From NCBI GenBank assembly GCA_027006055.1, contig JALTKX010000264.1, positions 1 to 35,090 of the forward strand: DNA of 35,090 nucleotides, written 5' to 3'. This DNA comes from Calditrichia bacterium (GTDB lineage Bacteria; Calditrichota; Calditrichia; Calditrichales; J004). Below are positions 1 to 35,090 of the stretch, piece by piece (within the stretch, counting starts at the first letter, position 1; every line of letters starts with the position of its first letter). The translations under genes and the position numbers were made by a program. Under the pieces are notes generated by a model. The model made no database searches and was not told where the DNA came from. It saw only the letters and a program-made list of their open reading frames with translations.

Positions 1-165
1 ATAAATGAATATCGTCATACACCCGGTATGCCTGTGTGGCAACCCCGTTTTCACGATCATATTATTCGCAATGAAAATGAATTGAACCGGATTCGCCAAT
101 ATATTTTACACAATCCCGCCAAATGGCAGGCAGACAAATTTAATTCCGTGAAAAACACCTTATGA
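1..165 (+). CDS. REP-associated tyrosine transposase (Y1_Tnp/IS200-like), C-terminal fragment
   Basis: The open frame runs in from the left edge and stops at 163–165. The visible 54 residues include R-H-T-P-G-M-P-V-W-Q, then R-F-H-D-H-I-I-R and, near the end, Y-I-L-H-N-P-A-K-W. The pattern of an aromatic-rich 'WQ..F.DH.IR' block followed by 'I..Y...NP..W' is characteristic of the C-terminal half of REP-associated Y1 transposases (RAYTs), single-strand nucleases that mobilise or process REP hairpins. The catalytic HUH motif would lie to the left, outside the window, so activity cannot be judged. A small hairpin with TAAAG/CTTTA arms lies about 140 bp downstream. Family assignment is from recalled motif patterns. 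Confidence 0.75.
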   Translation: MNEYRHTPGMPVWQPRFHDHIIRNENELNRIRQYILHNPAKWQADKFNSVKNTL

Positions 166-305
166 ATGAAACACGGCCGGGTATTGAAATATTCGCAGAT
201 AATTTTAAAATCGGCAGGCTTACAGAGACCTTTTCCGGTGGTAAACACGGTTTTTTTCTAATACCAATGGATCAAAATCACCGTTATGCGCCTTAGGCTT
301 CGCAT

Positions 306-320
306 TAAAGGGCGGCTTTA
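306..320. repeat. Short perfect hairpin (REP-like candidate)
   Basis: TAAAG at 306–310 and CTTTA at 316–320 are inverted repeats around a GGCGG loop. The hairpin overlaps the stop codon of the leftward sensor gene and lies close to the transposase fragment. It could be a REP-like target or a weak structure at the mRNA 3' end. No U tract follows on either strand, so it is not a convincing terminator. Confidence 0.3.
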
Positions 321-2060
321 GTCTTTTTCGGAGAGCGGTTTCCCCACCAGTTTTATCACCAGATTTTTCAAGTCCGGCAGCGGAAAGGGCTTGGAAAGGA
401 AAGCGTCGGCCATGCGTACCGTATCTTCCAGTTCCTCTTCCACCTCATAGCCGGTCATAAAAACAAAGCTGCCCTTATAGCCGCTTTCCTTAATCTTTTT
501 AAAAAGCTCGGTACCCGGCATCTCCGGCATATCCACATCGGAGATGATCAGCGAGTAGCTTTGATTGCCGATAAAATCCAGCGCCTGGGGACCGCTGGAG
601 GCGCCGTCGCACTCGTATCCGGAAAGATGCAGTACCTCTATCAGCGAGTCGAGCAATTCGGGTTCGTCATCAATAATAAGGATGCGTTGCTGTTTGCTTT
701 TTTCCAGCGCTTCTTCCGAAGAGGCGCGGATATTGATGATTTTGGTGGAGAGGTAATCCTGCTGACGCAGGGCGGTGATGCTTTTAAGGTTATCCACCAG
801 TTCCACGATGCGCTGAATGCTGCGCTGCGCTTTTACAAAGTACTCTGAATCGGCTACCTGCTGTTCCAAAATAGACATGCTGATGGTCAGCACCTGCAGC
901 GGTTGAGAAAATTCGTGGGCAATGCCCCCGGCCAGTTCCTGCACGCTCTTCAGCGTTTCCGCTTTTTGCCGCGCCTTTTCTTCCTTGCGTTTCTGGATGT
1001 CTTCTATACGGATGGAAACAAAAAATTTTATATCGCCCTTTTTGTCCCTCACAGGGGAAATGACCTGTTTCTCCCAATACAGACGACCATCCTTCATTTT
1101 ATTGCAAATCTGTCCCCGCCAGGTTTCTCCCGAGGTTATCGTATCCCACATCTCCTTATAAAACTGGGGCTTATGGGCATTGGACTTCAGGATGCGCGGG
1201 GTTTTGCCCAAAACATCCTCTTCCTTGTGGCCGGTACATTTGGAAAACTGCTCATTGATATAAATGATCGTGCCGTACTGGTCGGTTATCAGTATGGGCA
1301 GGGGACTCAGATGGATAACATGGCGGAAGGTCAGCAGCTCATCCTCCAGACGGCGCAGCTCGCGGGTATCGCGCAGGGTCAGCGTAATGCACAGCTCGTC
1401 TTCCCAGATCAGTTCATTGGTTACGATCTCCACGGTGCGGTTTTTACCGGTTAACGCCCGCAGGTCAAATTCCAGAATCTCCCCCGCCTGCACATCCAGG
1501 GGAAAGCGCTGACCGACGAATTTCTGCGGAATGCCAAACAACTCCTGACAGGCGGGGTTGATATAGCGTATCAAACCGTCGCGGTTGAGCACGATGGTCG
1601 CCTCGGTTTTGGAACGGAACACGCCGATAAAACGCTTTTCGCTTTCATGGAACTTGCGCTTCAGATAGCCCGCCTGTATGCGCAAACGATAATCCGCCTC
1701 GATTTTGGGCAGTAAAAGGGTCAGTTCAAAGGCATTCAGGCTTTTTTTATGCAGCCAATAAGGCGGCCGGAGTTCCGTCATGCGCGAGGCGTTGCCGTCG
1801 TCATAAAGCAATATATAGGGCAGTTCCAAAAGCTTAATTTCCCGGAAACGCTCGCCGATACCCGCATCATCCAAATCGCCCAGGTCCAACAAATACACGG
1901 GGATGGATTTGCTATCGGCAGGCCGGCTGACTTTGCTCTTCGGAGATACAATCCGGCCCGAAACGCTAAAGTGCTCAATTTGGGAGCATATATCGATAAA
2001 TTTTATAAAGGCCGACTCCCGTGAGGTCAGATAGGCCAGATCAAATTGAATTTCACTCAT
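318..2060 (-). CDS. Multi-PAS hybrid sensor protein with DHp helix and receiver but no ATPase domain
   Basis: 580 aa and soluble, with no membrane segment. Domains in order: an N-terminal receiver-like region (about 1–125, with Y-L-L-D-L and L-H-K-K where the phospho-acceptor and lysine strands would be); PAS 1 (about 140–245); PAS 2 (about 250–370, with the common 'GKTPRILKS…YKEMW' core); a HisKA-type dimerisation helix with A-G-G-I-A-H-E-F around His382; and a C-terminal REC domain with Asp508 in I-S-D-V-D-M-P-E-M-P-G and a conserved S-K-P. Only about 60 residues separate the His helix from REC. No N, G1, F or G2 boxes of a HATPase are present, so the protein cannot autophosphorylate as it stands. 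It probably receives phosphate from, or is sensed by, another kinase such as the complete one at 25527–27515; that partner is inference. It is transcribed away from the aldolase gene. Confidence 0.85.
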   Translation of the reverse strand: MSEIQFDLAYLTSRESAFIKFIDICSQIEHFSVSGRIVSPKSKVSRPADSKSIPVYLLDLGDLDDAGIGERFREIKLLELPYILLYDDGNASRMTELRPPYWLHKKSLNAFELTLLLPKIEADYRLRIQAGYLKRKFHESEKRFIGVFRSKTEATIVLNRDGLIRYINPACQELFGIPQKFVGQRFPLDVQAGEILEFDLRALTGKNRTVEIVTNELIWEDELCITLTLRDTRELRRLEDELLTFRHVIHLSPLPILITDQYGTIIYINEQFSKCTGHKEEDVLGKTPRILKSNAHKPQFYKEMWDTITSGETWRGQICNKMKDGRLYWEKQVISPVRDKKGDIKFFVSIRIEDIQKRKEEKARQKAETLKSVQELAGGIAHEFSQPLQVLTISMSILEQQVADSEYFVKAQRSIQRIVELVDNLKSITALRQQDYLSTKIINIRASSEEALEKSKQQRILIIDDEPELLDSLIEVLHLSGYECDGASSGPQALDFIGNQSYSLIISDVDMPEMPGTELFKKIKESGYKGSFVFMTGYEVEEELEDTVRMADAFLSKPFPLPDLKNLVIKLVGKPLSEKD

Positions 2061-2350
2061 TACATTTCTTTGTTAATCAAGATTTAGGTATTCGGCGTTA
2101 CAGACCAAAGTTTACCCATTAAGAGCAAAAAAACCGGCCTGTTAATGTAGATTTTGCTTCCATTGACGAAGAATAATGCCATGCAAAAAGTAACAATCAT
2201 ACGGGTATAAAGACTCAGGCCATTCCACCCGGAACCTGATGCGCATATAAAACAAAAACTTTCCCGGGGAATAAAACATCTTTTTCGTTTTATGGCGCTA
2301 TTGTTTAAATTCAACCATTCATTCAACCGATGCTGATTAAGGAGGCATAA

Positions 2351-3409
2351 ATGAGTTCACTAAAAAAAATCGAGGAACTTCTCGGCGCGGAAGCCGGGAA
2401 CTTACTTAACCACACATGCAATACCATCCCCCGGGAGCAGCTCCATCTGCCCGGCCCGGATTTCGTGGATCGCGTTTTTGCCGATTCCGATCGCAGCCCG
2501 CAGGTGCTGCGCAGCCTGCAAATGCTGTTTGAACACGGTCGTCTGGGGAACAGCGGCTACCTTTCCATCCTGCCGGTGGATCAGGGCATCGAACATACCG
2601 CCGGGGCATCCTTTGCCCCCAACCCGGCTTACTTCGACCCGGAGAATATCGTAAAGCTGGCCATCGAGGGCGGCTGTAACGGCGTGGCTTCCACCCTGGG
2701 CGTGCTGGGCGCCGTCAGCCGTAAATATGCGCACAAAATTCCCTTCATCGTCAAAATCAATCATAACGAGCTGCTCACCTATCCCAATAAATACGATCAG
2801 ATCATGTTCAGCAGCGTGCAACAGGCCTGGGACATGGGCGCCGTGGCCGTGGGCGCCACCATCTACTTCGGCTCGCCCGAATCCAACAGGCAAATTATTG
2901 AAGTGAGCGAGGCCTTTGAACTGGCCCATGACCTGGGCATGGCCACCATCCTGTGGTGCTACCTGCGTAATCCCGCCTTTAAAAAAGATGGCGTGGACTA
3001 TCACGTGGCCGCCGACCTGACCGGCCAGGCCAACCATCTGGGCGTAACCATCAAGGCCGATATCGTCAAGCAAAAACAACCGGAAAACAACGGCGGCTTT
3101 AAGGCCATCAACTTTGCCAAGACCCATGACAAGGTCTACTCGCAACTCTCTTCCGACCATCCGATTGATCTTACCCGTTATCAGGTGGCCAATTCCTACA
3201 TGGGCCGCGCCGGTCTGATCAACTCCGGCGGCGCCTCCGGCGAGAATGACCTGGCCCAGGCCGTGAAAACCGCGATCATCAATAAACGGGCCGGGGGCAT
3301 GGGACTGATCAGCGGCCGCAAGGCTTTCCAAAAACCGATGGATCAGGGCGTTGAGCTGCTTAATGCCATTCAGGACATTTACCTGGATAAGGATGTTACC
3401 ATCGCCTAA
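2351..3409 (+). CDS. fbaB: Fructose-bisphosphate aldolase class I (FbaB/DhnA family)
   Basis: 352 aa, the normal length for this family. It cleaves fructose 1,6-bisphosphate to DHAP and glyceraldehyde 3-phosphate (or the reverse) through a lysine Schiff base, in cytosolic glycolysis/gluconeogenesis. The sequence follows Escherichia coli FbaB closely along its whole length as I recall it: [13 protein letters not shown], the [13 protein letters not shown] strand, [18 protein letters not shown], and the C-terminal [12 protein letters not shown] and [12 protein letters not shown]. Lys240 in A-D-I-V-K-Q-K aligns with the E. coli Schiff-base lysine. The start has an excellent AGGAGG ribosome-binding site (gattAAGGAGGcataaATG). 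It is monocistronic, with a strong terminator directly after it. Confidence 0.95.
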
Positions 3410-3430
3410 ATCCTTCCGTGCCGACTTATA

Positions 3431-3463
3431 GCCGCCGCATATTCCTTGCGGCGGCTTTTTTTT
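3431..3463 (+). terminator. Rho-independent terminator of fbaB
   Basis: A perfect 9-bp stem (GCCGCCGCA at 3431–3439, TGCGGCGGC at 3447–3455) with a 7-nt loop is followed at once by eight T residues. It begins 21 bases after the fbaB stop codon. Confidence 0.93.
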
Positions 3464-3473
3464 AAAATTTATT

Positions 3474-3502
3474 TTGACACATTGTGTTCGATCCTCTATA
3501 AT
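3474..3502 (+). promoter_or_regulatory. Consensus sigma-70 promoter for the YkgJ-like gene
   Basis: TTGACA at 3474–3479 and TATAAT at 3497–3502 are separated by exactly 17 bp, matching the housekeeping consensus at all twelve positions. It sits just downstream of the fbaB terminator and about 65 bp upstream of the next start codon. This implies that the gene at 3569, and perhaps the cupin and dipeptidase genes after it, form their own strongly transcribed unit. Confidence 0.8.
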
Positions 3503-3568
3503 AGCCCCGCACACAAAGCGGAATTTTCCCATCCCGGGGCAAAGCCACACCAACAGTTAACGGATATT

Positions 3569-3991
3569 ATGGCGCGTATTAACATTGAACTTCCCGTATT
3601 ATTCAATTGCCGCAAGGATTGCTCCAAATGCTGCGAGATCAACGGCGGCTATGTTTTCGTCAGCGAGGCGAACATTAAAAAAATCGCCAAATTCCTGAAA
3701 CGGGACGTCACGGAAATCCGCGAACATTACACCTATGAGGCCAAAGGCATGCGCAGCCTCAAAGACAGGGACGGGCAGGCCTGCATCTTCCTGCAAGAGG
3801 GAAAATGCAGCATCTATCCCGTGCGACCCCTGCAATGCCGCACCTACCCTTTTTGGCCGCAGAATGTAAAATCGACGCGCCGCTGGCGACAGGTTATGGA
3901 GGACTGCCCCGGCATCGGCGAGGGCAAGGTGTATGACCGCAAGGCGATAGAAGCCGTTTTTGAAGGACGCGCGGTTGATTCGGATAAATAA
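3569..3991 (+). CDS. YkgJ-family cysteine cluster protein (putative Zn/Fe-binding)
   Basis: 140 aa. Eight cysteines are arranged as C14-x3-C18-x2-C21-C22, then C72, C80, C90 and C113. The later part reads C-I-F-L-Q-E-G-K-C-S-I-Y-P-V-R-P-L-Q-C-R-T-Y-P-F-W, the signature of the YkgJ/UPF0153 family thought to bind a metal or Fe-S centre. The biochemical role of most members is unknown. I place the start at 3569 because the frame upstream runs back through the fbaB terminator and the promoter at 3474–3502, and because family members begin shortly before the first cysteine cluster. No strong Shine–Dalgarno precedes this ATG. The gene is the first of a same-strand run with the cupin and dipeptidase genes. 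Confidence 0.87.
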   Translation: MARINIELPVLFNCRKDCSKCCEINGGYVFVSEANIKKIAKFLKRDVTEIREHYTYEAKGMRSLKDRDGQACIFLQEGKCSIYPVRPLQCRTYPFWPQNVKSTRRWRQVMEDCPGIGEGKVYDRKAIEAVFEGRAVDSDK

Positions 3992-4070
3992 ACCTCTATA
4001 TTAAGGCATGCGACCCGGAAACAGCTTTCCGGCCCGTAACCCACCCGTTGCCCAACAGAAGGAGAAAAAT

Positions 4071-4430
4071 ATGATCCGACGCCAACTTAAAGACATTGCC
4101 CCCGTACCCGTAAGCGCGGGCGAGAAAACCGAAATGCAGATGCTGATCTCCCCGGATGAAGCGCCCCACTTTGCCATGCGCCGCTTCACCATCCATCCCG
4201 GCGGTTTTATGCCCCTGCACACCAACAAGGTGGAGCACGAACAACTGGTGCTGGAGGGAGAAGCCGAGGTGGTTATCGACGGCGCCACCTATCGAGTAAA
4301 AAAGGACGACGTGGTTTTTATCCCCGCCGGGGTTCCCCACAGCTACAAAACCCTGGGCGACACGCCTTTCCGCTTTTTATGCCTGGTGCCCAACCTGGAA
4401 GATGAAATTATACTTGTGGAAAACGCCTGA
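4071..4430 (+). CDS. Small cupin-domain protein
   Basis: 119 aa, a single cupin_2 barrel. Motif 1 is G-G-F-M-P-L-H-T-N-K-V-E-H-E-Q with His50 and His56 as likely metal ligands. Motif 2 is I-P-A-G-V-P-H-S-Y with His90. Glu57/Glu61 could complete the metal site. A good ribosome-binding site (AAGGAG) precedes the ATG at 4071; the frame is open upstream but no start there fits better. Cupins of this size range from sugar-binding regulators to small dioxygenases or isomerases, and no substrate can be read from the sequence. It lies 15 bp upstream of the dipeptidase gene, so co-transcription is likely. Confidence 0.85.
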   Translation: MIRRQLKDIAPVPVSAGEKTEMQMLISPDEAPHFAMRRFTIHPGGFMPLHTNKVEHEQLVLEGEAEVVIDGATYRVKKDDVVFIPAGVPHSYKTLGDTPFRFLCLVPNLEDEIILVENA

Positions 4431-4445
4431 GAAAGGAAAACGGAT

Positions 4446-5615
4446 ATGACAACACCGGTTAAACGCATTTTACAGATTTTCTGGGGGCTGCTTCTCCTGG
4501 GCGTCATCATCTTTTTTGCCTATGTGCCTGCTTTTGTAGACAGGCAGTTTAATATTTTACTGGATATGAAAGCGCCCGAGCTTCCGGACAGTGTACGGGC
4601 TTTTCACCACAGCCTGCGCGCCGCCGATATGCACGACGATATTCTGCTTTGGGGACGCGATTTGACCGAAAAACACGATTACGGACATACCGACCTGCCC
4701 CGCCTGCGCGCGGGCAATGTGCGCTTGCAGGTTTTTTCCGCGGTTACCAAAACGCCCTCCGGTATCAATTACCAAAGCAACAGTGATGAAACCGACCAGA
4801 TCACCTTGCTGATGATTGCCGAAATGGCGCCGCTTAAAGCCTGGTACAGTCTAACGGAACGGGCCCTGTATCAGGCCGATCGCCTGAAGGAAACCGCCGC
4901 GGCATTCCCCGGACAACTAACGGTGATCTCCGACCGCAAAAGTTTAACCGGCTTCCTGAATGACTCCTTACCGGGTAAAATTGCCGGTCTGCTGGCCATA
5001 GAGGGCATGCATGCCCTGGACGGCAGGCTGGAAAATCTGGAAGTGCTGGACAGCGCGGGCTATCGCATGATCGGCCTGGCCCATTTTTTTGACAACGCCT
5101 TTGCCGGATCGGCCCACGGGATAAAAAAATACGGATTGACCGAACTGGGTAAACAGGCCTTTCGCGAGATGGAAAAGCGGCATATACTGATCGATCTGGC
5201 CCATGCCTCGCCCCGGGCCATTGAGGACGCCCTTAGCCTGGCTACCCGGCCGCTGGTGGTATCCCACACCGGCGTTAGCGCCACGTGCGATTCACCACGC
5301 AACCTGAGCGACGACCAGCTAAGGCGTATTGCCGCCACCGGCGGATTGATCGGTATCGGTTTTTGGGAAGGCGCCGTCTGCGACAGCGATGTGGAAAGCG
5401 TGGTGGACGCCATGCTGCATGCCGTGGAGATTGCCGGCATTGACCATGTGGCCCTCGGCTCGGACTGGGACGGAGCGACCCAAGAGGAACTCAGCGCGGA
5501 TCGCCTGCCCTGGCTGACGGCCGCCCTGCTCAACCGGGGCATGAGCAAGGAGGATGTAAGGAAAATTATGGGCGAGAACCTTATCCGCCTGTTATTGACC
5601 ACCTTGCCCGAATAG
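4446..5615 (+). CDS. Membrane-anchored dipeptidase, peptidase family M19
   Basis: 389 aa. A hydrophobic segment at about 9–30 after a short basic start (T-P-V-K-R) is a signal anchor, placing the enzyme on the outer face of the cytoplasmic membrane. The M19 (renal dipeptidase-like) binuclear zinc ligands are all recognisable: H63-x-D65 in A-D-M-H-D-D, the bridging Glu186 in L-A-I-E-G-M-H, His253 in I-D-L-A-H-A-S, His274 in V-V-S-H-T-G, and Asp340 in A-L-G-S-D-W-D-G. The family hydrolyses dipeptides, including some with D-residues. A role in turnover of envelope or extracellular dipeptides is inference. The start follows AAAGGA. It is the last gene of the 3569–5615 run and converges on the RND genes. 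Confidence 0.92.
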   Translation: MTTPVKRILQIFWGLLLLGVIIFFAYVPAFVDRQFNILLDMKAPELPDSVRAFHHSLRAADMHDDILLWGRDLTEKHDYGHTDLPRLRAGNVRLQVFSAVTKTPSGINYQSNSDETDQITLLMIAEMAPLKAWYSLTERALYQADRLKETAAAFPGQLTVISDRKSLTGFLNDSLPGKIAGLLAIEGMHALDGRLENLEVLDSAGYRMIGLAHFFDNAFAGSAHGIKKYGLTELGKQAFREMEKRHILIDLAHASPRAIEDALSLATRPLVVSHTGVSATCDSPRNLSDDQLRRIAATGGLIGIGFWEGAVCDSDVESVVDAMLHAVEIAGIDHVALGSDWDGATQEELSADRLPWLTAALLNRGMSKEDVRKIMGENLIRLLLTTLPE

Positions 5616-5622
5616 CCCCCCC

Positions 5623-5694
5623 GGGCCTCCGCGGCAAGGCTTAACGGAAGTCAGCGGCAGAGGCCCTATACCCAGCCCCTGTTTTTTATTTTGT
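5623..5694 (+). terminator. Hairpin between convergent dipeptidase and RND genes
   Basis: GGGCCTC (5623–5629) pairs with GAGGCCC (5660–5666), and CGC/GCG extends the stem inward. A T-rich stretch (CTGTTTTTTATTTTG) follows only after about 13 nt. The stem is strong but the U tract is displaced, so intrinsic termination of the dipeptidase transcript is plausible, not certain. On the other strand the hairpin lies beyond the end of the efflux operon with no U tract. Confidence 0.45.
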
Positions 5695-5739
5695 AATTGT
5701 ACATATTACCTTGCCGGATTTAGAAACCTGGCGCCGTCA

Positions 5740-8700
5740 TTAATTCACCGTGGCGGTTTCCCCTTCTTTTTTCAACTCCCGGACTATGGCTCCGCTGACC
5801 ACCCGGCGCAGATATACCCGCAAATCATCAAAAATCATATAGGCATAGGGCACGGCAATCAGGGAAACAAGGGTGGAAAACATCAAACCACCGATAATGG
5901 TCAGCCCCATCGGTTTATAGGAGATGCCGATCATCTTGGCATTGCCCAAAGCCATGGGAATCAATCCGCCGATGGTGGTAAAGGCGGTCATCAAAATCGG
6001 TCGCAGCCGCTTACGTCCCGCTTCCATTATGGCCTCCATGCGGCTAAAACCTTCCATGCGCAGACGGTTGATCGTATCGATCAGTACAATGGCGTTATTA
6101 ACCACAATGCCGATCAGAATGATCAACCCGATCGAACTCATGGTATCAAAGGGCGTACCGGTGATGTAAAGCATCCAATAGGCTCCCACAAAGGAAAAGG
6201 GAATGGAAACGATCACCGACAGAGGTAAAACAAACGACTCAAACAAAATACCCATCAACAAAAACACAAAAATAATCGCCAGGTAAACGCCAAACATCTG
6301 GCTTTCATTGCGATCCCGTATATTGGCAAAGCGGTTGCCCTTGGTCCAGTTATAACCGTAAGGCATCGCAAAACCGGCCATGGCCTTGTCGATTTTCTTA
6401 TGGATCATGCCCAGGTTATCCGCCGTGGTGTTGGCTTTAACCGCCAGAAAGGTTTTGCCGTTTTCCCGGCTGATGGCGCCAAAGCCCTTGGTAATCTTTA
6501 TGGTCACCAGCGAAGCCAGCGGTATCTCCTTACCGTTCTGGGCAAAAAAGGTGATGTTTTTCAACTGCTGCAGGTTCTCGCGATCGCTTTCCCGCAACTG
6601 GATTTTCATATTGATCTCGCGATCATCCGCCTGAAACTTGGGCAACTGAATGCCGCGCAGCATATACATGATGGTGCCGGTGATCGTTTGCGCGCTGATA
6701 CCAAAGGCCTTAATCTCCTCGCGTTTTATGATCAGATGAATTTCATCCTGCCCCTTCTCCCGGTCGGTTTCCACGCTGATGATTTCCGGTATCGATTTCA
6801 GTCTTCGTTCCACTTCCTTGCTCAATTCGGCCAGTTTTCGCGTATCATCGCCAAACAGGTTCAGGGTTACCGAAGCCTCGTCGCTGTTGCCGCTCCGGCG
6901 CCAACTGGTGCGCACCGTAACGCCGGGCAGCTCGGGCAGATGTTTTTTTACATCTTCCACCACGGCGTCGCGGTCCATTACCGTGGTATCCCGCACCCCC
7001 AGCAGGGATTTACCCGCGTTCCAAACGGCGTCATACCAGGCCACGGGCGGTTCCTTTTTCAAAAAGACATTAAAACGCGCCCCGGTTTTCCGGTAACGCA
7101 CATCAATGGCCTTGATATTATAACGATCGGAGCGGACATGGATGGAATCTTCCACCATATGCACCACCCGGGCCGCATCCTCCAGGGTGTAGTTATCGGG
7201 CAGATCCAAAAACAGTCGAAAATCGTTGATATTGCCGTTCATATTGTCCGTCTGGGCCACATTACCGGAGGCATATTGCAGGGAGAACAATACCGCCACC
7301 AGCACAATAAAGGTTTCCAGTTTGTGATTAAGCGTCCAGCGTAAAAACACGGCATATTTATCCGTAAGCATGGTGATAACCGCCGGTTCCTTAACCTCCC
7401 TGCGCGAAACCACACGTGTCGCCACAAGGGGAATAAGCACCATGGCCACAAACAAGGAGGCCAGCAGGGATATCATCACCGGCACGCCGATGCGCAGCAT
7501 ATAAAAGCGGAAGCCCATGTCGTCATTCATCAGAATCATCGGCAGAAAAACGACAATGGTGGTAAAAGTGGCCATGGTGACCGCCAGTGAAACCTCGCTG
7601 GTGCCCCGGGCGGCCGCGTCCACGTTGCCCAGGCCTTCGTTGCGCTTTCGATAGATATTTTCCAGCACAACAATGCTGTTGTCGACCACCATGCCAATGG
7701 ATATCATCAGACCCATCATGGTGATCAGATTGAGCGTCCAGCCCATAAAATACATCACCGTCAGGCTAAAGAGAATAGAGAGGGGAATGGAAAGGTTCAG
7801 CAACAGGGTCATGCGGAAACGACGCAGGAAAAAGTAAAGCACGATGAAGGCAAAAAAGCCCCCCCAGATGCCGGCGCTTTTTAAATTATCTATGGATTCC
7901 AGAATGTGTTCGCCCTGGTCAAAAAGAATTTCCACGTCAAAATTGGCCAGTTGGGGGTCTTTTTTAAAATCTTCCTCAAAAACCTTGCGCACGGCCAGGC
8001 TCAGCTCCACCGTATTGGCCATGGACTCCTTTTGGATGCCCAGTTGAATGGCCGGTTTGCCGTTCAGACGCTGCACCCATGTTTTTTCCGGAACGTCATA
8101 TACCACGGAGGCAATATCCTTTAACAGAATATTGGCCCCTTTGATGGGAATACGCCGGATATCGTCTATGGAGCGGAACTTGCCCACGGAACGCACAAAT
8201 ATTTTATTGCCGCCATCGCGCAGGTTGCCGCTGGAAATGGCAAAGTTATCCTGACGCAGAACGGTTATCACATCATACAGGTTGATTTTAAATCTCTTTA
8301 TCTGATCCTGGTCAATCAGAATCTGAATCGATTTTTCATCGGCGCCGAAAATCTCCACATTAGCCACGCCGTCTATGCGTTCCAGCGGTTTTTTAATATG
8401 GTTTTCCGTAAAATAATAAGGATCCTTGATCTCCTTGTCGGGGATCATGACAATCCACATGATCGGCTCATCGTCATTATTCCATTTACGGATATAGAGC
8501 CTTTCCACATCATCGGGCAGCTCCGGCTTTACCCGGTCTATGCGATCCCGCAACTGGGCATAGGCCAAATCCATGTCGGCGTTTTGGTTAAAACGCAAAA
8601 AGGTCCAGCAACCGTTGGCCTGGCTATAGGTATTCACCTTTTTAAGCCCCTTGATGGTGCGTACCATCTCTTCGATGGGCCGGGCGATCAGTTGTTCCAC

Positions 8701-8907
8701 CTCTTCCGGGTTGGCATTGGGGTAAGGGGTCCACACCCCCAGAAAGGGCGGTGTAAAACCGGCCGGCATCAGCTCCACGGGCATGGCCCGATATGCGATA
8801 AAACCGACCACCAGCAGGGCCACCAGCGACATACTGACGGTTACGGGCCGGGTCAGGGCCAGCCTCGGAAGCAGACTTATTTTACCTTCAAGTTTTTTAC
8901 GGATCAT
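5740..8907 (-). CDS. RND-family efflux transporter, inner-membrane pump (second of tandem pair)
   Basis: 1055 aa, normal length for AcrB-type resistance-nodulation-division pumps: 12 transmembrane helices with two large periplasmic loops, driven by proton (or other cation) influx. It has the N-terminal 'R-P-V-T-V-S-M' entry to TM1, TM4 G-M-V-V-D-N-S-I-V-V-L-E-N with Asp409 at the AcrB Asp407/408 position, and TM10 G-I-V-V-N-N-A-I-V-L-I-D with Asn937 where AcrB has the essential Lys940. Two late signatures, R-K-R-L-R-P-I-L-M-T-A and G-G-L-M-F-S-T-L-V, are also typical. The start follows AGGGG. It begins 18 bp after the other pump gene, in an operon with the adaptor. Substrate unknown. Confidence 0.93.
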   Translation of the reverse strand: MIRKKLEGKISLLPRLALTRPVTVSMSLVALLVVGFIAYRAMPVELMPAGFTPPFLGVWTPYPNANPEEVEQLIARPIEEMVRTIKGLKKVNTYSQANGCWTFLRFNQNADMDLAYAQLRDRIDRVKPELPDDVERLYIRKWNNDDEPIMWIVMIPDKEIKDPYYFTENHIKKPLERIDGVANVEIFGADEKSIQILIDQDQIKRFKINLYDVITVLRQDNFAISSGNLRDGGNKIFVRSVGKFRSIDDIRRIPIKGANILLKDIASVVYDVPEKTWVQRLNGKPAIQLGIQKESMANTVELSLAVRKVFEEDFKKDPQLANFDVEILFDQGEHILESIDNLKSAGIWGGFFAFIVLYFFLRRFRMTLLLNLSIPLSILFSLTVMYFMGWTLNLITMMGLMISIGMVVDNSIVVLENIYRKRNEGLGNVDAAARGTSEVSLAVTMATFTTIVVFLPMILMNDDMGFRFYMLRIGVPVMISLLASLFVAMVLIPLVATRVVSRREVKEPAVITMLTDKYAVFLRWTLNHKLETFIVLVAVLFSLQYASGNVAQTDNMNGNINDFRLFLDLPDNYTLEDAARVVHMVEDSIHVRSDRYNIKAIDVRYRKTGARFNVFLKKEPPVAWYDAVWNAGKSLLGVRDTTVMDRDAVVEDVKKHLPELPGVTVRTSWRRSGNSDEASVTLNLFGDDTRKLAELSKEVERRLKSIPEIISVETDREKGQDEIHLIIKREEIKAFGISAQTITGTIMYMLRGIQLPKFQADDREINMKIQLRESDRENLQQLKNITFFAQNGKEIPLASLVTIKITKGFGAISRENGKTFLAVKANTTADNLGMIHKKIDKAMAGFAMPYGYNWTKGNRFANIRDRNESQMFGVYLAIIFVFLLMGILFESFVLPLSVIVSIPFSFVGAYWMLYITGTPFDTMSSIGLIILIGIVVNNAIVLIDTINRLRMEGFSRMEAIMEAGRKRLRPILMTAFTTIGGLIPMALGNAKMIGISYKPMGLTIIGGLMFSTLVSLIAVPYAYMIFDDLRVYLRRVVSGAIVRELKKEGETATVN

Positions 8908-8925
8908 GGTTATTCCCCTGCCCTG

Positions 8926-11900
8926 TTATACATGGACGGCCGCCCCGGCGGACGGACTCTCTTTAGCTTCATCTTCTTTTTTTATGGCGCTGACCAGATC
9001 GTAGACCACCGGAATCACCACCAGCGTAAGCAGGGTGGATGACAGCAAACCGACAATCACCGTTATGGCCATCGGCGTGCGTATCTCCGCCCCGTCGCCC
9101 AGACCAAGGGCCATGGGCAACAGACCCAGCACCGTGGTCATGGTGGTCATCAAAATCGGCCGCAAACGTGTTTGGCCCGCCTCCAGTATGGCCCGCGACT
9201 TCTCCAGACCGCGTTCACGCAGTTGGTTGATATAATCCACCAGCACGATGGCGTTGTTCACCACGATCCCCGCCAGCATGATCATACCCAGAAAGACCAC
9301 AATGCTCAGCGGAATGGACAGGATATATAAAAAGACCACCACGCCGATCAGGGCCAGCGGTATGGTAAATATAATGATAAAGGGATGGATCAACGATTCG
9401 AACTGCGAGGCCATCACGATATAAACCAGAAAAATAGCCAGGGCCAGGGCCAGATACAGGGAATTCAACGACGTTTCCATCTCTTTGTTCTGTCCGGCCA
9501 GTTCAAAGGCAAATTCCTGGGGCAGATCCATGGCAGCCAGGGCCTCATATATTTTGTTATTGATGTCGGAAAGACTGTAGCCGTCTTCCACATTGGCCGT
9601 AATGACCGCCGTGCGGGTTTGGTCCACGCGCCGTATTTCCGAAGGGCCCTCATTGACGCGTATCTCGGCCACGGAGCTCAACCGCACCGGCACGGCGGAA
9701 CCGGGATTAACCACGATGCGCCGCAAATCGTCTATGCTCTCCTTGTCAGCCTCGCGCAAACGCACCAACACGTCTATTTTGCGGTCTTCCTGACGGAATT
9801 CAGTGGCCACGTCGCCGCGGATTTTGTTGCGCACGATGTTGGCCACCTGCAGCACATTCAGCCCGTACAGAGCCAGGCGCTTTCGGTCGTAATAAATCTG
9901 CACCTCGGGATTGCCGCGCTGGATATTGCTCTTGGCGTCCACCACCCCAGGAATAGCGGAAATAGTCTGCTCTATTTCACGGCTGTATTGCTGCAGCTTA
10001 GCCAGATTGTATCCTTTTAGATGCACCTCGATGGGCGTTTTAAAACTGAACAGGGTGGGACGGGCAATATTGGCCGTGATCCCCGGATAGTTTTGCATCA
10101 GCTCTCGTATCTTGTGGATCAGTTCCTGTTCGGTCGCCTCGTAATCCAGACCGGGGGTAATGGTCACCGTCAGCCTGGCCGTATTCTCGCCCTCTTCGCT
10201 GTCCGAGGTGGCGCTTTTATCGGTACCGGCCACGGAGGCCACCTTATCCACCCCCGGCATGGCCGAAATTTGAGTGGCGATGGGCACAATACGCTCATCG
10301 GTCTCTTCCACGGGCGTTCCCACGGGCAGACGCAGCTCCACAAAAAATTCGCCCTGGGCCACCTCGGGGATCAGCTCGCTGCCCAAACGCGGCCCCAGAC
10401 CAAAAACGGTAAGCACAAACAAGAGCAGCACTCCCGCCAGCATGGACCAACGGTTGCGCATGGCGGCCGCCAACAAGCGGGGATAGCCTTTTTCAATCAG
10501 GCCATAGCCCAGGTCGAACAGGGTGACCAGCAGACGCGTGGGCTGGGTAAAAATAAGGCGGAACAGCATGATGAGCATATAAATCAAAAGTCCGACCATC
10601 AGAACAACGGCGTGAACCAGCCGAAAGGACAATTCAAACAGCACATAGGTGATCATCTTTAGCAGATAAAAGACCAGGGCCACCGGTATAAGGACAATCT
10701 TAACCGTTTTTTTCCAGGACGTTATTTCCCGCGGACTTTTGAGATAGGATGCCATATCCGTAAAAAATTGCGGCACGGATTTGACCTGCTCATAGCCCCG
10801 CCAAAGGGGATTATCCCCCCCGGCGCCATCAGCTTTTCTACCCAGGGATAATTCGCTAAGCCAGGCCATATAGGTCTTGTTGGCCGGTTTAAGCCAAAAG
10901 AGAAATGGGGTGAGCAGAGTCAGGAAAAAGACAAACAGAATTTTGCCCACTGCCAGAAGTGTATAAAGAAAGACCTCCATGGTTCTTACAAACCAACTAG
11001 AAACGGATTGGCCCAGCAGAGACAGCCATCCGCCCAAACCTCCCGTCTCCGTTGTGCTTTCCCGCGAGAAAAAGCGGTCAACCCGTTCCTTTAAGGGCAT
11101 GTTAAGAATAAAGGCCGGGGGCAGGGTACTTAAATTTGTTCCCCGGGTAAAGGCGGATATCTGCCGTGATGAGAGCATGGGTATGAGAAAAAGAGCCACG
11201 GCCAGGGAGGCCAGCAAAGAGAAGACGATGGTCAGGGCCATATCGCCAAACACCTGCCCGGCCACGCCCTGTACAAAAACGATGGGGAAAAATACAGCCA
11301 CGGTGGTCAGGGTAGAAGCCGTAACCGCGCCGCCCACTTCGCTAACGCCGCGGATGGTGGCCTCCACCAGGGAGTCGCCCTTTTCGCGGCGGCGGCTTAT
11401 ACTTTCCAGCACCACAATACTGTTATCCACCAGCATTCCCACCCCGAGGGCCAGGCCGCCCAGGGACATGATATTGAGCGATACGTCGAAAATCTTCATC
11501 GGCGCGAATGTGGCAATGATAGAGATGGGAATGGACAGGGCGATAATCACCGTGGGTGAAAGCAGGCGCAGAAAGATGAAAAGTACGATAATCGCCAGAA
11601 AGCCGCCCATTATGGCGGTGTTTTTAACCTCATTGACCGAACTTTCGATAAAGACCGATTGGTCGGAAAGGGTCTCGATTTTTATACCGTCGGGAAGTTC
11701 ATAGGCCAAAAAGTTGGTCATTTGCGCTTTTTTAAAGGCCTCGCTGTCCATGGGTCCGCCGCGCGCGCCCCGCCTTCCCCGGCCCCGGCGCTGCTTTTTC
11801 ACTTTTTTATCGGGTTCGGCTTTTTTCTCCTTTTTAACCTTTTTGGGGTTATTCATTTCGGCCACATATTCGCGCTGCTCCTTTGTCCCGTATAAACGTT

Positions 11901-12819
11901 CCTTTACACGGTGGGCCACTTCCACAATATTGGCGTCGGCTTCCTTGTAAATTTCTATATCCACGCTTTCCGTGCCGTTTACGCGGGTGATGATCTGGCG
12001 CTCCTTGTGGGTGCGGTATACATGGCCCACATCCTTGATCTTGATATCCACATTATTGAAACGGCCCACCACCAATTCTTCTATCTCTTTTATGGAGCGG
12101 AATTCATTCAATGTGCGCACGAGGTATTCGGTTTGCCCTTCCTTAAGGTTGCCGCCGGCCAGATTGACATTCTCCTCGGAGAGCCGGTTTTTCACCGTTT
12201 CAATATTCATGCCGATCTGGGTCATGGCCCGCTCATTCAGTTCCACGCGAATCTCTTCTTCCAGACCGCCCTTAACCTTAACCGCCGCCACGCCGTCTAT
12301 GGTTTCCAGGGCGCGTTTCAACTGTTCCTCGCCGATGTAGCGGATATAGGTCAGATCGGCCTTGCCGTAAAGCGCCAGACGCATAATGGGATCCAGCGAG
12401 GGGTCAAAGCGCAGAATCAGCGGCCGCTTGGCGTCATCGGGCAAAAACACCTGATCCAGCTTTTCGCGGATATCCGCCGTGGCCTTGTCCATGTCCGTAT
12501 CCCAGGTAAAATCGAGAATCACATCCGATTGCTCGGCCTTGGAGATACTGCTGATGGATACGAGGTTATCCACAATACCCAGGGCCTGCTCCACGGGACG
12601 GGAAATAGAGGTCTCCACCTCCTCCGGCGCGGCGCCGGGATACTCCGTGCGCACGGTCAGGCTGGGATAGGTCATGTCCGGCATCAGGTTAAGGGGCAGT
12701 TGCTGGTAGGAAATGATCCCGAAAACAACCACGCCGATAACGACCATTAAAATGGCCACGGGACGTGTTGTGGTAAACTTATAAAAGGACTTTGTCATAT
12801 CAGAAGATTGCTGACTCAT
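8926..12819 (-). CDS. RND-family efflux transporter with large extra insert (first of tandem pair)
   Basis: 1297 aa, about 250 longer than usual. The core matches HAE1/AcrB-type pumps: T-T-R-P-V-A-I-L-M before TM1, the F-x-x-D-T-D-M-D-K-A porter motif, TM4 V-D-N-S-I-V-V-L-E-S (Asp465) and TM10 G-I-V-V-N-N-A-I-V-L-V-D (Asn1188 at the AcrB Lys940 position). Two oddities stand out. A Lys/Arg/Gly-rich stretch at about 324–355 lies in the periplasmic part before TM2. Between TM6 (ending about 550) and TM7 (from 793), where AcrB has about 40 residues, there are about 240, with several extra hydrophobic segments. An alternative ATG seven codons in (M-T-K-S-F-Y-K-F) is possible. It lies 44 bp downstream of the adaptor gene. 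Confidence 0.92.
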   Translation of the reverse strand: MSQQSSDMTKSFYKFTTTRPVAILMVVIGVVVFGIISYQQLPLNLMPDMTYPSLTVRTEYPGAAPEEVETSISRPVEQALGIVDNLVSISSISKAEQSDVILDFTWDTDMDKATADIREKLDQVFLPDDAKRPLILRFDPSLDPIMRLALYGKADLTYIRYIGEEQLKRALETIDGVAAVKVKGGLEEEIRVELNERAMTQIGMNIETVKNRLSEENVNLAGGNLKEGQTEYLVRTLNEFRSIKEIEELVVGRFNNVDIKIKDVGHVYRTHKERQIITRVNGTESVDIEIYKEADANIVEVAHRVKERLYGTKEQREYVAEMNNPKKVKKEKKAEPDKKVKKQRRGRGRRGARGGPMDSEAFKKAQMTNFLAYELPDGIKIETLSDQSVFIESSVNEVKNTAIMGGFLAIIVLFIFLRLLSPTVIIALSIPISIIATFAPMKIFDVSLNIMSLGGLALGVGMLVDNSIVVLESISRRREKGDSLVEATIRGVSEVGGAVTASTLTTVAVFFPIVFVQGVAGQVFGDMALTIVFSLLASLAVALFLIPMLSSRQISAFTRGTNLSTLPPAFILNMPLKERVDRFFSRESTTETGGLGGWLSLLGQSVSSWFVRTMEVFLYTLLAVGKILFVFFLTLLTPFLFWLKPANKTYMAWLSELSLGRKADGAGGDNPLWRGYEQVKSVPQFFTDMASYLKSPREITSWKKTVKIVLIPVALVFYLLKMITYVLFELSFRLVHAVVLMVGLLIYMLIMLFRLIFTQPTRLLVTLFDLGYGLIEKGYPRLLAAAMRNRWSMLAGVLLLFVLTVFGLGPRLGSELIPEVAQGEFFVELRLPVGTPVEETDERIVPIATQISAMPGVDKVASVAGTDKSATSDSEEGENTARLTVTITPGLDYEATEQELIHKIRELMQNYPGITANIARPTLFSFKTPIEVHLKGYNLAKLQQYSREIEQTISAIPGVVDAKSNIQRGNPEVQIYYDRKRLALYGLNVLQVANIVRNKIRGDVATEFRQEDRKIDVLVRLREADKESIDDLRRIVVNPGSAVPVRLSSVAEIRVNEGPSEIRRVDQTRTAVITANVEDGYSLSDINNKIYEALAAMDLPQEFAFELAGQNKEMETSLNSLYLALALAIFLVYIVMASQFESLIHPFIIIFTIPLALIGVVVFLYILSIPLSIVVFLGMIMLAGIVVNNAIVLVDYINQLRERGLEKSRAILEAGQTRLRPILMTTMTTVLGLLPMALGLGDGAEIRTPMAITVIVGLLSSTLLTLVVIPVVYDLVSAIKKEDEAKESPSAGAAVHV

Positions 12820-12863
12820 TAAACTGTGCTCCGTTGGCGGTAACTAAACTTATATCCGGATGA

Positions 12864-13991
12864 TTACTGCGTTTTTTGTACAAAGGGATTTTCCCGGCGG
12901 GCAACCACCCGCACCTTTGTTTTATCCTTTAAACCGGACTGGCCCACAACAATCACTTCGTCTCCCTCGGCAATATCCCTCAGGGATTCTATCTTTTCAT
13001 TATCTTCAAAACCGGGCGTCAGGCGGACTTTATGCGCCAGGCTGTCCCGGACCACAAAAACATTCATATACTCGTTTTCATAAACAATGGCCAGCTTGGG
13101 CACCAGCACCGCGTTTTTATGGGTGTCTATTATCAGGTTAACGTTTACAAACATGCCCGGCTTAAGCTTGCGGCTTTTATTTTTCACGCCAACGGTCACC
13201 TTAACCGTGCCGCTGGAGGGGTCCACCACGGGACTGATGCGTTTTACAAAACCATCAAACTTCACATCCGGTATATTGTCCGAGGTGATGATGGCCTGTT
13301 GGCCCACTTTCAGGTCGTCCACATTTTTTTCCGGCACGTTGACCACGGCAATCACCTGCGAATTGTTGACCACGGAAAAGAGCTTATCCGTCGGTTGAAT
13401 GCGCTGACCGATTTTTACCAGCCTTTCCCCAACCCAACCGCTGATCGGCGAACGGATACTCATATAGTCCAGCTTCAAACGGGCGTCTTCCCAGTTCAGG
13501 CGGGCCGTTTCCAGCGAATATTTGGCCTGTTCAAATTCCTCGTTACTGAGCAGGGCCTTGGCGTGCATGGCCTCGTTACGCTTAAAGTTACTCAGCTGCT
13601 GCTCAAATTCCACGCGGGCCTTCTTCTCGGCAATGATGTATTCGTCGGCCTCCAGTTTCAGCATCACCTGCCCTTTTTGCACATAGCGGCCTTCCTCGGT
13701 TTTGATGGAATCCACCACGCCCTGGGAGCGGCTGTACACATCCGCCTGAATTTCCGTTTCCAGGTTGGAGCTCAGTAAAATATAGTTGGAAATATCGCCC
13801 CGGCCCACCGGCATGACTTCCACGGGAATCAGCTCGGATTCCCCGCGGGTCTTTTGGGCTTCCCGTTTTTTTTGAACCCGGGAAGAGTCGTTTTTGCCTT
13901 TTCTGTTATTATCGCCTTGTTGTTGATTGCCGCAAGCGCTAAGCAACAGCGCGCTTATAACCATAAATAGGATTAGGCCACGTTGGATCAT
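12864..13991 (-). CDS. RND efflux periplasmic adaptor (membrane fusion lipoprotein)
   Basis: 375 aa. It begins with a lipoprotein signal peptide: hydrophobic stretch, then L-L-L-S-A-C with the lipid-modified cysteine at residue 20, followed by a polar low-complexity linker (Q/N/K/R-rich, about 22–50). It then follows the HlyD/AcrA layout: beta-barrel entry and a biotinyl-lipoyl-like half (V-D-S-I-K-T-E-E-G-R-Y-V-Q-K-G-Q), a coiled-coil hairpin (about 115–165), the second lipoyl half (I-R-S-P-I-S-G-W-V-G-E), a beta-barrel, and a C-terminal domain with the V-P-K-L-A-I-V motif. It is the first gene of the adaptor–pump–pump operon and should link both pumps to an outer-membrane channel. No TolC-like gene is in the window. 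Confidence 0.92.
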   Translation of the reverse strand: MIQRGLILFMVISALLLSACGNQQQGDNNRKGKNDSSRVQKKREAQKTRGESELIPVEVMPVGRGDISNYILLSSNLETEIQADVYSRSQGVVDSIKTEEGRYVQKGQVMLKLEADEYIIAEKKARVEFEQQLSNFKRNEAMHAKALLSNEEFEQAKYSLETARLNWEDARLKLDYMSIRSPISGWVGERLVKIGQRIQPTDKLFSVVNNSQVIAVVNVPEKNVDDLKVGQQAIITSDNIPDVKFDGFVKRISPVVDPSSGTVKVTVGVKNKSRKLKPGMFVNVNLIIDTHKNAVLVPKLAIVYENEYMNVFVVRDSLAHKVRLTPGFEDNEKIESLRDIAEGDEVIVVGQSGLKDKTKVRVVARRENPFVQKTQ

Positions 13992-14040
13992 TTTAATGTT
14001 TCTCCCTGATAGTATGCGTTGAAAGTGTGATAGACGTTAT

Positions 14041-14069
14041 ATTATTTAACATGTTTCAGAAAATGTAAA
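14041..14069 (-). promoter_or_regulatory. Candidate promoter of the efflux operon
   Basis: On the minus strand, TTTACA (plus 14064–14069) is followed after 17 bp by AATAAT (plus 14041–14046), about 50 bp upstream of the adaptor start. Five of six bases match at –35 and four of six at –10. The region is AT-rich compared with its neighbours. The promoter is plausible but unproven. Confidence 0.35.
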
Positions 14070-14240
14070 AAGATTCATCCGGCGCTTTTGTACCTATCCG
14101 CACACGAAAGGCCGGAATATATGAATTTTCCGTTTCTGTCGCGGATATAAAAGCAAAAACAGCCCGGTTGCCGCCTGTCCGGAATGAATGTAAACGAATT
14201 TAAAGGCATAAGGGAATTTAGAAAGCGGGATATTCAGATC

Positions 14241-14274
14241 AAAAAAAAAGCGGATGCAAACACATCCGCTTTTT
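14241..14274 (-). terminator. Rho-independent terminator of the nqr operon
   Basis: An 8-bp stem (AGCGGATG at 14249–14256, CATCCGCT at 14263–14270) with a 6-nt loop is flanked on the plus strand by eight A residues, which read as a U8 tract for leftward transcripts. It starts 8 bp after the nqrF stop codon. Four T residues on the other side give weak activity for rightward transcripts. Confidence 0.9.
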
Positions 14275-14281
14275 AAGGTAT

Positions 14282-15508
14282 TTAGAATTCGTCAAAGGCG
14301 ATCATCTCTTTTTCCACGCCCAGATTATAGAGCATGTTCTGAACCGCGCTAAGCATCATGGGCGGGCCGCACAGATAATACTCAATCTCTTCGGGTGCCT
14401 CATGTTTGGAAAGGTAGGTCTCTTCCACCGCCTGATGGATAAAGCCGGTCGGGCCGGTCCAGTTATCCTCCGGTTGCGGATCGGAAAGGGCCACCACATA
14501 TTTAAAATTGGGAAACTGCTCCTCGATCTTTTTAAAATCCTCATCATAAAACATTTCACGCTTAGACCGCGCGCCGTAAAAAAAGGTAACCTTACGGGTT
14601 GTTTTAAGGGTGTGAAAAAGATGGAAGATATGGCTGCGCATGGGCGCCATGCCGGCGCCGCCGCCGATATACACCATTTCACGGTCGGTGTCCTTGATAA
14701 AGAATTCACCGTAAGGGCCGCTAACGGTCACCTTATCGCCGGGCTTCAGGTTAAAGATATAGGAGGAGGAAATTCCCGGAGGAAAGTCCGTGCCCGGAGG
14801 AGGGGTGGCGATACGCACATTAAGCATAACGATATCCCCTTCGGCCGGATGGTTGGCCATGGAATAGGCGCGGAAAATCTCTTCGTCGTTACTGGCCTTT
14901 AAATCCCATATTTTAAAGCGATCCCAATCCGGATGATATTCTTCTTCAATATCGAACTCCTTAAAGGAGAGGCTGTAGGGAGGGATATAAATCTGTATAT
15001 ATCCGCCGGCCTTAAAGTTAAGATGCTGGCCCTTGGGCAATTCCAGAACCAGTTCCTTGATGAAGGTGGCCACGTTATGGTTGGAACGCACCGTGCATTC
15101 GAATTTCTGAATATTGAAAATCTCGTCGGGGATTTCAATTTTCATATCCTGCTTCACCTTAACCTGGCAGGCCAGACGCGTATGCTCCTTCACTTCGCCG
15201 CGCGAAAGTTGGGATTCCTCGGTCGGCAACACATCGCCGCCGCCTTCCAGCACCTTGCATTTACACATGGCGCAGGTTCCCTGCCCGCCACAGGCGGATG
15301 GCAGAAAAATACCGTTATTGGAAAGGGTGGCCAACAGATTGGAACCGGCCTCCACCTCGGGCGACTTTTCCTCATCCCCGTTTATCAGCAGCTTTACTTT
15401 TCCCTTTTGTACAAGTTTGGCCTCGGCATAGGTCAGGGCCCCCACCAAAAGCATGATGGTGACGCCGAAAACACCGACGCTTAATGCTAAAATTCCGATA
15501 GCAGGCAT
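14282..15508 (-). CDS. nqrF: Na+-translocating NADH:quinone reductase subunit F
   Basis: 408 aa, the usual NqrF length. One N-terminal membrane helix (about 3–26) is followed by a plant-type 2Fe-2S domain with ligands C73-x5-C79-x2-C82 and C114. After this come a ferredoxin-reductase FAD domain (R-A-Y-S-M-A-N-H-P near its FAD-binding strand) and an NADH-binding domain ([12 protein letters not shown] and Y-L-C-G-P-P-M-M). This subunit oxidises NADH and passes electrons through FAD and 2Fe-2S to the membrane subunits. The C-terminal F-D-E-F is typical. It is the last gene of the operon, 12 bp after nqrE. Confidence 0.97.
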
Positions 15509-15520
15509 GTTATACTCCGA

Positions 15521-16138
15521 TTATAATTGAATACCTGAAAAGATCATGAAAGCCATGGACATCAAACCGGTCATCAACATGGTTATCCCCAGGCCCCGTA
15601 AACCGACGGGAATATTGGAATAACGCAGCTTATGACGGATGGCCGCCATGGCGACAATAGCCAGGGCCCAACCGATACCGGAACCCAGGCCAAAAACAAC
15701 GGATTCGCCAAAATTATAGTGGCGCTCCACCATAAACAGGGAAGCCCCCAAAATGGCGCAGTTCACGGCGATCAACGGTAAAAATATACCCAAGGCCGTA
15801 TACAGCTTGGGCGAATAACGATCCAGTACCATCTCTACCAGTTGTACCATGGCGGCAATGATGGCGATATAGGTTACAAAACCCAAAAAGCTTAAATCCA
15901 CACTGGCAAAGCTGGCGGAAACCCAATCCAGGGCCCCCTCTTTTAACAGATATTCATGCACAAACCAGTTCGCCGGCGTGGTGATGGTCATTACAAAAAT
16001 AACCGCCATGCCCAATCCCACGGAGGTTTCCACCTTTTTGGACACTGCCAGAAAGGAGCACATGCCCAGGAAGAACGCCAACAGGATATTTTCAACAAAA
16101 ACAGATTTTACAAACAGACTCAGATAATGCTCTAACAT
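15521..16138 (-). CDS. nqrE: Na+-translocating NADH:quinone reductase subunit E
   Basis: 205 aa, six-helix integral membrane protein of the NqrDE/RnfAE family. It has the conserved [14 protein letters not shown] near the N terminus and [11 protein letters not shown] in the middle. In Vibrio NQR the equivalent cysteines, with two in NqrD, hold an intramembrane 2Fe-2S cluster on the Na+ pathway. The N-terminal [15 protein letters not shown] favours NqrE over RnfA, as do the neighbours. Twelve bp separate it from nqrD upstream and from nqrF downstream. Confidence 0.97.
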
Positions 16139-16150
16139 GATTGATACTCC

Positions 16151-16816
16151 CTATTCATGCACGGTTTTGGTTATCGTGCGCTGTATCCAGACCAACAGGC
16201 CCAGAATGATGAAGGCGCCCGGGGCCAGCAGCATTAAGCCCATGTTTTCATATCCCGCCGCGTATAAAGACTCCGGGATAACCCGGAAGCCCAAAAAGCT
16301 GCCGCTGCCCAGAATTTCACGAACGGTGGCCACGGACATCAGTATCCAGCCGTATCCCAGGCCGTTGCCAATGCCGTCCAGAAAGGAAGGCCAGGGCTTG
16401 TTTTGCAGGGCAAAGGCCTCCGCGCGCCCCATGATGATACAGTTGGTAATGATCAGCCCCACAAACACGCTTAACTGCTTGCTGATATCAAACAGATAGG
16501 CCTTTAATATCTGATCCACCAAAATCACCAGCGTGGCGATAACCGCCAGTTCGACGATGATGCGGATTTTTGAGGGGATTTGCTTGCGCAGCATGGAAAT
16601 GAGCACATTGGAGGAGGCGACCACGGCCGTCACCGCCAGGGCCATGACCAGTGCCGTACGCATTTGCACCGTTACGGCCAGGGCCGAACAGATACCCAAA
16701 ACCTGAAAGGTGATCGGATTGTTCTCACTTAACGGATTGGTGAGAACCTTCATATTTTTCTTGGAAAAAAGAGCTTCTTTCTTTTTTTCAGTTTTTGCAA
16801 CACTTTGATCAGCCAT
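16151..16816 (-). CDS. nqrD: Na+-translocating NADH:quinone reductase subunit D
   Basis: 221 aa, paralogue of NqrE with six membrane helices. A lysine-rich cytosolic N terminus precedes the [21 protein letters not shown] signature. The cysteines in G-I-C-S-A and [14 protein letters not shown] match the intramembrane Fe-S ligands known from Vibrio NqrD. Its start overlaps the end of nqrC by 8 bp, indicating translational coupling. Confidence 0.97.
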
Positions 16817-17540
16817 CGATTACTCCTTTGTTGGATTGACGAAGTTTTTTAAAGAAAGCGTCGTAGATTTCCAGGTCCTTCTTTAAAAACTTAGTAACAC
16901 CGCGTCCCGTCAGCGTTGCCCCGCTAATGCCATCCACATAGTGATAGCGTTCACCGGCGGCAATTTTATCTTTTACCTTACCTTTTACAATGGTAATGCT
17001 GACCAGCTCACCTTTATCATTTACAAAAGATTTCCCCTTAAAGTTGCTTTGGAACCAACCGGTGGAAATCTCGCCCCCCAGGCCCGGCGTTTCGCCATGC
17101 TGGTAAAAGGTGATCCCCTTAACCGTTTTCCCATCCGGTTCCACGGCCAGGTAACCGTAAATGGTTGACCACAGCCCCTTACCGGAAATGGGGATAATAT
17201 AGGCCAGGATTTCCCCGTCCTTTTTATTTTCATAGATGGGATACAGCTCCTTGTCCACCTTGGGGTCAATGCTTTCCGGCGTGCGTCCCTCAACGATATC
17301 ACCGGCCTTGTTTATTACCAGGGCCTTAATATTCTCCGCGTAAAGATTAAGAATTTCCTGACGCGCATAATCCTTTTCCGCGTCTATCAGTCCCACGCTT
17401 TTCAGAATATTCTTTTTAATATCCAACTGGATATTTTCCTGCTGGCGCGGTTTTAACAGGGTGGCCGCCGCCGCCAGCAAAATGCTGCACACTAAGGTGA
17501 TAATGAGCGCAAAACGAAAGGTTTGAGCGTTACTATGCAC
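16809..17540 (-). CDS. nqrC: Na+-translocating NADH:quinone reductase subunit C
   Basis: 243 aa. One N-terminal transmembrane helix (about 10–28) anchors a periplasmic FMN-binding domain. The flavinylation motif D-G-I-S-G-A-T-L-T places the covalent FMN on Thr209. In known NQRs the FMN is attached by ApbE flavin transferase; no apbE is seen in this window. Further family marks are [11 protein letters not shown] and [11 protein letters not shown]. The start overlaps nqrB by 8 bp. Confidence 0.97.
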
Positions 17541-18714
17541 GGCTTAACCTCCTTTTGATATTGGCCCGCACGACGTAATAGTCGATTAAGGGCGAAAAGA
17601 CATTCATAAACAAAATGGCCAGCATCATACCTTCGGGATAGGCCGGGTTTACGGTGCGGATCAAAACGGCCAGCACGCCGATGAGAAAACCGTAAATCCA
17701 TTTTCCCGTTGTGGTTTGCGCGGCGGAAACAGGGTCGGTGGCCATGAACACCGCGCCAAGGGCAAAACCGCCCAGCACCAGGTGGTAATAGGCCGGCAGC
17801 GACATAATCGGGGAGTTCTCCGGCCCGGCCAGCACATTAAACAACCAGCCCATAAACAGCCCGCCCAATAAGGTGGAGAGCATAATACGCCAACTGCCCA
17901 CCCCGGTTACTATCAGAATAAGCGCGCCTATCAGGATCATCAGCGTGGAGGTTTCCCCCAAACTGCCCGGTATAAAGCCGTAGAACATGTCCATAAAGGT
18001 AAAGCCATGGCTGGATAAGGCATGGGTGGCGCTTTCGCCGGTGGCGTTGGAAGCCACCAACAGGGGCGTGGCTCCGGAAAAACCGTCCACCAGTTTATCG
18101 GTGGCGCTGTGGAAAGCCGTCCACACCTGGTCGCCGGAAATACGTCCGGGATAGGCGAAAAAGAGAAACGCGCGCCCGGTGAGAGCAGGGTTTAGGATAT
18201 TCATCCCGGTGCCGCCAAAAACTTCCTTGCCGATGACCACGCCAAAGGTAATACCCAGGGCCGCCTGCCACAGGGGCATGGTTGCCGGCAGGGTCAACGG
18301 AAAAAGCAAACCGGTCACCAGAAAGCCCTCGTTAACCTCATGCTTGCGGAGCACGGCAAACAAGACTTCCCAAAAACCGCCCACGGCATAACTGACCAGC
18401 ACCAGAGGCAGCACCTTCCAGGCGCCGAAAGAAAAGGCGTCCATAAAGCCCGCGCTTTGGCCGATGGCTTTAAAATGCTGCAGGCCTACATTATACATGC
18501 TAAATATCAATACGGGCAGCAAAGCCACTACCACGGTCATCATAAACCGCTTCGTATCCAGACCGTCGCGAATGTGCGGTCCCTTTTTCGTCCGTTCGTT
18601 CGTCCACAGCAAAATGGTTTCGCCCGCTTCGAACATCGGATAGAAGCGCTCCAACTTTCCGCCTTTTTCAAAAAGCGGACGCTGTTTTTCCATTATTTTT
18701 TCTATAAAATTCAA
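17533..18714 (-). CDS. nqrB: Na+-translocating NADH:quinone reductase subunit B
   Basis: 393 aa, the large membrane subunit of about ten helices. It carries covalent FMN on the threonine of D-G-F-S-G-A-T-P-L (Thr216), non-covalent riboflavin, and part of the quinone and Na+ pathway. The N-terminal cytosolic segment E-K-G-G-K-L-E-R-F-Y-P-M-F-E-A, then H-I-R-D-G-L-D-T-K-R-F-M, and the motif F-G-G-T-G-M-N-I-L-N-P-A-L-T-G-R-A-F-L are characteristic of NqrB rather than RnfD. It starts 54 bp after nqrA. Confidence 0.97.
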   Translation of the reverse strand: MNFIEKIMEKQRPLFEKGGKLERFYPMFEAGETILLWTNERTKKGPHIRDGLDTKRFMMTVVVALLPVLIFSMYNVGLQHFKAIGQSAGFMDAFSFGAWKVLPLVLVSYAVGGFWEVLFAVLRKHEVNEGFLVTGLLFPLTLPATMPLWQAALGITFGVVIGKEVFGGTGMNILNPALTGRAFLFFAYPGRISGDQVWTAFHSATDKLVDGFSGATPLLVASNATGESATHALSSHGFTFMDMFYGFIPGSLGETSTLMILIGALILIVTGVGSWRIMLSTLLGGLFMGWLFNVLAGPENSPIMSLPAYYHLVLGGFALGAVFMATDPVSAAQTTTGKWIYGFLIGVLAVLIRTVNPAYPEGMMLAILFMNVFSPLIDYYVVRANIKRRLSRA

Positions 18715-18768
18715 TGTACCATTCCTTTTTAATTATGGAACCTTACAAAATAATAACTCATGGTGTGA

Positions 18769-20133
18769 TCAGCCCTCTTTCTCGATAAGATCCAGCCCCT
18801 GGCGGATGGCGCCGCCAAAGTCAAACTTGGAGGGACAGATATAACTGCACAAGGCCACATCCTCTTCGTCCAGTTCCAGAATGCCCAGGCCTTCCATCTC
18901 TTCAAAGTCATTGGCCAGAACGCTCTTCACCAGAAAAACGGGATAAATATCCATCGGCAATACCGACTCATAATCCCCGGACATTACGAAGGCGCGGTCG
19001 GCGCCATGTAACAGGGTATTGACCTTGTAGGCTTTTGAGGGGAACCAGCGGGACATAAAGGTACGGGAATGACTGAGTTCCTTAAATCCGGGCAGATACC
19101 AGCCCAAAAGCTTGCGTTCTTTCGGACCTTCCGGAATAACCGAAACCAGATTGTCGTAAAAACCGACAAACCCGCTTTTCAGAACCCGGCTGCCGGTAAG
19201 CACGTTGCCCGAGATATAGCGCGGCTCTTCATCGGTCACGCCATTTTGGGCGAACAGGTCTTCCAGGGATGCGCCGGTGACGGTTTTATAATGAACCGGT
19301 TCCTTTACGGAACTTCCGGCCACGGCCACAACACGTTCCCGGGGGAACAGACCGGTTTTAAGAAAACGACCGATCATGGCCACGCCATAGGGCTTAACCG
19401 TCCAGACCACTTCCCCGCTTTTTATCGGTTTAATGTGGTGTATCTGAACGCCCACATTCCCGGCCGGATGCGGACCGCTGAAATAGTTTTTTTCCACACC
19501 GGCGGCCTGACTGAAGGCGGCCACGGCGTCGCGGGCATTGGCGTCAAGGCTCAGATAAACCTTGCCCCCGGTCATTTGCGCCAGGGCGTCGATACCGGCC
19601 TGAAAATCATCTTCCAACCCCTGCATCACCAGGGCCATATCCGCGGCCAGGGGACCGGTATCCATGCCGGAGATAAAAATATCCCGGGGGGCGTCATCCC
19701 CCAGAGCCATTTTACCGAAAGGACGGCGGATGATAAAAGGCCAGACGCCTCCCCGCATCATCAAGGCCTGCAGTTTTTCGCGACCGGCGGTTTTGATGCC
19801 TTCGCGCCCGGGCACCGCCAGGGCCTCGCCGCTGTCCTTACCATCATTCTCGATGATAATTTCCATCAGGGCACGGCGCTCGCCTCTTTTGACGGCCTTA
19901 ACCGTTCCGCTGACAGGGGAGACAAATTTGATATCGGGATTGGACTTGGCATAAAACAGCGGCGTACCGCATTGAACGGCATCCCCTTCATGCACTTCCA
20001 GCTTTGCCTTAAGCCCCTTAAAATCAGAAGGCTTAATCGCCACCAGCCTGGGAGCGGGTAAATCCACAACGCGCTTCTCCGCTTCACCCACAAGCTTAAT
20101 ATCAAATCCTCTTTTTAATCTAAAATCAGACAT
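18769..20133 (-). CDS. nqrA: Na+-translocating NADH:quinone reductase subunit A
   Basis: 454 aa, first gene of the operon. This is the soluble subunit linked with ubiquinone binding in NQR. The opening F-R-L-K-R-G-F-D-I-K-L-V-G-E-A matches the conserved NqrA N terminus. I therefore start at the ATG at 20133 (preceded by CAGGAT), not at the in-frame ATG 42 bp upstream, which adds an unrelated 14-residue leader. Further family marks are the barrel-sandwich region (V-S-P-V-S-G-T-V-K-A-V-K-R-G-E-R-R), F-I-S-G-M-D-T-G-P-L-A-A-D, and L-C-S-Y-I-C-P-S-K-F-D-F-G near the C terminus, as in NqrA/RnfC relatives. Confidence 0.95.
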   Translation of the reverse strand: MSDFRLKRGFDIKLVGEAEKRVVDLPAPRLVAIKPSDFKGLKAKLEVHEGDAVQCGTPLFYAKSNPDIKFVSPVSGTVKAVKRGERRALMEIIIENDGKDSGEALAVPGREGIKTAGREKLQALMMRGGVWPFIIRRPFGKMALGDDAPRDIFISGMDTGPLAADMALVMQGLEDDFQAGIDALAQMTGGKVYLSLDANARDAVAAFSQAAGVEKNYFSGPHPAGNVGVQIHHIKPIKSGEVVWTVKPYGVAMIGRFLKTGLFPRERVVAVAGSSVKEPVHYKTVTGASLEDLFAQNGVTDEEPRYISGNVLTGSRVLKSGFVGFYDNLVSVIPEGPKERKLLGWYLPGFKELSHSRTFMSRWFPSKAYKVNTLLHGADRAFVMSGDYESVLPMDIYPVFLVKSVLANDFEEMEGLGILELDEEDVALCSYICPSKFDFGGAIRQGLDLIEKEG

Positions 20134-20686
20134 TTGATTTATCCTGTGCTTAGTATATGTTAAAAATTCAAACAACCACTTTCGACGGGCATATGTAAAA
20201 GATTAATTTCACATAATTTCGGAATTTAACTCATGAAATTTATTATTACAAAAGAAATTGACATGGCTTGAAAAGTTCGGACTATTTTGTCTTAATTTTA
20301 TATCAACCACAACACGAAGGTGTCTTTCAATATATAAAACGCCTGTTCCTTTACCCTCTGTAATTTTCTCCGGGTGCCCCCGCCCCATACAAAAGGGGGG
20401 CCACCGTTCCGGGACGGGTTCTTCTCCGCAAAACCGTCCCTCCGGGAAGCCCTTTTTCCCTATAGTCAAAGCTTCTTTTTTCCGGGTGGATTACCGGCGT
20501 AGCATTCTTTTTCCGGAAAACGGCGGTAAAAATATTCCGCGGCCCGCTATTTTCGTAAAAACGGGAATTACGAAGGATGCAATCTTAAGTGGAAAATAAC
20601 GGGATAATTATGCAAATTAGTCTTTCAGCGATTTGTAAACCATGAAACCCGGATACACCGTCCCAGTGGCGATCAATAACGGCTCT
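20134..20686. other. Divergent gene-free spacer between nqrA and pgsA
   Basis: About 550 bp with no supportable coding sequence; the small open frames in it have no family features or ribosome-binding sites. The nqrA side (20134–20330) is AT-rich and should hold the leftward nqr promoter, but I find no convincing –35/–10 pair. A rightward TTGACA lies at 20258–20263 with weak –10 choices (ACTATT after 17 bp or TATTTT after 19). The middle holds a strong stem-loop (20407–20447). If the rightward promoter is real, pgsA has a leader of about 390 nt. Confidence 0.6.
20407..20447. other. Strong stem-loop in the nqrA–pgsA spacer
   Basis: GGGACGG (20411–20417) pairs perfectly with CCGTCCC (20434–20440) around a 16-nt loop. 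TTCC/GGGAA at the outside can extend the stem across a small bulge. The next bases on the plus strand include CCCTTTTTCCC, not a proper U tract. It could be a leader RNA structure for pgsA or for the leftward nqr transcript. I could not match it to a known riboswitch. Confidence 0.5.
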
Positions 20687-21295
20687 ATGTATTTTAATTT
20701 TCCTAATATTCTAACGATCATTCGCATACTTCTTACCCCGGTATTTATTTATCTGTTTCTCTATGTGCCGGAATCCGGGAAGTTCTATGCCGCCCTGTTG
20801 TTCTTCCTGGCCGCGCTCACGGACTGGTATGACGGCTATCTGGCCCGGCGCATGAACATGACCACCCGGCTGGGACAGTTTTTGGATCCCATTGCCGACA
20901 AGATACTTATCTCCAGCGCCCTTTATCTTTTTGCCCTGGAAGGTTATGTCTTTTACTGGATTGTTTACACCATCATCGCGCGCGACATTGTGGTAACCGC
21001 TTTGCGCATCTATGCCCTGCACCACGGCAAGCCCATTATTACCAGCACCCTGGCCAAATGGAAAACCTTCGCCCAGATGGGCTATGTTATGTTTATGATC
21101 CTTTATCTGGCCTGGCCCGGCGCTCCGGATATCCACCTGAGCCATACAAGCGCCGACTGGTACACCCCGGGCACCCTGGCCGCCCTGTTTGTCACCCTGC
21201 TGACCACGCTGAGCGGCATACACTATCTGGTCTATAACCGGACGCACCTGAATGAAATCTTTAAACGGGTAACACGCAAATGGCTGAACCCCTGA
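20687..21295 (+). CDS. pgsA: CDP-diacylglycerol–glycerol-3-phosphate 3-phosphatidyltransferase
   Basis: 202 aa from the chosen ATG. Integral membrane CDP-alcohol phosphatidyltransferase with the full family motif D-x2-D-G-x2-A-R-x8-G-x3-D-x3-D (D-W-Y-D-G-Y-L-A-R … G-Q-F-L-D-P-I-A-D). It makes phosphatidylglycerol phosphate from CDP-diacylglycerol and glycerol 3-phosphate. I prefer the ATG at 20687 because M-Y-F-N-F-P-N-I-L-T matches the usual PgsA N terminus. An in-frame ATG at 20642 would add 15 residues, and neither start has a clear Shine–Dalgarno. The next gene, pgpA, encodes the phosphatase for its product and overlaps it by 16 bp, which supports PgsA over other CDP-alcohol transferases. 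Confidence 0.92.
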   Translation: MYFNFPNILTIIRILLTPVFIYLFLYVPESGKFYAALLFFLAALTDWYDGYLARRMNMTTRLGQFLDPIADKILISSALYLFALEGYVFYWIVYTIIARDIVVTALRIYALHHGKPIITSTLAKWKTFAQMGYVMFMILYLAWPGAPDIHLSHTSADWYTPGTLAALFVTLLTTLSGIHYLVYNRTHLNEIFKRVTRKWLNP

Positions 21296-21759
21296 AAAAC
21301 GGAAACGGTGCTTTTTGGGCCGCGCGCATCCTCACCTCCGTGGGCGGACTGGGCTTTTTCCCGCTCTTCCCCGGCACGGTAACCTCCCTGGCGGGGGCGG
21401 CCTTGTTTTTGTGGCTGGCGCCGGCCAAGGCGACCCTGTTGGTCGCCGTCATCGCGGTCTCCTTTCTGGGCATACTGCTCACCCCCCCGGTGGAAGCGCG
21501 GCGCGGCAAGGATGCCGGTGAAATCACCCTCGACGAACTGGCCGGGCAGTGGTGCGCCTTTATTCTGGTGGACAATGTTTCCTGGCCCGTTGTTCTGACC
21601 GGTTTTATCCTGTTCCGCGTTTTTGACATCATTAAACCCTTTGGCATCGACCGCCTGCAAACGCTGCCGGGAGGCTATGGCGTGGTGCTGGATGATCTGC
21701 TGGCCGGATTTTACAGCGCCCTTGTTTTAGCGCTTTTACACTATTTTGGAGTTTTATAA
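21280..21759 (+). CDS. pgpA: Phosphatidylglycerophosphatase A
   Basis: 159 aa, membrane protein of the PgpA family, dephosphorylating phosphatidylglycerol phosphate to phosphatidylglycerol. Recognisable marks are F-F-P-L-F-P-G-T-V-T-S near the N terminus, I-T-L-D-E-L-A-G-Q-W with the acidic pair in the middle, F-R-V-F-D-I-I-K-P-F, and G-Y-G-V-V-L-D-D-L-L-A-G near the end. It overlaps pgsA by 16 bp and shares one base with the cinA start (TAATG), so these genes are translationally coupled. Confidence 0.93.
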   Translation: MAEPLKNGNGAFWAARILTSVGGLGFFPLFPGTVTSLAGAALFLWLAPAKATLLVAVIAVSFLGILLTPPVEARRGKDAGEITLDELAGQWCAFILVDNVSWPVVLTGFILFRVFDIIKPFGIDRLQTLPGGYGVVLDDLLAGFYSALVLALLHYFGVL

Positions 21760-23021
21760 TGGACAAACTCTTCGCGGAAATCATCACCATAGGCAACGAG
21801 GTTCTGGCCGGATACACGGTTAACACCAACGCCACCTTTATCTCCGGCCGTCTTCGGGAAAGCGGCATTGCCGTTAAGTGGGTAACCACCATCGCCGATG
21901 AACCCGACGCCATAAAACAGGCCTGGCGTCGCGCCGAAGGCCGGGCGCGGATTATCGTCACCACCGGCGGACTGGGGCCCACGCCCGATGACATCACCAA
22001 AAAATGTATTGCCGATTTTTTTAACGCCCCGCTGGAGGAAAACGAACAGGCCACGGCCAACCTGAAACAATTCTTTGAATACCGCCGTCGAACGGCGGCC
22101 GGGCTCAACCTGGATCAGGTATTGGCGCCAAGGGGGGCGGAAATCCTGCCCAACCCCATCGGTACCGCTTCCGGCCTGATCATGCGCCGGGATAAGCGTG
22201 TGTTCGCTTTTTTCCCCGGCGTGCCCTCGGAAATGAAAGCCCTGATGACGGAGAGCTTTATCCCCTGGCTGAAGGAGCATCTGGAACTGCCCGCGATCCA
22301 TACCCGTTTGCTGCGCACCACGGGCATCGCCGAGTCACGCCTGTATGAACAGGTGCGGGAAACGGTTGACAGTCATCCGCAATATGCGCTCTCCTTTTTA
22401 CCCCGGCAAACCGGCGTGGACTTACGTTTTGCCTTTACCGAAAGCGATGAAGAATCCCTGCGGGACTGGCTGGCCTTTGTGGCCACCATTCGCGCCAAGC
22501 TGGAAAAATATATCTTTACCGACGAAGAGCGGGAACTGCATGACGTCCTTTTGGAGCTGTTACGCGGCCGGGGACTGAGCCTGGGCGTGGCGGAAAGTTT
22601 TACCGGCGGACTTATCGGCGATCAGCTAACGGATATCCCGGGCAGTTCCGATGTGTTTTTAGGCGGCGTTACCGCCTATGACAACAAGGTTAAAACCTCC
22701 TTGTTGGGGGTACGGGAAGAGACCCTGAAAAAACACGGCGCGGTAAGCGAAGAGACGGTACGGGAGATGGTCCGCGGCGCGCGGCGGCTTTTTAACAGCG
22801 ATTGCGCCATGGCCACCACGGGCATAGCGGGCCCGGGAGGCGCCACGCCGGAAAAACCGGTGGGACTGAGCTATATTGCCGCCCGCCTCGGGGAACATGA
22901 AATGGTGCGGGAATTCCGCTTTGGGGCCAATAACCGCCGGTTAAATAAATTACGCGGCGCCATGGCCGCCATGGAAATGCTGCGCCGTCTGCTGCAACAA
23001 TTTCCCGATGATGCGCGATGA
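21759..23021 (+). CDS. cinA: CinA: competence/damage-inducible protein with nicotinamide-nucleotide amidase domain
   Basis: 420 aa, the full two-domain length. The N-terminal MoaB/MogA-like domain (about 1–170) starts A-E-I-I-T-I-G-N-E-V-L-A-G and has the T-T-G-G-L-G-P-T-P-D-D pocket motif. The C-terminal domain (about 260–415) has V-A-E-S-F-T-G-G-L-I, G-G-V-T-A-Y-D-N-K-V-K, and T-G-I-A-G-P-G-G-A-T-P-E-K-P-V-G, which define the NMN deamidase used in pyridine nucleotide salvage. CinA is often next to recA, as here. The end overlaps the next start by 4 bp (ATGA). Confidence 0.96.
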   Translation: MDKLFAEIITIGNEVLAGYTVNTNATFISGRLRESGIAVKWVTTIADEPDAIKQAWRRAEGRARIIVTTGGLGPTPDDITKKCIADFFNAPLEENEQATANLKQFFEYRRRTAAGLNLDQVLAPRGAEILPNPIGTASGLIMRRDKRVFAFFPGVPSEMKALMTESFIPWLKEHLELPAIHTRLLRTTGIAESRLYEQVRETVDSHPQYALSFLPRQTGVDLRFAFTESDEESLRDWLAFVATIRAKLEKYIFTDEERELHDVLLELLRGRGLSLGVAESFTGGLIGDQLTDIPGSSDVFLGGVTAYDNKVKTSLLGVREETLKKHGAVSEETVREMVRGARRLFNSDCAMATTGIAGPGGATPEKPVGLSYIAARLGEHEMVREFRFGANNRRLNKLRGAMAAMEMLRRLLQQFPDDAR

Positions 23022-23608
23022 ACACGGAAAAGAAAAACTCCGCGCGCCTTTTTTTAGCCGTTTTCCCCGATGACGCGGTGAAAAGTATTTTGGATAAAGA
23101 GACCACTCTTTTGCAGAAAAAATACCCCCTGCCGGGTTTAAAATGGACCGTCCCCGCCCAACGGCACCTGACCCTTAAATTTTTGGGCGACGTCAGCCCC
23201 GGAGAAAAAGAACGGCTGATACAGCGGCTGGATGCCCTTTGCCCCCGTCTACGAAGGCCGCGGCTTTTACCGAAAGCTTACGCCTTTTTCCCCAACCGAC
23301 GGCGGGCCCGGGTTTTGTACCTTGGCCTGGAAGAGAACGCGGCCCTAAGCGCCCTGGCCCGGGAAATAGACGCCTGTGCCTCGGAGTGTGTGCCCGGGGC
23401 CTCTTCCACCCCGTTCCGGCCGCATATTACCCTGGCACGCATGGGGCGCCGCTTTAGCGGGCATGCCGCCCTGACTCCCCTGGCCGGGGAAACAGCGCGT
23501 CCCTGGCGGCAGGAGGTGGACGGCTTTGTGTTGGTGGAAAGCCGCCTGAGCGCTTCCGGCGCAAAGTATACGCCCGTACACACTTTTTTCTTGCCTGAAA
23601 CAAAATAG
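23018..23608 (+). CDS. thpR: RNA 2',3'-cyclic phosphodiesterase (2'-5' RNA ligase family)
   Basis: 196 aa, two-histidine phosphoesterase fold. The two H-x-T motifs are H50-L-T52 in R-H-L-T-L-K-F-L-G and H136-I-T138 in R-P-H-I-T-L-A-R, spaced as in ThpR/LigT. The N-terminal R-L-F-L-A-V-F-P is also typical. The enzyme opens 2',3'-cyclic phosphates, and the in vivo RNA substrate is uncertain. It sits between cinA (4-bp overlap) and recA, a placement seen in several phyla. Confidence 0.93.
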   Translation: MNTEKKNSARLFLAVFPDDAVKSILDKETTLLQKKYPLPGLKWTVPAQRHLTLKFLGDVSPGEKERLIQRLDALCPRLRRPRLLPKAYAFFPNRRRARVLYLGLEENAALSALAREIDACASECVPGASSTPFRPHITLARMGRRFSGHAALTPLAGETARPWRQEVDGFVLVESRLSASGAKYTPVHTFFLPETK

Positions 23609-23658
23609 TTCGTTAGGTTTCCCTGTAAACGATCAACCACACTATCCGGAGTACAATC

Positions 23659-24702
23659 ATGGATCCAAAAATCGATAAAAACAAAGCGGCCGACCTGGCG
23701 GTTACGCAAATTGAGCGGCAATTCGGCAAGGGCTCGATCATGAAACTGGGCGACCGCATCAAGGTGGAAGCCAATGTAATTTCCACCGGTTCCATATCGC
23801 TGGACGCGGCTTTGGGCATCGGCGGCATTCCGCGCGGACGCATTACCGAAATTTACGGACCCGAGTCCTCGGGCAAGACCACCCTGGCCCTGCACTGTGT
23901 GGCCGAAGCCCAAAAAATGGGCGGACTGGCCGCCTTTGTGGACGCCGAGCATGCCCTGGACCCCACCTACGCCAAAAAGCTGGGCGTGGATACGGCCAAC
24001 CTTCTGGTCAGCCAGCCCGATAACGGCGAGCAGGCCCTGGAGATCGTGGAGACGCTGGTACGCAGCGGCGCCCTGGATATCGTTATAGTGGACTCCGTGG
24101 CCGCCCTGGTGCCCAAGGCGGAGATTGAGGGGGAAATGGGCGACTCGCACATGGGCCTGCAGGCCCGGTTGATGTCCCAGGCCTTGCGCAAGCTGACGGG
24201 CACGGTCAGTAAATCCAACACGGCCGTGGTTTTTATCAATCAGGTGCGGGAAAAAATAGGCGTAATGTTTGGTAATCCGGAAACCACCACCGGCGGACGG
24301 GCGCTTAAATTTTATACCTCCATCCGCATGGATATCCGCCGCATCGCCACCATCAAGGAAAACAACGAGGTGATGGGTAACCGTACCAAGGTAAAGGTGG
24401 TTAAAAACAAAATGGCGCCGCCCTTTCGTGTATGCGAATTTGACATAATGTACTCCGAGGGTATCTCCCAGGCCGGGGATATTCTCGACCAGGCGGTTAT
24501 TCACCGCGTGGTGGACAAGGCCGGCACCTGGTTTTCCTACAAGGAAACGCGTTTGGGACAGGGACGTGAAAACGTAAAACGTTTTCTTAAGGAAAATGAG
24601 GACATCAAGGAGGCCATTCTGCAAGAGCTTAAGCCCCACATGGGCCTGGGCGAGGCGGCCGACGAGAACGAGAGCCAGGAAACCCCTGCCGATGACCGGT
24701 AA
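23659..24702 (+). CDS. recA: RecA recombinase
   Basis: 347 aa. The ATP-binding Walker A G-P-E-S-S-G-K-T lies at 67–74. Other marks are the RecA-specific [10 protein letters not shown], Walker B region [13 protein letters not shown]1 region [39 protein letters not shown] and an acidic C-terminal tail (A-A-D-E-N-E-S-Q-E). It forms the strand-exchange filament for recombination and SOS signalling. The start follows CCGGAG with normal spacing. I see no convincing LexA box in the 50 bp between thpR and recA. recX follows. Confidence 0.98.
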
Positions 24703-24786
24703 AGCCTGTTACGCGCGGCCGGATAAGCCGTTAGTTCAGGAAGGGTAAGGCCGGGGCTCCGCGTGGCCGCGAGGGAAAACAACATC

Positions 24787-25419
24787 ATGTCCGAAAACAT
24801 CATCACCATCAGCCGCATAGAGCTTGTCTCCCCCCGTCGTAAGATCTATGCCCTGTATAACGGGGAGGAGCTTTTGTGCGAGCTGAGTGAAAACACGCTG
24901 GTTCACTTTGGGTTGTACCGGGGAACGGCCGTCAGCGGGGAACGCTACCGGGAAATCGTCGCCTACCAGGAGTTTGACGACGCCCTTCAACAGGCTTTGC
25001 GCTATCTGCAAAACCGCCCCCACCTGCGCGGGGAGCTGGCCGAAAAGCTTCGCCATAAACAGTTCCGTCGGGAAGTGATCGAAAAAGTCTTGATCCATCT
25101 TCAGCGGAAAAACTATCTCAACGACGGCGAATATACGCGAATGTTTATCAATGAGGCCCTGCGCGCGGGAAAAACAGGCCCCCTGCGCCTCCGGCAAAAA
25201 CTTGTGCAAAAGGGCGCGGCAACGGAGTTGATCGATGAGGCCCTGACGCGCTACGATGATGAGCTTCAGTTTTCCGTATGTAAAAGGCTGGCCGAAAAGA
25301 AGCTGGCCACACTTAGCCTTTCCGCCAAAAACGATCGTTATAAAAAGTTAAGCGCCTTTCTGGCGCAAAAGGGTTTTTACCACGAAACCATCCGCGCCGT
25401 GTTGGACGCCCTGCTCTAA
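24787..25419 (+). CDS. recX: RecX regulator of RecA
   Basis: 210 aa from the ATG at 24787 (preceded by GAGGGA); an in-frame GTG 24 bp upstream is less likely. Three-helix repeats typical of RecX are visible: A-L-R-Y-L-Q-N-R-P-H-L-R-G-E-L, L-x-R-K-N-Y-L-N-D-G-E-Y-T-R-M-F-I-N-E, and G-P-L-R-L-R-Q-K-L-V-Q-K-G. A basic, strand-rich N-terminal extension (I-S-R-I-E-L-V-S-P-R-R-K-I-Y-A-L-Y) is common in several phyla. RecX caps or destabilises RecA filaments. It lies 84 bp after recA and is likely co-transcribed. Confidence 0.93.
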   Translation: MSENIITISRIELVSPRRKIYALYNGEELLCELSENTLVHFGLYRGTAVSGERYREIVAYQEFDDALQQALRYLQNRPHLRGELAEKLRHKQFRREVIEKVLIHLQRKNYLNDGEYTRMFINEALRAGKTGPLRLRQKLVQKGAATELIDEALTRYDDELQFSVCKRLAEKKLATLSLSAKNDRYKKLSAFLAQKGFYHETIRAVLDALL

Positions 25420-25526
25420 GGCGCCCCGCGGGAAAATATGTTAATACTTCCAGTTACCCGCTTTCTTTTATTTTTCAATAGATTCATCCGACTATAAGGA
25501 AGAACAGCCACATAAAGGACAGGCCT

Positions 25527-27515
25527 ATGTCGGATATTATTTTACACGAAACCATTAAGGGCATATCCTCGGCGGATGATCAACTGAATATTTTTGCCCA
25601 GGCCATCCACCAAAACCCGGACGTGGTTGTCATCACCGACCGCAACGCCACCATAGTATACAGCAATCCCCGTTTCACCGAACTGACCGGTTACAGCGCC
25701 GAAGAGGCCCTGGGTAAAAATCCAAGAATATTACAATCGGGCGACACAAAACCGGAAGTTTATAAGGAAATGTGGCAAGTCATTCTGCAAGGACGGATAT
25801 GGCACGGGGAGTTTAAAAACCGGCGGAAGGACGGCAGCACCTTTTGGGAAGAAGCCTCGATCGGTCCTATTTTTAACGAGGATGGCGCAATAACACATTT
25901 TGTGGCAATAAAACATGATATCACCCGTCGCCGGGAGATGCAAAACGTTCTTCAAAAAACCGTCACCCAGTTCCGTACCCTTGCCGCCTCCACCCATGAT
26001 GCCATCATCGTTATCGATGAACATTGCTCGGTTCATTTATGGAATAACGGCGCCAGCAGGTACTTCGGCTATCTGGACAGAGAGGTTATCGGGAAATCAT
26101 TAAAGGATATTCTGAAGGTACGGGAATCCCAATTGGATAATTTCCGTATGTGGATAAAAAGCTCCGAGAAGATACAACGACAGATAGAAACGGAAATTCA
26201 ACACAAGCATGGTCACTGGATACCGGTGGAAGTGTCTTTTTCCAATATGCAAATTGAAACGGAAAACTTTGCCGTGCTCATTATAAGGAACATCGAAGAG
26301 CGTAAAAAGAACGAACAAAAATTAAAACAACTTAATTATCAGAATGAGCAGCTGATCAAAAGCCTGGCCTCGGTACTGATTGTTACCGATTCCGATGAAA
26401 AGGTTATCCGCTGGAACACCGTGGCCGAAAGCACCTTCGGCATTCCCTCCGGGGATGTTATCGGCAAACCCTTTACCAACACGGGTATACAATGGAACTG
26501 GGAAAAGGTGTTCGAGGCCATCGGCAGTTGCCGGGTTGAAAAGAGCATTCAACATTTAGCGGATTTAAATTACACGGGAAACAACGGAAAAACGGGATTC
26601 CTAAACCTCAGTTTTTCTCCCTATCCCATAGACAACTCACAATATCCCGGTTTCATTATACTGGGTCAGGATATCACCGACCGGAAAATTATGGAAAGCC
26701 AGTTGGTACAAAACCAGAAACTGGAATCCATCGGCCAGTTGGCAGCCGGTATTGCCCACGAAATCAACTCCCCCACGCAGTTTGTTACCGACAATGTTTA
26801 TTTTCTCAATGAGACCTTTAAGGATATGAAGCCCGTTTTTGATCTTCTTTTCGACATTATCGGAAACAGGGAAAGCCGTATGGAGGATATCCGGGAGCGG
26901 CTGACGGAAATCGTTGAGGATATTGACCTGAGCTATCTGCTGGAGGAAGTACCTCAGGCTTTTAAACAGACCCTGGAAGGGCTGGAGCGGGTCAGCTCCA
27001 TTGTTAAGGCCATGAAACAGTTTTCACACCCCGGAACAAAGGAGAAGCAGCTCTATAGTGTTAACGAGGCCATACGCACAACGGCCATGGTCTCGAAGAA
27101 TGAGTGGAAATATGTGGCCGAGCTGAGTCTGGAACTGGAAGAACATTTACCGGCGGTCAACCTGCTGGTGGATGAGTTCAATCAGGTTATTCTTAATATG
27201 ATCGTCAACGCGGCACACGCCATCGCCGAAAGGCAGGACGAAAACACGACGGAAAAAGGAAAGATCACCATCTCCACCAAAGATGATGGCCGCCATGTGC
27301 GTATCGATGTGCGGGATACGGGTAAAGGAATTCCCGGGGAGATCATCAACCGCGTGTTCGATCCGTTTTTCACCACCAAGGAGATAGGCAAGGGGACGGG
27401 ACAGGGGCTGGCCATTTCCCACGATATTATTGTAAACAAGCATCAGGGTTTTATCGAGGTTCAATCCACCCCCGGCGAGGGAACGATGTTTACCATCCGC
27501 TTACCAAAAGGATAA
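25527..27515 (+). CDS. Soluble sensor histidine kinase with three PAS domains
   Basis: 662 aa, no membrane helices. PAS 1 (about 20–140, ending F-V-A-I-K-H-D-I-T), PAS 2 (about 145–260) and PAS 3 (about 275–390, ending I-L-G-Q-D-I-T-D-R-K) precede a DHp domain with L-A-A-G-I-A-H-E-I-N-S-P (phospho-acceptor His411) and a complete HATPase: N box N-Q-V-I-L-N-M-I-V-N-A-A-H-A-I, G1 D-T-G-K-G-I-P, F box F-D-P-F-F-T-T-K and G2 G-K-G-T-G-Q-G-L-A-I. It is a cytosolic ligand, redox or energy sensor; no cofactor-specific residues can be named. Its stop lies 11 bp before the REC-HDOD gene, which is presumably its partner. Confidence 0.95.
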   Translation: MSDIILHETIKGISSADDQLNIFAQAIHQNPDVVVITDRNATIVYSNPRFTELTGYSAEEALGKNPRILQSGDTKPEVYKEMWQVILQGRIWHGEFKNRRKDGSTFWEEASIGPIFNEDGAITHFVAIKHDITRRREMQNVLQKTVTQFRTLAASTHDAIIVIDEHCSVHLWNNGASRYFGYLDREVIGKSLKDILKVRESQLDNFRMWIKSSEKIQRQIETEIQHKHGHWIPVEVSFSNMQIETENFAVLIIRNIEERKKNEQKLKQLNYQNEQLIKSLASVLIVTDSDEKVIRWNTVAESTFGIPSGDVIGKPFTNTGIQWNWEKVFEAIGSCRVEKSIQHLADLNYTGNNGKTGFLNLSFSPYPIDNSQYPGFIILGQDITDRKIMESQLVQNQKLESIGQLAAGIAHEINSPTQFVTDNVYFLNETFKDMKPVFDLLFDIIGNRESRMEDIRERLTEIVEDIDLSYLLEEVPQAFKQTLEGLERVSSIVKAMKQFSHPGTKEKQLYSVNEAIRTTAMVSKNEWKYVAELSLELEEHLPAVNLLVDEFNQVILNMIVNAAHAIAERQDENTTEKGKITISTKDDGRHVRIDVRDTGKGIPGEIINRVFDPFFTTKEIGKGTGQGLAISHDIIVNKHQGFIEVQSTPGEGTMFTIRLPKG

Positions 27516-27526
27516 GGAACCGTTCA

Positions 27527-28720
27527 ATGCTGAGTGTATTATTTGTGGACGACGAGCCCAATATTCTGAGAGGCTATAAACGTATTTTTCATGCCAGGCG
27601 CAAAAGCTGGCAAATTCACCTGGCCGGTTCGGGCGCCGAGGCGCTGAAACTGCTGGAAGAGACCCATGTGGATGTCATCATAACCGATATGCGCATGCCG
27701 GGCATGGACGGGGCGCGGCTGCTTAATATCATCCGGCTCCGCTACCCGCATATCATTCGGATCATACTCTCGGGACAGTCCGACGAAGAAGAGATTATGA
27801 ATTCCGTGCTGGCTACCCACCGCTTTCTCTCCAAGCCCACGGATGCGCAAACCCTCCGGGAGGCCATAGAGCAATCGGTCTCTTTCCGTGAAAAAACCGG
27901 CAACGTTCAAATCCGCGGGGTCGTATCGCAAATAGACCACCTGCCCAGCCTGCCCGAACTTTATATGGAAATTGAAAACATTCTGCGACGGGAGGACTTT
28001 GAACTGAAAGAGGTCGCCTCTGTGATTGAGAAGGACATGGCCATGACCGCCTCCATCCTGAAGCTGGTCAATTCGGCCTTTTTCGGCATCCCCCGCAAGG
28101 TAAGCACCATGCAGGAAGCGGTTTCCTATTTGGGCGTGGTGTTGATCAAGTCGCTGGTGCTTAACCACAGTCTGTTCAGCACAGGCTTACAAGGCCTCCA
28201 CCCCGACTTTATCCGCCGCCTGTGGCGGCATAGCAATGAAACGGTTCGCCATGCCCTGTGCCTTGCCCGCGGCTGTTTCCGGGAGCAGGAGGTCGTTGAC
28301 GAAATTACTCTCGCGGCCTCGGTACATGATATCGGCATGCTGATTATCGCCAACAGTCTGCCCGAAGAGTTTGCCACAATACAACGCCAAAGCCTTGCCG
28401 GGAATGTTCCCGCCCATAGCGTGGAACAGGACGTACTGCAAACCACCCATGCCGCGATTGGCGCCTACCTGGCCCATCTGTGGTCCTTCCCGCCCGCGGT
28501 GGTGGAGTTGATATTACACCACCACGACAGCGCCATAAACTTTAAGCCGCTGTTTATATTGCACCTGGCCGATGTGGGCGCGCAGCAATCCCTAAACGAC
28601 AATTATGGGTTTCCCCAGGAGAGCCTGGATAAAAACAGCATGAGCCTTTTTAATAAAAGCGACCCTTCCCTTAATGCCACTTTTAAAGATTGTCTCAACA
28701 AAGGATGGAATGATGACTAA
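27527..28720 (+). CDS. Response regulator with HDOD output domain
   Basis: 397 aa. The N-terminal REC domain (1–120) has the acidic pair in F-V-D-D-E, phospho-acceptor Asp54 in I-I-T-D-M-R-M-P-G-M-D-G and the F-L-S-K-P lysine. It is followed by an HDOD domain (about 130–335) opening Q-I-D-H-L-P-S-L-P-E-L and containing I-E-K-D-M-A-M-T-A-S-I-L-K-L-V-N-S-A-F-F-G, S-T-M-Q-E-A-V-S-Y-L-G and V-H-D-I-G-M-L-I. HDOD domains are non-catalytic relatives of HD hydrolases that act as signalling scaffolds. The start follows AAGGA after the kinase stop. The last codons overlap the start of the next receiver gene. Confidence 0.95.
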   Translation: MLSVLFVDDEPNILRGYKRIFHARRKSWQIHLAGSGAEALKLLEETHVDVIITDMRMPGMDGARLLNIIRLRYPHIIRIILSGQSDEEEIMNSVLATHRFLSKPTDAQTLREAIEQSVSFREKTGNVQIRGVVSQIDHLPSLPELYMEIENILRREDFELKEVASVIEKDMAMTASILKLVNSAFFGIPRKVSTMQEAVSYLGVVLIKSLVLNHSLFSTGLQGLHPDFIRRLWRHSNETVRHALCLARGCFREQEVVDEITLAASVHDIGMLIIANSLPEEFATIQRQSLAGNVPAHSVEQDVLQTTHAAIGAYLAHLWSFPPAVVELILHHHDSAINFKPLFILHLADVGAQQSLNDNYGFPQESLDKNSMSLFNKSDPSLNATFKDCLNKGWNDD

Positions 28721-29855
28721 GAAGTACCCCGTTTTATTCGTGGACGATGAGCAGAATATCCTGATCTCCTACAAGAGGAACCTGCGCAAGTATTTTCAGG
28801 TGGAAACGGCGGGCAGCGGGCCCGAGGCCCTGGAACTGATGAAAAGCAAGGGGCCCTTTGCCGTTATCGTCAGCGATATGCAGATGCCCGTAATGGACGG
28901 CGCGCGTTTTTTGGAAAAGGCGCGGGCCATCGACAAGGACTCCGTGCGTATGATACTGACCGGTTTTGCCAATATTGAAAATGCCATCAGCGCGGTGAAT
29001 AACGGCTTTATTTTCCGTTTTTTAACCAAGCCCTGCCCGCCGGAGTCGCTGATTGCCGCCATAGAGGAGGGCATCCGTCAATATCAGTTGATCCATGCCG
29101 AGCGCGAACTTTTGGAAGATACCCTGCAAAACTCCATAGGGGTTTTGACGGCTATTCTGGGCATGGTGAATCCACAGGCCTTCGGCCGGGCCAACCGCAT
29201 TAAGCAGTATGTGCATCAAATTGCCGAAAGGCTGAAGCTAAAGGATATCTGGCAGTTGGACATGGCGGCCATGCTGTCGCAGATCGGCTTTGTCACCCTC
29301 CCCCCGCACATTCTGGATAAGATATACAATGGCGAGATTCTTACGGAAAAAGAGCAGATCATGCTGGAGGAACATCCGGGGATCGGCGGCTCCCTGATCG
29401 AAAAAATCCCGCGCATGGACATCATTGCCGCCATTATTCGCGATCAGAATAAAAAATTCAGTGAACACGAAGCGCCGGCCGCGCTTACGCCGCGTAAAAA
29501 GTTTATCTCCCTGGGGGCGCAGATATTAAAAGTGGTTCTGGCTTTCGACGGCTACATCTACCGCGGTATGAGCAAGGCCGCCGCCATCAGTATGCTGGAA
29601 CGGGATCAGAACTCCTATAACCGGCAGATTGTTTCTCTGCTGAGTGATTTACAAGTTCTGGAAAAAGAACGGATAAGAAAGTCTCTGCCCCTGGATAAGC
29701 TGGTTTCCGGCGTTATTACCGAGTTCCCCATTATCAGCGCCAAGGGTAAAATGCTGGTCAACAAGGATATCCAGCTTACGGAGCCGCTGATCCAGCGCCT
29801 GAAGGCCTATGACCGTTCCGTGGGCATCCGCCAGCCGATCAAGGTACTCATGTAG
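28710..29855 (+). CDS. Response regulator with degenerate HD/HD-GYP-like output domain
   Basis: 381 aa from the first ATG of the ATGATG pair preceded by AAAGGA at 28700–28705 (28713 is equally good). A longer reading starting at 28674 would lie inside the previous gene without a ribosome site. REC: F-V-D-D-E, phospho-acceptor Asp56 in I-V-S-D-M-Q-M-P-V-M-D-G, L-T-K-P. The rest follows an HD-GYP outline: F-G-R-A-N-R-I, then L-D-M-A-A-M-L-S-Q-I-G-F-V-T-L-P, then E-H-P-G-I-G-G-S-L-I. However, the catalytic 'HD' is S-Q, and the 'HHE..DGxGYP' block is replaced by I-I-R-D-Q-N-K-K-F. It is therefore unlikely to degrade cyclic di-GMP and may act by binding. The 8–11-bp overlap with the HDOD gene indicates coupling. 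Confidence 0.88.
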   Translation: MMTKKYPVLFVDDEQNILISYKRNLRKYFQVETAGSGPEALELMKSKGPFAVIVSDMQMPVMDGARFLEKARAIDKDSVRMILTGFANIENAISAVNNGFIFRFLTKPCPPESLIAAIEEGIRQYQLIHAERELLEDTLQNSIGVLTAILGMVNPQAFGRANRIKQYVHQIAERLKLKDIWQLDMAAMLSQIGFVTLPPHILDKIYNGEILTEKEQIMLEEHPGIGGSLIEKIPRMDIIAAIIRDQNKKFSEHEAPAALTPRKKFISLGAQILKVVLAFDGYIYRGMSKAAAISMLERDQNSYNRQIVSLLSDLQVLEKERIRKSLPLDKLVSGVITEFPIISAKGKMLVNKDIQLTEPLIQRLKAYDRSVGIRQPIKVLM

Positions 29856-29856
29856 G

Positions 29857-30243
29857 CTATTCAGGGTCTTCCGGGGTCTTGTTCAGCTTTTCCTTAACGG
29901 CCTGAATAAAGGAGGGGAAAAAGAGCGGCTTTTCAAAAAAGATATCGCGATGTTCGGTAAGCACATGGCTAAAACCCATGGCATGGGCCGATACCAGAAA
30001 GATGGGGATGTGCCTGTATTCCGATTGCGTCAGCCATTCATAAAACTGAATGCCGTTCTCACCGGGCAGGCCGATGTCGGTGATAACCATATCGATATGT
30101 TTTTCGCGCAACACCTTACGGGCGTCTTCCGTGTTCAGCACCAGTTCAACGTCAAAATGTTCCTTTTCAAAAAAGACCTTTACCAGCAAGCCGGATTGAT
30201 AGTCGTCGTCGATATAAAGAATTGTTTTTTTATCTCTGTTCAT
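29857..30243 (-). CDS. Stand-alone receiver-domain protein (CheY-like)
   Basis: 128 aa, a single REC domain: acidic triplet in L-Y-I-D-D-D, phospho-acceptor Asp56 in V-I-T-D-I-G-L-P-G-E-N-G, F-L-V-S-A-H with the conserved Ser, and F-E-K-P with the lysine. No output domain. It could be a phosphate sink or shuttle for the kinase and receivers on the other strand, or for the hybrid sensor at 318–2060; both are inference. It runs against the preceding gene with a single base between the two stop codons, so there is no room for a terminator between them. Confidence 0.92.
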   Translation of the reverse strand: MNRDKKTILYIDDDYQSGLLVKVFFEKEHFDVELVLNTEDARKVLREKHIDMVITDIGLPGENGIQFYEWLTQSEYRHIPIFLVSAHAMGFSHVLTEHRDIFFEKPLFFPSFIQAVKEKLNKTPEDPE

Positions 30244-30284
30244 AGGGTCTTCTATTTGTAGTTCACTTTAAGGTTCAGTAAATT

Positions 30285-30321
30285 GCCCGTTTATTTTTGC
30301 ACGTATCCGGGCTTTTATTTT
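30285..30321 (+). terminator. Possible terminator for rightward transcripts of the signalling operon
   Basis: GCCCG (30285–30289) pairs with CGGGC (30308–30312) across an 18-nt loop and is followed by TTTTATTTT. The stem is short and the loop long, so it is weak. It is the first candidate downstream of the 25527–29855 operon, and using it would mean transcribing the receiver gene at 29857–30243 in antisense. Confidence 0.3.
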
Positions 30322-30406
30322 ATCAAGATAAGGCCGGGGACATCGACAATACAGTCAATAACGATAAAAATACAAAAACATATCTTAAATACAAGTGAGG
30401 ATTTAA

Positions 30407-33013
30407 ATGCAATCCAATGAAATCCGCCGGCAATTCATAGATTTCTTCCGCGAAAAGCAACACACTTTTGTCAAAAGCGCCTCCGTGGTGCCGCTGGACG
30501 ACCCCACCCTGCTTTTTACCAACGCCGGGATGAACCAGTTTAAGGACATCTTTCTGGGCAAGGGCGAGCGCAGCTACACCCGCGCGGTCAACTCGCAAAA
30601 ATGTATTCGCGTCAGCGGAAAGCACAACGACCTGGAGGAGGTGGGCCACGACACCTATCACCACACTTTTTTCGAGATGCTGGGCAACTGGTCCTTTGGC
30701 GATTACTATAAAAAGGAAGCCATCGCCTGGGCCTGGGAACTGCTGACGGAGGTGTGGAAGCTGCCCAAGGAACGCCTTTATGCCACCGTGTTTGGCGGAG
30801 ATGAAGCCGACGGACTGGAAGCCGACGTTGAAGCAGAAACTCTCTGGAAGGAGGTTACGGACATCGACCCCGGCCATGTGCTGCGTTTTGGCAAGGCGGA
30901 TAACTTTTGGGAGATGGGCGCCAGCGGCCCCTGCGGCCCCTGCTCGGAAATCCATATCGACCTGACGCCCGATCTGAGCGGCGGGAAGCTGGTTAACGCC
31001 GGCGTGCCGGAGGTGATCGAAATCTGGAACCTGGTCTTTATTCAATATAACCGCGATACGCAGGGCACGTTGTCTCCCCTGCCCGCCCGCCATGTGGATA
31101 CCGGCGCCGGGTTTGAGCGCATTGTGGCCGTGTTGCAAAACAAATCTTCCAACTACGATACCGATGTATTTGCCCCCTTGCTCAAGGCCATCGGCGATAT
31201 GACCGGCGTGCCCTATGAAAAAAGTCCCGAACAGATCGCCTACCGGGTGATTGCCGATCATGTGCGCATGCTCGGCTTTTCCATTGCCGACGGCGGCATG
31301 CCCTCCAACGAGGGGCGCGGTTATGTGATGCGCCGCATCCTGCGCCGGGCCGCCCGATACGGCCGCAAGCTCAATTTTTCCAAACCCTTTTTATATAAGC
31401 TGATACCCGTGCTGGCCGAACAGATGGGTGACGCCTATCCCGAGGTGCGGGAGCGCCAGGATCATATCGTTAAAATCATTAAAACGGAAGAGGAGCAGTT
31501 TAACCGCACGCTGGATCGCGGCCTGGATATTTTTGCCAGGGTCGAGGCCGACCTGAGGGAACGGGGCGAAACAACCGTGCCCGGCAGCGAGGTGTTTAAA
31601 CTGTACGATACCTACGGTTTTCCGGTGGATCTTACCCGCGTCATCGCCGGGGAGAAGGGGCTGGAGATCGATATGCCCGGCTTTGAAAAGGCCATGGCCG
31701 AACAACGGGAACGGGCCCGCGCCTCGGCAAAATTCAATGCCGAGCAGGTGCAAAGCGATGAGTGGGTAACCCTGAGCGAGGGCGCGGACTCAAAATTCAT
31801 CGGCTATGAGACCACCGAAGCGGATACGGAAATAAGCCGCTACCTTGTTACCGGAGAGGCCATTCTGGTGCGCCTGAAGGAGACGCCCTTTTATGCCGAG
31901 TCCGGCGGACAGGTGGGCGATACGGGCCTGATACGCGGGAAGGATTTTGAACTGCGGGTCACCGATACCCAAAAGCAGGGCGAGGCGATTATCCACCACT
32001 GCGCCCCCGTTGACGGTTTTAAGCCGGCCTCCGCCGCCGTACACGCGCGGGTGCGGGATGACGCCCGGCGGCGCACCATAAAAAACCATACGGCCACCCA
32101 TCTTTTGCAGGCCGCCCTGCAACAGGTTTTGGGCGACCATGTGCATCAGGCCGGATCGTTGGTGGAACCGGATCGCCTGCGTTTTGACTTTACCCATTTT
32201 GAAAAGATCGACGACCAGCAACTACGCCGCGTTGAGGAGATTGTCAACCGCGAGATACAGAAAAACACGCCGCTGCAAATCAGCCTTAAAAAGTTTGACG
32301 AGGCCAAAAAGGAAGGGGCCATGGCCCTGTTTGGCGAAAAATACGGCGACGTGGTACGCACGGTGCGGGTGGGCGATTTCAGCTACGAACTGTGCGGCGG
32401 CACCCATGTACGGGCCACGGGCGAGATCGGTCTGTTCCTGATCACCCAGGAGAGCAGCATCGCCTCCGGAGTGCGGCGCATAGAAGGGGTTACCGGTCCG
32501 GCCGCCCTGGAACTGGTACGGCAAACGCGTGCCGCCCTGCAGAGCAGCGCCCAGTTGCTTAACACAGGCCTGGCGGAGGTACCGGCAAAAATCGAGGGCC
32601 TTTTGGAAGAGAAGCGCCGCCTGGAACGGGCGCTGAAGGAAAGCCGGGCCCAACAAATGCTCTCCGGACTGGAGGATATTATAAAGAGCGCCGTGCGCAA
32701 GAACGGCGTCTCCCTTATCGTGCATACCCTTAAGGATGTGGAGATGAACGCCCTGAAGGATCTGGGTGACCGTCTGCGGCAAAAGGCACCGGAAAGCGTG
32801 GGACTGGTCGCCGCCGCCAACGGCGACAAGCTGGCGTTTATGGTTTTTGTGGGTGATCAACTGCTGGACAAGTACAAGGCGGGCGACCTGGTGCGTGAGG
32901 TGGCCAAAGCCGCCGGCGGCGGTGGCGGCGGAAGGCCGCACCTGGCCACGGCCGGCGCCAGGGATGTGGCTAAAATGGACGAGGCCCTTAAGCGCTTCCG
33001 CGAGTTGATTTAA
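30407..33013 (+). CDS. alaS: Alanyl-tRNA synthetase
   Basis: 868 aa, full length. The class II catalytic core starts with the characteristic I-R-R-Q-F-I-D-F-F and contains P-L-D-D-P-T-L-L-F-T-N-A-G-M-N-Q-F-K and motif 2 around K-C-I-R-V-S-G-K-H-N-D-L-E-E-V-G. The tRNA-recognition helices follow. The editing domain has the zinc ligands His561/His565 (N-H-T-A-T-H-L-L-Q) and Cys663/His667 (C-G-G-T-H). The C-terminal DHHA1-type domain ends in G-G-G-G-G-G-R-P-H-L-A-T-A-G. The start follows GTGAGGATTTAA. A terminator lies 26 bp after the stop. Confidence 0.98.
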   Translation: MQSNEIRRQFIDFFREKQHTFVKSASVVPLDDPTLLFTNAGMNQFKDIFLGKGERSYTRAVNSQKCIRVSGKHNDLEEVGHDTYHHTFFEMLGNWSFGDYYKKEAIAWAWELLTEVWKLPKERLYATVFGGDEADGLEADVEAETLWKEVTDIDPGHVLRFGKADNFWEMGASGPCGPCSEIHIDLTPDLSGGKLVNAGVPEVIEIWNLVFIQYNRDTQGTLSPLPARHVDTGAGFERIVAVLQNKSSNYDTDVFAPLLKAIGDMTGVPYEKSPEQIAYRVIADHVRMLGFSIADGGMPSNEGRGYVMRRILRRAARYGRKLNFSKPFLYKLIPVLAEQMGDAYPEVRERQDHIVKIIKTEEEQFNRTLDRGLDIFARVEADLRERGETTVPGSEVFKLYDTYGFPVDLTRVIAGEKGLEIDMPGFEKAMAEQRERARASAKFNAEQVQSDEWVTLSEGADSKFIGYETTEADTEISRYLVTGEAILVRLKETPFYAESGGQVGDTGLIRGKDFELRVTDTQKQGEAIIHHCAPVDGFKPASAAVHARVRDDARRRTIKNHTATHLLQAALQQVLGDHVHQAGSLVEPDRLRFDFTHFEKIDDQQLRRVEEIVNREIQKNTPLQISLKKFDEAKKEGAMALFGEKYGDVVRTVRVGDFSYELCGGTHVRATGEIGLFLITQESSIASGVRRIEGVTGPAALELVRQTRAALQSSAQLLNTGLAEVPAKIEGLLEEKRRLERALKESRAQQMLSGLEDIIKSAVRKNGVSLIVHTLKDVEMNALKDLGDRLRQKAPESVGLVAAANGDKLAFMVFVGDQLLDKYKAGDLVREVAKAAGGGGGGRPHLATAGARDVAKMDEALKRFRELI

Positions 33014-33039
33014 ACTCAAAGCCTTTTAAATTGTATGGC

Positions 33040-33071
33040 GCGCGGCTGTTAAATAGTCCCGCGCTTTTTTT
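33040..33071 (+). terminator. Rho-independent terminator of alaS
   Basis: GCGCGG (33040–33045) pairs with CCGCGC (33059–33064) around a 13-nt loop and is followed by seven T residues. It marks the end of the conserved core block; AT-rich accessory DNA starts about 150 bp further on. Confidence 0.8.
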
Positions 33072-33207
33072 CGCCTCCCTCCGCTCCCCCTTCCGAACGT
33101 AGGCAAATAAACTTTGAAGCTTTTTGGCCCTGCATTATATTGTAATAAAGGCCGGGAATATCCCGTAACATGGTCATTCCCGGGATAAACGAAACTACAA
33201 AGGATAT

Positions 33208-33259
33208 ATCCGCGCTAAACCCGCCTGCCTCGGGCACGGCGAAATACGTTTAGCGGGAT
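33208..33259. repeat. Inverted repeat at the entry of the cassette-like region (attC/attI-like candidate)
   Basis: Left arm ATCCGCGCTAAAC (33208–33220) and right arm GTTTAGCGGGAT (33248–33259) are complementary except for one extra base in the left arm. They enclose 27 bp. Single extrahelical bases of this kind are a hallmark of folded attC sites, and GCTAAAC/GTTTAGC resembles the R''/R' core boxes. The total of 52 bp is at or below the lower end of attC sizes, and GTTTAGC departs from the GTTRRRY consensus at one position, so an attI-like or unrelated inverted repeat is possible. The next gene's ATG lies inside the right arm. Confidence 0.5.
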
Positions 33260-33986
33260 GTTAGCAATAATACAAACACATAGAGAGAAATTGAACCACC
33301 GATTTTATAATAAAAGTAAAAGGGATCAAAATAGAATCTTAATCCTTATTGCGTCTTTTTCTTTTTTATTGATATTATTATCAATTCTTTTATCAATCTA
33401 TTTGGGAATATATTTGCTTGGAATTCTGACATTAGTAATAACCGTATCTATAATTGCCCCATTCTTTGATGTACCTAATTTAAAAAAAAGAGGGAGAATT
33501 ATATATTATTCATCTTTATTTATTGCTGAAAAACCTAAAAATGGGCTAATCAAAATTCATGGAGGAACTTTATTTGATTACTATTTCGTAATTGAAAAAG
33601 GAATGAATGGAAAGCAAAGAACTGATTTCATAATCCAACAGTATTTAGAAGGGTTATTGAACTTAATTGAAGCAAATAGCATCGATAAGAATATAAAAAT
33701 CCGAGGTACGAGTTACATAATAAATACAAGAACCGCGGAAAAAATCGGCTTTGAAACAGGCAAAACTGATATTTTGCAGAAAATAATATTATGCTTTAAT
33801 TACTTCAATATTTTAATTTCAAATTCAATAGCTAAAAATAAATTATCATTCCCGAATTTGAACAAAACAAAAACATTTGAAACTGATATCGGCAAATTAC
33901 TTGAAAGAAAAAAATATATTGAGAAATTAAATGATTCGATAAAAAGTACTATTGCTAACAAAAAATATAGTGCATTTGGCAGATAG
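33258..33986 (+). CDS. Hypothetical protein with two membrane helices (cassette 1)
   Basis: 242 aa, family not recognised. A basic N terminus (about 1–26) is followed by a long hydrophobic region at about 27–67 that fits two transmembrane helices. The remaining ~170 residues are a soluble, Lys/Ile-rich domain with no motif I can name; it contains I-K-I-H-G-G-T-L-F-D-Y-Y-F-V-I-E and I-R-G-T-S-Y-I-I-N-T-R-T. The ATG overlaps the inverted repeat at 33248–33259 and no Shine–Dalgarno is evident. Translation stops at 33984–33986, one base before the next repeat box. Such tight packing between repeat sites, and a base composition far more AT-rich than alaS, indicates acquired DNA. Confidence 0.7.
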   Translation: MLAIIQTHREKLNHRFYNKSKRDQNRILILIASFSFLLILLSILLSIYLGIYLLGILTLVITVSIIAPFFDVPNLKKRGRIIYYSSLFIAEKPKNGLIKIHGGTLFDYYFVIEKGMNGKQRTDFIIQQYLEGLLNLIEANSIDKNIKIRGTSYIINTRTAEKIGFETGKTDILQKIILCFNYFNILISNSIAKNKLSFPNLNKTKTFETDIGKLLERKKYIEKLNDSIKSTIANKKYSAFGR

Positions 33987-34083
33987 TGCTAAACCCAAAG
34001 ATGAAAGCAATAAATAAGCATAGTGTAAATCCGAAAATTTGGAGCGTTGAAATGCCAAACGCACCATATTTAAACCGTTGGGC
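33986..34083 (+). repeat. attC-like cassette junction 1 (98 bp)
   Basis: It runs from GTGCTAAAC (33986–33994), directly at the stop of the preceding gene, to GTTGGGC (34077–34083), a perfect GTTRRRY core box. GCTAAAC here is the exact complement of GTTTAGC at 33248–33254, as expected if the same circular cassette once joined these two ends. Inside are small palindromes (GCGTT/AACGC at about 34044–34062). The right end, CATAT…AAACCGTTGGGCA, recurs at the next junction. Confidence 0.55.
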
Positions 34084-34157
34084 ATCATGCTAAAGAAAAC
34101 CTGTTGAAAAATAAAAATATCAGATTAAGTTGTCTTATTGGGCTACTTTTTATATCT

Positions 34158-34503
34158 TTGTTCCATGACAAAAAACGAGAACTGTATTTTTTTAAGGACT
34201 ACTTTAAAAAATTTTATGACAGTCAGACTAAAAAAGTCCAGAAGAAAATACTATGGACATTAAGAATAATAGAAGAAATAGACAGAATACCTGAAGTGTA
34301 CATGAAACATTTGAAAAATACTCCAGGACTTTATGAAATTAGAATTCAGGTTGGTAATAACATTTACAGGATTTTCTGTTTTTTTCATTGACAATCTCGT
34401 AATAATCGGACATGGTTTTCAGAAAAAAAGCCAAAAAACTCCGAAACAAGAAATAGAACGGGCGGAACAAATAAAAAAAGAATACTATGAAAGCAAAGAA
34501 TAA
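34158..34503 (+). pseudogene. higB: HigB-type (Gp49-like) toxin, frameshifted
   Basis: The first frame gives K-K-R-E-L-Y-F-F-K-D-Y-F, K-V-Q-K-K-I-L-W-T-L, and T-P-G-L-Y-E-I-R-I-Q-V-G-N-N-I-Y-R-I-F-C-F-F, then stops at 34389–34391. In the next frame the expected C terminus follows at once: I-D-N-L-V-I-I-G-H-G-F-Q-K-K-S-Q-K-T-P-K-Q-E-I, ending at 34503. Together they make a normal ~115-residue RelE/HigB-superfamily mRNA interferase of the Gp49-like group. The break falls in a run of seven T (34379–34385); six would restore the frame. The 5' end is also unclear: a TTG at 34158 is in frame, while the ATG at 34165 would need a further one-base change near 34189. It overlaps the antitoxin gene by 17 bp. 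Either a decayed toxin or a homopolymer sequencing error. Confidence 0.8.
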
Positions 34504-34795
34504 AAATTTAAAAAGTCTTGACCAATTTATTGACGAAAAAATTGGCAAAAAAGGAACAGATAAAAGAGAACGGTTTGAAGCAGAATATGACGCCTTTAAA
34601 CTTGGCGTTCTGATCCAACAGGCACGTGAAGAAAAAGGACTCACTCAAGAACAATTAGCCAAATTGGCGGGAACAAATAAATCTTACATTTCAAAATTAG
34701 AACGAAATCTAAAAGACATTCGATTTTCAACACTACAGAGAATAATCAATAATGGATTGGGTGGACATCTTGAAATATCAATTAAACTTAAGTAA
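34487..34795 (+). CDS. higA: HigA-type antitoxin, XRE-family helix-turn-helix protein
   Basis: 102 aa. The C-terminal half is a Cro/CI-type HTH (about 38–95): L-I-Q-Q-A-R-E-E-K-G-L-T-Q-E-Q-L-A-K-L-A-G and N-K-S-Y-I-S-K-L-E-R-N. The N-terminal region (F-I-D-E-K-I-G-K-K-G-T) is typical of antitoxins paired with Gp49-like toxins, which come second in the operon as here. It should neutralise the toxin and repress the promoter. Its ATG lies inside the toxin's C-terminal codons, so translation is coupled. The frame is intact, unlike the toxin. Confidence 0.9.
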   Translation: MKAKNKNLKSLDQFIDEKIGKKGTDKRERFEAEYDAFKLGVLIQQAREEKGLTQEQLAKLAGTNKSYISKLERNLKDIRFSTLQRIINNGLGGHLEISIKLK

Positions 34796-34845
34796 AAAGA
34801 AAAAGCACGAAAGCACAACAATGTATCTGGTTTATGGCGAGTGAC

Positions 34846-34945
34846 GTGCTAAATATGAGCGACTTAACAATAAGTAAAAATTGATGTAACTTGAAAGATT
34901 TGTGTTTCAAATACCGCCACAAAACCATATACTGAACCGTTGGGC
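34846..34945 (+). repeat. attC-like cassette junction 2 (100 bp)
   Basis: It runs from GTGCTAAAT (34846–34854) to GTTGGGC (34939–34945), the same layout and nearly the same length as the junction at 33986–34083. Shared blocks are TGCTAAA at the left and CATAT…GAACCGTTGGGCA(C/T)CAT at the right. A second candidate left core box, ACTTAAC (34862–34868), fits RYYYAAC exactly. The centre holds TTGAAA/TTTCAA arms. It starts 50 bp after the antitoxin stop. Confidence 0.55.
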
Positions 34946-34970
34946 ACCATTAACATAAATTGTGCATAAA

Positions 34971-35090
34971 ATGACTAAAAGAGATTTTTTCAGAGTAATA
35001 ATTAAACTTTTTGGTTTGTATTGGATTATTTCTACAATATTCTCCGTAATACCTGGGAATATTGCATTCGCCTTATCTGATTTTGGAGTT
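34971..35090 (+). CDS. Small hydrophobic protein, 5' part (cassette 3)
   Basis: An ATG 26 bp after the GTTGGGC box opens a frame that runs off the right edge: 40 residues are visible, starting M-T-K-R-D-F-F-R-V-I-I-K-L-F-G-L-Y. The hydrophobic stretch after the basic start is probably a membrane helix. I recall similar 'KRDFF…IKLFGLY' openings in small uncharacterised proteins of Bacteroidota-type accessory DNA but cannot name a family. No strong ribosome-binding site is visible. Confidence 0.5.
   Translation, partial: MTKRDFFRVIIKLFGLYWIISTIFSVIPGNIAFALSDFGV

Follow-up and report, generated by a model that had tools for sequence, protein, structure and literature searches.

A bacterial family of HisKA-type hairpins carrying a conserved tail in place of the ATPase domain, as candidate phosphotransfer modules

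HisKA proteins that lack the HATPase domain are already known, and 1556 of 42417 HisKA proteins in SMART are of this kind (PMC3591291). A family of this sort was noted in Archaeoglobus (PMC1183210), and for the archaeal class of REC-HisKA proteins without HATPase PMC5847659 gives no member as experimentally studied and describes the partners as unknown. The 'HisKA, no HATPase' class is defined there by sensor domains, a HisKA domain with the conserved His and the absence of HATPase, and the protein described in this study shows all three (PMC5847659). Archaeal REC-PAS/GAF-HisKA regulators such as AF_1472 likewise combine sensor and receiver domains with a His-bearing HisKA and no ATPase domain (PMC5847659); the proteins analysed here are bacterial, from Calditrichota and Desulfobacterota, and are defined by a tail signature.

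Several better characterized systems share part of this design. The dimeric histidine phosphotransferases Spo0B and ChpT carry a DHp-type hairpin with a phosphorylated His that serves in transfer, and ChpT has no autokinase activity; ChpT, however, retains at its C terminus an ATPase-like domain whose fold is altered, in contrast to the short tail and the fused receivers or PAS domains found here (PMC3433190). PhyT/PhyP are kinase-like phosphotransferases for which the authors suspect decay of the catalytic domain, but the DHp is of the HRxxN type and the degenerate ATPase domain is still present (PMC5898713). In the split kinases CheA3/CheA4 the acceptor His likewise sits in a protein that lacks an ATPase domain, but CheA3 is of the P1 type and has a dedicated ATP-binding partner (PMC3591291), and no gene for an ATPase-only partner turned up next to any of the family members inspected in this study. 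RetS, a hybrid sensor without autophosphorylation, acts on the phosphate of another protein, yet keeps a degenerate ATPase domain and the HExxT motif (PMC5992135). Our literature search, covering mostly titles and the openings of abstracts and only little of the subscription journals, returned no recognised description of a bacterial tail-bearing family.

Domain organization of the window gene

The DNA analysed (hereafter the window) is a 35,090-nucleotide stretch of a Calditrichia bacterium (assembly GCA_027006055.1, contig JALTKX010000264.1). The gene of interest starts with ATG on the minus strand and encodes a product of 580 amino acids, with the following features.

318-2060, minus strand: whole gene, receiver-like domain - PAS - PAS - DHp - conserved tail - receiver (open reading frame, Pfam, AlphaFold)
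1686-2060, minus strand: N-terminal receiver-like domain, residues 1-125, acceptor site not conserved (AlphaFold secondary structure, orthologue alignment)
1371-1607, minus strand: PAS domain 1, about residues 152-230 (second Pfam PAS stretch and AlphaFold strands)
1005-1328, minus strand: PAS domain 2, residues 245-352 (Pfam)
780-998, minus strand: DHp helical hairpin, residues 355-427, with H-box AHEFSQPLQ (Pfam HisKA, AlphaFold helices, profile-profile comparison)
915-917, minus strand: phospho-acceptor His382, invariant in the family alignment (84/84)
711-776, minus strand: conserved tail, residues 429-450, where the ATPase domain would be, with near-invariant Tyr436 and Ile441 (family alignment)
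345-686, minus strand: C-terminal receiver, residues 459-572, with intact D464, D465, D508, T536 and K557 (Pfam, receiver residue check)
537-539, minus strand: phospho-acceptor Asp508 (residue check)

The sequence-only reading of this gene, a DHp helix with His382 and a C-terminal receiver with Asp508 but no kinase domain, was borne out by Pfam and AlphaFold, and the numbering of both residues is correct. Pfam identified the receiver at residues 460-567 (E 1.3e-20), two PAS stretches of which the best spans 245-348, and HisKA at 374-428, while neither HATPase nor Hpt (PF01627) gave a match at E<=1. In the AlphaFold model two helices cover residues 355-399 and 405-427 and the receiver begins at 459. 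The distance between hairpin and receiver is therefore 31 residues instead of the about 60 first estimated, leaving no room for an ATPase domain either way, and the protein lacks the HATPase_c after the DHp that marks a hybrid histidine kinase. The tail within this gap is modelled with pLDDT below 50 and has no confident structure in the monomer.

The HisKA score of the window protein (25.5 bits) falls just below the PF00512 cut-off of 26.9, but relatives in the same family exceed it, including L062 (30.2), L110 (34.2) and a protein of Desulforapulum autotrophicum HRM2 (39.1). When 83 module segments were aligned profile to profile (hhalign) with 24 ordinary kinases, E was 8e-21, and a search of solved structures with the family profile yielded 16 sequences at E<=0.1, with few exceptions named sensor kinases. 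CpxA chains were on top in a Foldseek search with the module model, albeit with a best E of only 1.2e-2. We regard the predicted assignment as a DHp of HisKA type as firm at the level of the family.

The N-terminal domain had been proposed to be a degenerate receiver. The AlphaFold model shows the strand-helix order of a receiver within residues 1-125, agreeing with this proposal, but Pfam detected no receiver there and the profile comparison with real receivers was not significant (probability 3%); in a full-model fold comparison (VIA-align), all 50 matches listed correspond to the C-terminal receiver. The position of the acceptor is occupied by D, D, E, H, S and H across the six orthologues, as aligned by eye, and this region has changed far more rapidly than the receiver at the C terminus, with 26 of 125 residues identical between the window protein and its relative L069 as against 74 of 114. 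A degenerate receiver is thus likely, though not proved, and since its acceptor is not conserved this domain is unlikely to be the entry point of phosphate in the window protein. A search of the window for RNA families gave none above the cut-off.

The alternative of a deletion derivative, which the sequence-only reading had left standing beside a true component supplied in trans, was examined by alignment with relatives. The absence of the ATPase domain proved to be conserved in itself: an orthologue of 580-595 amino acids without this domain is present in all six family genomes examined, and no orthologue with a HATPase between DHp and receiver was found in these six. Each genome contains 3-4 such genes, that is, two or three paralogues of like construction beside the orthologue. 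In the genome of the window, two more proteins share the DHp and the approximately 25 residues after it, one of 361 amino acids (REC-DHp-tail-REC) and one of 328 amino acids (REC-PAS-DHp-tail) that ends right there. Against the two closest orthologues, L081 and L080, to which this analysis is confined (NG86 dS being saturated in several comparisons), dN/dS of the DHp was 0.023/0.41 and 0.006/0.51, respectively, and for the 22 tail codons dN was zero with dS of 0.52 and 0.40. Such an excess of dS over dN through DHp and tail indicates purifying selection on the junction. A recent deletion or an assembly artefact might be suspected in a metagenome-assembled genome of 298 contigs and 86% completeness; however, an identical architecture in five other genomes of the family, the paralogues, 84 distinct proteins overall and the low dN across the junction leave this explanation with a negligible probability, and the orthologues rule out a recent deletion. 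The module, conserved without a kinase domain across proteins, looks like a working part of a relay and not like a broken gene.

The tail-bearing family

Contigs were scanned for the pattern HEF[SA]QPLQ, which occurred 66 times, and tblastn upheld 38 of these occurrences as relatives. In 37 of the 38 the chain either stops after the tail or continues into a receiver or some other region that is not an ATPase domain, and the remaining locus (L108) is cut by the end of its contig. The matches come mostly from Calditrichota metagenome-assembled genomes and then from Deltaproteobacteria/Thermodesulfobacteriota, including Desulfocarbo indianensis SCBM, together with one genome each from Gammaproteobacteria and Desulfovibrio, both metagenome-assembled. 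A family profile (A3) was then built from 11 segments, and at E<1e-12 with the tail covered it collected 84 distinct proteins from Calditrichota, Desulfobacterota and a few other groups; distinct means here neither identical nor contained in one another, so that near-identical orthologues and the rows of the profile itself are included and the 84 are not independent. Among the proteins excluded by the limit are two with the tail and without ATPase domain (L148 and L178) and, in addition, truncated copies of L036. By profile, 20 of 40 Calditrichota genomes were positive at E<=1e-12, and in the phylum of Desulfocarbo, centre included, 30 of 79 genomes were positive at E<=1e-11, some through ordinary kinases: the 29 loci of that phylum (L151-L179) consist of 25 with the tail and without ATPase domain, one tandem protein (L171), two ordinary kinases (L176 and L179) and one interrupted gene (L163).

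As judged by purpose-built profiles for the ATPase domain and the receiver, spot-checked with Pfam, 83 of the 84 proteins carry no ATPase domain, and all 84 are complete at the C terminus. The single exception, L171 (positions 1039-2499, plus strand, genome G109), has the order PAS - DHp-tail module - ordinary DHp - ATPase domain, and its ATPase domain belongs to the second, ordinary DHp, so that nature has here joined the module and a complete kinase in one chain. Among the hits weaker than the family threshold, nine of 12 between 1e-12 and 1e-8 have an ATPase domain (L050 and L150 covering the tail), two lack it and one is open-ended, while 22 of 25 hits above 1e-8 have it and three lack it or are open. 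The tail pattern is missing in 29 of these 31 weaker ATPase-bearing hits and loosely matched by L041 and L013. A first profile run on 150 loci gave the identical split.

Within the module, the DHp is marked by His (84/84), Glu at +1 (80/84), Gln at +4 (79/84) and Pro at +5 (84/84), and the tail by Tyr (81/84), Ile (82/84) and Asp or Asn (83/84) in the pattern Y-x4/5-I-[ILV]-[DN]-[IL]. The H-box is the most conserved part, nearly equalled by the Tyr and Ile of the tail. Alignment with ordinary kinases by hhalign stops at the tail Tyr, but in L050 and L150, two kinases with an ATPase domain, the alignment runs on across the tail, where they show a related I-[LV]-D-[IL] and no Tyr, and a hydrophobic-hydrophobic-[DN]-hydrophobic run occurs at the tail distance in 11 of the 31 ATPase-bearing weaker hits. 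The I-D-L part is therefore not unique to the family, and the Tyr-Ile spacing is the better mark. The tail might be a vestige of the ATPase domain's first strand, an origin that we lean against from the sequences at hand; that it could be a docking peptide for a partner receiver or kinase is a guess. Geobacter-type proteins may carry the same tail.

After the module the protein ends within 25 residues in 57 of 84 cases, 'end' being taken as at most 25 residues beyond the aligned module (at most 12 in 49/84), and is followed by a receiver in 24 and by another region in three. Twelve of the 84 have a receiver before as well as after the module, and two of these continue into GGDEF: L168 (598-2505, minus strand; REC-DHp-tail-REC-GGDEF) and L169 (574-2583, minus strand; REC-PAS-DHp-tail-REC-GGDEF), both without ATPase domain. 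In an earlier set of 59 proteins the full DD-D-T-K residue set was present in all 22 C-terminal receivers and in 19 of 27 N-terminal receiver hits, a count that leaves out N-terminal domains of the window type since these escape detection. Two loci, L175 (702-2468, minus strand) and L178 (1-2016, plus strand), have HDOD at the start and a weak DHp-tail member near the C terminus.

Gene neighbourhoods and the proposed donor

On its visible side the window gene is accompanied by genes for a DeoC-family aldolase, a CxxCxxCC protein and a dipeptidase, none of them a signalling gene, and on the other side the contig ends after 317 bases. An open frame at this edge (1-162, plus strand) has no Pfam match; it may resemble the end of a REP-associated transposase. 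Thirty-three family members have 1.4 kb or more of sequence on either side; by raw count, seven of them have a gene for a kinase or a receiver within 600 bp (on the same strand in six), and the other 26 have none. The gene sets found include a complete MASE3-PAS kinase, a 147-aa receiver and a REC-DHp-tail-REC protein in a row (G004 and G005), a complete kinase and a 146-aa receiver divergent from a REC-DHp-tail gene (G009), a complete kinase with REC-GGDEF-EAL and REC-DHp-tail (G027), and a hybrid kinase adjoining the family member (L065 and L119). In Desulforapulum autotrophicum HRM2, a cultured sulfate reducer, plasmid pHRM2a encodes a PAS-HisKA-HATPase-REC-Hpt protein (HRM2_RS25735) directly upstream of the 219-aa REC-DHp-tail protein (HRM2_RS25730), which is annotated as 'response regulator' (L190, NC_012109.1 23204-31455). 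The ATPase-bearing neighbours of eight loci (L062, L063, L064, L065, L077, L104, L119 and L190) all have a HisKA domain of their own by Pfam, and a dedicated ATPase-only partner was found beside none of the members examined.

A complete PAS kinase on the same contig with a very similar PAS core had been put forward as a candidate phosphate donor.

25527-27515, plus strand: complete PAS histidine kinase, outside the family without ATPase domain (Pfam, orthologue search)

The shared PAS core is nothing special: it recurs with 32-36% identity at three places on contig C16 of the same genome and also in other family members, although the match of the kinase (38% identity) is the strongest of these. 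The kinase gene is followed after 11 bases by a REC-HDOD gene (27527-28720) and then by a REC-HD_5 gene (28674-29855), and the whole (25527-29855, plus strand) is an apparent operon of a PAS kinase with REC-HDOD and REC-HD_5 regulators. A full-length orthologue of the kinase is present in only two of five related genomes (81% identity in G001, 97% in G003), whereas the gene without ATPase domain is found in all five; in G002 no orthologue was detected at E<=1e-60, and G004 and G005 show only matches of about 50% over the C-terminal 420 residues. In favour of the proposed donor, in G001 both genes lie on the same contig and the linkage of about 25 kb is kept. The genome of the window gives 61 HATPase matches by simple count, offering many other possible donors. 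The kinase, with receivers of its own downstream and such patchy co-inheritance, is weakened as a candidate, and judging from these comparisons it is unlikely to be the specific donor of the window protein.

Possible roles of the module

The best reading of the conserved absence is still the one proposed at the outset, a true component supplied in trans; the conservation in 6/6 genomes was observed, and the phosphotransfer itself is what we infer. The HisKA-type DHp hairpin would have turned into a free-standing phosphotransfer module consisting of two helices with the acceptor His and a short tail, without the ATPase domain. It would dimerise into a four-helix bundle as do other DHp domains, and would be incapable of phosphorylating itself. 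Its source of phosphate would be another protein, be it a complete histidine kinase or a receiver that carries phosphate, and the phosphoryl group would pass between His382 and Asp508, or a partner receiver, with the PAS domains setting the efficiency of transfer, making the protein a PAS-controlled relay station. In relatives that have a receiver on either side, the arrangement receiver - His - receiver suits an in-line phosphorelay, and in proteins of the order receiver - His the final transfer would go to a separate response regulator. This reading is favoured by the kinase and receiver gene sets beside members, the REC-DHp-tail-REC-GGDEF fusions and the intact C-terminal receivers, and Spo0B, ChpT and PhyT provide precedents (PMC3433190, PMC5898713). 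On the opposite side we count the 57 of 84 modules without a receiver after them and the signalling neighbours for only seven of 33 members, and the seven Hpt matches above the cut-off in the window's own genome, one of them in a 145-aa frame, indicate that a DHp relay is not strictly needed. Taken from sequence and predicted structure, a phosphotransfer station fed in trans is a proposition that we hold with belief and doubt in equal parts.

The main rival, which we consider rather improbable though worth serious attention, is that the ATPase-free DHp only strips phosphate from receivers, its own Asp508 or others, under PAS control. The phosphatase reaction does not strictly need an absolutely conserved His, and the conservation found here goes beyond that need. 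The phosphatase motif as used in PMC3591291 is HE/DxxN/T, but position +4 of the family is T or N in only four of 84 members, Gln being the rule. In favour of this activity, HK853 without its ATPase domain was reported to retain phosphatase activity in vitro at pH 8 (PMC7005713), RetS with its degenerate ATPase domain acts as a transmitter phosphatase (PMC5992135), and the same role was suggested for archaeal HisKA-only proteins (PMC5847659). Decidedly less likely is a modifier of kinases, in which the hairpin would form mixed dimers with the DHp of complete kinases and either block them or be phosphorylated by their ATPase domain. RetS acting on GacS is the precedent (PMC5992135), with split kinases as a further parallel for phosphorylation by a partner; the solved RetS-GacS DHp complex turns up weakly in the Foldseek search with the module model, at ranks 27-28 and E about 0.4, and the tandem protein L171 joins the module to an ordinary DHp with its ATPase domain; but all eight ATPase-bearing neighbours examined have their own HisKA, unlike splits of the CheA3/CheA4 type, and for 26 of the 33 members with enough flank the 600 bp around them are free of kinase and receiver genes. 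A scaffold in which the hairpin merely links PAS and receiver domains by dimerisation, with the His unused, would agree with the suggestion that response regulators of this sort likely dimerise and make protein contacts (PMC5847659), but such a scaffold would need neither the His nor the Pro at +5, both invariant in 84/84, nor an H-box as the most conserved part, and we hold it to be very unlikely.

That the DHp-plus-tail unit constitutes a distinct, undescribed class of histidine phosphotransfer domain, descended from a HisKA kinase that lost its whole ATPase domain, with a near-invariant tail motif, a distribution over at least two phyla and a place in line between receivers and outputs (as in REC-DHp-tail-REC-GGDEF), is a proposal that we make tentatively, at somewhat under even confidence; current annotation would then mislabel a layer of the phosphorelay as sensor kinases or plain response regulators. 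The tail signature, the near-strict split from ordinary kinases among the proteins examined and the two-gene case of HRM2 make the question raised in PMC5847659 directly testable. If the relay reading is true, a step of their pathways is overlooked wherever these proteins are annotated as kinases or plain response regulators.

Follow-up and report, generated by a model that had tools for sequence, protein, structure and literature searches.

Integrase-less arrays of integron cassettes (CALINs) consist of at least two attC-bounded cassettes with no intI beside them (PMC9024848, PMC9668308), and they are described as mobilizable by IntI acting in trans (PMC9024848, PMC9668308, PMC12444791). Sequenced genomes contain CALINs and complete integrons in about equal numbers (PMC9024848), and the nature of CALINs is unsettled, with degraded integrons, off-target insertions, and live reservoirs all under consideration. 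The attI site, in turn, is said to lie directly next to intI (PMC9668308). In Xanthomonas, CALINs occupy conserved loci away from the integrase locus (PMC12444791), and IntI recombination outside the canonical attI is reported at attG sites and at delta-attI-type cassettes (PMC12444791, PMC12901181). For the Calditrichota, the literature searched, in which subscription papers are thinly covered, contains only a table entry, a CALIN in Caldithrix abyssi (PMC10295459); within the same coverage we found no multiple or second attI sites. CALINs as such are thus already known; a common integrase-free head at several loci was not found described.

Here we analysed a 35,090-bp stretch of DNA from a Calditrichia bacterium (the window), which is the entire contig C264 of the source MAG, G000 (298 contigs, 85.9% complete), so that the array beyond its right end is out of reach. 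We compared it with the congeneric G001, G002, and G003 and with G005 of another genus, and extended the search for the head described below to 40 relatives; all of these genomes are fragmented MAGs, and contig ends interrupt most arrays. Upstream of the array lies a core gene, alaS (alanine--tRNA ligase, 30407-33013, plus strand; TIGR00344, 959 bits, above the cut-off). Conserved non-coding sequence comes next, and from 33261 onward the genes are AT-rich and lie on the same strand. Mean G+C is 0.29 after position 33262 versus 0.52 for 1-33207. The G+C counts in an earlier sequence-only reading of this DNA (12/60 and 47/60) are exact, as are its coordinates for four boxes, GTTTAGC at 33248-33254, GCTAAAC at 33988-33994, and GTTGGGC at 34077 and 34939; its pairing of these boxes fared less well, as set out below.

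Integron cassettes fill positions 33261-35090, all on the plus strand: two are complete, and a third is cut off after its beginning by the contig end. Cassette C1 (33261-34077) carries an ORF at 33258-33986 that encodes 242 aa without a Pfam family; its protein has a relative with 35% identity in G005, and a solved-structure search gave no match. Cassette C2 (34078-34939) codes for a HigB/Gp49-type toxin (34104-34391 and 34333-34503) and an HTH antitoxin (34487-34795), with Pfam families Gp49 and HTH_3, respectively. The antitoxin gene is intact, and the toxin frame is broken into two ORFs, each corresponding to half of Gp49; the frame is intact in relative L010, to which the C2 cassette is 97% identical, and the break could reflect either decay or an assembly error. 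Cassette C3 (34940-35090) begins with a membrane-protein ORF from 34971 that is cut by the contig end and is complete in L010, at 164 aa. Besides the toxin-antitoxin pair, cassettes in the arrays of these genomes carry genes for dynamin-like, PIN, and glycoside-hydrolase proteins and a three-gene ABC-3C system. The ABC-3C system (CTD12, MC8, DUF2326) occupies a single cassette of ~3 kb on the minus strand of contig C154 of G000 (~263-3177).

Within the 35-kb window, AACCGTTGGGCAYCAT occurs only at 34073 and 34935. The related pattern AACCGTTRGGC has four matches elsewhere in the genome, all in or beside ordinary coding sequence with no signs of an array, and this context ruled them out as further arrays. 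The attC site of C1 spans 33953-34083, with the bottom strand active: R'' is TGCTAAC at 33953-33959, L'' lies at ~33965-33981, L' at ~34053-34069, and R' at 34077-34083, and the R'' box and its flank together read as the reverse complement of the cassette start, GTTAGCAATA. The attC of C2, likewise active on the bottom strand, spans 34813-34945, with R'' GCACAAC at 34813-34819, L'' at ~34824-34839, L' at ~34915-34931, and R' at 34939-34945. With R'' redrawn, the sites are therefore 131 and 133 bp long, replacing the 98 and 100 bp proposed initially. Bottom-strand folding of the junctions as first drawn (33986-34083 and 34846-34945) gives no signal (z -0.99 and +0.20), and the arms with the corrected R'' boxes fold with z -4.1 and -2.8. 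Nor are GCTAAAC at 33988 and GTTTAGC at 33248 the two ends of one circle, the complementary pair being R'' at 33953-33959 and a cassette start at G33260^T33261. The attC family had looked diverged because the boxes were mispaired; redrawn, it is not obviously so.

At its expected register the C1 attC forms 21 of 21 pairs, versus 7-10 at shifted registers. The C2 attC forms only 10 of 21 pairs at the fixed register, because its arms are offset by 1-2 bases, and it folds once an arm offset is permitted. In an alignment of seven sites from the genus, 81.4% of the stem cells are paired, versus 36.6-46.2% when the arms are slid, and double-change cells number 30, versus 12.9 in shuffles (0/500 as high). 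Two stem positions hold mostly T-G wobbles on the bottom strand, which correspond to A-C mismatches on the top, and bottom-strand folding is thereby favoured. The sites thus have the bottom-strand R''-L''-L'-R' hairpin with AAC and GTT boxes that characterizes attC. A covariance model, a check of the kind that the sequence-only reading had proposed, matched a site at the end of a contig of the source genome not used in building it (E 2.8e-6); it gives the C2 attC, itself in the training set, 36.8 bits. The genome-wide model search was insensitive, with 150 candidates scored per genome and sites known from their loci missed, so a lack of matches there means little. Rfam gave no match, nor did a pattern scan of viral contigs. 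At three of 11 candidate junctions (C32 8194, G001 1450, and that of C2 in the G001 cytochrome-c array) the arms fold no better than shuffles, and at a fourth, the AT-rich C32 6281, 19 of 21 positions pair with a stability not above shuffles. A de novo hairpin scan was discarded as stand-alone evidence, AT-rich DNA yielding too many chance matches. A lone attC (3131-3247) lies at the end of the 3.3-kb contig C222 of G000. After it come non-coding blocks that are repeated and a convergently oriented gene whose product has a sorting-type domain at its C terminus; one of the G000 arrays probably ends here on its right side.

Comparison with sister genomes sets the left edge of C1 at G33260^T33261, and C1 therefore starts with GTTAGCAATAATAC, a 93% complement of which is found at 33946-33960. 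Such complementarity, the signature of a cassette circle, recurs: R'' complements the first bases of its own cassette in nine cassettes, at 10 of 10 positions in four, and in 20,000 permutations among cassettes none reaches the observed sum. The cassettes are also present as independent units in different arrays. In G001, C2 and C3 sit directly behind the same head as in the window, but after a cytochrome-c gene, and in G003 it is C3 that comes first behind the alaS head. Over C2 and C3, the window array and the G001 cytochrome-c array are 97.6% identical, whereas the flanks are 85.8% (alaS) and 78.5% (cytochrome c) identical; the cassettes have therefore travelled from site to site and across species independently of the backbone. 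The orders head-C3-C4, head-C2-C3-C4, and head-C1-C2-C3 form a nested series that covers two loci. Joint movement of the genes in related genomes, which would have spoken against a cassette array, was not what we saw, the cassettes moving independently in the sister genomes.

With two attC sites and no neighbouring intI in the array as seen up to the contig end, the window array is almost certainly a CALIN; it lacks the adjacent intI of a complete integron. Covarying stems, the model match, and independently moving cassettes thus bear out the earlier suggestion of an integrase-less attC cluster beside alaS. The same observations weigh against a non-integron origin, as chance repeats or an AT-rich genomic island with repeated intergenic sequences. 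Pairwise hairpin searches in AT-rich DNA do give many chance matches, but this origin is contradicted by the register controls, the covariation, the independent model match, and the circle complementarity, and we give it next to no credence.

The conserved stretch between alaS and C1 contains an element of ~160 bp (33101-33262, plus strand), here called the head, that is conserved up to GATGTT and could be a multi-copy platform resembling attI with its promoter, Pc. The sequence-only reading had put the left edge at GTTTAGC 33248; the edge is in fact this conserved multi-copy head, which is not visible from the window alone, and the recombination point is G33260^T33261 (GTTAGCA). Every head copy is conserved to TTTAGC-NN-GATGTT (CTTAGC in one) and exactly so to the GTT at 33260-33262, the G^TT insertion point and C1 start, beyond which the sequences are unrelated. 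A predicted promoter, TTTGAA-N17-TATATT (33113-33141), identified by consensus match, points toward the array, and its hexamers are present in all six type-A heads (those at alaS and cytochrome c). Downstream of it, at 33152-33183, the presumed transcript leader contains a hairpin, CCGGGAAT/ATTCCCGG, in the same place in six of six type-A heads; its folding z is -1.5 in the window and -3.4 and -4.0 in two other copies, and it is significant against shuffles in two of the six. In the G003 alaS head a different sequence, which also folds, takes its place. The boxes GCTAAAC (33214-33220) and GTTTAGC (33248-33254) form a palindrome (z -3.25) and are found with few changes in all head copies; the inner palindrome between them is optional, being absent in two copies. 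This inner part, CCGCCTGCCTCGGGCACGG (33221-33239), recurs in further genomes of the order as short, dispersed copies, which resemble a small repeat element placed between the boxes. Changes in the box palindrome are uncompensated, unlike those in the attC sites, so that a double-stranded protein-binding site is predicted as likelier than a single-stranded hairpin. Type-B heads, at gcvT, have only the last ~60-80 bp in common with type A and carry their own TATATT. A few open frames, including that of C1, begin at the ATG of GATGTT, and the head may therefore supply a start codon.

A second head in the source genome (contig C154), behind a cytochrome-c gene, is 91% identical to that in the window, and a shorter relative lies behind a gcvT-like gene (contig C108). 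Searching the 40 relatives with the head core pattern returned these three sites in G000 (alaS, cytochrome c, and gcvT), the orthologous three in G003, and alaS, cytochrome-c, and gcvT-fragment sites in G001, and one gcvT site on a contig assigned to G016; G002, of the same genus, has no head by this search, and the reversed-pattern control gave zero matches. Flanks of 2-3 kb establish the orthology of the loci, with identities of 95.5 and 85.8% at alaS, 96.0 and 78.5% at cytochrome c, and 90.7 and 80.8% at gcvT. The first cassettes nonetheless differ: at alaS they are the 242-aa gene, C3, and a third sequence; at cytochrome c, the three-gene ABC-3C system, the toxin-antitoxin pair, and another gene; and at gcvT, GH114 and dynamin-like genes. 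As judged from these alignments, the comparison establishes the heads as fixed points behind which cassettes exchange at G^TT.

Several further observations concern the surroundings of these loci. The G016 contig (C32), binned in another family, shares a 1.9-kb overlap of 99.6% identity with contig C61 of G001; it probably belongs to G001 and was misbinned, and we dropped the idea that it extends the heads to a second family and to the wider order. Joined, C32 and C61 give a long array at gcvT that has three heads, and duplicated 3' fragments of gcvT precede two of these. Where the gcvT array ends on the right, a segment of 263 bp around the start of the following dus-like gene is 99.2% identical between contig C108 of G000 and C61 of G001, and the gcvT sides of the same arrays are much more diverged; either the right flank was exchanged recently or a contig is chimeric. 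On the 3' side of alaS, G002 has neither head nor cassettes, and its YceI neighbour was abandoned as a marker for the right edge of the alaS array, the gene lying in another context in G000, G001, and G003. In G005 the genes after alaS (contig C173, 835-3249) are also of cassette type, namely TMEM175-like and DUF4287-like genes (by eye), the C1 relative, and a relative of a C32 cassette protein, with no attC found by the model; the 3' side of alaS may be an older hotspot.

Set against the described systems, the window array shares the integrase-less organization of other CALINs but starts at a conserved head with a predicted promoter, which recurs at several orthologous loci. Like the Xanthomonas CALINs it lies at a conserved place away from an integrase locus, although the available portion of that report mentions no common head (PMC12444791), and here one head is found at three unrelated loci. 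The head resembles the attI/Pc region of sedentary chromosomal integrons in its predicted promoter, its fixed G^TT, and its variable cassettes on one side, and differs from it in having no adjacent intI, several copies per genome, and a conserved palindrome before the insertion point. Reported attG insertions are scattered across many loci, and delta-attI sites are part of unusual cassettes (PMC12444791, PMC12901181), whereas here a conserved element precedes the array; an attG site would be a short consensus, whereas ~60-165 bp of the head are conserved across loci and genomes.

Where the integrase might be encoded differs between the genomes. There is no intI beside the array on C264, where alaS occupies the head side, and none was found in G000 (85.9% complete), whose sole PF00589 match, encoded near topA, is XerC/D-like and, by eye, lacks the additional domain of IntI. 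In G003 (95% complete) there is no IntI match at E 1e-30 or better. IntI is common across the order, and in G001 a gene for a full IntI, accompanied by its own attC, lies next to a tryptophanase-like gene, a fourth locus; this is the only full congeneric integrase, and its attI region is unlike the head, both by eye and by motif search. In G002 the IntI at this locus is truncated, and neither G000 nor G003 yielded the tryptophanase-like gene. On contig C154 of G002 (~200-340), an attC-like cassette end is joined straight to the interior of an intI whose 5' part is missing; a cassette may have inserted off target into the integrase gene itself.

The reading we favour, with a probability of about 0.66, is that the window contains the head-proximal end of an integrase-less cassette array on dispersed attI/Pc-like heads served in trans. 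An integron integrase would excise and insert cassettes through single-stranded attC hairpins; the IntI working in trans on all heads would be encoded elsewhere, as in G001, or come from outside; and attC circles would enter at the head, next to the Pc-like promoter. Each reused head would then fill the role of attI plus Pc, with a G^TT insertion point and a predicted promoter into the newest cassette, and without intI. On this inferred scheme IntI would recognize the heads, the cassettes would be expressed from the head promoter, and each new cassette would join the array on its head side; that the heads act like attI is probable. The nested series of cassette orders fits insertion beside the head, and since it covers two loci, arrays may also, or instead, have been transferred by recombination between heads. 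As no IntI was found in G000 and G003, the heads may be inactive there now, and the lack of likeness between the head and the attI region in G001 also counts against this reading. A fuller scheme, in which one integrase in trans, sometimes borrowed from outside, loads several vertically inherited heads in parallel, each integrase-free, at a fixed chromosomal position, and with its own promoter, is put forward tentatively, at somewhat less than even odds.

These heads might instead be inert leftovers of degraded CALINs, an ancestral array having been copied together with its leading segment to three loci by duplication or homologous recombination, and the cassette differences having arisen by between-array recombination and cassette loss. 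Such copying is plausible in that the gcvT 3' fragments duplicated along with heads in the long array indicate that head duplication occurs, and head-to-head identity would permit homologous exchange; that two of the three head-bearing MAGs have no IntI match also fits. First cassettes that differ exactly from GTT at every orthologous site are, however, unexpected of homologous recombination, and the circle signature of C1 is near-perfect beside the head; we consider decay of this kind unlikely, if still a serious contender. Far less probable is that the head is the end of an ORF-less promoter cassette with the GCTAAAC/GTTTAGC hairpin as its attC. The palindrome does precede GTT, but its changes are uncompensated where an attC-like end would show compensatory ones, GTT lies outside the stem, type-A heads have no conserved AAC to pair with it (alignment by eye), and the head stays at fixed chromosomal sites.

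If the preferred reading of attI/Pc-like heads served in trans is true, some CALINs would be active satellites of an integrase encoded elsewhere, with a head sequence that can be searched for, and several cassettes per genome could occupy the expressed first position simultaneously.
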